Shown one piece after another: positions 1 through 40,718 of a DNA stretch of 40,718 nucleotides. Positions within the stretch are counted from its first letter, which is position 1. Every line of letters starts with the position of its first letter. The notes beneath the pieces are model-generated. The model ran no database searches. It was not told where the DNA came from and was given only the letters and a program-made list of their open reading frames with translations. Position numbers and translations under genes: made by a program. This stretch comes from a virus: positions 1-40,718 of the IMG/VR virus record IMGVR_UViG_3300037297_000048; one strand, written 5' to 3'.

Positions 1-127
1 TACGGGACTCCAAGTCCATGCGTGTTTCGTTATCCATAGCTATGCTGTGAAATAGGTTCGCAACTGGTCGATTTGAGCATCCCACGCAGCATCCCACGCA
101 GCAGCCCTCGCAGCATCCCACGCAGCA
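1..127. repeat. Direct terminal repeat, left copy (circular assembly junction)
   Basis: These 127 bases are identical to 40592-40718. A terminal overlap of this size is typical of a circular or circularly permuted genome reported by a de Bruijn assembler. About 78 bases of it are unique sequence, so closure does not rest on the low-complexity array alone. It falls inside the leftward operon and duplicates the first 12 codons of the gene at 40326-40628 and the 3' end of the gene at 40-624. It is probably an assembly feature rather than a biological terminal repeat; headful-packaging P22-like phages have permuted ends. Confidence 0.9.
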
Positions 128-624
128 GCCCTCGCAGCATCCCTCGCAGCAGCCCACGCAGCAGCCCTCGCAGCATCCCACGCAGCAGCCCTCGCAGCAG
201 CCCACGCAGCATCCCTCGCAGCATCCCTCGCAGCATCCCTCGCAGCAGCCCTCGCAGCAGCCCACGCAGCATCCCTCGCAGCATCCCTCGCAGCAGCCCA
301 CGCAGCATCTAGTTCTTCATAAGTCGCATCTCCATTGGCAAACCGTTCGGAAACGTTGCAAGCCTCAACCGACCTAGGGTCTGGCTTCTCGACAAGCTTC
401 AATGCCTCCCTAGCACACCACACGGCGAAGAGTCTTTGATCACGCTCCGACATGTATTGTTTTCTGCATAGCAGCCAAACGATGTCTTCCTTGTGTTTTA
501 CCTTGTCCCTAAACTGATCGATAAATTCCAACGGTGTTACGCTTGTCTTGGAATCGAAACCTACTTCCTTTGGGTCGTAGCAAGGATAAAGAGCCATGAT
601 ATGGCGACGAGTAATCTTTTTCAT
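40..624 (-). CDS. Imm-5-like phage protein with a 19-unit Ala-Ala-[W/R]-[D/A] repeat tail
   Basis: 194 aa. Residues 1-106 resemble the N-terminus of a widespread phage protein family often annotated as putative immunity protein (Imm-5-like): an aromatic segment around DIVWLLCRKQYMSERDQRLFAVWCAR is followed by a P-D-P-R segment and a short acidic linker. Residues 107-182 are 19 perfect four-residue units. The C-terminus IDQLRTYF resumes normal composition. It is the first gene of the long leftward operon; its stop lies 2 nt before the start of the next gene (40628, reached through the circular junction). The start ATG directly abuts the motif AACCTGAATT, and an operator lies 66 bp upstream. 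Function is unknown; the family name is from memory, not a search. Confidence 0.8.
   Translation of the reverse strand: MKKITRRHIMALYPCYDPKEVGFDSKTSVTPLEFIDQFRDKVKHKEDIVWLLCRKQYMSERDQRLFAVWCAREALKLVEKPDPRSVEACNVSERFANGDATYEELDAAWAAARDAARDAAWAAARAAARDAARDAARDAAWAAARAAAWDAARAAAWAAARDAARAAAWDAARAAAWDAAWDAQIDQLRTYFTA
79..306 (-). repeat. 12-bp in-frame tandem array, 19 units, two variable positions per unit
   Basis: On the coding (minus) strand every unit is GCT GCG [T/A]GG G[A/C]T, i.e. Ala-Ala-(Trp or Arg)-(Asp or Ala). All other positions are constant across 228 bp. All four combinations (WA, RD, RA, WD) occur. Both the plus strand and another minus frame are also open through it, which follows from the repeat and does not imply extra genes. 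Copy number could be wrong in a short-read assembly. Confidence 0.9.
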
Positions 625-634
625 AATTCAGGTT
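625..634 (-). promoter_or_regulatory. Leader motif AACCTGAATT, copy 1
   Basis: On the minus strand AACCTGAATT sits immediately before the ATG of the gene at 40-624. The same 10-mer occurs at 776-785, 8773-8782 and 9245-9254, always in minus orientation and mostly at the head of leftward genes. Its distance to the start codon varies (0, 4 and 13 nt), so it is not simply a ribosome binding site. Confidence 0.5.
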
Positions 635-689
635 GTTGATTGTTGAGGAATGAGGCCGATCGTCGGCCAACGGAAGGAATCAAGCATAT

Positions 690-723
690 TTGCAACCAGT
701 TATCAAGCACTTTCTGGTTGCAA
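690..723. promoter_or_regulatory. Palindromic operator TTGCAACCAG-N14-CTGGTTGCAA
   Basis: A perfect 10-bp inverted repeat (690-699 and 714-723) with a 14-bp spacer lies about 66 bp upstream of the first gene of the leftward operon. The same half-site occurs twice at 3571-3603, in a divergent intergenic region. The geometry suits a dimeric repressor or activator. The ligand protein is not known; candidates encoded here are the HTH protein (7990-8331) and the ribbon-helix-helix protein (4760-4942). Confidence 0.6.
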
Positions 724-775
724 TAATCAAAACGACTCTCCAACGTCTTGTCCTGAAGGCAGATCCTAGCTCTGC

Positions 776-785
776 AATTCAGGTT
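776..785 (-). promoter_or_regulatory. Leader motif AACCTGAATT, copy 2 (orphan)
   Basis: Minus-orientation copy inside the 625-998 non-coding stretch. It is fused to the palindrome GGTTTAAACC (782-791). No leftward gene follows it within 150 bp, so it may drive an RNA or be a relic of a lost gene. Confidence 0.35.
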
Positions 786-877
786 TAAACCCCTTCCCCT
801 TAGGCTTGAGGAAGCTGTTCGAGGGGGAAGGTGGAAACCCTCCTCATGTTCTTTTGAAAGTTGAATGCTTGTTAGTG

Positions 878-925
878 GAGGTTCGATTCCTCGAAAGGTG
901 TACGGTTGGTGAGTTCGACTCTCAT
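878..925 (+). other. Two tRNA T-arm-like remnants
   Basis: GAGG-TTCGATT-CCTC (878-892) and GTGAG-TTCGACT-CTCAT (909-925) have the typical T-stem and T-loop of tRNAs, but no matching acceptor 5' strand or anticodon arm is visible upstream. They lie in the same orientation as, and just upstream of, the tRNA-like element at 999-1106 and tRNA-Gly. They are most simply read as decayed or recombined tRNA genes. The rest of 786-998 shows no credible gene. Confidence 0.35.
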
Positions 926-998
926 CAGGCGAGTGGGGTTTGGTGCCCAGCCATTGCGGTTCAGCCGGAAACCTTCACCAACGAGCATTTGAATTTAT

Positions 999-1106
999 GG
1001 TTGAGGAGCTCCGAAGGTAGAGCGGCGTCCAAAGAGGCGTGTCAGTCCCCATCAGATGGTCTAGAACGTCTGAGGAGGTGCGTGGGTTCGATTCCCACCT
1101 CGATCG
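999..1106 (+). ncRNA. tRNA-like element with expanded, non-canonical middle
   Basis: A 7-bp acceptor (GGTTGAG with CTCGATC, two G-U pairs), a perfect D-arm (GCTC-CGAAGGTA-GAGC) and a perfect T-arm (GTGGG-TTCGATT-CCCAC) are all present. Between D and T arms there are 58 nt instead of about 23-38. A 6-bp hairpin there (CAGATG/CGTCTG) has an 8-nt loop GTCTAGAA that contains CTA. No CCA is encoded. It could be a chimera of two tRNAs, a tRNA with an insertion, or a tRNA-like structure with another role. Confidence 0.4.
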
Positions 1107-1114
1107 TATTTCAA

Positions 1115-1190
1115 GCGGCGCTAACTCAGTTGGTAGAGTCCCGACCTTCCAAGTCGGTTGTCCCGAGTTCGAGCCTCGGGCGTCGCTCCA
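1115..1190 (+). tRNA. tRNA-Gly(TCC)
   Basis: Canonical cloverleaf of 76 nt: acceptor GCGGCGC/GCGTCGC, D-arm ACTC...GAGT, anticodon arm CCGAC-CTTCCAA-GTCGG with anticodon TCC, T-arm CCGAG-TTCGAGC-CTCGG, and an encoded 3' CCA. It directly precedes the small-gene pair at 1215-1783. Confidence 0.95.
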
Positions 1191-1214
1191 CTTTAATCCT
1201 CAACCAATAAACCT

Positions 1215-1421
1215 ATGAGTAAAAAGAAACACGTTAAGCGAAACCGCTGCTTCACTGGCTCACTTTACCGGATGCCTGAAGACCACATGGCAGGGAGATC
1301 CCAGAAGGCTTGGGAAGCCCTTGGCTGCAAGCTCAAGAGAACTGCCGAAGGCTTCAAATGCTTTGGGCAGCTCCTCTACTTCCCGCATGAAGTTCACCTG
1401 CCGAAGGAGCTGAGATTCTGA
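1215..1421 (+). CDS. Small hypothetical basic protein
   Basis: 68 aa, lysine- and arginine-rich at the N-terminus (MSKKKHVKRNR) with a GSLYRMPEDHM segment. No family is recognised. It starts behind an A-rich leader (AATAAACCTATG) 24 bp after tRNA-Gly and has no clear Shine-Dalgarno site. Its TGA stop overlaps the next start codon by one base (TGATG), which supports a translated two-gene unit. Confidence 0.65.
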   Translation: MSKKKHVKRNRCFTGSLYRMPEDHMAGRSQKAWEALGCKLKRTAEGFKCFGQLLYFPHEVHLPKELRF

Positions 1422-1783
1422 TGAGGATAGGCGAAGCTATGGACCTAGTTGGGGACATGATGGTTTCTGGCAGGTCTTCCAATCCAGAGCAGCTTACGGC
1501 TGACGAGTTCTGTGCTCTTACGGTCTTTGCCCAGAAGATAACGCGGTCCAAGGAGCCTAACCCATTCGCGATTTACCTCAACTGGATCGGTGTATCTTTC
1601 GACAATCTTGCATACATCATGATTCCCAAGAGCTACGCGCTGCATCCCAACCTGAAGAAATGGGCAAGCGAGGATTGGATATTCGACTGCTTCGACGTTG
1701 ACCGAATACAGGTGGGAAGGATTGACCATAGCTTAAATCGCAATCGAAAGCATGAGTTTTTTGACAGCTTCCATGAAAGATAG
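1421..1783 (+). CDS. Hypothetical phage protein
   Basis: 120 aa, mixed composition with aromatic clusters in the C-terminal half (WASEDWIFDCFDVDR). No motif is recognised. It is translationally coupled to the upstream 68-aa gene through TGATG and is followed by a small hairpin (1790-1795/1807-1812) and a strong terminator at 1842-1888. This gene therefore ends the tRNA-Gly/small-gene transcription unit. Confidence 0.7.
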   Translation: MRIGEAMDLVGDMMVSGRSSNPEQLTADEFCALTVFAQKITRSKEPNPFAIYLNWIGVSFDNLAYIMIPKSYALHPNLKKWASEDWIFDCFDVDRIQVGRIDHSLNRNRKHEFFDSFHER

Positions 1784-1823
1784 CTCTTGACTGAGTGCCA
1801 AAGAGTCTCAGTTATCTGGGGCT

Positions 1824-1911
1824 AGAGTACTAGCGAACTTTGAAAGGGGATGTTTTCCATTGACGGGAAGCATCCCTTTCTCTTTTTAGGGTTTGTACAC
1901 GCTAGTACTCT
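1824..1911. repeat. 12-bp perfect inverted repeat enclosing a terminator
   Basis: AGAGTACTAGCG (1824-1835) and CGCTAGTACTCT (1900-1911) are perfect reverse complements and bracket the terminator hairpin. Part of the right arm (GTACACGCT, 1895-1903) recurs at 2029-2037. In RNA the two arms could pair and place the terminator in the loop of a larger structure. Confidence 0.7.
1842..1888 (+). terminator. Rho-independent terminator after the 1215-1783 unit
   Basis: Stem GAAAGGGGATG (1842-1852) pairs with CATCCCTTTC (1871-1880) with one bulged G; the inner TTCC/GGAA pairs extend it. TCTTTTT follows at once. Orientation is rightward. Confidence 0.8.
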
Positions 1912-1926
1912 GATCGCCGTCTCTAG

Positions 1927-2022
1927 ACGAACACGGCCTAGTGCGATAGCCCTGAAGAAGGGAGTAGCACGAAAATGAATGCTCCTTGTAGGAGTGGCGG
2001 GTTGGAACCCCGCATGTTTGTT
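1927..2022 (+). ncRNA. tRNA-like element, class-II-like, degenerate anticodon region
   Basis: Perfect 7-bp acceptor (ACGAACA 1927-1933 with TGTTTGT 2015-2021), a T-arm-like hairpin GCGGG-TTGGAAC-CCCGC (1997-2013) and a variable-arm-like hairpin CTCC-TTGT-AGGAG (1982-1994). There is an unpaired A between T-stem and acceptor, no CCA and no acceptable anticodon arm, so it is unlikely to be a working elongator tRNA. It may be a decayed tRNA or a tRNA mimic. Confidence 0.3.
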
Positions 2023-2384
2023 TGTTAGTACACGCTGGATACACGAAGGATAATCACCCTCTCGCCGGCTACCGAAAGCAACAAGCATGAGTTGATTACT
2101 CAGCCGCCGAAAGGACGTGGCCTCCTACAAAGAACATTCGCCCCAACGGATGGGAGCAATGACCAGATAACGCCGGCTCCTAGAATATTCCTGATACCAG
2201 TGGGGCAGTCCTTATTCCCTCTGAAAAGCAGGTGACCGTGGGGTTGGACTGCTCGTGATGCTCCGACGGCCTCAAGGCTCTTGGCATGTTAGCTTACCTC
2301 TCACCCGTAATGGGTGAAGTGTACCCACTCGGGATTCCTTAGGATTGGCAAAGTTAACTTAACGGGGTGGATGTTTTAACCGAT
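2023..2384 (+). other. Non-coding structured leader before the 2385 gene
   Basis: No credible gene is seen in either strand. Several strong local pairings are present: GCAGTCC/GGACTGC (in 2205-2255), GGAGC/GCTCC (around 2153-2180) and CCCG-TAAT-GGGT-GAAGTGT-ACCC-ACT-CGGG (around 2305-2333), which is alternative to TCACCC-GTAAT-GGGTGA. The stretch ends in TTAACCGAT before the ATG. It could be a structured 5' leader or an array of decayed RNA genes. Confidence 0.4.
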
Positions 2385-2696
2385 ATGACAGCAATACGAT
2401 TCAGTTCACTTAACTTTCCAGAATGCATTAGGAGTGTCTTGCTTGAATGCGAAGGGGATAGCGCCGCGGAGTTTCATGACGATGCCTACTATCGCCTCAT
2501 GGGAGCGGGGTTTAGGGTAGAGCGGGAATATCCAGTCAATGACCGTGGAGATGGAAAGGCTGGAAGGGTAGATCTAGTGGTAAGAGGCCCATGTGGGTTA
2601 ATTGGCATCGAAATAGACCGAAAAACCCCAAGAGCGAAATCTCGGTTCAAACTCAGGGAGAACTTTACTTGGTTTTGTGTGCTTTGCCGCGAATAG
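2385..2696 (+). CDS. PD-(D/E)XK nuclease-like phage protein
   Basis: 103 aa from ATG 2385, chosen because it follows the AACCGAT leader also found before 3099 and 5018; an upstream GTG at 2367 is possible. The core GRVDLVV...GLIGIEIDRKTPRAKS fits the restriction-endonuclease fold, with Asp of RVDLVV, Glu of IEID and Lys of DRK as the candidate metal and catalytic set. Small phage proteins with IGIEID-R-TPR-KS occur next to other accessory genes. A homing-like or DNA-repair nuclease is possible; activity is inferred, not shown. It stands alone between the structured gap and the tRNA cluster. Confidence 0.65.
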   Translation: MTAIRFSSLNFPECIRSVLLECEGDSAAEFHDDAYYRLMGAGFRVEREYPVNDRGDGKAGRVDLVVRGPCGLIGIEIDRKTPRAKSRFKLRENFTWFCVLCRE

Positions 2697-2804
2697 CTGT
2701 CTCCCTGCGGATCTAGCTCTTGACTGTTTACGATCTGTCATCCACTGATTTGATCGTGCAAGTAAGCAAGTCCAGTCGATCATATCGATAACGGTTCAAT
2801 CTCC

Positions 2805-2897
2805 GGAAGATGAACTGCAAGGACGGCTTGCGGCCCTGTCTCGAAAACAGGTGGTGGATAACCATGCCATGGGGTTCGACTCCTCCTTCTTCCGCCA
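2805..2897 (+). tRNA. tRNA-Ser(CGA)
   Basis: 93 nt with CCA. Anticodon arm CCTGT-CTCGAAA-ACAGG, class II variable arm (GGTGG...CCATGCC region), T-arm with TTCGACT loop, acceptor GGAAGA/TCTTCC. One mismatch at the inner acceptor pair. Confidence 0.9.
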
Positions 2898-2899
2898 TT

Positions 2900-2986
2900 G
2901 GGCGACTAAAGCCAGCTTGGATCTGGCAGCGTGGCTGTAAACCACGTCCTTAACCGGGAGAGGTTCGAGTCATCAATTGCCCACCA
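2900..2986 (+). tRNA. tRNA-Tyr(GTA)
   Basis: 87 nt with CCA, 2 nt after tRNA-Ser(CGA). Anticodon arm CGTGG-CTGTAAA-CCACG, D-arm GCCAG-CTTGGAT-CTGGC, T-loop TTCGAGT, acceptor GGGCGA with TTGCCC and discriminator A. Confidence 0.88.
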
Positions 2987-2988
2987 AT

Positions 2989-3075
2989 GGAAAGTAAACT
3001 AGCCGGGGTGCTAGTCCTGTTTGCTAAACAGCGAGACGTTCAGGCGTTGAGGATCGTGCCCTCTGCTTTCCGCCA
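2989..3075 (+). tRNA. tRNA-Ser(GCT)
   Basis: 87 nt with CCA, 2 nt after tRNA-Tyr. Acceptor GGAAAGT/GCTTTCC, anticodon loop TTGCTAA on a CTGT/ACAG stem, long variable arm. The T-loop reads ATCGTGC instead of TTCRANY, and the C-C pair closing the anticodon stem is also unusual, so it may be drifting. Confidence 0.8.
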
Positions 3076-3098
3076 TTTTAACCAACCAACTAACCGAT

Positions 3099-3272
3099 AT
3101 GAAGCATAGCAAAGTAACCGTGAGGGAGACACCTGCGGAGCGTCTGAGGATCGTGAGGGCACTCTACGGGCGCGAGAACGCCGACAGGATGGTGGAGGAG
3201 TACCGGAGGGCTGGGCCGATCAAGGTACGCTCCTGGCTTCAGGAAGCATTCAGGAGAGCAGGTGCCGCTTAG
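3099..3272 (+). CDS. Small hypothetical basic protein
   Basis: 57 aa (MKHSKVTVRETPAERLRIV...), arginine-rich and predicted helical, with RMVEEYRRAGP in the middle. It starts at ATG in the recurrent TAACCGATATG context, directly after the tRNA cluster. Its TAG stop abuts the last base of the convergent gene at 3273-3563. No family is recognised. Charged helical size would suit a small DNA-binding or regulator-modulating protein, but nothing proves it. Confidence 0.6.
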   Translation: MKHSKVTVRETPAERLRIVRALYGRENADRMVEEYRRAGPIKVRSWLQEAFRRAGAA

Positions 3273-3563
3273 CTAGCTGATGATGAAATGTACTATCGCT
3301 GAAACAGATGCAATGACGCCAAAGGTTACCGGAACCATTTCAGGATAGCGACTGTAGCAGTCCTTCACGCTTTCCCATACTGTCCCAATCCGTTCGATGG
3401 GGGAGAGTTCGCGCTGCAGCACTTCGTTGCCTCTTACTCTGATGATCTTGACGACAGTGGACTTCTCATCGCCATCGAACGAGAACTTCACGATATCCCC
3501 CTCCGCGACGTACTCCCTAGCATTGTGGATTTCCACCATTTGGATTGCTGGTCTGATCTTCAT
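3273..3563 (-). CDS. Small protein with C-terminal membrane segment
   Basis: 96 aa from ATG 3563. The middle (AEGDIVKFSFDGDEKSTVVKIIRV) looks like a small beta-barrel. The C-terminus MVPVTFGVIASVSAIVHFIIS is a single hydrophobic helix, so it is probably tail-anchored in the inner membrane. Longer upstream extension of the frame runs antisense through the divergent gene at 3612 and is rejected. It is transcribed leftward from the intergenic region that holds the TTGCAACCA operator. Unknown function. Confidence 0.65.
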   Translation of the reverse strand: MKIRPAIQMVEIHNAREYVAEGDIVKFSFDGDEKSTVVKIIRVRGNEVLQRELSPIERIGTVWESVKDCYSRYPEMVPVTFGVIASVSAIVHFIIS

Positions 3564-3570
3564 CGTATAA

Positions 3571-3603
3571 CTGGTTGCACAAATAGCTTGATATTTGCAA
3601 CCA
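3571..3603. promoter_or_regulatory. Operator CTGGTTGCA-N15-TTGCAACCA in divergent promoter region
   Basis: CTGGTTGCA (3571-3579) and TTGCAACCA (3595-3603) repeat the half-site of the 690-723 operator with the arms in the opposite order. They fill most of the 48-bp gap between the divergent genes at 3273-3563 and 3612-3911, so one bound protein could control both. Confidence 0.6.
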
Positions 3604-3611
3604 CAAATGCA

Positions 3612-3911
3612 ATGGTGGCGGGGATGAAGATTGGAAAATACAGCATTGAACGCCACGACGCCTTGAATCTCGTTGTGGAGAAGGAGGAAATTCGCATCGC
3701 CAAGAAGGATACTAAAAACCTGACGGCCAGCGACGAGTACATGGCGACTATTCGGGTTGGCTACTACAGCAGCTTGAAAGACGCCCTCGCTGGAATCTTG
3801 AAGGATGCTAGCTTGGACAGCGTAGAGCATGATACCGCTCAGGAAGCCGTGAACAGTCTCAAGGAGGTAGAGGCAAGCCTTCTTGCCCATGCACAGGAAT
3901 TGACTGTTTAA
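3612..3911 (+). CDS. Small conserved phage protein (DUF5405-like), unknown function
   Basis: 99 aa from ATG 3612; ATG 3624 (MKIGKYSIERHDALN) is an alternative start. The pattern K-Y-x-I-x-R-x-D-x-LN...GYYSSLKDALAGILKD is seen in many short phage proteins of unknown role: an N-terminal beta strand pair followed by helices. First gene of a rightward run (3612, 3918, 4296, 4760). It faces the operator at 3571-3603, so its expression is probably regulated there. Confidence 0.7.
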   Translation: MVAGMKIGKYSIERHDALNLVVEKEEIRIAKKDTKNLTASDEYMATIRVGYYSSLKDALAGILKDASLDSVEHDTAQEAVNSLKEVEASLLAHAQELTV

Positions 3912-3917
3912 ACAGAT

Positions 3918-4292
3918 ATGAAGGACCTCACCACTCTCAACAAATACCGAATCCGAAAAGGGCCCTACGCTTCCGAACTGGAAGACTCAGACCATGGGGC
4001 GTTCTCGATCCCGCTAGGCAACGGAAAGCGCTTCCATATCATCGCCTCTTCCGGCATGGGGTGGGACCATGTTTCCGTTCACGTTAGGATCGTAGGCAAG
4101 GGCAAGGCCATCACTCCGAACTTGGAGGAGATGTGCAAAGTGAAGGATCTGTTCTTCGACGAGGAGGAGTGCGTTGTCCAGTACCACCCGCGAAAGAGCG
4201 AGTACGTGGATATGCACCCTCATGTTTTACACCTTTGGCGACCGAACGAGCCGGGTGTTTCAATTCCAGAACCAAGAAAGGAGATGGTTTAA
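3918..4292 (+). CDS. DUF7694-like conserved phage protein
   Basis: 124 aa. The hallmark string is visible: GWDHVSVHV (residues about 48-56), EEMCKVKDLFF, EECVVQYHP, KSEYVDMHPHVLHLWRP. This family is common in phages of diverse hosts and has no assigned biochemical role; the conserved His, Cys and Trp suggest a compact, possibly metal-binding fold. Starts 6 nt after the previous stop behind AAACAGATATG. Confidence 0.85.
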   Translation: MKDLTTLNKYRIRKGPYASELEDSDHGAFSIPLGNGKRFHIIASSGMGWDHVSVHVRIVGKGKAITPNLEEMCKVKDLFFDEEECVVQYHPRKSEYVDMHPHVLHLWRPNEPGVSIPEPRKEMV

Positions 4293-4295
4293 CAA

Positions 4296-4763
4296 ATGAA
4301 GAAATTCAGCGAATACTACTTCGAGAACTACGACCAACAGTTCCTAAACCGCAGCACTGTAGAAGTCACTAAAGACCTCATGCAGGCCGTGGAGGACTAC
4401 ATGGACACCTACGTTACCCCGAACGCGAAAGAGACTGAAGATCCAGCTATCGATCGATCTTGGAAGATCGTTTCACAGGATAACTTCCGGTCTGATCAAG
4501 TTAATCTTAACGATGACTACGATATGGCTCGAATAACTCTAGATATTCCAATTCGGGATAAGTGGAAGCTTGGTATAGCTCAGGACGCGAAAGAGGCTCC
4601 TGCGAGCTCTCAGCCGTCTTGGGAGGTCATTGCGGACGAGTTGGCTTCTGCCTTGGCAGCAGAATCGAACCCTAGCAGGACTTACGCGATAGCGTCGTAT
4701 GATAGAATAAAGTCTCGAATGGCTCTGAAAGCATTCGGCAAAGCGAAGGAGGCCAACAAATGA
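4296..4763 (+). CDS. Hypothetical phage protein
   Basis: 155 aa, acidic first half (YYFENYDQQF..., EDYMDTYV) and an Ala/Lys-rich helical C-terminus (RMALKAFGKAKEANK). No recognised motif. Starts 3 nt after the DUF7694-like gene and overlaps the next gene by the 4-nt ATGA junction, so the three are one translational unit. Confidence 0.75.
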   Translation: MKKFSEYYFENYDQQFLNRSTVEVTKDLMQAVEDYMDTYVTPNAKETEDPAIDRSWKIVSQDNFRSDQVNLNDDYDMARITLDIPIRDKWKLGIAQDAKEAPASSQPSWEVIADELASALAAESNPSRTYAIASYDRIKSRMALKAFGKAKEANK

Positions 4764-4942
4764 GCAAGGGTAAGCGAGGACGCCCAGGGCAGTTCGACGA
4801 GCCCACCAAGCCGATACAGTTCCGCTTGCCAGTGTCGCAGGTGCAATGGGTGAAGGAGGAAGCCGAGAAGCGCCAAACCACCACCAGCAAGCTAGCTTCA
4901 GACGCTCTCGAGAAAGAGAGGGAAAGCAATAAGGGGGAGTAG
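4760..4942 (+). CDS. Ribbon-helix-helix (CopG/Arc-type) DNA-binding protein
   Basis: 60 aa. A basic glycine-rich arm (SKGKRGRPGQF) is followed by PIQFRLPVSQVQWVKEEAEKR (beta strand plus helix 1) and TTTSKLASDALEKERE (helix 2), the usual RHH layout; N-terminal strand residues such as Gln and Arg would contact DNA. Probably a dimeric repressor and a candidate ligand of the phage operators. Coupled by ATGA to the upstream gene and followed by structured element A. Confidence 0.75.
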   Translation: MSKGKRGRPGQFDEPTKPIQFRLPVSQVQWVKEEAEKRQTTTSKLASDALEKERESNKGE

Positions 4943-5017
4943 AACCCCAGCCATCAGACGCGGAGCGAAGCGGAGTTGTCTGCGTGGCGTTGTTATCTAA
5001 AATCTTAAAAAACCGAT
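4941..5017 (+). promoter_or_regulatory. Structured intercistronic element A
   Basis: Hairpin GCCA-t-CAGAC (4950-4959) with GTCTG-cg-TGGC (4978-4988), then GTTATCTAAAATCTTAAAA (4991-5009) and AACCGAT before ATG 5018. A weaker closing pair AGAAC (4941-4945) with GTTATCT is possible. Same plan as the elements at 5204, 5776 and 6171: hairpin, GTT-rich 3' arm, A/T-rich tail, start codon. Confidence 0.5.
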
Positions 5018-5209
5018 ATGAAACTAGAAAGATACCGAAAAACAATGACGCATGAAGTCCTGCAATCTTGGGCCGAAGATGCACAAAACAACATAGATGA
5101 AATGCGGGGTGCACTCCAGTGGTTCTTGACCCCCGACCATCCAATAGGAAGCGACCCAGAGTTGATTAGAAAATTCGAAGAGAAAGCGAAGGGCCTGTTG
5201 AATAGATAA
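5018..5209 (+). CDS. Small hypothetical protein
   Basis: 63 aa, largely helical and charged (MTHEVLQSWAEDAQNNIDEM..., PELIRKFEEKAKGLLNR). No family is recognised. It begins in the AAAACCGATATGAAA context directly after structured element A, and its stop codon lies within the closing stem of element B, so the two cistrons may be controlled by RNA structure. Confidence 0.65.
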   Translation: MKLERYRKTMTHEVLQSWAEDAQNNIDEMRGALQWFLTPDHPIGSDPELIRKFEEKAKGLLNR

Positions 5210-5310
5210 CCGCTAGGTGAAGTGCAGCCACATGAACTAAACCGTAACCCTACCAGACGCGCGACTGTGGCTGTTGCTTCTACCGTCTGGTTATCTGAGA
5301 TTTTTAAATT
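5204..5310 (+). promoter_or_regulatory. Structured intercistronic element B (pseudoknot-capable)
   Basis: Three perfect pairings: GCAGCCACA (5224-5232) with TGTGGCTGT (5266-5274, outer pair G-U); ACCAGACG (5252-5259) with CGTCTGGT (5284-5291); AGATAACC (5204-5211) with GGTTATCT (5289-5296). The first two interleave as an H-type pseudoknot with loops of 19, 6 and 9 nt. The third would close the domain and competes for two bases. GATTTTTAAATT then leads to ATG 5311. Confidence 0.65.
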
Positions 5311-5526
5311 ATGAGTGAATACAAAGTTATTTCTAGCCTGAGACATTGGGAACTGGAAAAGGAGGTAAATATGGCAATGTCCGATGGATGGAAGTTGGCC
5401 GGTTCGATGAATCAAACCACTGAAGTTATACTGATACCACCAAACAATATGAGTCCGAGCTGTGCAGCTGATCTCACATGGAGGTCTAAGACGTTAACTC
5501 GATACAGTCAATCAATGGAGAGATAA
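5311..5526 (+). CDS. DUF1737-like small protein
   Basis: 71 aa. Residues 3-33, YKVISS...ELEKEVNMAMSDGWKLAGS, match the short DUF1737 pattern (YKVV...L-x-x-x-V-N-x-x-x-x-x-GW-x-x-x-G), a beta-alpha-beta unit found alone in many phage and bacterial small proteins. The C-terminal 35 residues look unstructured. Function unknown. Start ATG follows the A/T-rich tail of element B without a Shine-Dalgarno site. Confidence 0.7.
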   Translation: MSEYKVISSLRHWELEKEVNMAMSDGWKLAGSMNQTTEVILIPPNNMSPSCAADLTWRSKTLTRYSQSMER

Positions 5527-5540
5527 CACCAAGTACAGCT

Positions 5541-5777
5541 ATGAGCGGAGAAAACGAAAGACGTAAACTTGAAATGGATAACATGGGAAGACCAGTGGGC
5601 GAGGAGCCACGCGGGGACCGTAGCGAATTGGCTGTGTCGGTATGTTCTACCTCTCTTTCTGAGGCTCTTTGGAGGGCAGATAACGCTCACCTTGGAGAAA
5701 TGACGGAAGATGCCGCAAAACGATTAGCCTTTGAAGTCAGACGCCTCCTAGGTTGGAAGTGTGATCAGTCTTCGTAG
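5541..5777 (+). CDS. Small hypothetical protein
   Basis: 78 aa; a polar N-terminus (MSGENERRKLEMDNMGRP) is followed by a helical C-terminal half (LSEALWRADNAHLGEMTEDAAKRLAFEVRRLLGW). No motif is recognised. It starts 14 nt after the DUF1737-like gene and ends just before structured element C. Confidence 0.6.
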   Translation: MSGENERRKLEMDNMGRPVGEEPRGDRSELAVSVCSTSLSEALWRADNAHLGEMTEDAAKRLAFEVRRLLGWKCDQSS

Positions 5778-5880
5778 AACCGCGACTTCTCACGCGTAGA
5801 GAAGATCGGAGCGATGAACGAAGTTGTGAGCAATGATTTGTTCTCGCTAATTTTTAACTCAACAAAACGATAATATAGCA
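5776..5880 (+). promoter_or_regulatory. Structured intercistronic element C
   Basis: Stem AGCGA-t-GAACGAA (5810-5822) with TTTGTTCTCGCT (5837-5848): 12 pairs with one bulged T and one G-U. Hairpin CTTCTC-ACGCGTA-GAGAAG (5786-5804). CTCAC (5789-5793) can alternatively pair with GTGAG (5826-5830) in the loop of the long stem, giving a pseudoknot or switch. Tail GCTAATTTTTAAC and an A-rich leader precede ATG 5881. Confidence 0.55.
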
Positions 5881-6168
5881 ATGGCAATGGGATACATATC
5901 ACCAGAAGAAGCCTTGAAGAGGCACAAACTCAGGCAAAACCAACTAAGCGGAAAAGGTCCGCAGCCAACAATGAAACGTGACCATATCATGTACACGCCG
6001 GAAGATGTGAAGATCGTGAAAGACCCGCACCATGGAGGATTAACATCGTGGATGTATTGGGATGGTGACTTCTGGAATAAGCCGGGGGTTCAGAAAAGAT
6101 GGACCCGATGCAAGAAAGTGAGCATGACGCCGGATCGCTTGAAGGTGTTGGCAACGCTTTTTGATTAA
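5881..6168 (+). CDS. Hypothetical phage protein
   Basis: 95 aa with an aromatic centre (GGLTSWMYWDGDFWNKPGVQKRW) and basic residues throughout; no named family is recognised. It lies between structured elements C and D and has no Shine-Dalgarno site (TATAGCAATG). Confidence 0.65.
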   Translation: MAMGYISPEEALKRHKLRQNQLSGKGPQPTMKRDHIMYTPEDVKIVKDPHHGGLTSWMYWDGDFWNKPGVQKRWTRCKKVSMTPDRLKVLATLFD

Positions 6169-6170
6169 TC

Positions 6171-6257
6171 TGAGAACGTCCTAGTGATACGCGGCGGCTT
6201 GCCGACGTTGTATCCACTAGCTTGTTCGAACTAATTTTTAATAAGGAGAAAAATGTA
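6171..6257 (+). promoter_or_regulatory. Structured intercistronic element D
   Basis: CTAGTGATAC (6181-6190) pairs with GTATCCACTAG (6210-6220): ten pairs with one bulged C. AACGTC (6175-6180) pairs perfectly with GACGTT (6204-6209), interleaved with the first stem. With no loop nucleotides between them the two stems probably exclude each other, as in a two-state switch. Palindrome GTTCGAAC, then CTAATTTTTAAT, then a real Shine-Dalgarno site (AAGGAG, 6243-6248) 9 nt before ATG 6258. Confidence 0.55.
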
Positions 6258-6362
6258 ATGAAGAAAAGAAAACTGATACACCAACCGCGAGCAGTGGATT
6301 CGCGGAACCTCGGCAACGTGGTTTGCACGCAGGTTCCTCAGTCACCTGGCAATGCTGGCTGA
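6258..6362 (+). CDS. Small basic hypothetical peptide
   Basis: 34 aa (MKKRKLIHQPRAVDSRN...), with a strong Shine-Dalgarno site AAGGAG 9 nt upstream, unlike the genes before it. Too short to assign. First gene after element D and before the membrane-protein pair at 6432-7243. Confidence 0.5.
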   Translation: MKKRKLIHQPRAVDSRNLGNVVCTQVPQSPGNAG

Positions 6363-6431
6363 GATCGAGGAGGATTGATTCCCAATTCCAAAAGCTTGCC
6401 ATTTGCCGCGTAGGGCCGTTAGAAGGTCCAC

Positions 6432-7001
6432 ATGATCGCCCCGTTAATCACATTTCTAAGCAGCTCGGCAGGAGGGGCCCTTATCGGTTGGATACAGTCA
6501 CACCTTGAGCAAAAGCGGGCGGACAAGCTGCGATCGGATGACCGTTTGCATCAGGAGCGAATGGCTAGCAGAAAAGAAGCACTCGACCTTTACCGCAAGA
6601 GCATTGAGGCAGCTCAGATTAAGCCGATCCGCTACGCCAAAATAAAGCGTCAGACTCGGCTTAAGTGGTTCTTGTGGGGAGATCCTTTCGTGTGCGTGAC
6701 TGAAAAAGAAATGGACAAGCTCAGTCGAACGCCACGAGAAAAGACGATAGCAACATTAATGTTAATGGGAATGCTGACGTACTGCCTTATAGCTGGATGG
6801 GTTGGATTTTGGTTCATGGCTGACGTTTCGATAATCCCTCCAGACTCAAAACAAGCTGGCATCGACCTGGTCGTTTTCAAATTACACTTTGGCGGCAATA
6901 AACCAGTACCTCAAGCGGTCCTTGGTCCATTGCTTTATATTCTCGCTCCACTCATGTTTCTCATAACGAATTGGGCAATCCGAAAGAATCCGAACAAATG
7001 A
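6432..7001 (+). CDS. Membrane protein, candidate holin-type lysis protein
   Basis: 189 aa. Hydrophobic helix 1 at residues about 4-21 (LITFLSSSAGGALIGWI), then a long charged coiled-coil region (QKRADKLRSDDRLHQERMASRK), helix 2 at about 107-130 (TLMLMGMLTYCLIAGWVGFWFMA) and helix 3 at about 163-181 (LGPLLYILAPLMFLITNWAI). This membrane helix, coiled coil, two-helix arrangement recurs in phage proteins annotated as holin-like. Coupled to the next gene by ATGA; no endolysin is recognisable nearby, so the lysis role is inferred. Confidence 0.6.
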   Translation: MIAPLITFLSSSAGGALIGWIQSHLEQKRADKLRSDDRLHQERMASRKEALDLYRKSIEAAQIKPIRYAKIKRQTRLKWFLWGDPFVCVTEKEMDKLSRTPREKTIATLMLMGMLTYCLIAGWVGFWFMADVSIIPPDSKQAGIDLVVFKLHFGGNKPVPQAVLGPLLYILAPLMFLITNWAIRKNPNK

Positions 7002-7243
7002 CAACCAATCAAGATAATGCACTAGCGAGGGTAGCTAGTTGGTTTGTAGTTACGATGCTTCCAGTACTTCTGGCTGTCGCTGGATGGGCGATGCTCCAGA
7101 TAATCGAGAATGACAAGCGGATTGCTGTTTTGGAGGCCGAAGCAAGCAAAGGCCCAAGATTCACGTTAAACGATTTCCGGGTCACTGAAGCTATTTTAAA
7201 GGATCACGAGAACCGGATACGGACAATCGAATCAATCCGATAG
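6998..7243 (+). CDS. Single-span membrane protein with coiled coil (spanin/holin-like)
   Basis: 81 aa from ATG 6998, which overlaps the previous stop in ATGA. One membrane helix at residues about 14-37 (VVTMLPVLLAVAGWAMLQI) is followed by a polar heptad-like region (ENDKRIAVLEAEAS, ILKDHENRIRTIES). The topology is like inner-membrane spanin subunits or tiny phage membrane regulators; no lipoprotein partner was found. It ends the rightward early unit; the terminator at 7291-7321 lies downstream but faces the other way. Confidence 0.6.
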   Translation: MTTNQDNALARVASWFVVTMLPVLLAVAGWAMLQIIENDKRIAVLEAEASKGPRFTLNDFRVTEAILKDHENRIRTIESIR

Positions 7244-7290
7244 GCACATGCCAATCGATAGAGAGAAGTTCAAGGCTCGCAAGTAGGCAC

Positions 7291-7321
7291 AAAAAAGGCA
7301 TCTGACAATTTGCCAGATGCC
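7291..7321 (-). terminator. Strong rho-independent terminator of the leftward 7353-9240 operon
   Basis: GGCATCTG (7297-7304) and CAGATGCC (7314-7321) form a perfect 8-bp stem. On the minus strand it is followed by TTTTTT (7296-7291). It lies between converging operons. Confidence 0.88.
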
Positions 7322-7352
7322 CCGTATCGCGTTTCGCGTAGCTGACCCTATC

Positions 7353-7523
7353 CTAACTAAGCCCCCACCATTTCAAACGAGCCCTGGCCCCCTCACGCTT
7401 GATATAGCGTTTCGCCTTCCATCGGTTGATCTGCCCCATGATCGGCCAGCGGAATTGCAGCCAAGCCCCCATACAGGTAATGGAGCCAATGATAAGCAGG
7501 GTTGAGATTTCAGCCAGGCTCAT
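7353..7523 (-). CDS. Small membrane protein, N-terminal helix plus basic tail
   Basis: 56 aa. ATG 7523 is preceded by a strong Shine-Dalgarno site (GAGGAGG) and overlaps the previous stop as ATGA. Residues about 4-24 (ISTLLIIGSITCMGAWLQF) form a membrane helix; the rest is rich in Arg, Lys and Trp and would sit in the cytoplasm. Could be a lysis accessory or membrane-targeting peptide. Last gene before the terminator. Confidence 0.65.
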   Translation of the reverse strand: MSLAEISTLLIIGSITCMGAWLQFRWPIMGQINRWKAKRYIKREGARARLKWWGLS

Positions 7524-7741
7524 GGCTCAACCTCCTCGATACGTACCTCCATTCCACATCGCAGTAGCGACCAGACAAAAAGCTGAGCTTCGTTCGCGTC
7601 GAAATCAGTGTCGGTCTCCACCATTGGGCGGGCGTCTCCGTGGTCTCGGCTCCACACGTGGTAGCGCTTCGCAGCCGATCGGTCTGGTTCTGGGGCGTGC
7701 TCGGGTTTCAGGGCCATATGCAATTCGTTTTTCAGTTTCAT
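7520..7741 (-). CDS. Small hypothetical protein
   Basis: 73 aa from ATG 7741, chosen because GAGAGGA lies about 9 nt upstream; an in-frame extension to 7765 lacks a site. Composition acidic toward the C-terminus (ETDTDFDANEAQLFVWSLLRCGMEVRIEEVEP), compatible with a small alpha-beta fold. Coupled by ATGA to the membrane protein downstream. No family recognised. Confidence 0.65.
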   Translation of the reverse strand: MKLKNELHMALKPEHAPEPDRSAAKRYHVWSRDHGDARPMVETDTDFDANEAQLFVWSLLRCGMEVRIEEVEP

Positions 7742-7774
7742 TTTTATGTTTCCTCTCGGTTCCAAGGTTAATGG

Positions 7775-7993
7775 TTAATGATTCTGGCTGTCGGTCGCAA
7801 TCTCGATCTCCCCATTGCCGGACAGGTCCAGAGTTGCCGGCACGATAACGCCATCCACGCAATCGGCATAAAGCTCGACAAGGCTCGAGTAAGTCTTCGG
7901 CGGCATCGATGGCGTAGGGGCAGCGAAGTCCACGCCGTTCCAGTATTTGTCAGGCTCGGTTTCGGATCGTATCACGTATTGTTTGAGTCTCAT
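7775..7993 (-). CDS. Small hypothetical protein
   Basis: 72 aa from ATG 7993, overlapping the stop of the HTH gene by ATGA (7990-7993). Sequence YVIRSETEPDKYWNGVDFAAP and a C-terminal acidic stretch resemble small phage accessory proteins with a beta-rich N-terminus; no named family is recognised. Part of the leftward five- or six-gene operon ending at the terminator 7291-7321. Confidence 0.65.
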   Translation of the reverse strand: MRLKQYVIRSETEPDKYWNGVDFAAPTPSMPPKTYSSLVELYADCVDGVIVPATLDLSGNGEIEIATDSQNH

Positions 7994-8331
7994 CCTTCGC
8001 CCCCTTCCCAAGCCTCGAGGGCTCGATTAGCAAATGCCATAGCAGTATCTAGGGCGTCAGCGTCGAATGAGGTAAATTCCCCGTCTCTGGCAATCCGCTC
8101 AGCCTCAAAGATACCTCTCAGAGCCTCAATAAGCGGTTTAACGTCGCTTTCAGAGTAAAAGGGTCCGAACCCCTTGCTAAGCAGCTCGCTCTCCTTGTCG
8201 CTCAACTCACGCCCTTCCTTCACTTTGGTGCGGATAGTCGCTTCGTTGAGCCCTACGCTACGGGCAAGCGACCCCTGCTTGATGTGGGGGTACGCTCGCA
8301 GCTCCTGCAGTGTTTTGGTGGTAATATTCAT
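7990..8331 (-). CDS. Helix-turn-helix protein, candidate phage regulator
   Basis: 113 aa from ATG 8331, overlapping the upstream stop by one base (TGATG). Residues about 6-46 (LQELRAYPHIKQGSLARSVGLNEATIRTKVKEGRELSDKE) fit a Cro/XRE-like HTH: SLARSVGLNEATIRTKV is the helix-turn-helix. The C-terminal part is helical and acidic and ends in WEGGEG. A repressor or anti-repressor role is plausible, and it is one of two encoded candidates to bind the TTGCAACCAG operators. No lysogeny genes accompany it. Confidence 0.65.
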   Translation of the reverse strand: MNITTKTLQELRAYPHIKQGSLARSVGLNEATIRTKVKEGRELSDKESELLSKGFGPFYSESDVKPLIEALRGIFEAERIARDGEFTSFDADALDTAMAFANRALEAWEGGEG

Positions 8332-8759
8332 CAGATGGCCATCCGGTTGAATTGTCTTTCCTCGAGCCCAATGCAGTGGCCGGCGCTCATGTGCGACCCA
8401 GACTTCCAAGGTTTGTCTGTAATCACGACATAAACCGTGCCGTTGATGCTCGAATGAAACTTGCCAGCGACAAATCCGGTATGCCCTTGTAAACAGGCAG
8501 CAACGCCGTTTTCGTTAATTTTCACGTTTTCATCCTGCAAATCCCCTGCGTGGGTGAGTTCGCGGTTTCGATAGAGGGAGAGGGCGTGTTCTTGGTCTGG
8601 AGACAAAACGCGCACCTTGGTTCCTGTCTTCTTGTGGGTGATAATGCCAGTGGGGAGCGTGTCGCTCCAATCGTGGGAGTTCCACCCGTCGCCGGTCAAT
8701 GCCCTTAGCTGGACATCAAGCGGGTTCTCGTTGCTGATCGATAGCACTTTTGCTTTCAT
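8331..8759 (-). CDS. Hypothetical phage protein
   Basis: 142 aa from ATG 8759 with AAAGAGAA upstream and the AACCTGAATT leader 13 nt before the start. Beta-rich sequence (GIITHKKTGTKVRVLSPDQEHALSLYRNRELTHAGDL) with a histidine-rich C-terminal third (SGSHMSAGHCIGLEERQFN). No family recognised. It heads the operon 7353-8759. Confidence 0.7.
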   Translation of the reverse strand: MKAKVLSISNENPLDVQLRALTGDGWNSHDWSDTLPTGIITHKKTGTKVRVLSPDQEHALSLYRNRELTHAGDLQDENVKINENGVAACLQGHTGFVAGKFHSSINGTVYVVITDKPWKSGSHMSAGHCIGLEERQFNRMAI

Positions 8760-8772
8760 AGTATTCTCTTTC

Positions 8773-8782
8773 AATTCAGGTT
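8773..8782 (-). promoter_or_regulatory. Leader motif AACCTGAATT, copy 3
   Basis: Minus-strand AACCTGAATT, 13 nt upstream of ATG 8759. It lies between the terminator at 8824-8846 and the operon, where a promoter or transcript start is expected. Confidence 0.45.
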
Positions 8783-8823
8783 ATGCCAGCAGCCCAAAGA
8801 GGAGAGGGCCGCCTACCCCGAAA

Positions 8824-8846
8824 CCCCGCACGTCTGAGGTGCGGGG
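8824..8846 (-). terminator. Hairpin terminator after the 8872-9240 gene
   Basis: CCCCGCAC (8824-8831) and GTGCGGGG (8839-8846) form a perfect GC-rich 8-bp stem with a 7-nt loop. On the minus strand only TTTCGG follows, so it is a modest terminator; on the plus strand CAAAAGG follows, which is not terminator-like. Confidence 0.6.
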
Positions 8847-8871
8847 CAAAAGGGTTATGGTTGGTTGAGGG

Positions 8872-9240
8872 TTAGAGACCTACGCTATCAGTAAGCTTAG
8901 CAATCGCCCAACCACTAAACCAGTGCATCAACTCGCAGCCATTGACAGCTAGAGCCTCCTTGGCGGCGTGGACCCGCGACATAGGCAGGCCGCAGTCGCT
9001 CCACTCGGAATCACCCTCAAGCCAATCAAATCCAGCATCTGAGGGGATTGATATAACCCAGCCATGTTTCCAACGGTAGCACTCGCCCCCTAAATCGGTG
9101 CATCCCCATCCCTCGCAGATGCAAATCCTCCCATATTTGGGGTGGTCGATAATAGCTTCGGTTGCGGTAAAGTCGTATTCCCCCTTGAAGGTGCGGCTAT
9201 CGACTAGAGTTGCAGATTCAGTCTTTGTTTTCGTGCTCAT
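8872..9240 (-). CDS. Hypothetical phage protein
   Basis: 122 aa from ATG 9240. Rich in Trp, Cys and Gly (CEGWGCTDLGGECYRWKHGWVISIP), suggesting a small compact fold. No recognised family. It is a single-gene leftward unit: AACCTGAATT leader 4 nt upstream of the start, terminator hairpin downstream. It is divergent from the late operon across a 400-bp regulatory gap. Confidence 0.7.
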   Translation of the reverse strand: MSTKTKTESATLVDSRTFKGEYDFTATEAIIDHPKYGRICICEGWGCTDLGGECYRWKHGWVISIPSDAGFDWLEGDSEWSDCGLPMSRVHAAKEALAVNGCELMHWFSGWAIAKLTDSVGL

Positions 9241-9244
9241 AATC

Positions 9245-9254
9245 AATTCAGGTT
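9245..9254 (-). promoter_or_regulatory. Leader motif AACCTGAATT, copy 4
   Basis: Minus-strand AACCTGAATT, 4 nt before ATG 9240. It shares the longer upstream context CCTCAACA with copy 1 at 625. Confidence 0.5.
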
Positions 9255-9477
9255 TTGTTGAGGATGTAAGAGCAACTCGCCCTTAACTATCCATCACCAT
9301 ACGCAAACACGCATACAACGCAAGCACTCTCTCACGATTTTACGCAAATAAGCCAATTTCACTCACTCTCCAGGTAAGCCCGGGAAACAGCCCGTCTCCA
9401 AAACGACCCAATATCTACACCTCGTTAAGACATCCGGTCGCATCTCTCCCCCATCACTACGGGCCACGCATCCCGAT
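9255..9477. other. Non-coding divergent control region with ACGCA direct repeats
   Basis: No gene is seen. Four direct copies of ACGCA lie at 9301-9305, 9309-9313, 9318-9322 and 9342-9346, on a C/A-rich strand. They could be regulator-binding iterons or part of an origin. The region separates the leftward gene at 8872-9240 from the rightward packaging genes. Confidence 0.4.
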
Positions 9478-9506
9478 TTGACATTTGCCCTCAATCCAGT
9501 TTATGG
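9478..9506 (+). promoter_or_regulatory. Possible promoter, TTGACA box
   Basis: Perfect TTGACA at 9478-9483 with a weak TTTATG 16 bp downstream, positioned to drive the terminase genes. TTGACAT also occurs at 10471 and 14084 in late-gene gaps. The -10 match is poor. Confidence 0.3.
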
Positions 9507-9622
9507 ATCAGCGAAGCGAGACAGAGACACGCAGTGCGGATGCGAGAGCAAGCGCGGCGGCAGCACCAGCGAGCTGCGACGAGTACAACCTGATCCACCA
9601 CAAGCTAAGCATTGACCAATAG
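9503..9622 (+). CDS. Possible 39-aa peptide before terS
   Basis: ATG 9503 to TAG 9622, Ala/Ser/Glu-rich (MDQRSETETRSADARASAAA...). No ribosome binding site is evident, and the candidate promoter overlaps its start. Coding is doubtful; listed because it is the only frame filling the gap before the small terminase. Confidence 0.25.
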   Translation: MDQRSETETRSADARASAAAAPASCDEYNLIHHKLSIDQ

Positions 9623-9648
9623 CCAGCCAACACGCTACAAACTACACT

Positions 9649-10173
9649 ATGGTAGCAGACTCCACAGCAAAGCCAACACGCAGAGGACGGCCTCCAGTGT
9701 ACACACAGGCACAAGCTAACGCAGTCCTAGCCATGCTAGCAGCAGGCATCGCAATAGATGAGATCGGCAGGACAAAAGGACTCCCATCAGCCAATCACAT
9801 CAGGCAGTGGTTAGCCACCAAGCCAGATTTCGCAGAGGATTCCTTACGCGCAATGGAAACTGGGTGTACTGCAATGGCCCATGACTGCCTCCGGATAGCC
9901 GACGACCCAGACCTCGAACCGCATGACAAGCGGATCAGGATTGATACCCGAATGCGGCTAATGGGTAAGTGGAATCGCAAGCTGTACGGCGACAAGGTAA
10001 CAGTGGAGCACGATGCGAGCGACAAGCTGGTTGGTCTCATCCAAGCGGCAGAGCAACGCATCAAGCAGGCTCAGAGGGTGGAGGGCAAGCAACATGACTC
10101 CCTCCCCTCCAGCTCTACTATAGATATAGAGGCAGAGGCAGCTAGCCAGCCAGAGGAGCCAGAGTTTGACTAG
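9649..10173 (+). CDS. terS: Terminase small subunit
   Basis: 174 aa. Residues 11-70 have a basic entry (TRRGRPPVYT) and a helix-turn-helix-like segment (QANAVLAMLAAGIAIDEIGRTKGLPSANHIRQWLATKPDF) for DNA recognition. Residues about 95-125 (KRIRIDTRMRLMGKWNRKLYGDKVTVEHD) are the hallmark of Sf6-type small terminases. The acidic C-terminus (EAASQPEEPEFD) would contact the large subunit. It recognises the packaging site and stimulates TerL. The packaging site of P22 lies in this gene; here it could lie in the gene or the unusual gap just after it. Confidence 0.88.
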   Translation: MVADSTAKPTRRGRPPVYTQAQANAVLAMLAAGIAIDEIGRTKGLPSANHIRQWLATKPDFAEDSLRAMETGCTAMAHDCLRIADDPDLEPHDKRIRIDTRMRLMGKWNRKLYGDKVTVEHDASDKLVGLIQAAEQRIKQAQRVEGKQHDSLPSSSTIDIEAEAASQPEEPEFD

Positions 10174-10496
10174 GGTATCAGTACCCCTCGTATCAGGTCG
10201 CCTATCCTTCGGACTCTCAGGGGCTCAGAGCCACCATCCCGCACCCCGTAGAGATCGGGTCGCACGACACCGGCAGGCAGCACGCACCAGGGGGGGGCAA
10301 GGGGCTGGGGAGAAAGGTAAGTGTGGTTGGGTACCCTCTGACAAATATTTTGAGGTATTGACTGCCATCCAAGGGCCCTCTCTGCCTGTACTAGCTATGC
10401 CCCTACCCTTTTTGAGATGAGGTGTGCTGAAATATTTGTGAGCAGTAGTCGTGGATAGTTATCAACTTAGTTGACATCTACTTTATTGATAGGGTA
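10174..10496. other. 323-bp non-coding gap with inverted repeat and strand-composition switch
   Basis: Perfect 10-bp inverted repeat ACAAATATTT (10341-10350) and AAATATTTGT (10430-10439), 79 bp apart. A G-tract lies at 10291-10298. The top strand is C/A-rich before this gap and strongly G/T-rich after it. The palindrome TCAACT-t-AGTTGA (10462-10474) overlaps TTGACA (10471-10476). Between the small terminase and the rest of the late genes this could hold a pac site, an origin or a regulated promoter; no gene is credible here. Confidence 0.5.
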
Positions 10497-10733
10497 GTGG
10501 GGTTGGTTGTGGGAGGTCGAGTTGAGGATGTATTGAGCGATCTGAGGGGTTTTAGGCCATTGGGCGAGCTTTGTTATGTTGCGAGGGCGTTGGGTGCTTC
10601 TTGGGGTGATGTGGAGGGTTGTAGGGTTGGAGGGTACAAGGCTGCTTGGAAGTGGGCTCGGGACAATGGTAGGGTGTGGCCTCCTAAGTTGGTTGATGGT
10701 GAATTTGAGAATGAGAAAGGAACTGAATTATGA
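10497..10733 (+). CDS. Small hypothetical protein
   Basis: 78 aa if GTG 10497 is used; GTG 10509 is possible too. Contains LGELCYVARALGASWGDVEGCRVGGYKAAWKWARDNGRVWPP, which could be a small helical DNA-binding unit. Overlaps the next gene by ATGA (10730-10733). Highly G/T-skewed codons. No family recognised. Confidence 0.6.
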   Translation: MGLVVGGRVEDVLSDLRGFRPLGELCYVARALGASWGDVEGCRVGGYKAAWKWARDNGRVWPPKLVDGEFENEKGTEL

Positions 10734-11272
10734 GTGATGTAGAGAAGAGTCGTGACGAGGTTTGCTGGGAGATGAAGCAGGCTGGTAAGAGCAACGCTGA
10801 GATAGCGGAGGCTACTGGGGACAAGCGTCCTTGGTTGGCTGCTGCGAGGTGGGAGAAGAAGCTGAAGGCTTCTGAGAAGAAAGAGGAGGTGGTTGAGGAA
10901 CCCCCTGCTCCTGTTGTCTCTGATGAGATATGCTCCGAGTATGACAGGCAGAGGGAGAAGCTTAAGCCTTTCGAGGATGCTGCGTTGGATGCGGAGAATC
11001 GGCTTCATGAGGCAGTGATGAAGGGTGGTGAAGATCAGAATGATGAACCCGTCCTAGTTGTGATTTCCGATGGGAAGAAGGTTGCGGCCGACGAGCGTAT
11101 TGCTGGGTTGGCGAACAGCCTTCTTGAAATCGAGGGGGAGATCGGGATGCGGTGCGAGAAGCCTGATGAGATGCTGTTCTTGTGCAGGAGCCGTAAGGTT
11201 GAGGCTACGAAGGCAGACTGCGTGAAGGTGCTTTTCGGGATTTTGGGCAGGAACCGGAATTCGGAGGAATAG
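10730..11272 (+). CDS. Hypothetical protein between terminase subunits
   Basis: 180 aa. N-terminal HTH-like segment (EVCWEMKQAGKSNAEIAEATGDKRPWLAAARWEKKL), then a charged linker with EEVVEEPPAPVV and a helical C-terminal domain. ATGA coupling upstream; its TAG stop is followed directly by the start region of TerL, and the TerL Shine-Dalgarno site lies inside its last codons. May assist DNA packaging, or act as an alternative DNA-recognition factor; not proven. Confidence 0.7.
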   Translation: MSDVEKSRDEVCWEMKQAGKSNAEIAEATGDKRPWLAAARWEKKLKASEKKEEVVEEPPAPVVSDEICSEYDRQREKLKPFEDAALDAENRLHEAVMKGGEDQNDEPVLVVISDGKKVAADERIAGLANSLLEIEGEIGMRCEKPDEMLFLCRSRKVEATKADCVKVLFGILGRNRNSEE

Positions 11273-11275
11273 TTG

Positions 11276-12745
11276 GTGGGGCGTAATTCCACAGAGGCAT
11301 TGCTTGCCGAGAGAATACTCGGTTTCGAGAAGGATCCGCTTGGCTTCGTGTACTTCGCGTTTCCTTGGGGTGAGAATGGGAGCGAGCTTGAGAGGAACTT
11401 CGGGCCTCGGGAGTGGCAGGCAGACGTTTTGACGGAGATACGGGACGCTTATGCCAAGGGAGAGGCTGGAAACGCTTCCAAGGCGTTCAGGATGGCTGCG
11501 AGGAGTGGCCGCGGTATCGGTAAGTCGGCTTTGATTAGCTGGCTGATTCTGTGGGCGATGAGCACTAGGCGGAATACGAAGTGCCGTGTGACTGCTTCGA
11601 CCGAGCAGCAGTTGAGGACGACTACTTGGCCTGAACTTAACAAGTGGTGCAACATGTCTATCAACTCCCATTGGTGGAGACAGACGGGTACTGCTTTAGT
11701 GGCGAACGATCCCGATGGGGAGAAACGCTGGCGTGTGGATGCCGTTACCTGGAGCGATACGAATACGGTAGCTTTTCAGGGGCTTCACAATCAGGGCAGC
11801 AGGCTCGCTTTGTTCTTCGACGAGGCATCGGGTATCCATGACGATGTTTGGGACGTTACGGAGGGTTCTATGGCCCGTGAGGACACCGATATTCTATGGT
11901 TCGCGTTTGGGAATCCGAACTACAACAAGGGCGCGTTCAACCAGTGCTGGGGGAGGTACCGGAAGGTTTGGCGTAAGAGGACGATCAACGCGAAGGAGGT
12001 CGAGGGGAGCAACAAGGATCAGATCAAGGAGTGGGAGGACACGAAGTCTGAGGACTGGTGCCGGGTTCACATCTACGGACAGCCGCCTTTGGGAGCTGGT
12101 GGAAACTTGATCGGGGTTCAGCTTGTCGAGGAAGCTGTTGAAAGAAGGATCTCCCCCCATCAGTACGAGTTCGCTCCGATGGTGCTTGGCGTGGACCCTA
12201 GCTGGACAGGGGACGACTCGCTCGAGGTGGTTGCAAGGCAGGGAAATTGGTGCAAGTGCGTGCTTTCGATTCCAAAGAACGACGATGACGTTGCGGTTTC
12301 GAACGAGATTGCCCGGGTGGCCGGCGCTCTTGGAGGAGTGGACGCTATCTTTGTGGATGGCGGTTTCGGCACTGGAATCTACTCGATTCTCAAATCCCAA
12401 GGGTTTCCCGTACATATCGTGTGGTTCGCTTCGAAGAGTCTGGACGAGGAATGCGTCAACAAGAGGGCTGAGATGTGGAAGGGAGTTCGGGAGTGGCTGA
12501 AGGATGGAGGGGTTCTACCTGACGACGAGGAGCTCAAGAGCGATTTGTGGTCGCAGGGGAGGAAATCCACCGCTGACGGGAGGATTTTGCTCAAGAGCAA
12601 GGAGGAGATGAAGAAGGAGGGGCTTGCTTCTCCGAACAAGGGTGACGCGCTGGCTTTGACGTTCGCGATGCCAATCGTGAGCAGAAACGCTGTGAAGGCG
12701 ATTTCCGACATGGACTTCGAAGGGGAGTTCGACGGGATTTGGTAG
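11276..12745 (+). CDS. terL: Terminase large subunit
   Basis: 489 aa from GTG 11276, 8 nt after GGAGG (a TTG at 11273 is the alternative). ATPase: Walker A-like SGRGIGKS at about 77-84, adenine-site FGPREWQ upstream, Walker B LALFFDE at about 177-183. RNase H-like nuclease: Asp of LGVDPSWTGDD (about 307), Asp of IFVDGGFGTG (about 361) and Asp of KGDALALTF (about 457) are the expected metal ligands. It pumps DNA into the procapsid and cuts concatemers, docking on the portal. The Walker A has Arg where many have a second Gly-rich position, as in related phage terminases. Confidence 0.95.
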   Translation: MGRNSTEALLAERILGFEKDPLGFVYFAFPWGENGSELERNFGPREWQADVLTEIRDAYAKGEAGNASKAFRMAARSGRGIGKSALISWLILWAMSTRRNTKCRVTASTEQQLRTTTWPELNKWCNMSINSHWWRQTGTALVANDPDGEKRWRVDAVTWSDTNTVAFQGLHNQGSRLALFFDEASGIHDDVWDVTEGSMAREDTDILWFAFGNPNYNKGAFNQCWGRYRKVWRKRTINAKEVEGSNKDQIKEWEDTKSEDWCRVHIYGQPPLGAGGNLIGVQLVEEAVERRISPHQYEFAPMVLGVDPSWTGDDSLEVVARQGNWCKCVLSIPKNDDDVAVSNEIARVAGALGGVDAIFVDGGFGTGIYSILKSQGFPVHIVWFASKSLDEECVNKRAEMWKGVREWLKDGGVLPDDEELKSDLWSQGRKSTADGRILLKSKEEMKKEGLASPNKGDALALTFAMPIVSRNAVKAISDMDFEGEFDGIW

Positions 12746-12758
12746 GAGTACACGAATT

Positions 12759-13103
12759 ATGGAAATAAAAACAGGATACAGGGTAGCTGACGACTCGGAC
12801 GTGCCGGAAGGATTCGAGTTCAAGAAGGAGCGAAAGCTTTCTGAAGTCTTCAAGATGAACCAGCTTCTCGAGATATGTGGGAAGAAGGTTCAAGTGGTGG
12901 AGATCAGGAACGGATGTGTTCTTTTGCCTACTGCGGAAGCTATAGCTAACTGGAGACGGTGTCAGGACTTCCCGTTTTATTTTTCTCAATGTCCGTCCGC
13001 CATCGAAATAAAGCCAAAGCTGACCGTGATGTGGTTTCACGACGGGAAGATGGAACGCAAGTCGTTCGAAGGGGATGAGATCAACTTTCTAATGCCTGAA
13101 TAA
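12759..13103 (+). CDS. Hypothetical protein
   Basis: 114 aa with a beta-rich C-terminal part (IEIKPKLTVMWFHDGKMERKSFEGDEINFLMPE). No recognised family. Starts 14 nt after terL behind GGAG, and ends 2 nt before the next gene, in a run of four small genes between terL and the portal. Confidence 0.7.
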   Translation: MEIKTGYRVADDSDVPEGFEFKKERKLSEVFKMNQLLEICGKKVQVVEIRNGCVLLPTAEAIANWRRCQDFPFYFSQCPSAIEIKPKLTVMWFHDGKMERKSFEGDEINFLMPE

Positions 13104-13105
13104 TT

Positions 13106-13333
13106 ATGAAGAAGGACAAGAAGAGACTTAGGGTCACGATCGAGTACGGATCCACTGTCGTGAAGGACATGCAGGTACGTTTCGAGAGCGACCACAAGGA
13201 GGTTATCAAGCTCCAGAAGAGCTTCGACGAGATGGACGAGGGGGACTTCCACAAGCTGGGAGGCTCTATCTTGGCCGGTATCCTCAATTTGAAGAAAAGG
13301 AGCGAGGATGAATCAGATCAGTCTAACGGATGA
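13106..13333 (+). CDS. Small hypothetical charged protein
   Basis: 75 aa, Lys/Glu-rich, with alternating beta residues (RLRVTIEYGSTVVKDMQVRFESDHKEV) and a helical C-terminus. No family. Overlaps the next gene by 26 nt, which suggests coupled translation. Confidence 0.65.
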   Translation: MKKDKKRLRVTIEYGSTVVKDMQVRFESDHKEVIKLQKSFDEMDEGDFHKLGGSILAGILNLKKRSEDESDQSNG

Positions 13334-13604
13334 GGACTCGGAAAAGCTAATCGCTATACTTGAGCCTTTGATACTGGAAGAAACTCGCAAGCGTTCCGCT
13401 CGCATCGTTTATTCGGAGGAGATATTTTGGGCAGATGCCATCATGCTTCAGCTTGGATGGAGCGATGATCTATCAGAAAGGGTTAAAAAAGCGTCTGACG
13501 AGGGTATGGAAATATTCCGAAAGAGAGATCCGATCGGGTACAAGGCCGTTGCGGACTGGTTGGGACAAGAGCTCAAGAAAATTCATGCGGATAGCGATTC
13601 TTAG
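13308..13604 (+). CDS. Small hypothetical helical protein
   Basis: 98 aa, helical and charged (LIAILEPLILEETRKRSARIVYSEEIFWADAIM...). It overlaps both neighbours (26 nt upstream, 20 nt downstream), consistent with a tightly packed late operon. No motif is recognised. Confidence 0.65.
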   Translation: MNQISLTDEDSEKLIAILEPLILEETRKRSARIVYSEEIFWADAIMLQLGWSDDLSERVKKASDEGMEIFRKRDPIGYKAVADWLGQELKKIHADSDS

Positions 13605-14070
13605 CTCCGCTCCGTCCATTCTTGACGAGTGGGAAGCAGTAAAAGACGAGAGTTGGGACGTTGTAGTCGGAATCTCCACCACATGCTGGTTTATCGACGT
13701 TGACTGGATGTGCTGGATGGACGCTCCCGCAATGGTCGGCATGGTGGAACGCTCAAGAAAACCAAGAATCGGATCCGTTTGGGTGTTCGACGACTTCAAG
13801 TGGGCAGGCGCCATCAAATACGAGGCGTTCCCCACCTATGAAGACGGCACAAGGTCCGATTTTACGCTCCCTAATGCCTTAAATTGGGCCTTTCGCAAGT
13901 GGCCCCTAGCCGAGGTATGCGTTTTTGGCGATTCGTGCCAATCTGGGCCTAATGTGGCTGGTATGCTATCGATGAATCCAGCTCAAGCTCTCGTGGAGAC
14001 CGCTCAAGCCCTTAGATCGTGGCAGGAGCACGCCGAGAGGGTAAAATCTTACCGTTTGACAGACGGTTGA
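13585..14070 (+). CDS. Rossmann-like protein (MptE/DUF115- or norphogenetic-protein-like)
   Basis: 161 aa from ATG 13585; a longer frame to 13435 overlaps the real upstream gene and is rejected. Starts MRIAILSSAPSILDEW, a beta strand plus Gly/Ser-Pro-Ser turn typical of the N-terminus of nucleotide or glycosyltransferase-like Rossmann folds, then DVVVGISTTCWFIDVDWMCWMDAP and VCVFGDSCQSGPN. Such proteins occur singly in phage late operons, and a sugar-nucleotide related role has been suggested for relatives; the catalytic activity is not evident here. Confidence 0.5.
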   Translation: MRIAILSSAPSILDEWEAVKDESWDVVVGISTTCWFIDVDWMCWMDAPAMVGMVERSRKPRIGSVWVFDDFKWAGAIKYEAFPTYEDGTRSDFTLPNALNWAFRKWPLAEVCVFGDSCQSGPNVAGMLSMNPAQALVETAQALRSWQEHAERVKSYRLTDG

Positions 14071-14135
14071 TTGAGTGGAATAGCTTGACATAGGACTAGG
14101 CTATGGAAACCGGAAACCGATAGAGGAATTTTAAT
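14071..14135 (+). promoter_or_regulatory. Intergenic leader with TTGACAT and Shine-Dalgarno site
   Basis: TTGACA at 14084-14089 without a convincing -10 box, AACCGAT at 14116-14122 and AGAGGAA 8-14 nt before ATG 14136. May hold an internal late promoter; a weak call. Confidence 0.3.
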
Positions 14136-14468
14136 ATGGCTACTGACATCAAGAGTGGGACTATGATCACCGCAGACGGGGATTACGACCTGAAGGTCAA
14201 GCCCGGACTTTACTACGGGCTATCGCTCGTTTTTTCGGCAGGAAGCGCGGACGCCACCGTTTCGGAGGGATACCAGACTGTTCGTGGACGCAAGTTCCAG
14301 CAGCAGCAGTTGCCGAACTCGACATCCACAATGGTTATTTCCGAGACTGCTACGATTCGAAAAGTTGGCATCGACGTTACAGGCGACACCTTGAGGCTTT
14401 CGATTGCGAACGCCTCATCCCTTGAACTTTTCCCCATCCTGATAGAGCGAGCAGGCAGAAACCAATAA
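14136..14468 (+). CDS. Small beta-rich virion-associated protein (putative)
   Basis: 110 aa, almost entirely beta-like with Ser/Thr/Gly (MATDIKSGTMITADGDYDLKVKPG...LSLVFSAGSADATVSEGYQTVRG). Resembles small phage structural proteins placed before the portal. No named family. Good Shine-Dalgarno site AGAGGAA. Confidence 0.6.
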   Translation: MATDIKSGTMITADGDYDLKVKPGLYYGLSLVFSAGSADATVSEGYQTVRGRKFQQQQLPNSTSTMVISETATIRKVGIDVTGDTLRLSIANASSLELFPILIERAGRNQ

Positions 14469-14480
14469 GCGGACTAACCG

Positions 14481-16601
14481 ATGGCGACGAAGAAGACCCG
14501 GTATTCCTCGCCGAGAATCGAGGACAAGTTCGATCCGAACGACCTTGAATCCGTCCACAAGCGCGCGATGGAGGATTACAAGCGCTCTCGGGATGCCGAA
14601 GAGCTTGAGCGCGAGCGATGCCAGGAGGATGCCGTCTTCTGCGACGAGCCAGGGGGACAGTGGGGACGCAAGTACGCTTCAAGGGATGCCAAGAGGCCAC
14701 GCCTCGAAATGGACAACGTTCGCCACATGCGAAATATCGTTGTCGGAGACTTTAGGCAAAACCGGATAGGGGCGAAGGTTCGTCCTGCCGATAACGACGC
14801 AAAGCCGGAGCTTGCGGACGCGTTCACTGGCTTGATTCGAAACAAGATGAACGCGGCTCAGGCCAAGGCCGCCATCGACAATGCATTCCAGTCCGTAGCG
14901 ACTACTGGAATCGGGGCCCTTCAGCTCTGCGTGGACTATGCTTCTCCCGACACGTTCGATCAGGACTTTGAGCTCAAGCCAATCCACGACGCTCCTGCTA
15001 CGATATGGCCGGATGCTAATTCCACCGCCGAAGATCACCGGGATGCTCGGCATATGCACGTTATCCGTCGTTATACTCCACAGGCTTTCAGGGACCGCTG
15101 GCCGGACGCTAAGGCAGGGAACTATGGATTCATTGGGGTCAACGGTCCAACTGCTGGCTGGCGTACCATCGACTACGTTCAGGTGTCCGACTACTACATC
15201 AAGGAGTCCTACGAGACCGAGCTTGTCCTATTTTCCAACGGAGAGACCTACCGCGAGGAGGATTTGAAGAAGGAGGAGGACGGGGTTCTGGTCGACGTTA
15301 TCGACGAGCTCGCCCAGTTCGGAATCACCGAGGTACGCCGTCGCAAAAGAACGCTGGACCGCGTTTGGCACTACAAGGTGAGCGGTTGCGATGTTCTTGA
15401 TGGTCCGAACGAATGGGTTGGCCAGTATATTCCCGTTATCATCTTCTACGGCTACCACGGATGGAATGACGGTCGCCACTGGTATCATGGCATCGTTCGA
15501 TCTGCCAAGGACCCTCAGAGATTCCACAACTACGTGATGAGTTCCATCGCCGAGCGCTGCTCCAAGTCCGTGAAGGACTTCTACTGGATGACTCCCGAGC
15601 AGATGGGCAACTTCAAGGACATCTACCAGTCGCTCAACACGAAGGATCGCCCAGTAGTTCCGTTTAACCACGATCCTAGGCAGCCTGGAGGTCCCATACC
15701 GTCCCGTCAGGCTACGATGGACCCGAACCTCACTATGATGCTTCAGGAGTCCGTATCGGCCATTCACAGGGCTACAGGGCTATACGCTCCATCCCTTGGA
15801 GACAACCCTCTCGACCAGTCAGGACGCGCGATCCTCGCTCAGCAGAAGCAGGGGGACATGGGAACCTACATTCTAGTGGACAACTTCGCGAAGGGTATCG
15901 AGTTCCTTACCGAGCAGTGTATCGACGTGATGCCTCGGATCTATGACAACGAGCGTCAAGTTCGGGTTATGGGCGAGTCTGGAGAGGTTAAGGTCGTGAC
16001 CATCAATCAGGAAATCATCGACGAGCAGACGAAAAAGCCAGTCCTCCTTAACGACGTTTCAGTCGGAAAGTACGACGTGGTTCGCGATACTGGTCCGTCC
16101 TTCAACACGAAGAGGGCGGAGGCATTGGACTTCTTCCAGAAGATCCTACAGACCAATCTCCCACTTGCACAGGTGCTCATGGACTTCATGGCAAAGTGGG
16201 TGGATGCACCTTACTCTGAAGAGATGGAGGGACGTATTTCATGGTGGATGGGACAGCAAGGTCTTCGCCCTCCAACGCCGGAGGAGCAGCAAGCTATGGC
16301 ACAGAAGCAGCCCTCGCCACAAGAGATCATGCAGCTTGAGGGGATGAAACTTGAGCTTGAGAAGCTTGCGGTCGAAATCGACGAAAAAGACCTGGGCAAC
16401 GAGAAGACTAGAGCGGAGATAGCCGAAATCTACGCGAAAGTAGCCGACATCACCGAAAAGCTGAAGAAGAACGAGGTAGTGACTCCAGGCGAGATGCAGA
16501 CGGCCAGAAGCGCGATGAACGCCCTTGAGAGCGCAATGAACCAAGCGATTATCTCTGCTGAGGCCAATAATGGTCCCGAGGCTCAACAGAGACTGCAATG
16601 A
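14481..16601 (+). CDS. Portal protein, P22 gp1-like
   Basis: 706 aa, close to the P22 portal (725 aa). Recognisable stretches: RCQEDAVFCDEPGGQW, the RPRLEMDNVRHMRNIVVGDFRQNR segment, IRPADNDAK, SVATTGIGALQLCVDY, and the C-terminal Gln/Glu-rich helical barrel (PSPQEIMQLEGMKLELEKLAVEIDEKDL). Twelve copies form the unique-vertex ring that nucleates the procapsid, is the docking site of TerL and the passage for DNA. Followed by ATGA overlap with a small gene and then scaffold and coat. Confidence 0.93.
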   Translation: MATKKTRYSSPRIEDKFDPNDLESVHKRAMEDYKRSRDAEELERERCQEDAVFCDEPGGQWGRKYASRDAKRPRLEMDNVRHMRNIVVGDFRQNRIGAKVRPADNDAKPELADAFTGLIRNKMNAAQAKAAIDNAFQSVATTGIGALQLCVDYASPDTFDQDFELKPIHDAPATIWPDANSTAEDHRDARHMHVIRRYTPQAFRDRWPDAKAGNYGFIGVNGPTAGWRTIDYVQVSDYYIKESYETELVLFSNGETYREEDLKKEEDGVLVDVIDELAQFGITEVRRRKRTLDRVWHYKVSGCDVLDGPNEWVGQYIPVIIFYGYHGWNDGRHWYHGIVRSAKDPQRFHNYVMSSIAERCSKSVKDFYWMTPEQMGNFKDIYQSLNTKDRPVVPFNHDPRQPGGPIPSRQATMDPNLTMMLQESVSAIHRATGLYAPSLGDNPLDQSGRAILAQQKQGDMGTYILVDNFAKGIEFLTEQCIDVMPRIYDNERQVRVMGESGEVKVVTINQEIIDEQTKKPVLLNDVSVGKYDVVRDTGPSFNTKRAEALDFFQKILQTNLPLAQVLMDFMAKWVDAPYSEEMEGRISWWMGQQGLRPPTPEEQQAMAQKQPSPQEIMQLEGMKLELEKLAVEIDEKDLGNEKTRAEIAEIYAKVADITEKLKKNEVVTPGEMQTARSAMNALESAMNQAIISAEANNGPEAQQRLQ

Positions 16602-16915
16602 CACCTCAAGAGGTAGATAAAGAAATTGACGCTTTTTGCTCGAAGATGAGCGAGTATGTCGAGTCGATCCGTATAGTTGCAAGTATGCCCGTAAAGGGAG
16701 CAACTGGAAGGATTTCGAGGGGCAAAGGCAACTACTACGCCCAGGTTGGGAGCGTCGAGGAATGGCTGGAGTCCTGCCGAGACATGAACGTAGCCGATGA
16801 GATCGCTAAAGCACTTAAGCCTCCCCGAAGACGATTCAGAGGCATGGAAGAGCTAGAAATGCGGGGTCAAACCGCTCCGTATAGTCATAAACTCACTTTC
16901 TTTTCCATCGCATAG
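16598..16915 (+). CDS. Small hypothetical protein between portal and scaffold
   Basis: 105 aa, translationally coupled to the portal by ATGA. N-terminal helix (TPQEVDKEIDAFCSKMSEYVESIRIVAS) then a Gly/Lys-rich segment. No family recognised; its position suggests a capsid-assembly accessory. Confidence 0.65.
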   Translation: MTPQEVDKEIDAFCSKMSEYVESIRIVASMPVKGATGRISRGKGNYYAQVGSVEEWLESCRDMNVADEIAKALKPPRRRFRGMEELEMRGQTAPYSHKLTFFSIA

Positions 16916-16972
16916 TCTGTTTCTATAGGCGTGAGGCCAACCCGGATGGGGGCCGTAACCCGAAAGCAGAAC

Positions 16973-17914
16973 ATGCCAAAAGAACTATTGGAAAGGGAGG
17001 ACGCAATTGCCGAAGGCTCCGAGGAGGAGCCGGAGAAGAGGCAGAACGATGATGCTGCGTCCGCATCGAACGACAAAGAACAGGAGCAACCCGAGAAGGA
17101 AGCCCTTAAAGCTGTATCCGACCCGGACGGGGGAGACGGCGAGAATGCGGAATCTGATTCCAAGGACAAGTCCGACAAGCCCGAGGACGAGCCCGACTGG
17201 AAGCAGATAGCGGCCAAGGAGCGCTACAAGCGCCAGCGTAAAAACGACGAGCTTGAGGCTCTGAAGAAGCAGCTCGAGGAGATGCAGGGAGGAAAGTCCT
17301 CTCAAAGCAATTCTGGTGGCGAATCCCAATCTCGGACGAGTGGGAAGCCGGTTGAGATGCCTCGCAGACCTAAGAAGTCGGATCCGGAAATCGACTACGA
17401 TGACGACAAGTACGAGGAAGCCATCGATCGCTACAACGATCAGGTGGTGGAGAAGAAGCTTGAAGCCAAGGTAGCCGAGCTGGAGCAAAAGCTGGAGCAA
17501 AAAAGCAAGACGAAGGAAATCGTCCAGAAGAGGGAAACCTATACGGACCGACTTTCCGAGTATGCAGCAAAGAATCCTGACTTCGTGAAGAGGTACGAGG
17601 AGGCTGGAAAGCCCACTCTTCCCTCTCATGTGGATGACTTGCTGGTGGAGTCCGAGCTAGGACCAGAGATCGAAGACGCCCTTTACGGGGATCTCGACGC
17701 TTTGAGGACCGTGCTTTCGGGATCTGCGATCAAAGCCGCCGCCACTATTGGACGCATCGAAGCTCGCTTAGAGGCGAGCAAAGGTTCTGCCGCAACGCCG
17801 GGCGCTAGACAGAAAAAGATAACAAACGCGCCGAAGCCTATAAGCGATCCGGTCCCCACTGGAGGCTCTACCAAGAAGGTAGGTCTGATGAAGGGGTTCC
17901 ACTTCGCTTCGTAG
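16973..17914 (+). CDS. Capsid scaffolding protein (putative)
   Basis: 313 aa from ATG 16973 (an in-frame GTG at 16931 would add 14 residues of poor composition). Extremely charged and low in hydrophobics: Glu/Lys/Asp/Ser-rich first 110 residues, coiled coil around VEKKLEAKVAELEQKLEQKSK, and a basic C-terminus. Size, composition and position between portal and coat match the P22 gp8-type scaffold (303 aa), which co-assembles with coat and then leaves the procapsid. The C-terminus would bind coat. Confidence 0.8.
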   Translation: MPKELLEREDAIAEGSEEEPEKRQNDDAASASNDKEQEQPEKEALKAVSDPDGGDGENAESDSKDKSDKPEDEPDWKQIAAKERYKRQRKNDELEALKKQLEEMQGGKSSQSNSGGESQSRTSGKPVEMPRRPKKSDPEIDYDDDKYEEAIDRYNDQVVEKKLEAKVAELEQKLEQKSKTKEIVQKRETYTDRLSEYAAKNPDFVKRYEEAGKPTLPSHVDDLLVESELGPEIEDALYGDLDALRTVLSGSAIKAAATIGRIEARLEASKGSAATPGARQKKITNAPKPISDPVPTGGSTKKVGLMKGFHFAS

Positions 17915-17942
17915 TGAACGCGCCATCTAGGAAAGCAATACA

Positions 17943-19241
17943 ATGGCAACCAATCTTAATTCCAATTACGTCAACAAGCTCGCTAACGGCTTCCTTGAAG
18001 CATGGAACAGCAAGCGTGTTTTTTCGAACATCGCGACTCGATCCAAGATCACCGATATGGATATTCGCGAACCAGCCTCCGGAACCGAGGCGTACATCCG
18101 TCGCCCTTACGACTTTCGGGCGATCGAGACCGCTGACGGCGATCTCACTTCTGAAACGCTCAATTCCTTGATCCGTGGTCGAGCGAAGGCAACCGCACAG
18201 AACGTGATTACCATTCCAGTTGAATGGTACATGCTGGAGGAAGCCCTCGAGATGAATGCGGACGACATCCCGCAGATCATGGCCAAGGCTGCTCGCCGCG
18301 CTGTCACCAAGTTCGAGACAAACCTCGCTGACTACTACATGAAGCAGCTCGGCCACACCTTGGGGACCGTGAATACGGCGATTACCAAATGGTCGGACAT
18401 CTCGCAGATTCAAGCGTTCGCGGAGTCTTTCGGATTCCCGGACGACGACATCGCGATCGCCCTAAACCCATGGCACATCAAAAACCTCGCGGACGCCCAG
18501 AAGGGTCATCCGACCAATACTGGGCTTGGAACCACGGCGTGGGAGAAAGCTCAGATCTCTGGAAGCCTCGCTGGAATCAACAATATCTTCAGTTGCTCCA
18601 CCCTGTCAGGTTTGACCAATGGCGTAGGATACGACGACGCGACTATCGTAGTGGACGGCGTTGCTCCTACCCAAACCTACGTTTCCGCCAAGGACACGTA
18701 CCAGACCACTATCGCCCTGACCGGATTTGCCGAGAACGACACTCTCGTCGCAGGCCAGCGTCTCCAGATCAGCGACGTGTCCTGGGTGAATCAGGACACC
18801 AAGCAGCTTAGCGTAGGCGAGGACGGTTCTCCGCTTCCTTACCAGTGCGTAGTTATCACTGGCGATACTGCTGATAGCAACGGCGACATGAGCGTCGTAG
18901 TTCAGGGTCCTGCCATCTACGAGGCTACCGGACAGTATAACACGCTCTCCGCTGCGATCGGCACAAACAACTCAGTCACCGTGATTTCCGGTGGAGCTGG
19001 AACTACCAACGTTCCTTCCATCTGGGCTCACAAGGAGGCTATCGGCGTGGCGTTCACCGAACTTCCTGAGCTTCGCGGCTGGGAATCCCGTACCGTGACT
19101 GCTGACGACGGAGGCTTCTCCATGCGCATGACGCTGTTCTCGGACGGTATCACTACCAAGCAATACCTTCGTATCGACCTCCAGCCTTGGTTCGGCTGCT
19201 ACAATCCGCTCCTTGGTGGTACGGTTTGGGGCAAGGCTTAA
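17943..19241 (+). CDS. Major capsid (coat) protein, P22 gp5-like
   Basis: 432 aa; P22 coat is 430 aa. N-terminus ATNLNSNYVNKLANGFLEAWNSKRVFSNIATRSKITD and the region GTEAYIRRPYDFRAIETADGDLTSE are typical for the P22 coat family (HK97 fold with an inserted domain). Central residues about 210-320, VDGVAPTQTYVSAKDTY... to TGDTADSNGDMSV, correspond to the insertion-domain area. C-terminus YLRIDLQPWFGCYNPLLGG is conserved. Shine-Dalgarno site AGGAAAG upstream. Confidence 0.93.
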   Translation: MATNLNSNYVNKLANGFLEAWNSKRVFSNIATRSKITDMDIREPASGTEAYIRRPYDFRAIETADGDLTSETLNSLIRGRAKATAQNVITIPVEWYMLEEALEMNADDIPQIMAKAARRAVTKFETNLADYYMKQLGHTLGTVNTAITKWSDISQIQAFAESFGFPDDDIAIALNPWHIKNLADAQKGHPTNTGLGTTAWEKAQISGSLAGINNIFSCSTLSGLTNGVGYDDATIVVDGVAPTQTYVSAKDTYQTTIALTGFAENDTLVAGQRLQISDVSWVNQDTKQLSVGEDGSPLPYQCVVITGDTADSNGDMSVVVQGPAIYEATGQYNTLSAAIGTNNSVTVISGGAGTTNVPSIWAHKEAIGVAFTELPELRGWESRTVTADDGGFSMRMTLFSDGITTKQYLRIDLQPWFGCYNPLLGGTVWGKA

Positions 19242-19264
19242 CCTTAACCAAAGGAGGTAACGAC

Positions 19265-19495
19265 ATGAAGTTCGGAGGAAACCTAGGGATGCAGCCCAAT
19301 CTAGCTGCTCTCACCACGGATGGATACACGGTGGGGTTCACGGCAAATGCCAAGACCGCATCCACTTCCATCACCATCGCCGATGGCGATGCCATCTCTG
19401 ACGCGGAGGTTGCCAACGCGGTAGTCTCTCTCGCCGCTGAAATCGGAAAGCTCAAGGCTGACCTTGCTGCATTTCGAACGGCTCTCAACGAATAA
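19265..19495 (+). CDS. Small protein after coat (putative head accessory)
   Basis: 76 aa from ATG 19265, which has the best Shine-Dalgarno site in the window (AAAGGAGGT, 8 nt before the start), indicating high expression. Composition small and Ala/Thr/Asp-rich with a terminal helix (VSLAAEIGKLKADLAAFRTALNE). May be a capsid decoration or stabilising peptide. No family recognised. Confidence 0.7.
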   Translation: MKFGGNLGMQPNLAALTTDGYTVGFTANAKTASTSITIADGDAISDAEVANAVVSLAAEIGKLKADLAAFRTALNE

Positions 19496-19507
19496 CCAAT
19501 CAAGATT

Positions 19508-19534
19508 GGCGGGGCTCGGGAATCGGGCCTCGCC
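19508..19534 (+). promoter_or_regulatory. GC-rich hairpin before the gp4-like gene
   Basis: GGCGGGGC (19508-19515) pairs with GCCTCGCC (19527-19534), one G-U pair, 11-nt loop, 10 nt before ATG 19544. There is no T-run, so it is more likely an mRNA processing, attenuation or ribosome-access structure that lowers expression after the coat genes than a terminator. Confidence 0.45.
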
Positions 19535-19543
19535 TACCACTTT

Positions 19544-20071
19544 ATGGCTCAAGTTCAGAAAATACTCGAAGCCGCCTTAAGGAAGGCAGGCATTTCAGAT
19601 CCAGACCAGACCGCGGACTCTGAGGACCTGGCTACCGCTTTGGAGGAGTACAAGGACATGATGCTCGAATGGCACGAGCGCGGAATCTGGATTAACTACA
19701 GCGAGCCAAGCGTAGCTACGGATACGGACACTACCCACGAATGGACGAGAGGCTGTCAGAAGAGCGCCTTGGCATTGCGTCTGTGTTCCGAGTACGACGA
19801 GCCGATTCCGCAGGGATTGGCTATCACTTTCGAGAGGCAATGGAGCCTTCTCATTTCAAGAGTTCAGGTTGTTGGCGAAAGCGACCATCCAGACACCTTT
19901 CCGACTGGAGAGGGGAACCGCATATTTGGAGCAGCAACCGAAGACGAATTCTACTACGAGCCGCAACGGTTGTCGGCTTCTGGAGGAAACCTTACCGACG
20001 AGGCCGGATACGAGCTTCGCACGGATGGAGCGAGAAACGACGGTCGGGATAGCGGCCTAGGAGGATCATAA
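19544..20071 (+). CDS. Head-to-tail adaptor, P22 gp4-like
   Basis: 175 aa (P22 gp4 166 aa). Opening VQKILEAALRKAGISDPDQTADSEDLATALEEYKDMMLEWHERGIWI is the characteristic helical region of the tail accessory factor gp4 family, which binds under the portal after packaging, closes the channel and receives gp10. Acidic C-terminus. Located in the expected place, before gp10. Confidence 0.85.
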   Translation: MAQVQKILEAALRKAGISDPDQTADSEDLATALEEYKDMMLEWHERGIWINYSEPSVATDTDTTHEWTRGCQKSALALRLCSEYDEPIPQGLAITFERQWSLLISRVQVVGESDHPDTFPTGEGNRIFGAATEDEFYYEPQRLSASGGNLTDEAGYELRTDGARNDGRDSGLGGS

Positions 20072-20073
20072 TC

Positions 20074-20538
20074 ATGGCAGGAAGAGAAGGATACGACGTA
20101 ACTCAGGCGATTGTCAGAGCGACGGCAGCGACCAGCGACTACATCGTAGGGGTGAAGGACGGGCAATTGGTTAGGTGGCTTGTTTCAACTGTAGCCACCG
20201 CTATCAGCAGCGCTCTGGAGAGCGTCACAAGCCGCGTGAAGGTCCGAAGCGTTTCGGTCTCCACCACGTTTCTGTCTACCGACAACGTGCTTCTGGTGGA
20301 CAGCTCTGGAGGCGACATCACCATTTCAATGCTGGAGGCTAGCGTCTATTGGAACTCGTCCGACTCGGTAAGCCGGGTTATGACGATCAAGCAGACATCC
20401 GCGAGCAACACAGTGACCGTTGACGGCTATCTCAGCCAGACAATCGATGGATCTGCCAGTTATGCGCTTACCGGAAAGGGAATCGTCACGCTCGTTAGCG
20501 ACGGCAGCAATCTTCACATCGTAGGTCAGGACACCTAA
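20074..20538 (+). CDS. Beta-rich virion protein (putative)
   Basis: 154 aa, Ser/Thr/Val-rich with beta-strand repeats (SRVKVRSVSVSTTFLSTDNVLLVDSSGGDITISML...NTVTVDGYLSQTIDGSASYAL). No named family. It lies 2 nt after the gp4-like gene and 7 nt before gp10-like, so it is likely a minor tail or head-completion component. Confidence 0.6.
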   Translation: MAGREGYDVTQAIVRATAATSDYIVGVKDGQLVRWLVSTVATAISSALESVTSRVKVRSVSVSTTFLSTDNVLLVDSSGGDITISMLEASVYWNSSDSVSRVMTIKQTSASNTVTVDGYLSQTIDGSASYALTGKGIVTLVSDGSNLHIVGQDT

Positions 20539-20545
20539 TTTATCG

Positions 20546-22030
20546 ATGGCATCCACTCAGCCAGTTCCAATTGGACAAGGGTTCTATTTGAGCCCTGTTT
20601 CTCCATTATCGATTCAGGATTGCGTGAACTATTTCCCGTTCACGCCGATTGCGGAGGATCCGATTACAAGCCAGTGGCTATTCCCTACCCACGGAATAGA
20701 GGAGTGGGTAAGCTTCAATTTCGCTGTCACAGCTATGATTGTCCATAAGGGAGAATTGTACTGTATGAGCGGGGCTTCTCTCTACAAGGTGTCTTCGGAT
20801 GGGACAAAGACACTTCTAGGATTAACCTCTACCGTGAATTACACACCTCAACTCGCATCGAATGGCGAAGTGATTTGTGTGCAAATTCCAGAAGGGGACG
20901 GATATTTCTACGACGCTACGAATGGGTTCAGACAGATAACCGACTCCGTATACACCGACTATCAGGCTGAAGATACTGGAGTTCTTGGAGTAACCAGCTT
21001 GGATGGGTATTTCCTATTTTGCACAAGTAGAACCGTGTTCCACACTGATTCCGTAGTTGAATTGACGCTTGGAACTGACTTTCCGGCCCTAGCTTTTGCT
21101 TCTGGCGAGGATCGCCCAGACGACAATATGCGTCCGATTCGATATAAAGGGGAACTCGTCCTATTCGGAACCCAGAGCTATGAGGTCTGGCGCAACGTTG
21201 GAACCGAGCCGTTTGTGTTCCAGAGGATCGATGGAGCAACCCAAGACAAGGGGCTCAAAACATACGGAGGCATTACTTTGATCGATAATACCTTCTACTT
21301 TGTTGGTCAGGGACCAAACGAGGAGTCCGCTGTCTGGCGTCACACAGGAGGAGCTCCTCAAAAAGTGTCCACATCCGCAATAGATAATATTTTGAACCAA
21401 AGCACTGGTGGGCTAGCATACCTCGATAACGCATGGTCGTACTCGCTTGATGGTCATACGTTTTGCGGTTTTTCTCCAAACATAGCAGGCGGATCTCCTT
21501 CGTTGGTCTATGACATTACCCAGTCATCCCTTTCAAGCCTTCCAAAATGGCATCGAAGGAAGTCACCTGGGAGCGAGTTTTATAATGTGAGTTGCTGTAT
21601 CTCTGCTTATGACAGCATTCTAGTCGGACACGCGACAGGCATTGGGATATTTAAGAGCGATGTATATACCGATCTTGGGACCGAACTTAGCCGCTACTTC
21701 TCTGGCCAGTTTTTGAGAAATGGTGGAGATGTGTTCAACTTGTCCAAGGTTCAGCTTTGGGGAGACTATGGCTTAGGTTTGACTGAGTGGGATGCTGGAG
21801 ATGGGAACATAGACCCTCAAGTTTCGTTCGAATACACATTCAACTTTGGGAGAACTTGGAAATCGAAGGGCTTGCGAAGCATGGGAAAGTCTGGCGAATA
21901 CGGGAAGGAATCCGTATGGCGTAGACTTGGCAGAGTTCCGAATACAGTGGCGTTCAAGTTCACTACGGAAACTAAGGCGAGAACCGCGTTCTACTCTCTT
22001 GGAGTAAAGGCGAGAGGAGGAGACGAGTAA
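20546..22030 (+). CDS. DNA-stabilising tail hub protein, P22 gp10-like
   Basis: 494 aa (P22 gp10 472 aa). The start PVPIGQGFYLSPVSPLSIQDCVNYFP and the beta-propeller-like core (HKGELYCMSGASLYKVSSDGT, DGYFLFCTSRTVFHTD, RPIRYKGELVLFGTQSYEVWRNVG) are typical of the gp10 family. The hexameric ring sits under gp4 and retains the DNA; the tailspike and needle attach to it. Stop overlaps the next start. Confidence 0.88.
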   Translation: MASTQPVPIGQGFYLSPVSPLSIQDCVNYFPFTPIAEDPITSQWLFPTHGIEEWVSFNFAVTAMIVHKGELYCMSGASLYKVSSDGTKTLLGLTSTVNYTPQLASNGEVICVQIPEGDGYFYDATNGFRQITDSVYTDYQAEDTGVLGVTSLDGYFLFCTSRTVFHTDSVVELTLGTDFPALAFASGEDRPDDNMRPIRYKGELVLFGTQSYEVWRNVGTEPFVFQRIDGATQDKGLKTYGGITLIDNTFYFVGQGPNEESAVWRHTGGAPQKVSTSAIDNILNQSTGGLAYLDNAWSYSLDGHTFCGFSPNIAGGSPSLVYDITQSSLSSLPKWHRRKSPGSEFYNVSCCISAYDSILVGHATGIGIFKSDVYTDLGTELSRYFSGQFLRNGGDVFNLSKVQLWGDYGLGLTEWDAGDGNIDPQVSFEYTFNFGRTWKSKGLRSMGKSGEYGKESVWRRLGRVPNTVAFKFTTETKARTAFYSLGVKARGGDE

Positions 22031-23277
22031 TGCCAGACAGCCGACTCATAGCTCCGAATCGAGGCGAGCCAATAATTAGAGAAAACGGCGTTGCGACCGA
22101 GCGCGTTCAAGTGTTTCTCGAAGAAGTAGAGCGCATGATGACATCGAACTCCGAGATTGGAGACGATGCCTTGCTCGCGGCTGGATCGGCGGAATTCAAA
22201 GGGATTAACGCCCTTTCTCAGATCGAGGCGATCAATGGACTTCTCGACATGCTCGTCCTTCAGAGTCCGAAGCGGGAAGGTTCCTCTCTTCTGGCCGACT
22301 ACATTTCCCTCAACCGCAATCCGCGCTGCCCTGGCAATGTCGGTGACGTGTGCTGGAACGCGGACGAGAACACTATCGACGTCTACATGCCTGGCGGCGT
22401 AGTCCTGCAGGTAGGTAGCGAGACGCTTCCTCATGTCGCGAACAACACGGGATCGGACATCGATAACGGCACGCCGTTGGGATTCAATGGGATCGATGCA
22501 AACGGCGTGATAGAAGTCGTTCCGATGATCGCCGATGGATCGATGGAAGAGTTTTACTTCGTTGGCATTGCAACCCAGGATATTCCTGACGGAACCGTTG
22601 GGCGAGCCACATGGTTTGGCCGCACAAGAGGGTTGAACACGACAGGATCGCCAGTGAGCGAGACTTGGGCTTCAGGCGACCTTATTTATGTCAGTCCAAC
22701 AACCACCGGCACTTTGACGAACATTAAGCCGACTGCACCGAATCTCGTGATACTTGTTGCCGCTGTCGGTGTTTCAGATTCCACATCTGGAGATCTGATT
22801 GTTCGTCCGTTGATTGAGTTCAATAAGCATTATGGCGTATTTCTTAAGACCTCTGACGCTTCGCTAGCAGCCGCAAATACTGCCTATGCAATAGAGTTCG
22901 ACACGGAGCAGATCGCTTCAGGATTCAACATCGACGGAACTTACGCGTCTCGAATCGTTGCCGCAAACTCGGGGCAATATAGCTTCAGTGTCTCGATCCA
23001 GCTCATTTCTGGATCAGCAAGCGCTAAAAACGTTTGGCTTTGGTTCGCGAAGAATGGAGCCGACATCTCTAACACGACCATCAAGACGACGCTAGCTGAC
23101 AACGCGCAAACGAAAGCGTTATCGCGGAGCTTTCCAATCAGTATGGAGGAAAGCGATTACGTCGAGATAAAGTGGGCCGCAGACGACACGAACATCAGCC
23201 TTGATGCTGAGGCGGCTACCGCATTCGCACCAGCCCAGCCAGCAGTCATTCTAACCATAGACCAGATCCAGCAGTAG
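22030..23277 (+). CDS. Tail protein with C-terminal beta-sandwich (fibre or needle-type)
   Basis: 415 aa. Residues 1-80 are helical (ERVQVFLEEVERMMTSNSE...), residues about 90-250 are beta-rich and resemble phage tail-fibre domains (GNVGDVCWNADENTIDVYMPGG, LIYVSPTTTGTLTNIKPTAPN), and residues about 280-415 look like a TNF/C1q-type jelly-roll found at tips of fibres and needles (YAIEFDTEQIASGFNIDG, GQYSFSVSIQL, NVWLWFAKNGADI). Probably a receptor-binding or cell-puncturing tail part. Starts in the last base of the gp10-like gene. Confidence 0.7.
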   Translation: MPDSRLIAPNRGEPIIRENGVATERVQVFLEEVERMMTSNSEIGDDALLAAGSAEFKGINALSQIEAINGLLDMLVLQSPKREGSSLLADYISLNRNPRCPGNVGDVCWNADENTIDVYMPGGVVLQVGSETLPHVANNTGSDIDNGTPLGFNGIDANGVIEVVPMIADGSMEEFYFVGIATQDIPDGTVGRATWFGRTRGLNTTGSPVSETWASGDLIYVSPTTTGTLTNIKPTAPNLVILVAAVGVSDSTSGDLIVRPLIEFNKHYGVFLKTSDASLAAANTAYAIEFDTEQIASGFNIDGTYASRIVAANSGQYSFSVSIQLISGSASAKNVWLWFAKNGADISNTTIKTTLADNAQTKALSRSFPISMEESDYVEIKWAADDTNISLDAEAATAFAPAQPAVILTIDQIQQ

Positions 23278-23279
23278 AC

Positions 23280-23618
23280 ATGTCAGTAAGACCAATAGTC
23301 ATAATCCAGTCAAAGACGGCTGAAGACTCGCAGACGACGCAGTACACGTGCCCCGTCAGGTCTTCGGTGTCGATCGACAAGCTATCAGCCACGAACTACT
23401 CGAGCGATCCAGCGACTCTCAGCGTCAGCCTGGTGACAAGCGGAGGTTCTGCTGGAAACTCCAACCTGTTTCCGAAGGAGCGTACGATAGCTCCAGGGGA
23501 GACTTACGACTTTCCGATGACTACTGGTCACTGGCTCGAGGCTGGGGACTTCATTTCTACGATAGCGGACACGACGTCGGCTATCGCCATCAGAGCGAGC
23601 GGAAGGATATTCACATGA
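23280..23618 (+). CDS. Small beta-rich virion protein
   Basis: 112 aa, immunoglobulin-like or jelly-roll pattern (VSIDKLSATNYSSDPATLSVSLVTSGGSAGN, ETYDFPMTTGHWLEAGDFISTIADTTSAIAIRASGRIF). Similar small proteins are found with tail-fibre genes. Coupled to the next gene by ATGA. Confidence 0.6.
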   Translation: MSVRPIVIIQSKTAEDSQTTQYTCPVRSSVSIDKLSATNYSSDPATLSVSLVTSGGSAGNSNLFPKERTIAPGETYDFPMTTGHWLEAGDFISTIADTTSAIAIRASGRIFT

Positions 23619-24136
23619 GCGTAGAAACGATACCGGCAGAATTTGGACCGATGATAGGAGCGATAGCTCAAGCATGCGCCCCTTGTTCAAAATCCGACAG
23701 GGAGACCACTGAAAAGATCGAGAAGACTCTTCTTGAGCGGATCAGGTCCGGCCATGAGGACGCTCCGCACGAGATGACGCATACATTCTCTCCGGGGATT
23801 TACTGGAGAGAGATCCATATGCACGCCAACACGATTCTTGTCGGGCGAGAACATACAACGACCCATTTGAACGTAGTTTTGACTGGGAAGGCCGAGGTTT
23901 TGATTGAAGGAAAAACACACTTGATCGACGCGACGAAAGGTCCGGTCGTCTTCGAGAGCGCGGCGGGAGTCCGTAAGACTCTCTACATTATCGAGGATAT
24001 GCGATGGGCGACCATTCATGCCAATCCAGACAACTGTCAGGATGTAAAGGAATTGGAAAGCAGACTTGGGTGCAAGAGCCCATACGAGATGGAGCATGAG
24101 AAGTTGCTCAAGCTAAGGGAGGAGAACGAACAATGA
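23615..24136 (+). CDS. Cupin-fold phage protein
   Basis: 173 aa from ATG 23615; longer upstream reading overlaps the real 112-aa gene. Residues about 55-130 form a single-domain cupin (GIYWREIHMHANTILVGREHTTTHLNVVLTGKAEVLIEGKTHLIDA), with His residues in HTTTHLN available for metal, and VFESAAGVRKTLYIIEDMRWATIHAN, a pattern seen in many phage cupins. Placed within the tail genes; function is unknown. It could be a virion component, an enzyme or a metal-binding assembly factor. Coupled both sides by ATGA. Confidence 0.75.
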   Translation: MSVETIPAEFGPMIGAIAQACAPCSKSDRETTEKIEKTLLERIRSGHEDAPHEMTHTFSPGIYWREIHMHANTILVGREHTTTHLNVVLTGKAEVLIEGKTHLIDATKGPVVFESAAGVRKTLYIIEDMRWATIHANPDNCQDVKELESRLGCKSPYEMEHEKLLKLREENEQ

Positions 24137-24828
24137 GCCTTTGGGTAGCAGGAGCAGTTGTAGTAGGAGCTGGAATCAACGCCGCTGCCGGAAGCAAGTC
24201 TGCCAGCAAAGCCGCCAACGCGCAGACGCAGGCAGCGGAAACGTCCGCAGAGGTCATCAGGCAGAATTTCGAGGACACGCAGAAGACGCTTCAGCCTTAC
24301 GTTGACGCTGGCATTCCGGCTATCGACAGGCAGCAGGCGTTGCTCGGGCTTAAGGGTCCGGAGGCTCAGCAGGCGGCCAGGGAACAGCTCTACTCTGGCC
24401 CCGGCTTCCAGTACCAAAAGGATCAGGTGATTGGTGACGTAAACCGCTCGGCTTCCTCGCTTGGAATGCTTCGCAGCGGAAACCGTCTGGCAGCTCTCAC
24501 GGAGCGTCTACAAGGGCTTTACGCCACTCAGGAAGGCAACTACCTCAACCAGCTCGGCGCTCAGACCGGAGTGGGCTTGAGCGGCGCTTCAGCGTTGGCA
24601 GGAGTTGGACAGAATGCGGCGGCTGGACAGGCTCAGGCAATCCAGTATGGAGGCAATGCGGCAGCTCAAGGCATCATGAATCGCTCTCAGGCTATTCAGG
24701 GAGGCATTTCTGACTTGGCAGGTGGCATTGGATACCTCGGACGCTCAGGAGCCTTCGGAGGCGGTGGAAGCGCGGGCGGATACGGCTGGCAAGGAAACCC
24801 TCAAATTAACGCAGGAGTGTACGGATAA
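24133..24828 (+). CDS. DNA ejection protein, P22 gp7-like
   Basis: 231 aa. N-terminal hydrophobic/small-residue segment (WVAGAVVVGAGINAAAGSKSASKAANAQ), the conserved GPGFQYQKDQ motif near residue 90, and a Gly/Ala/Gln-rich C-terminus. This is the pattern of small internal virion proteins that leave the particle before DNA and help it cross the envelope. First of three ejection-type genes with tight junctions. Confidence 0.78.
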   Translation: MSLWVAGAVVVGAGINAAAGSKSASKAANAQTQAAETSAEVIRQNFEDTQKTLQPYVDAGIPAIDRQQALLGLKGPEAQQAAREQLYSGPGFQYQKDQVIGDVNRSASSLGMLRSGNRLAALTERLQGLYATQEGNYLNQLGAQTGVGLSGASALAGVGQNAAAGQAQAIQYGGNAAAQGIMNRSQAIQGGISDLAGGIGYLGRSGAFGGGGSAGGYGWQGNPQINAGVYG

Positions 24829-26180
24829 TGGCTTACGTTTCACCAATAGACAGATTAGGAGCGATGGGGCAGGCGGTTCAGGCTGTCGATCAGTCCATCG
24901 AGAACCGCGATATGATGCCTCTTCGACAGAGGCTGATGCAGCTTCGCGTTAGCGGAGCGGAGGGCGAACAGCATTCGATGGAGCAGCGTCAGGCGATGCT
25001 AGACAAGCAGCTTCAGGAAACCGACTTGGGAGCAAAAGCTTACTCCCTCTCGCAGATGGACGACCAGACGCTCATGCAAGAGCTTCCAAGGACAATGCCT
25101 CAGTTCTTCGAAGCCGGTAAGTTCGAAGGAGCCACCCCGGAGCAGTATCGCCAACGATTGGGAGGAATCGTGAACTATGCCAACGCGAAGGGATTCCTCA
25201 AAATACCGCAGGCAAGCAAGACAAGTCTCCAGTCGAAGGCAGTCCAGCTTGCGGACGGCACTCGGGCTTTCGCTGGTTTCGATCCTGCCACCAATACCTA
25301 CTACGAGCAGGGAACGAACCGAGCTTACGGAGCAGGAGAGGTTCAGCCTATCCAGTCAGAAGGGCAAAAGATCGAAGTAAATGTCCCAGCAGAAAAGCAG
25401 CAGAGCGAATTCGGGAAGAAGTTGGCTGAAAAGAGCGCTGAGCAATTCGCAGAACGCTATTCCAAGGCTGAATCTGCAAGGTCTTCGATCAATTCTACGA
25501 TCGAGGCTGAGAAGCTTCTGGACAGTGGGGCAATCACAGGGTTTGGAGCACAGTTCATTACAAGCTTTGGCAAGGCCCTAAATCAGATGGGCTTTTCCGT
25601 GGCGGAAGATGCCATCTCAAATACTGAAGCTTACTTGTCGTCACAAGCGACTCAGGTTGCCGAAATCATTAAGGCATTCGGAGCCGGTACTGGTCTTTCG
25701 GATAAGGACCGCGAGTTCGCAGAGAAGGCCGCTGGAGCGAATGTGTCCATGAGCGAGGGATCTCTTCGCTATGTTCTCGACATTAACCGTCGCAGGTATC
25801 GAACCCTGATCTCTGACGTAAATAAGAAGCTCGAATCAATTCCAGAGGAGTATCGGCCTTTCTTGAATCCAATCGAGATGCCGAACGTGCCCGGCTTTTC
25901 CGAGCAGGAGTCGATGCAGGATCGAATCAAGACCCTTTCCACCTTCAACCGAGGGATGGAGACCGCCGATATGCCGTTTGCCACTCCCGAGCAGGTCAGG
26001 CGTCAGTTAAAGCAGGAAGGCTATGACGTTTCCAAACTGAGCAACGAGGACATCACTCGATTACTGGTGGGAGGCAAGCAGCCTGTCGGAAACGCGATTA
26101 AGGAAGGATCGACCGCAACTAATCCGGCGACAGGCGAAAGGATCGTCTACCGAAACGGACAATGGGAGGCACTTCAATAG
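24828..26180 (+). CDS. DNA ejection protein, P22 gp20-like
   Basis: 450 aa, long helical protein rich in Gln, Glu and Ala. Hallmark segment SSQATQVAEIIKAFGAGTGLSDKDREFAEKAAGANVSMSEGSL near residues 270-310 is common in phage internal virion proteins. Ends with NPATGERIVYRNGQWEAL, another frequent phage C-terminal string. Forms part of the trans-envelope conduit by analogy with P22; overlaps its neighbours by one base and none. Confidence 0.75.
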   Translation: MAYVSPIDRLGAMGQAVQAVDQSIENRDMMPLRQRLMQLRVSGAEGEQHSMEQRQAMLDKQLQETDLGAKAYSLSQMDDQTLMQELPRTMPQFFEAGKFEGATPEQYRQRLGGIVNYANAKGFLKIPQASKTSLQSKAVQLADGTRAFAGFDPATNTYYEQGTNRAYGAGEVQPIQSEGQKIEVNVPAEKQQSEFGKKLAEKSAEQFAERYSKAESARSSINSTIEAEKLLDSGAITGFGAQFITSFGKALNQMGFSVAEDAISNTEAYLSSQATQVAEIIKAFGAGTGLSDKDREFAEKAAGANVSMSEGSLRYVLDINRRRYRTLISDVNKKLESIPEEYRPFLNPIEMPNVPGFSEQESMQDRIKTLSTFNRGMETADMPFATPEQVRRQLKQEGYDVSKLSNEDITRLLVGGKQPVGNAIKEGSTATNPATGERIVYRNGQWEALQ

Positions 26181-28604
26181 ATGGCTACGGTACTTCCAGA
26201 AGGATTCGAGCTTGACGTGGCTCCCGCTCAAAACGCTTCACTGCCGGAAGGGTTCCAATTGGACGCTCCAGCCGCTCCTACGCAGTACGCTAAGCTTGGC
26301 GAAGTGGACATCGCTTTGCCTCAAGGCATGAGCTATGAGCAGATTCAGCAGAACAGGAAACAGGCGATGGAGAAAGCTTTGGCTACTCCAGAGAGACAGG
26401 CTTACCAGTCTAGGCTAGCTGAAGGACAGAAGAAGGGATTTTATTCCACTCCTGATGAGGATCCGACAGGGGCTCGTCGTCCTATGCGGTTCTCGCCTTC
26501 CGAGTTCGCTACTAAGGCGTTTGGAGCTCCGTACGAGACCGAAGAGACCAAGAGGACTCCTGAAGCCGTTTCAGTAGGATCTGGAGATTTCTTCGCGGAC
26601 ATCAAAAGAGGAGGTGCGTTCGTTCTCGGATCGGAACCTGAAGAACGGGTTCAGATAACGAAGAGCCTCATTCCTGATGCAGAATTTCGATATGACGAGA
26701 TGGGGAACATCTTCGTGAAATACCCGAATGGAGAGGAAGGGGTACTCAATAAGCCGGGATTCTCGAGAGAGGACGCTTACCGGATCGCCTCCGACATCGC
26801 CAAGTTCGCTCCAGCCGCGAGAGGAACGGCAATGGCGACATCGACTCTCGGACGAATGGGAATAGGCGCTCTCGCTTCGGGAGCCACTTCCACCCTAACG
26901 GAGTTGGGACAAAAGGCTCTTGGAGGGGACGTAGACTTTCAGAACGTAGCTCTTGATACCGCATTTGGAGGAGGAGCAGAGCTTGCGGTCCCGTTCCTTA
27001 AGTGGGCAGGACAGAAGCTGACTCCGCAAGGCCGTCAGGCGCTGGCTAACGCTAAGACGCTTGGGGATCTGGTTGATGCCGGATTGGATCGAAAGGCGAT
27101 CAAGTCTCTCGTTGACGATTACGACACGATTCTCAAGGAGGCTCGGGATCTCGACATTCCTCCTCCAATGGCCGCTCAAGCGTTGGCAGGAGAAGGAAGC
27201 AGCCAGTTCCAACGCCCGTTGGCTCGTTTGGTAGAAGGAGCTTCAAGTCGTGACGACTTGGCTAGAAAGTTCGTCGGCTATCTGGAAGAGCGTTCAGACA
27301 CGCTCTTCCAAGCCGCTAGGAAGACTTTGGCCCGTTTCCAGAGGTCCACGCCTATGGGAGCGTTGGAAAACGCTAGAAAGACCGCTCAGGAACTCATTAA
27401 AGGCAAGGTCGAAGATAGACGAGCGTTCGCTGACGTGATGTACGAGAACGCCTTTCAGAATGCTCCGAAGATCGATCTCAGACCGCTTCGCTTAAACGTG
27501 GACGAGTTGATAGAGACTACCGCTCGCAATTCGGCGCCTAGAAAGAAGCTCGAGCAGATCAAGAAGATGCTGGAGTCCGAGGACTATCTCGAGGCGATGG
27601 AAGCGCGAGCTAAGGACTTGGAAGCTCAGCCACAGCTTTTCTACGCTCGAGACCGCCCGATTCCAAAGGCTCCTTTACCGATTCCAGATAGGGAGATCGA
27701 TCCCCGCATTCTCCAGCAGGTTAATTGGGATTTGAGGGACTTGTCCAGAATCAGCAACGACAAGGCAATCACAGCTGCTACAAAGAATCGTGCCGCTCAG
27801 ATGGAGAAGAAGATAACCGCGGCGCTGAACAGAGCTACTAAAGGCGGATACGGAGCTGCTGACGCAAAATTCAAGCAAATGTCTGGAGTTATCGAAGAAC
27901 TTCAGCAAGGCATGGTCGGTGAGGCGGCCTCCAAGAGCGATACGACGCTCAAGAGCTTGGTCACATCAGTGTTCAATCCAAAGCCGGAGCAAGTTGAGCT
28001 CTCTGCTCGTTTTATGCGTCTTCTGCGTTCCAAGAACAAGGCAGCGGCTGATGATCTGTATTCGACATACTTCATATCGAAGCTGGATAACCTTTCGGAA
28101 GAGGCCCGTCCGTCCGACATCTACAAGGCGATATTTGGGAAGGGAGAGGATCAGGCGAATGTTATCATGCAACTTGCCCCAGACCAATCTACGCAATCGA
28201 TGTTGGCTAAGATCCGCAAACAGCTCGAAATCGCCTCCAGGAGCGATACGGTGAGCATGGGGAAGGTCGCTTCAAATGTGGCAAAAGGCGAGGAACGCTC
28301 AGGACCGATCGCATTGATCGGGAAGATGCTCAATCCTCTTCTCTCCAGCCGAAGGGGGTTGGAGGGCATTTCCGCTAAAAAGAGGGCCGAGATGATGTTC
28401 AATGCCGCACTCGATGAAAAATGGTCAAAGGAGCTTCGCAAGATTCTCAATATGAAGCCAACCGCTGCCGAAATCGACAATGAGATAGATGGATTTTTCA
28501 ACCGCATGGCTGCTAGAATGCAGCTGAGAGGAGATTTTGAAACAGCGGCATCAGCTACGCTCCGGGCTGAAGGAAGCGAATCAACCAACCAGCAACAGCA
28601 ATGA
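26181..28604 (+). CDS. Large ejection/internal virion protein, P22 gp16-like position
   Basis: 807 aa. N-terminus carries two copies of the L-P-E-G-F-x-LD motif (residues about 5-12 and 20-27), a frequent entry motif in phage internal proteins. A Gly/Ala-rich amphipathic zone at about 215-260 (RGTAMATSTLGRMGIGALASGATSTLTEL) is a candidate membrane-inserting region; the rest is helical and charged. No lytic transglycosylase motif was seen. Coupled to the tailspike by ATGA. Confidence 0.72.
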   Translation: MATVLPEGFELDVAPAQNASLPEGFQLDAPAAPTQYAKLGEVDIALPQGMSYEQIQQNRKQAMEKALATPERQAYQSRLAEGQKKGFYSTPDEDPTGARRPMRFSPSEFATKAFGAPYETEETKRTPEAVSVGSGDFFADIKRGGAFVLGSEPEERVQITKSLIPDAEFRYDEMGNIFVKYPNGEEGVLNKPGFSREDAYRIASDIAKFAPAARGTAMATSTLGRMGIGALASGATSTLTELGQKALGGDVDFQNVALDTAFGGGAELAVPFLKWAGQKLTPQGRQALANAKTLGDLVDAGLDRKAIKSLVDDYDTILKEARDLDIPPPMAAQALAGEGSSQFQRPLARLVEGASSRDDLARKFVGYLEERSDTLFQAARKTLARFQRSTPMGALENARKTAQELIKGKVEDRRAFADVMYENAFQNAPKIDLRPLRLNVDELIETTARNSAPRKKLEQIKKMLESEDYLEAMEARAKDLEAQPQLFYARDRPIPKAPLPIPDREIDPRILQQVNWDLRDLSRISNDKAITAATKNRAAQMEKKITAALNRATKGGYGAADAKFKQMSGVIEELQQGMVGEAASKSDTTLKSLVTSVFNPKPEQVELSARFMRLLRSKNKAAADDLYSTYFISKLDNLSEEARPSDIYKAIFGKGEDQANVIMQLAPDQSTQSMLAKIRKQLEIASRSDTVSMGKVASNVAKGEERSGPIALIGKMLNPLLSSRRGLEGISAKKRAEMMFNAALDEKWSKELRKILNMKPTAAEIDNEIDGFFNRMAARMQLRGDFETAASATLRAEGSESTNQQQQ

Positions 28605-30511
28605 CTACACGACTTATCCAAGGAACCAAGACGTTCCAGTTTAGCAGCCTTACGACCATGAGGGCTTCCCTCTCGGGATCGCAGTTCCAGGGGAAGAACG
28701 GGTTCGTGGTCTACACTGGGACGGAGGACGGGGCTGCCGACGAACGGCTCTACGTCTGGAACTCCACTTCAACGGACGCTGACGACGGCGATCTCACCAT
28801 CAAGCTAGACGACACGACGACAGGAAGGCTCAAGGCTGTCCTGTGGCCAGCCAGCCATGTCAACTTCACCCCAGCCGGAACCGGAGCGGTGACGCGGAGC
28901 GTGGAGGACAAGTTGCGGGAGTCGATAACGCCAGAAGACAAGGGCGCGAAAAATGACGGGGCGACTGACGATCTGGCTGCATTACAGCTCGCGTTCGCCG
29001 AATCGAAATCGTCCGGCAAGGCCCTGCGTCTGCTCAAAAGCTCCAACTACTACCGGATTTCAGGCAAGCTGCTGGTCACTAGCTTCCTAGGCGACATCAT
29101 TTCCGAAGGGGCACAGATACGGCTGGATGCCGACGTAAATGATACCGCTCTCGAATTCGAGGCCGGCTCGCCGAATATCGAGGGCGTCCTTCGCATCTAC
29201 CGAGGAGTTAACGACACTAGCTATGCCACCGACTGGAAAAGCGGAAACTTCAACGATACGGTAGGACTGAAGGAAAACTCCTCTGCGAGGATCAACAGCG
29301 AAAGGCTCGACATACAGGGCTTCTATCGGGGCCGCTACACCTATGTTGACGGAAACGACAGCGCTGGTTCGAGGACCCGGATGACCGAGTGCAATCTAGG
29401 CATTCAGGAGTTTCTCAACAACAAGATCGGGTGGCACATCAAATCGGACAATTCTGGCTACTTTACCGATGTCTCTGGCGGGCGAATTCGGTGCGGCGGC
29501 GGCAGCGCTCAAGGTCTTCCGGGAGCGATCGGAATACTTGCTGAATCCGGAACGGGAGGAAGCCTCCAAAGCCCGAAGTTCGATAGCGTCAACATTTCCG
29601 ACTATTCGGCAGCTGTCGCGATAACCGGAGCGACTCAGGCCAATCCATGCGTTATCAGCATCGGCAGCGATCAGGGTATTCAGACGGGAGACAAAATTCT
29701 TATTCAGGGCGTAGTCGGAATGACCGAGATCAACGATGTGGGCTTCACCGTTACCCGACTATCGCCTACTACCTTCTCGCTGGACGGAATTGATAGCTCC
29801 GCTTATGGAGCCTACGTTTCGGGCGGCCAGATGTCCGGCGTCGGAGTATGGTACGACTCTCCACGGACAATTGCTCTTGGAGATGGCTATTGGGAGGCAA
29901 ACGAGGTCGATGTCTTTTTTCCGGTCCCTACGAACCCGGGCTCGATCAAACCAGCGCTGTTTGGGTTTAACGTGGACGAGCAATTCCTCACTATCGTGAA
30001 CCCGGCAGGCAAGCCGTTCAGCTCGAGTTCGTTCAGCATGGGCGCTCGAAACGTGGGCGACTCGCTTTGCTCTGTCGCCATGTATCTGCAATCGGGGACC
30101 GACGTTCAGGTAGGGATCTTCGATTCGAATTCCGCAGGAAGCCCGAGTTCGTATAATTCGCGACTATACCACGCTCTAGTGTCGGTGACGAAAGGAGGAA
30201 GCGCAACGGCATCCACCACAGAGGGAACCGTGCAGTACGATTTGAATGCCGGAGGGACCGAGCTGACGGTAACGCTCCCCGGCGCTCCGGTCGATCGCGT
30301 TCTTTGCGCGGTGATGAACATGGATGGCAGTGCGGCGACAAAGACGCTAACGGTAAGGGCTGACCTAGGAAGCGCCACCCTTGCGTCGAACACGATTAAG
30401 ATCGAGCTGCTTGCCGGGGCCAGCGCCTACGACATGAGTACACTGACGTCATCAAACATAATATTCCAGATACTCATGATCCGCCGCAAGATCGCTGAAA
30501 TCAACCCATAG
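28601..30511 (+). CDS. Tailspike with pectate-lyase-like beta-helix
   Basis: 636 aa. Residues about 1-100 are an attachment domain; 113-131 carries the Pectate_lyase_3 opening motif (KGAKNDGATDDLAAL), followed by a right-handed beta-helix region. Residues about 338-410 (AITGATQANPCVISI..., TFSLDGIDSSAYGAYVSGG) resemble the FCCH-type small beta domain often inserted in phage spikes. The C-terminal part is a beta-sandwich that could bind or trimerise. It binds and probably cleaves or deacetylates host surface glycan; the exact substrate cannot be read here. Last gene of the late operon. Confidence 0.82.
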   Translation: MTTRLIQGTKTFQFSSLTTMRASLSGSQFQGKNGFVVYTGTEDGAADERLYVWNSTSTDADDGDLTIKLDDTTTGRLKAVLWPASHVNFTPAGTGAVTRSVEDKLRESITPEDKGAKNDGATDDLAALQLAFAESKSSGKALRLLKSSNYYRISGKLLVTSFLGDIISEGAQIRLDADVNDTALEFEAGSPNIEGVLRIYRGVNDTSYATDWKSGNFNDTVGLKENSSARINSERLDIQGFYRGRYTYVDGNDSAGSRTRMTECNLGIQEFLNNKIGWHIKSDNSGYFTDVSGGRIRCGGGSAQGLPGAIGILAESGTGGSLQSPKFDSVNISDYSAAVAITGATQANPCVISIGSDQGIQTGDKILIQGVVGMTEINDVGFTVTRLSPTTFSLDGIDSSAYGAYVSGGQMSGVGVWYDSPRTIALGDGYWEANEVDVFFPVPTNPGSIKPALFGFNVDEQFLTIVNPAGKPFSSSSFSMGARNVGDSLCSVAMYLQSGTDVQVGIFDSNSAGSPSSYNSRLYHALVSVTKGGSATASTTEGTVQYDLNAGGTELTVTLPGAPVDRVLCAVMNMDGSAATKTLTVRADLGSATLASNTIKIELLAGASAYDMSTLTSSNIIFQILMIRRKIAEINP

Positions 30512-30598
30512 TCTTTGCCTCCTCCACCGCTTCCCGCTCCGTATCGAAGAACGTGGCCCGCGAGAAGACGAGGAGGAATGTCCGTTACACCATCCACT

Positions 30599-31153
30599 TC
30601 ATCGGGTTGGGGCTTTTTGCTGCAAGTGGAGCAGAAGGCAGTGGAAGCTATCGGCTTCGTCGTCAGTGAGCGGGCCTTCCAGATGCTTAAGGGCAGCTTC
30701 CACCATCTCCTGCTTAATCGCCTGACGCTTCTTGTTAGCGTTTAAGTGTGGATACCTCTGATTGTACCCCGGCTCCAACGCAAAAGCCTTCAAGGAGGTT
30801 GTAGCGTAGCGATAGACGGGTATTTGGTAGCGTCTCGCGGTCTGGAGTACGATGATCTGCAATCCGACTAAGATTTCGGTGGAGGTGGTTAGGCTTAGAA
30901 AGCTTCTCTCCATGCAGATTTCAGTTGGCTTCCAGTCGATAGCCATTTCCCGGATCCAGCTTTGGAAGCGAAGGGCTTGCTCGCCTTTCACTTCCTCCTC
31001 GGTGAGTCCCATCTTTTTAACTTGGGTCTTGGTCCCGAGCTCGAAGGACTTGCATCCGGTTTCGATATTGGTGGCTTGGTCCGTCTTGATGCAGAAGCAC
31101 CATCCGGTATTCTTGATTGAGGTGTCGAGGGCTAGGATTCTACGTACAGTCAT
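30599..31153 (-). CDS. RuvC-like Holliday junction resolvase
   Basis: 184 aa from ATG 31153; an upstream ATG (31198) would add 15 residues (rich in Lys and Pro) and deepen the overlap. RNase H-like fold: ILALDTSIKNTGWCF carries Asp10, TEICMERSF carries Glu82, and DDEADSFHCLL near the end carries Asp165 and Asp168 as the metal-binding set. Resolves recombination or replication intermediates, preparing DNA for packaging. Last gene of the long leftward operon, converging on the tailspike across an 87-bp gap without a clear terminator. Confidence 0.8.
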   Translation of the reverse strand: MTVRRILALDTSIKNTGWCFCIKTDQATNIETGCKSFELGTKTQVKKMGLTEEEVKGEQALRFQSWIREMAIDWKPTEICMERSFLSLTTSTEILVGLQIIVLQTARRYQIPVYRYATTSLKAFALEPGYNQRYPHLNANKKRQAIKQEMVEAALKHLEGPLTDDEADSFHCLLLHLQQKAPTR

Positions 31154-31463
31154 TGACGGCTTCGGTTTCGGTTTTGAAGAATTGGGCTCTTGAGTCAACG
31201 AGGGACACCTCGAGCACGTTTCGCTTCTTGGGGTTGCGGCCTACCAAGAAAAGAGTGTAATCGGGCACGTCCCCTGGCTGGCTGAGGCCAGCGTAGACGG
31301 CTTTCTCGCAGTAGCCAGCTACCCTGCCATGAACTGGATGAATAAACGAGCACCACGAGCGTTCTATGCGTGCGATGAACTGGCGTCGGAAAGCTACTGG
31401 CGGTTCCTTGGAAACCTTGGGATCCTCCTGCTTGGGCTCCGGTCGGTCGAAGGAATCAAGCAT
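31140..31463 (-). CDS. Hypothetical protein
   Basis: 107 aa from ATG 31463 (overlap of 8 nt with the upstream stop). Contains SWCSFIHPVHGRVAGYCEKAVYAGLSQPGDVPDYTLFLVGRNPKKRNVLEVSLVD, which looks like a compact beta-rich fold. No named family. Overlaps the resolvase start by 14 nt. Confidence 0.65.
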   Translation of the reverse strand: MLDSFDRPEPKQEDPKVSKEPPVAFRRQFIARIERSWCSFIHPVHGRVAGYCEKAVYAGLSQPGDVPDYTLFLVGRNPKKRNVLEVSLVDSRAQFFKTETEAVNDCT

Positions 31464-31752
31464 GCTTAGATACCTCCATTTCAAATTTCAACCGCCATGT
31501 GGCAGCATTGCTCTTCTCCTTGTGGTAGAGCCCGATGATGAACTTCACGTAAACCTGAAGGCAATCGGGGTCTCCTGCGTGACGCTCGGCGATGCTGGCG
31601 ATGTCCTCGTCGGTGAGTCCGTCCACCTCTTCAGTCATCACTTGGCAAAGATTTCTGATGTTCCTTGCTCTGCGCTCAAGCTGCTCGGCGAGCTCGAAGA
31701 TGCCAAGGGCATTGGTTCGACGGCATTCGTCGACTAGTGGGGTGTCGCTCAT
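31456..31752 (-). CDS. Hypothetical helical protein
   Basis: 98 aa, helical, with RRARNIRNLCQVMTEEVDGLTDEDIASIAERHAG in the middle. No family recognised. ATGA-type overlap with the DUF6378-like gene upstream (31749-31752). Confidence 0.7.
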   Translation of the reverse strand: MSDTPLVDECRRTNALGIFELAEQLERRARNIRNLCQVMTEEVDGLTDEDIASIAERHAGDPDCLQVYVKFIIGLYHKEKSNAATWRLKFEMEVSKHA

Positions 31753-32030
31753 CGTTCGACCCCCTCAAGCCTATCGGCTATCAGCGTGGCGTATCCCGCA
31801 ATGTCACGCCATGAGTCTCCGTAGTTCGGATCGCCGTTCAAGATGCGAGCGATCTTATGAGCGATCATGTAGAGAGCTTCGATCTGATCTGGTTCTAGGC
31901 TGTTGATCTTGTCGGCGCGTACCTCTCGGAACATCGCGGTACGTATCGCTTTCGAAATTCGCGCATGGTCAACGAACTTGCCGTATCGCTTGCCCCTCTC
32001 GTTTAGTATTTCAGTAGTCGTATCGCTCAT
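31749..32030 (-). CDS. DUF6378-like phage protein
   Basis: 93 aa. The family pattern is clear: ILNERGKRYGKFVDHARISKAI at the N-terminus and IEALYMIAHKIARILNGDPNYGDSWRDIAGYATLIADRLEG at the C-terminus. All-helical, common in phages near nucleotide or recombination genes; biochemical role unknown. ATGA overlaps on both sides. Confidence 0.85.
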   Translation of the reverse strand: MSDTTTEILNERGKRYGKFVDHARISKAIRTAMFREVRADKINSLEPDQIEALYMIAHKIARILNGDPNYGDSWRDIAGYATLIADRLEGVER

Positions 32031-32500
32031 TTCTCTTCCTTTGTTGGGGGTTCTTGCAAATAGATGCCCATCTCGGCTGCGAATCGCTCCTGCTCAGTGA
32101 GAAGCTCCTGCCATTGGGTTTGGTTCAGCCAGGTCGTGGAAACTGTCCTCTTCGCGATCTCAGCTAGCTTCTCGGCCTCGTGCTTCATCCCCTTCTGCCA
32201 TAGCTCGCGGTAGCTATCCAAGCGCTGCTTAAAGTCGAGGTTGTCCCGTTCCATGATCGAGAAGACTTTGGTTTGCAGGAAGTGCTTGTGTATCTCCTCC
32301 GGGGTGTAGCTCTCGTCAAGTCCTCGGGAAAGCTCGCGGTTGCGAATGCGGTAGAGGGCTTGCATTTCGGCGAGCTTCTCGTGTTTCTCCACTCGCAGGT
32401 CGAAGGCATATGGGCCTTCCGTTAGGACTAGCGAGTCGATGGCGAACTTCGCTCGGGCTTGGTCGCTCGCCGTCTTGATGAGGAATGACTTGGGTTTCAT
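32027..32500 (-). CDS. ninB: NinB-like recombination protein
   Basis: 157 aa from ATG 32500; longer readings run into the intergenic tail of the HNH gene. SLVLTEGPYAFDLRVEKHEKLAEMQALYRIRNRELS is the NinB-type first domain (residues about 20-60), and RTVSTTWLNQTQWQELLTEQERFAAEMGIYLQEPP the C-terminal one. Phage NinB proteins bind ssDNA and act in lambda-type recombination; the partner enzymes here are RuvC-like, exonuclease and Sak proteins of the same operon. Confidence 0.72.
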   Translation of the reverse strand: MKPKSFLIKTASDQARAKFAIDSLVLTEGPYAFDLRVEKHEKLAEMQALYRIRNRELSRGLDESYTPEEIHKHFLQTKVFSIMERDNLDFKQRLDSYRELWQKGMKHEAEKLAEIAKRTVSTTWLNQTQWQELLTEQERFAAEMGIYLQEPPTKEEK

Positions 32501-32546
32501 TGGCTTAGCTCCCTTGCTTCTTCGCACGCTTGGATGAATTGCGAGG

Positions 32547-33014
32547 CTACTTCTGGCACGATAGCCATCTCTCCATGACATCTTGCAAGATCCGCTCTCC
32601 CCAATCTCCCATCGCACAATTTACGAGGTGCAAAACGATGCGTATATTATCATAAATATATCCATTAGACGGATCTATTCTGTCGATGCTTGGAGTGTTG
32701 AATGGCTTACCTGGCTCAAGACTAAAAGGATAACCAGTAAGTTCACAGCGTCCCTTATCCACCCGGGCTTGAATTTCGGCGACATAGGAATCAAGTCCGA
32801 ATTCAATTCCCTTTCGCTTACAGCGAGTCCTGACTGTTGCTATCATGCATTGAGCACGCTTCTCCAATCTCCGCTTTGCTTCACGCTCATCAAGGCGTTC
32901 CTTGTTTTGAGATCTATATCGTTTATGATATTCAGATCGCTTTGCTTTTATGTCAGGTCGGGAATTGTACCTGCGCTGTTGCTCCCGCTTCTTATTCTTA
33001 TCCTTGTAGGGCAT
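32547..33014 (-). CDS. HNH homing-type endonuclease
   Basis: 155 aa from ATG 33014, overlapping the methyltransferase stop by 17 nt. Very basic N-terminus (DKNKKREQQRRYNSRPDIKAKRSEYHKRYR) followed by CELTGYPFSLEPG and SIDRIDPSNGYIYDNIRIV...NCAMGDWG, the D-R-I-D...N...N pattern of mobile HNH proteins. Nucleotide composition is A/T-richer than flanking genes, suggesting recent acquisition as a freestanding mobile gene. Confidence 0.78.
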   Translation of the reverse strand: MPYKDKNKKREQQRRYNSRPDIKAKRSEYHKRYRSQNKERLDEREAKRRLEKRAQCMIATVRTRCKRKGIEFGLDSYVAEIQARVDKGRCELTGYPFSLEPGKPFNTPSIDRIDPSNGYIYDNIRIVLHLVNCAMGDWGERILQDVMERWLSCQK

Positions 33015-34065
33015 AAATAGATTTCTCAAATGATTCTATAAATTCTGATGCGACATATGGATTGATTGCATTCCCGTAGCCTCTCAATCGCATGACTCTG
33101 CGGGCTTCTTTGTTGCTTTCCGTGAGTGGACTGGAAGCTGGCACGAAAGCGCCGCTAGGCACCACTTTGGAGGAAAACCCATCAGCCACGCACTGAACCT
33201 TGGATTCAATACGCATCGTTTTCCCGTCTGTGCAGGGGAGGAGGTCGAAGGTATCCCAAGGGTTGCTTGATTCGGAAGCTCCTTCTTTCCCACCCCCGCA
33301 GACTCGCGGGAGTCCGATGCCAGAGGAGTCGCCCAGCCTGCTAGTGTCACCGCATCGCAAAGCGTCAACCCGTCGTGGTGCTTGCTGTTCGGGTTCGATC
33401 GAGAAGCCGTCCGGTTCCTCCCTCCCCTCGAGTCGTTCACTGTTGGTGTAGGCCAACCCGCCAGCACTACCGCGGCCGTCGGCAGGTCGTATCCGTTCTT
33501 TCTCCGGTTCGCCTCCCGGTAAGCTCTCTCGTTTGATCGAGTTCCTTTGTCCCCGTCCGCTGCTCGCGGCGTAGGCCACCCAGTAGAGTCTTTGGCGGAT
33601 GTGCGGCGCGTTGACGCTCGCAGCGCACAGATCTGCGGCCCCGACTGCATATCCCATCGCTTCCAGGTCAAGGCGTACTCCATCGAGCCATCCACGCCCA
33701 GCCTTGCTTGCAACCTGCTCTCCAAAGACGACTGGAGGGCTTCCGTCGTCAATGAGGCTCTTGAAGTGTGGCCAGAGGTGGCGCTCGTCCTTCTCGCCTT
33801 TTCCCTTTCCCGCCACGCTGAAAGGCTGGCACGGACAAGATCCCGTCCATACTTCCCGATCCCTTGGCCACCCTGCAAGCTGGAGAGCCAGAGACCAGCC
33901 TCCGATTCCTGCGAAGAAGTGGCACTGGGCATATCCCAGAAGGTCATTTGCTCGCACGTCCGCGATGCTTCTTTCGTCAACGTCTCCATCTGGTATCAGT
34001 CTTTCCTTGATGAGTTCCCGTAGCCATGCCGCGGCTTTCGGGTCGTTCTCGTTGTAGTAGTTCAA
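32998..34065 (-). CDS. C5 cytosine DNA methyltransferase
   Basis: 355 aa. Motif I FFAGIGGW (50-57, AdoMet), motif IV GSCPCQPFS (75-83, catalytic Cys79), motif VI as GEQV (115-118, EQV where most have ENV), motif VIII RQRLYWVA (158-165) and motif X GYGNAINP (329-336). N-terminus YYNENDPKAAAWLRELI is typical of the phage subclass. Residues about 170-320 (target recognition region) have low complexity because they share bases with a second frame (33084-33989). Probable job: modify phage DNA against host restriction. ATGA overlap with the helicase loader upstream. Confidence 0.9.
   Translation of the reverse strand: MNYYNENDPKAAAWLRELIKERLIPDGDVDERSIADVRANDLLGYAQCHFFAGIGGWSLALQLAGWPRDREVWTGSCPCQPFSVAGKGKGEKDERHLWPHFKSLIDDGSPPVVFGEQVASKAGRGWLDGVRLDLEAMGYAVGAADLCAASVNAPHIRQRLYWVAYAASSGRGQRNSIKRESLPGGEPEKERIRPADGRGSAGGLAYTNSERLEGREEPDGFSIEPEQQAPRRVDALRCGDTSRLGDSSGIGLPRVCGGGKEGASESSNPWDTFDLLPCTDGKTMRIESKVQCVADGFSSKVVPSGAFVPASSPLTESNKEARRVMRLRGYGNAINPYVASEFIESFEKSIYALQG
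33084..33989 (-). CDS. WPTP-motif protein encoded in another frame inside the methyltransferase gene
   Basis: 301 aa, wholly nested in the methyltransferase gene (its codons about 26-327) in a different minus-strand frame. Contains ALQSSLESRL, GSMEYALTWKRWDMQSG, ICALRAS, GWPTP at about 137-141 and 178-182, GWATP at about 218-222, and LNPRFSAWLMGFPPKW at 261-276. From memory these strings recur in phage proteins overlapping dcm-like genes, and WLMG-x-P resembles C-terminal strings of some C5 methyltransferases. This argues for real dual coding, but a search is needed to prove it. Function unknown. Confidence 0.6.
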   Translation of the reverse strand: METLTKEASRTCEQMTFWDMPSATSSQESEAGLWLSSLQGGQGIGKYGRDLVRASLSAWREREKARRTSATSGHTSRASLTTEALQSSLESRLQARLGVDGSMEYALTWKRWDMQSGPQICALRASTRRTSAKDSTGWPTPRAADGDKGTRSNERAYREANRRKNGYDLPTAAVVLAGWPTPTVNDSRGGRNRTASRSNPNSKHHDGLTLCDAVTLAGWATPLASDSRESAGVGKKELPNQATLGIPSTSSPAQTGKRCVLNPRFSAWLMGFPPKWCLAALSCQLPVHSRKATKKPAESCD

Positions 34066-34871
34066 AATAGCGCCTCCGGTAGTTCATCCGAACAGTCAGC
34101 ATCGATCGTACGGAACTTCTCCTTCACTCGGCGAACAACTGCATCGATGCGATCGTTTTCAGCTTTGGTCATGTTCTTGAACTTGGCGGCATCCCCTTTC
34201 CAGTCCTCACCTGAAATCTGGGTGGTGATGACAGTCGCCTTCTGCTCCCTGATCCGCTTGTCGATGATGTCTTTGAGGAGTTCGGCTGCTGCTTCCTTGG
34301 ATCCGCAGAGGAAAGCGTCGTCGAGGAGGAGGTAGTCCGGCTTGCAAAGGTCTTGGATGTAGTCCTTGCGGGACGTGAAGCGGGGAATTTCCTTGAGTTC
34401 GTCCGGCCACATGAGGGAAACGGTCTTGCCTGTTAGGATAGCTCTCTTGGCTCTCTCGCATGCGATGCGGGTCTTGCACTGCCCTGACTCCCCGATGATT
34501 ACCAAAGACTCGCTGAGTGGGATCTGACGGGCCTTGTCCCATGCCTCCTTGTTCCATGTCTCATGCTTTAGGTCGGTGGATCGGTACTCTGCTGGGCAAA
34601 CCTTCTTCCAGTATTTCTCCATGAGCTTGAGATCACGCTCGCGCTTGTACTTCTCGACGCACTCGTTGCAGCAGGCATCTCCGAAGACTTCGCGGTGGTT
34701 GGCAGTGATCTCGATCATGTTGACGCAATCCTTCTGCCGGCACTTCACATGGACTGGCTCCCCTTTGGTTACGTCGATCGCTGAACATGCGATCATGAGC
34801 GCTTGGGCGGTGTTGTCGGAAAAGCCTGCCTTGAAGCGCATTTCCCCTACTCTTACTGGAGCTTGAATCAT
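34062..34871 (-). CDS. DnaC/IstB-like helicase loader ATPase
   Basis: 269 aa. Residues about 44-71 hold a Cys cluster (C-x4-C...CC-x2-C) likely binding zinc. AAA+ core: Walker A GESGQCKT (127-134), Walker B YLLLDDAF (180-187), sensor-like VVTTQ (ATVITTQISG). The Cys before Lys in the Walker A replaces the usual Gly and is seen in some phage loaders. No replicative helicase is encoded, so it probably recruits the host DnaB-type helicase. ATGA overlap with the methyltransferase downstream. Confidence 0.82.
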   Translation of the reverse strand: MIQAPVRVGEMRFKAGFSDNTAQALMIACSAIDVTKGEPVHVKCRQKDCVNMIEITANHREVFGDACCNECVEKYKRERDLKLMEKYWKKVCPAEYRSTDLKHETWNKEAWDKARQIPLSESLVIIGESGQCKTRIACERAKRAILTGKTVSLMWPDELKEIPRFTSRKDYIQDLCKPDYLLLDDAFLCGSKEAAAELLKDIIDKRIREQKATVITTQISGEDWKGDAAKFKNMTKAENDRIDAVVRRVKEKFRTIDADCSDELPEALF

Positions 34872-34933
34872 TGGCTGGTTGAAATGTTAAGGCAGGTGAG
34901 AAGCCTCCCCCGCCTTTGGTTACATGAAACGGA

Positions 34934-35509
34934 TCACTGATCCTTGATGAGCTTGATGGATCGCTCGATAGCGTCCTTGAGCGTCTTGCAGCTTTCCAGT
35001 CCGGTGAAGCCATTGTACTTCATATCCTGCTGGAGCTCCGCGATAGCCTTGTCTGGCGAGCCGTTGAAGAAGTCCGAGTCTGTGTAATGGTTCTCGACGT
35101 ACCAAACGGCATGTTCGATTTCCATCGAGCGAATGTCCACGATGTCGGTTCCGGGATGGGTTGGCACTTCGTAGCCTTCCCATCCTTCCTCATCCTCTTC
35201 TGTGGGGATTCCATCAGCCTCCGCTTGCTCGGCGGTGTAGCCTTCGGACTCCTCGTCGTCCTCCTTGTTGTACTGAACGGGTCCTCCGTCCTCGTCGAGG
35301 AGCTTGAGTTGCTTCTTCTCGGCTGTGATAGCCTCTTGGTAGGCTTCCCTCTTGGTCCTTACGATATGGTCACCGATGGCGTCCACGTGGGACTGAAGAA
35401 GCTCAGGGAGCATCTTGCATGTTAGGGTGCGGAGCTCTGGATCGTCGGCATCCTCGCGGAACTGGAGGACCGTCTTGCCCGGAGTGAATGTGAGCTTTTC
35501 GATAATCAA
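34934..35509 (-). CDS. Acidic hypothetical protein
   Basis: 191 aa with TTG start at 35509. N-terminal region LTFTPGKTVLQFREDADDPELRTLTCKMLPELLQSHVDAIGDH, a very acidic centre (DDEESEGYTAEQAEADGIPTEEDEEGWEG), and a C-terminal helical part ending LKDAIERSIKLIKDQ. No named family. Immediately downstream of the Gly-X repeat gene and upstream of the helicase loader; may be a DNA-mimic-like or replication accessory protein by its acidity. Confidence 0.68.
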   Translation of the reverse strand: MIIEKLTFTPGKTVLQFREDADDPELRTLTCKMLPELLQSHVDAIGDHIVRTKREAYQEAITAEKKQLKLLDEDGGPVQYNKEDDEESEGYTAEQAEADGIPTEEDEEGWEGYEVPTHPGTDIVDIRSMEIEHAVWYVENHYTDSDFFNGSPDKAIAELQQDMKYNGFTGLESCKTLKDAIERSIKLIKDQ

Positions 35510-35536
35510 TGTAGTATGTGGTTTATTGTTAGTTTG

Positions 35537-35839
35537 CTAATCACCGGAACCGTCACCGGAACCGTCACCGTCACCGTAACCGGAACCGGAACCGGAACCG
35601 TCACCGTAACCGTAACCGTAACCGTAACCGTCACCGGAACCGTAACCGTAACCGGAACCGGAACCGTCACCGTAACCGTAACCGTAACCGTAACCGTCAC
35701 CGTCACCGGAACCGTCACCGGAACCGGAACCGTCACCGTAACCGTAACCGTAACCGTAACCGTCACCGTCACCGGAACCGTAACCGTAACCGTCACCGTC
35801 ACCGGAACCGGAAGTAATAATCTGTCTACGATTGCGCAT
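35537..35839 (-). CDS. Gly-[Ser/Asp/Tyr] dipeptide repeat protein
   Basis: 100 aa from ATG 35839, overlapping the upstream stop by 14 nt like other genes of this operon. After MRNRRQIIT the protein is 45 consecutive dipeptides of one of Ser, Asp or Tyr followed by Gly. Of the frames open across this repeat, this one has the best operon fit and a start codon. Such low-complexity, Tyr/Gly-rich sequence may be disordered and able to phase-separate or act as a linker. If translated it would be very unusual; a purely nucleic-acid role of the array remains possible. Confidence 0.5.
   Translation of the reverse strand: MRNRRQIITSGSGDGDGYGYGSGDGDGYGYGYGYGDGSGSGDGSGDGDGYGYGYGYGDGSGSGYGYGSGDGYGYGYGYGDGSGSGSGYGDGDGSGDGSGD
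35543..35812. repeat. 45-unit hexanucleotide array ACCG[GA/TA/TC]
   Basis: Top strand is 45 uninterrupted 6-bp units: ACCGGA, ACCGTA or ACCGTC. On the minus strand they read GGT plus TCC, TAC or GAC (with TCC and GAC, TAC as the second half). The order is not periodic. Five of six frames are open because the units contain no stop in those frames. Length in a short-read assembly is uncertain. Confidence 0.9.
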
Positions 35840-36224
35840 TGCTTGGAGCCTCTTGAATGGATTTCTCTGCGACCGAGCTGCAAACTGTCGCCGAGTAGTC
35901 CTCCATAATCAGCTTACGCTCTACTGGCGCAGACATTTTGGTGTCGCTGGAAGTTCCGGATACGGCGACGCCTTCGTACCAGCTTAGGCCCTTGTCCTTT
36001 GGCTTGTGATACCATAGCCGACGAGCATTCGAAAGAACGCAACCTTGTGCGTCTGCCGATTCGAGGAACCCAGCGTTTATACCTTCGTTTCGGCTACGAA
36101 CAATGACGTATTTACCGATCAGCGCGGAAGCCACGCTGGATGCGTTAGGCGCGCTGCCTTTGACGAGCGCGGAGATCTGCTTGAACTGTCCAAGCGTGAG
36201 ACTGTCTATGTCTATTTTGTTCAT
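35826..36224 (-). CDS. DUF6948-like phage protein
   Basis: 132 aa. Recognisable string IGKYVIVRSRNEGINAGFLESADAQGCVLSNARRLWYHKPKDKGLSWYEGVAV: the family core KYVIVR...G...L-x-N-ARR-W. C-terminal SAPVERKLIMEDYSATVCSSVAEKSIQEAP also fits. Small beta-barrel-like phage protein of unknown function. Downstream gene start overlaps its stop. Confidence 0.8.
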   Translation of the reverse strand: MNKIDIDSLTLGQFKQISALVKGSAPNASSVASALIGKYVIVRSRNEGINAGFLESADAQGCVLSNARRLWYHKPKDKGLSWYEGVAVSGTSSDTKMSAPVERKLIMEDYSATVCSSVAEKSIQEAPSNAQS

Positions 36225-36230
36225 GATGTT

Positions 36231-37310
36231 TTAGTATTGGATGGTGATGTTTGGGACGAGTCCCTTGTAGATTGCGGTGACAACAGCCTTGGCATCCTCC
36301 TCGGTGATTCCCACGTGCTGGACAAAGGCGTCCTTGGCGGCGTTGTTGATCTTCTTCATATGCTCTCGCATAGCATCGTTTTTGTTGATGACCGGGAGAT
36401 CTGGATATTCCTCTGGAGTTGTGGCTGGTTCATCTGGAGATGAAGCATAGGGATCCCCGATGAGTTTTGCCTGAACCTTATTCAAGGTCTCAACGGCTTG
36501 GTCAAACGTGACAGGCTCGGCGAAATCCACGAAGCCGCGTCCAGGAATCATCCAACCCTTACGCTTCTCCGGCTCGGCGTCATTCCTAGCTTGCTCCTCA
36601 GCCTGCTTCTTGCGAGCTCGCTCCTCGCCTTCCAAGCGAAGCTGTTCAGCTTTCTCCTCTTCGATGCGCGCTTGCTCCTTGGCTTCCAGCTCGGCAAGGC
36701 GCTTGTCCCGCTCGATGTCGGCTTTCAGGCTGACGATGGAGTGTTCCAAGAACTCTGCGGTTCGCTTGAACTCAGCTTTAGCCTCGTCCTCGAACTCCTC
36801 AAAGGAGACGTCCACCTTGATGTCAGATAGCATATCAACGCGTCCCTCGTATTGCTCAAGAACGCATTGCTTTTCTTCTCTTGCATCCTGAGCAGGGTAG
36901 GCTTGATTTCTCAACCCCTTTATCTCCTCGATAGCGTCCCGATGCTTCTGCTGCCTTGCGGCCTCCTTCTCCTCCCACTCCTTACGGCCAGCAAGCCGCT
37001 TGTCGCGTAGTTCGTCGCACTTGTCTCGGATGAGCTTACGCCGTCCGTCCACTTCTCGGATCTTCGCCTTAGCGTCGGAAACGATACCTTTGCCATGGTC
37101 GTCAACCAGCGTCTTGATGGAGGAGATCTGACGGGCAATAGTGTACTCCCGCTTTCGTCCTTCTTCCGTCGAACAGTCGCAGACTTCGAGGAACGCTTCC
37201 TTCTCGATCTTAGCCAGCATCTTCTCGGCAAGCTCTGGCTTCGATGGAATAAAGAGTTCCCCAAGATTGAACTCGTCGATGCTGATTATTTGGGTGGTGG
37301 TCTCGCTCAT
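36231..37310 (-). CDS. Coiled-coil recombination accessory protein (DUF1351-like)
   Basis: 359 aa, long Glu/Lys/Ala/Arg coiled coil at residues about 90-245 (ARKKQAEEQARNDAEPEKRK region). The segment KREYTIARQISSIKTLVDDHGKGIVSDAKAKIREVDGRRKLIRDKCDELRD is typical of phage proteins placed between exonuclease and annealing genes. The C-terminus (VQHVGITEEDAKAVVTAIYKG) may be a separate small domain. It probably forms a scaffold for the nuclease and annealing protein. ATGA overlap with the exonuclease. Confidence 0.72.
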   Translation of the reverse strand: MSETTTQIISIDEFNLGELFIPSKPELAEKMLAKIEKEAFLEVCDCSTEEGRKREYTIARQISSIKTLVDDHGKGIVSDAKAKIREVDGRRKLIRDKCDELRDKRLAGRKEWEEKEAARQQKHRDAIEEIKGLRNQAYPAQDAREEKQCVLEQYEGRVDMLSDIKVDVSFEEFEDEAKAEFKRTAEFLEHSIVSLKADIERDKRLAELEAKEQARIEEEKAEQLRLEGEERARKKQAEEQARNDAEPEKRKGWMIPGRGFVDFAEPVTFDQAVETLNKVQAKLIGDPYASSPDEPATTPEEYPDLPVINKNDAMREHMKKINNAAKDAFVQHVGITEEDAKAVVTAIYKGLVPNITIQY

Positions 37311-38149
37311 ACGTCACCTCCTGCCGTTGGGTCGTACCCCTTGACATGCTTCCAGACTTCAGCGACGTGACAGAACGCCTTGAACTCGGTTTCGATCTGG
37401 GAATTGTCGTACCACTTGTCTGCGATGCGTCCTGGCTCCGTGGTGGAAATGTAGAGGTTGCATCCAGAAAGCTCATGAGCCCAAGGGAAGGCAGTCTTCG
37501 CATAGGCGGCTATCTGCATCGGCTGGCCGTCGTAAGGCTCGCATGGCTTACCTGGCTGCGTCTTACGGGTCTTGAAGTCGATACAGGCGAGCTTGCCGTT
37601 GTTCAACTCTATCAGAAGGTCAGCCATTCCAGCGAAACCAACCTGCTTGTTGACAAGGCAGCGCTCCACTCCGACTACCGACTTCACGTGCTTCTCGAAG
37701 AAGGCGACGACTGGCTCGATCACTAGCTCGGCTCGGACTTCTCCGAACTCTGGGAGGAGAAGGAACTCCTGTTTATCGTAGCTCTTGCCATTGGAAACGT
37801 CCTCAAGGATGGCGTGGATACGAGAGCCAGCATCAGCCGCGTCCTGCACCTGTTGGAATGCCCCTTCGATGGCTGCGGTGAAGTAGCCGTCTTGATCCGT
37901 CTCGTGTGCAAAACCTTCCTTGATTTCGGCATTGTAACACCAGTTCGTGATCTGCTGGAACTTCCAGCGCTCAAGCTGCGGCTTCGCCAATATCCCCAAA
38001 ATGGAGGTGACGGAAGGGAAGAGACCGAGCTTGCGGGCATCCCTGATTGTGGTTGGGCGGGTTGGGTTCTTGGCCTTTGGCCCGCATACTTGGGTGTGAC
38101 ACGGATTGCCTTTGGCATCGTACCAGTGACCGGATTCTTTTAGACTCAT
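37307..38149 (-). CDS. RecB/Cas4-like PD-(D/E)XK exonuclease
   Basis: 280 aa. Nuclease core: GSRIHAIL (His112), VERCLVN (Glu162), GMADLLIEL (Asp177), CIDFKTRK (Asp191, Lys193) and QPMQIAAYA (Gln212), the ordered motifs of RecB-family phage exonucleases. N-terminus has a His-x-Tyr-rich entry. Expected to resect double-stranded ends to give ssDNA for the annealing protein encoded two genes upstream in the same operon; requires Mg2+. Confidence 0.85.
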   Translation of the reverse strand: MSLKESGHWYDAKGNPCHTQVCGPKAKNPTRPTTIRDARKLGLFPSVTSILGILAKPQLERWKFQQITNWCYNAEIKEGFAHETDQDGYFTAAIEGAFQQVQDAADAGSRIHAILEDVSNGKSYDKQEFLLLPEFGEVRAELVIEPVVAFFEKHVKSVVGVERCLVNKQVGFAGMADLLIELNNGKLACIDFKTRKTQPGKPCEPYDGQPMQIAAYAKTAFPWAHELSGCNLYISTTEPGRIADKWYDNSQIETEFKAFCHVAEVWKHVKGYDPTAGGDV

Positions 38150-38173
38150 TTGATGGCTATTTGATGGTTATTT

Positions 38174-38527
38174 TCAGAAGGGTGATTCAGAAAGAGGGTC
38201 GCTTGGATCGTTTACCGGAGGAACGTCCTCTTCGATGGAATCGGAACGGCTGCTGGAGTGGACTACGATCTTCCACCCGTTTAGGGCTGGGAAGTATCGT
38301 CCCTTGTACTCGTTGCCTTTGAGGTTGAAGCTGACCTGTACCATGTCCCCTCGCTTTACCTTGTTAAGAAGGTCGCACGACACCTTATAGAACTCGAACG
38401 GTATCTCCTGCGGGTACTTGTCGTCTGGATCGGTGACAACGACGGTCTGCTTGCAGAAGCCACTATTGAACTCCTCCCTGGGTAAGACGGCGAGTACTTT
38501 GCCTTGGAATGTATATGAATCACTCAT
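38174..38527 (-). CDS. DUF3127 OB-fold, SSB-like protein
   Basis: 117 aa. YTFQGKVLAVLPREEF...KQTVVVTDPDDKYPQEIPFEFYKVSCDLLNKVKRGDMVQVSFNLKGNEYKGRYFPALNGWKI is a DUF3127 pattern (OB-fold; frequent in Bacteroidota and in phages). The acidic C-terminus EEDVPPVNDPSDPLSESPF ends like the tail of bacterial SSB, which recruits partners through its last residues. Acts as phage single-strand binding protein by inference. Confidence 0.82.
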   Translation of the reverse strand: MSDSYTFQGKVLAVLPREEFNSGFCKQTVVVTDPDDKYPQEIPFEFYKVSCDLLNKVKRGDMVQVSFNLKGNEYKGRYFPALNGWKIVVHSSSRSDSIEEDVPPVNDPSDPLSESPF

Positions 38528-38552
38528 TGTTTTGTATTTGGTTTTTGGATTC

Positions 38553-39278
38553 TCAGAATGGAACTTCTAAAGATTCTATGGCAGCGCGAACAAACTTCAG
38601 GTCGCGTTCGATGATTTCAGCTTCGGCAAGGGATGGGTTATTTTCGTGGTGGGCCTTGATCCACTTCCCTAGCTGGACGAGTTTCGCCTCCTTCTCGTCT
38701 GGAGACTCGTCGTTCGATCCGGCAACGTCCGAGAGCTTGGTTCCCTTGGATGTCTTCCAGTCCTCCCACTTCTCGCAACCAACGTTGTGATCGACGTAGA
38801 CGGGCTTCGCTTCCTCTTTGGGCTCATGCTTTGCAGCAGTCTGCTTATGGGCTGGATTCGGCGTTGTAGTCGTGTCTGAGGACTCTGGAAGGTCTTCCCC
38901 TGCGTAGATGTAGATACCCAATCCAAACATCGCTAAGTTCTTCACAAGGCAACGCATCACAGTCTTGTTTATCTGGAAGCTGTTAGCCTGATCAGCATCA
39001 ACGCTCTGGTTTTTGAAATCCAAAACAGGCAACCACATCTCGTGCGATTCACCTTCCGCTGTAACGGATGTGTAAACCGATAAGCCGGTTCCGCATCGGA
39101 AGGCTACGCTTCCAGATTCGCTCTTTGCTATCTTGTACGTCGCATCTGGAGCGTGCTGCTTAAACAGCTTCCATGCGTGAGCCCAAGACAGGTATGTGAG
39201 ACCATTTTTTTTTTCGGTCCATTCGTTTACGTCGATCTTAGACAATCGATCGAATAGGGATTCTTTTACTTCGCTCAT
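38553..39278 (-). CDS. Sak-type (DUF1071) single-strand annealing protein
   Basis: 241 aa. Residues about 26-130: GLTYLSWAHAWKLFKQHAPDATYKI, VYTSVTAEGESHEMWLPVLDFKNQSV, INKTVMRCLVKNLAMFGLGIYIYAGEDL are diagnostic of the Rad52-like Sak family. The linker (residues 130-205) is polar; the C-terminus LEVPF resembles an SSB-like tail ending. Anneals complementary ssDNA with the exonuclease and DUF3127 protein during recombination-dependent replication. First of the recombination block; leader CCTAAAAAACAATG. Confidence 0.88.
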   Translation of the reverse strand: MSEVKESLFDRLSKIDVNEWTEKKNGLTYLSWAHAWKLFKQHAPDATYKIAKSESGSVAFRCGTGLSVYTSVTAEGESHEMWLPVLDFKNQSVDADQANSFQINKTVMRCLVKNLAMFGLGIYIYAGEDLPESSDTTTTPNPAHKQTAAKHEPKEEAKPVYVDHNVGCEKWEDWKTSKGTKLSDVAGSNDESPDEKEAKLVQLGKWIKAHHENNPSLAEAEIIERDLKFVRAAIESLEVPF

Positions 39279-39289
39279 TGTTTTTTAGG

Positions 39290-39718
39290 TTAGACTTTCT
39301 TTGTTAAAGTTCGCTCTACCGACCACCCTCTTTGCAGCCTAGTGCTTATGGTGGATGGTTTGATTCCTGTTGAAATGCTCCAGTCAGTGAGGGTCTTTCT
39401 CTCACCGTTGAATTCTAACCACACAGTATTCACTCTGTTGTTGGCATTTTCCTTTGGAGTTACCCATTTGCAATTCTCTGGGGAATAGCCTCTATCGTTA
39501 TCTATTCGATCTAGCTGCAATCCCTCTTGGTATCCATTAGCCACGGCCCAATCTATGAATGCCTTTGCAGATTTCCAAAGGCTGCACACTTTTATTTTCC
39601 TTACTTTATAGGACCGAGACTTAAGATATTTTCCTTGGCACCTCCGATGCATCTCCTTCCATACCTCGTGTATTTTGGTGCCCGTCATTCCGTGTTTAGT
39701 GTATATTCTTTTACTCAT
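39290..39718 (-). CDS. HNH/AP2-type homing endonuclease
   Basis: 142 aa. HGMTGTKIHEVWKEMHRRCQ entry, LQLDRIDNDRGYSPENCKWVTPKENANNR as the HNH-like core, and a C-terminal DNA-binding segment (LEFNGERKTLTDWSISTGIKPSTISTRLQRGWSVERTLT). Freestanding mobile element gene of a common phage type. A/T-rich relative to neighbours, leader contains TATTTTCTCACACATT; probably recently acquired. Confidence 0.82.
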   Translation of the reverse strand: MSKRIYTKHGMTGTKIHEVWKEMHRRCQGKYLKSRSYKVRKIKVCSLWKSAKAFIDWAVANGYQEGLQLDRIDNDRGYSPENCKWVTPKENANNRVNTVWLEFNGERKTLTDWSISTGIKPSTISTRLQRGWSVERTLTKKV

Positions 39719-39772
39719 GATTATGTGAGTATTTTCTCACACATTGTTAGGCGAGAACAAAATAGGTTAAAG

Positions 39773-39904
39773 TTATCGGTCAGCTATGGCTAAAGTGATG
39801 AAGAGGCAGATCATTACATCTGCCAACATTGCTGCCATGAGATGAATACCAGTTTGCTCTGCTTTGAGCTTCACTGTCGCGTAGACTATTGCCCAGGTAA
39901 TCAT
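39773..39904 (-). CDS. Small membrane peptide
   Basis: 43 aa. Start ATG 39904 overlaps the stop of the 30-aa gene in ATGA. Two hydrophobic stretches (ITWAIVYATV near the N-terminus; MLADVMICLFITLAIA near the C-terminus) suggest a membrane-associated peptide. The ATGA coupling is the main reason to call it. Function unknown. Confidence 0.55.
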   Translation of the reverse strand: MITWAIVYATVKLKAEQTGIHLMAAMLADVMICLFITLAIADR

Positions 39905-39993
39905 TTCGATCCTTTCTTCAGGTTGCATTCGTCGCTCTCAAGGAGCTCCTCGAGAGTTGGCTCCTCGCTTTCTGGCAGCGGGTACTCAGTCAT
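39901..39993 (-). CDS. Very small acidic peptide
   Basis: 30 aa, MTEYPLPESEEPTLEELLES..., acidic with Glu/Leu repeats. ATGA overlaps with both neighbours (39990-39993 and 39901-39904) make it part of a coupled chain, which is stronger evidence than its length. Confidence 0.5.
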   Translation of the reverse strand: MTEYPLPESEEPTLEELLESDECNLKKGSK

Positions 39994-40172
39994 GACTGTT
40001 TGCCTCCTTTACGCAGAAGCTCTGCTAGCTTGTCTGAATAGTCCTGCTCAAGCCTGAGCTGCTTACGGGTGTGCTCGAGCTCTACGCGTAGCCTGTCGTT
40101 CTCGGTCTTCGTATCCTGCCACATCGTCTGATACGACGGGCATACACGGGTGCGTTTCTTGTTCGCAGTCAT
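39990..40172 (-). CDS. Small coiled-coil protein
   Basis: 60 aa, basic N-terminus then a heptad-like helix (TKTENDRLRVELEHTRKQLRLEQDYSDKLAELLRK). ATGA overlaps on both sides. Probably a dimer; no family recognised. Confidence 0.65.
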   Translation of the reverse strand: MTANKKRTRVCPSYQTMWQDTKTENDRLRVELEHTRKQLRLEQDYSDKLAELLRKGGKQS

Positions 40173-40333
40173 CGCTCGCCTCCCAGCTTATCCCACTCGT
40201 AGTCAGCGATGCGGGGATCTTCGAGCTCGCAGTCGTCGTCAGCCTCTAGACTGTGGTCGCCGTCGTCATTGTCCGGCTCCATGTTGTCCCAGGCTCTCTG
40301 AGCGGCTTGGAAGCTCTTTCCGTGGTTATCCAT
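40169..40333 (-). CDS. Small acidic protein
   Basis: 54 aa from ATG 40333; a longer reading to 40480 lies across the preceding gene and is rejected. KSFQAAQRAWDNMEPDNDDGD resembles the A-x-R-x-x-DNM-x-P motif of a group of tiny phage proteins. C-terminal very acidic. ATGA coupling to the 60-aa gene; overlap of 8 nt with the upstream stop. Confidence 0.62.
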   Translation of the reverse strand: MDNHGKSFQAAQRAWDNMEPDNDDGDHSLEADDDCELEDPRIADYEWDKLGGER

Positions 40334-40628
40334 GGCTTTCTCCTTCCGTGATCTTGAGAAGCTTCTCGCGACGCTCATCGATCTCTTTAAGCTCCTGTTT
40401 AGCCTTGGCGATGGGATCATGTTTCGCCAGCTCTTTGAAAGCCTCTTCCATTGCTGCGAAGACGAATATGTTCTGATCATTCCGATTTCCTGTCATCCTC
40501 GGATCAGGGGTGTAATCTTGGGAATTGATGCAAAGCAAACTCAATCCTATCTCTTTTCGAATGCATTCGATTTCGGCATGTATTGCGATGATACGGGACT
40601 CCAAGTCCATGCGTGTTTCGTTATCCAT
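40326..40628 (-). CDS. Hypothetical coiled-coil protein (start lies in the terminal repeat)
   Basis: 100 aa from ATG 40628. Helical and charged; C-terminus MEEAFKELAKHDPIAKAKQELKEIDERREKLLKITEGE forms a coiled coil. Its first 12 codons lie in the right terminal repeat and are duplicated at bases 2-37. Across the circular junction its start lies 2 nt after the stop of the Imm-5-like gene at 40-624. Extension to 40712 reads the repeat array out of frame and is rejected. Confidence 0.7.
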   Translation of the reverse strand: MDNETRMDLESRIIAIHAEIECIRKEIGLSLLCINSQDYTPDPRMTGNRNDQNIFVFAAMEEAFKELAKHDPIAKAKQELKEIDERREKLLKITEGESHG

Positions 40629-40718
40629 AGCTATGCTGTGAAATAGGTTCGCAACTGGTCGATTTGAGCATCCCACGCAGCATCCCACGCAGCAGCCCTC
40701 GCAGCATCCCACGCAGCA
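40592..40718. repeat. Direct terminal repeat, right copy
   Basis: Identical to 1-127. Contains the start of the 100-aa gene and the 3' end of the Imm-5-like gene, including the first four repeat units (40670-40718). Confidence 0.9.

Follow-up and report, generated by a model that had tools for sequence, protein, structure and literature searches.

A probable small cassette array in a tailed phage, with attC-like sites reversed relative to its genes

Small genes and the gaps between them

The DNA analysed here over its full length (the window) is an IMG/VR record of 40,718 bases from a tailed phage, with genes for a terminase large subunit, a P22-like portal and a major head protein. No close relative turned up in the collections searched; its terminase shares no more than 47% identity with IMG/VR relatives, and its portal ∼31% with those of isolates. 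A run of small genes on the plus strand is interrupted by four gaps, which we call A to D. The gene before gap A (4760..4942) encodes 60 aa with weak CopG/ribbon-helix-helix similarity; its start overlaps the upstream gene, and we therefore treat it as a flanking phage gene and not as a cassette. Cassette 1, between A and B, holds one gene of 63 aa (5018..5209), and cassette 2, between B and C, holds two, the first of 71 aa and DUF1737-like (5311..5526; PF08410, E 5e-4, 20.2 bits, below the cut-off of 24), the second of 78 aa (5541..5777). The gene of cassette 3, between C and D, encodes 95 aa (5881..6168) and has a relative in Xanthomonas phage PhiXhv-2 (E 7e-4, 38% over 61 aa), which was the only relative of any cassette protein found in IMG/VR, INPHARED and plasmids.

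Just upstream of the array, at 3918-4292, lies a DUF7694 gene that also occurs in Pseudomonas, Sphaerotilus and Manatee Spring phages, and the IMG/VR contig L252 has this gene too, with equal gene order up to the terminase and without the array. With terminase relatives this distant and a syntenic contig that lacks the array, no relative with swapped cassettes is available for comparison; indeed, we found no recombined relative, and cassette exchange was not seen for this array. A BLASTN search of the site region against phages gave no match.

The four gaps had been described in an earlier note on this DNA (4941-5017, 5204-5310, 5776-5880 and 6171-6257), and they are present at these coordinates, with stems that begin at or next to a stop codon, a 3′ arm that ends in GTT and an A/T-rich tail. 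The tail was said to be mostly ATTTTTAA, which is correct for B, C and D (5300..5307, 5850..5857 and 6234..6241, plus strand), while site A has ATCTTAA at this place, its leader motif being given as ATCTTAAA (5002..5009, plus strand, 7 nt past GTT). The 40.7-kb window has three copies of ATTTTTAA (5300, 5850, 6234) and none on the opposite strand; each begins exactly 7 nt past the GTT of B, C or D, and the one after D is followed by AAGGAG. DNA patterns built on this leader motif matched chance sites in A/T-rich phages only. Read in the direction of the genes, a cassette thus consists of a site, an N7-ATTTTTAA leader, a start codon, the gene, and a stop codon that falls within the next site or beside it. 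The start codon placed at 6257 after D needs correction, as the ATG there runs straight into TAA; the likely start is 6260.

Anatomy of the four sites

On the plus strand each gap follows the same order: AAC, 8–9 nt, an inner stem arm, a variable tip, the second arm, an extrahelical base, 8 nt and GTT. Site A (4939..4998, minus polarity) has boxes GTAGAAC (4939-4945) and GTTATCT (4992-4998), an extrahelical C at 4983 and the arrangement T-N6-C on the plus strand. Site B (5204..5296, minus) has fully complementary boxes, AGATAAC and GTTATCT, with an extrahelical T at 5281 and T-N6-T. Site C (5774..5846, minus) has boxes GTAGAAC and GTTCTCG, an extrahelical C at 5831, T-N6-C and a short outer stem of 2 bp, and site D (6171..6230, minus) has boxes TGAGAAC and GTTCGAA, an extrahelical C at 6215 and T-N5/6-C. 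The distance from the outer extrahelical base to the GTT box is exactly 8 nt at all four sites, as predominates in the real integrons of our reference set; an unpaired spacer is present, and each site has two extrahelical bases ∼6 nt apart on one plus-strand arm, as expected of attC. For attC sites, efficient excision is reported when one side of the folded bottom strand has T-N6-G or T-N6-C (PMC3053210). A strong hairpin elsewhere in the window (1836-1893, AAAGGGGATG...CATCCCTTT), followed by a T-rich stretch and probably a terminator, has no extrahelical base.

The common architecture, and not the folding energy, sets these gaps apart from chance. DNA folding z-scores for A to D were +0.35, −0.68, −0.50 and −2.45, unusual for D only; stability is thus ordinary for the base composition at the other three and weak proof by itself, and we dropped folding energy as evidence for structure because it was not significant for A to C. 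In an unbiased scan of the whole window for AAC, 8 or 9 nt, a stem, its partner with one extra base, 8 nt and GTT, the top three plus-strand sites were D, A and B, and C ranked fifth. First-order Markov sequence yielded 0.25 sites per strand that scored at least as high as C, and the observed score was matched by none of 4000 dinucleotide shuffles for each of A, B and D and by 4 of 4000 for C. The earlier claim of one plan in four copies, with structure conserved rather than sequence, is borne out: the four structured gaps lie far above chance through their common architecture. The scanner also scores the published attC sites of phage TJE1 and those of the Shewanella M16-3 integron, and these two and the window were the only places with same-polarity clusters in 326 loci (3.38 Mb). 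A looser R-box scan with constrained folding gave mostly noise.

A covariance model, trained on 26 canonical attC sites (two of TJE1, so that its TJE1 matches are not independent, and none of the window), gave its two best window matches at D (20.8 bits, E 0.0084) and B (9.4 bits, E 3.8), both on the minus strand. A and C gave no match at E ≤10, and other phage contigs, 1.09 Mb in all, gave none at E ≤0.1. The window thus has four sites by architecture within 1.3 kb, of which one (D) is significant by the covariance model, and no match to PF00589. With integron attC sites (aadA, VCR, Shewanella, Chloroflexota) they share the AAC/GTT boxes, the unpaired spacer, the extrahelical base 8 nt from the core, a second extrahelical T, a variable terminal stem, a stop codon at the box and the serial cassettes. 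They differ from them in that model scores are low for three of the four, that the conserved GGC before GTT is absent, that the strand expected to recombine is the coding strand, and that the boxes are not GTTRRRY. RYYYAAC...GTTRRRY was found at none of A to D in either orientation, AAC/GTT alone being conserved, and three of the four core boxes are GTTC in minus-strand reading; in TJE1, the site at 1020-1071 (GTTATGC) likewise departs from strict RRRY. Since A and C are assigned by architecture alone and the core boxes are off GTTRRRY, we call the sites attC-like and not strict members of the class. The record has no tyrosine recombinase match, although it may be a fragment, and hence holds no complete integron (intI plus attI); without an integrase match in the contig, the region probably corresponds to a small CALIN-like array (an attC cluster without integrase) with three complete cassettes.

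Polarity of the sites, in the window and in other phages

In canonical sites the extrahelical base lies 8 nt past AAC, on the 5′ arm of the gene-carrying strand. The window sites have it on the 3′ arm instead, 8 nt ahead of GTT, which places the canonical reading on the minus strand. Minus polarity was obtained in three tests: the scanner, a sequence profile of the reference sites (all four sites) and the covariance model (B and D). The genes, however, are on the plus strand, and plus-strand stop codons fall inside the left box of A (TAG of the flanking gene), B (TAA of cassette 1) and C (TAG of the second gene of cassette 2). In a canonical cassette the gene runs toward its attC and the bottom, template strand recombines; here both covariance matches are minus-strand and every cassette gene is plus-strand, and an integrase would therefore use the coding strand. 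The boxes that flank cassette 1 are complementary at 7 of 7 positions (GTTATCT/AGATAAC) and those of cassette 3 at 6 of 7, while those of cassette 2 match poorly; box complementarity is uninformative as a test of polarity, as both polarities compare identical box pairs. We also considered, and rejected, real genes on the minus strand, since minus-strand ORFs cross the sites and the plus-strand genes have homology support.

To our search of the open-access literature for opposite, reverse or inverse cassette orientation, nothing relevant to phages was returned. CALINs in phages have been published (TJE1, PH101, MW202573 and P12002L; Qi et al. 2023, PMC9892861), and these resemble the window array in their attC clusters, small genes and lack of an integrase. 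By the covariance model two of them are inverted as well: in MW202573 (L123:2069-3738) the four attC matches are minus-strand and the genes plus-strand, and in PH101 (L524:25919-27987) the four attC matches are plus-strand and the annotated genes minus-strand, one cassette also holding an unannotated plus-strand ORF (L524:27466-27714). The attC sites of PH101 are reported to recombine with IntI1 (PMC9892861); that paper describes the direction of the PH101 cassettes as typical, and no remark on attC polarity relative to the genes occurs in its main text. The TJE1 array, in contrast, is mostly canonical, and the window sites differ from the published ones in being more divergent and in having the ATTTTTAA leader.

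A scan with a near-consensus attC pattern yielded five more inverted phage contigs from IMG/VR (G705, G706, G707, G708 and G710), in all of which a terminase, portal or head gene serves as phage hallmark. G710 (IMGVR_UViG_3300032053_001104; L532, 3231-7918) has ∼11 attC sites in one array; at each of the 10 sites tested an ORF ends at the inverted-side box, and at 9 of 10 a start codon comes close behind the site, usually after an AAGGAG-type leader. Most of its cassettes end in a stop codon that lies inside the following box or beside it. G705 (IMGVR_UViG_3300017707_001413), a phage with terminase and portal genes, encodes its own recombinase of 319 aa (36011-36970; L536:16011-16970), which scores 274.5 bits against the NCBI integron-integrase cut-off of 265, has an IntI-type segment around LPHQLARKYP and has Vibrio IntI4 as its best solved relative. 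Six attC matches lie beside this integrase gene, upstream of it and on the opposite strand as in ordinary integrons, and the cassette genes mostly face the opposite way, so that the genes are the flipped part. Both contigs are like the window in having inverted attC arrays within phage operons, and G710 also in its leader directly after the site and in a stop codon within or beside the following box; they differ from it in their near-consensus GTTAGGC boxes, in the AAGGAG-type ribosome sites (G710) and in the integron-type integrase (G705). An integrase ∼39% identical to that of G705 is encoded by Virus Rctr41k (KX853513; L547:4680-5678), for which the model gave no convincing attC; its sites may be divergent.

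The orientation of bacterial cassettes is different: at integron loci of public genomes the cassette genes were canonical in 62 of 65 intervals and in 6 of 6 more (68 of 71). When we tallied sites with an ORF that ends at the box, phage sites were inverted in 24 cases and canonical in 6 (9 further sites gave no call), compared to 4 and 36 for bacterial integron sites (11 further sites without a call). The difference is significant by Fisher's test (p 2e-9), with the qualification that sites within one array are not independent and that the ORF rule is noisy for short genes; site A itself is labelled canonical in this tally, owing to a 136-aa antisense ORF that spans site B. The number of arrays is therefore the safer figure. 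Eight phage arrays lean inverted (the window, MW202573, PH101, G705, G706, G707, G708 and G710), on thin evidence for G707 (one interval) and G708 (one site), and prophage records with a whole bacterial integron platform (Vibrio p16, Shewanella M16-3 and G709) look canonical. We also searched for host integrons of mirrored polarity in the phyla of a Bacteroidota MAG and a Chloroflexota MAG that both carry integrons, where few arrays were detected, all canonical. In the phylum of the Bacteroidota MAG, 106 of 395 sampled genomes have an integron integrase above the cut-off, with few detectable attC clusters nearby.

Interpretation of the array

We propose, with a probability of roughly 0.7, that this tailed phage has a small array of exchangeable cassettes here, CALIN-like and with attC-like sites reversed relative to the genes. 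Each site would fold as a single-stranded DNA hairpin, and a tyrosine recombinase of integron type, provided in trans by the host or a co-infecting element, would bind and recombine it. Given the extrahelical geometry, the plus strand, on which the genes are encoded, would be the recombinogenic one, opposite to ordinary integron cassettes, and an integrase of the host or of a co-resident integron could swap cassettes through this folded coding strand. As a reason for the reversal, we infer that it keeps the genes in sense with the phage operon while making the coding strand the recombinogenic one; this strand would be exposed in transcription and, if the genes are co-directional with replication, would be the lagging-strand template, on which attC folding is favoured (PMC8946536).

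Decay is the main alternative: the gaps may be remnants of an old array, with inactive sites that are kept as spacers or weak terminators. The degenerate core boxes, the low covariance-model scores of A to C and the lack of an integrase match would all fit such remnants, but the extrahelical geometry and the stems are intact at all four sites, the boxes of cassettes 1 and 3 retain their complementarity and the leader motif is retained. In addition, useless DNA tends to be lost from phages, and we consider decay unlikely, at perhaps one chance in a few. That another phage or host recombinase, Xer-like or other, uses sites that have converged on folded hairpins of opposite polarity is improbable. 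Such an enzyme might account for boxes unlike GTTRRRY, the inverted polarity and the absence of an encoded integrase, yet MW202573, PH101 and G710 are equally inverted and have near-consensus attC sequences, IntI1 is reported to act on the PH101 sites, and G705 combines an inverted array with an integron-type integrase.

The earlier note took the elements to be mainly RNA-acting, and cis-acting mRNA structures that control translation, stability or processing, with no role in recombination, would explain why they lie in 5′ leaders between stop and start codons, with stable RNA folds for B and D and a common A/T-rich leader behind them. Such structures leave unexplained the 8-nt spacing of the extrahelical base, the T-N6-C pair, the AAC/GTT boxes, the match to a model of bacterial attC sites and the equal format in attC-bearing phages, and the folding energy of A to C is near that of shuffled sequence; we judge this reading very improbable. 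The interleaved 8-bp pairing noted for B (5252-5259/5284-5291) exists in the sequence and is absent from the other copies, and the elements do fall outside known riboswitch classes, Rfam finding only a tRNA at 1115-1187 in the window above its gathering scores. The conserved details match those known from integron attC sites, whose working form is a folded single strand of DNA, and from its sequence each gap is best read as a DNA recombination site with integron attC anatomy and not as a new RNA regulator. Hairpins in 5′ leaders could nevertheless act on translation as well, a secondary effect that is plausible since modulation of translation by attC hairpins has been reported (Jacquier 2009, cited in PMC8946536). 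An error in our polarity call, with ordinary canonical attC sites or with minus-strand genes as the true ones, is likewise very improbable: the near symmetry of the sites and a 136-aa minus-strand ORF at 5005-5415 speak for it, but minus polarity is favoured at all four sites, that ORF crosses site B, and the plus strand has two genes with homology support and three stop codons within boxes.

The reversed polarity in most of the other phage arrays examined suggests that phages use a reversed cassette format. A wider proposal, which we make tentatively and hold at somewhat less than even odds, is that tailed phages keep this as a distinct format, with attC 5′ of each gene and the coding strand bearing the recombinogenic hairpin, with exchange coupled to transcription or to lagging-strand exposure while the cassettes remain in sense with the operon, and in some phages (G705) driven by an integron-type integrase of the phage itself. 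The polarity of integron attC sites is thought to serve the insertion of cassettes in the direction expressed by the integron promoter. If phage arrays are consistently opposite, this polarity rule would not be general, and phage cassettes would form a separate pool, unexpressed on entering bacterial integrons and moving mainly between phages. A consistent reversal would also tie folded-DNA recombination in viruses directly, and testably, to the strand that is transcribed or replicated. It would predict which short intergenic hairpins of environmental phages mark exchangeable accessory genes, among which anti-defence genes would be expected.

Hairpins between small phage genes have a precedent in the PeSL promoter/stem-loop modules of T4-like phages, which are linked to gene shuffling, thought to proceed via homologous recombination; boxes of attC type and extrahelical geometry are not known from these modules. 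Elsewhere in the window, the minus strand has a 194-aa ORF at 40-624 that consists largely of Ala/Asp/Arg/Trp repeats, and a C5 cytosine DNA methyltransferase gene (PF00145) at 32998-34065.
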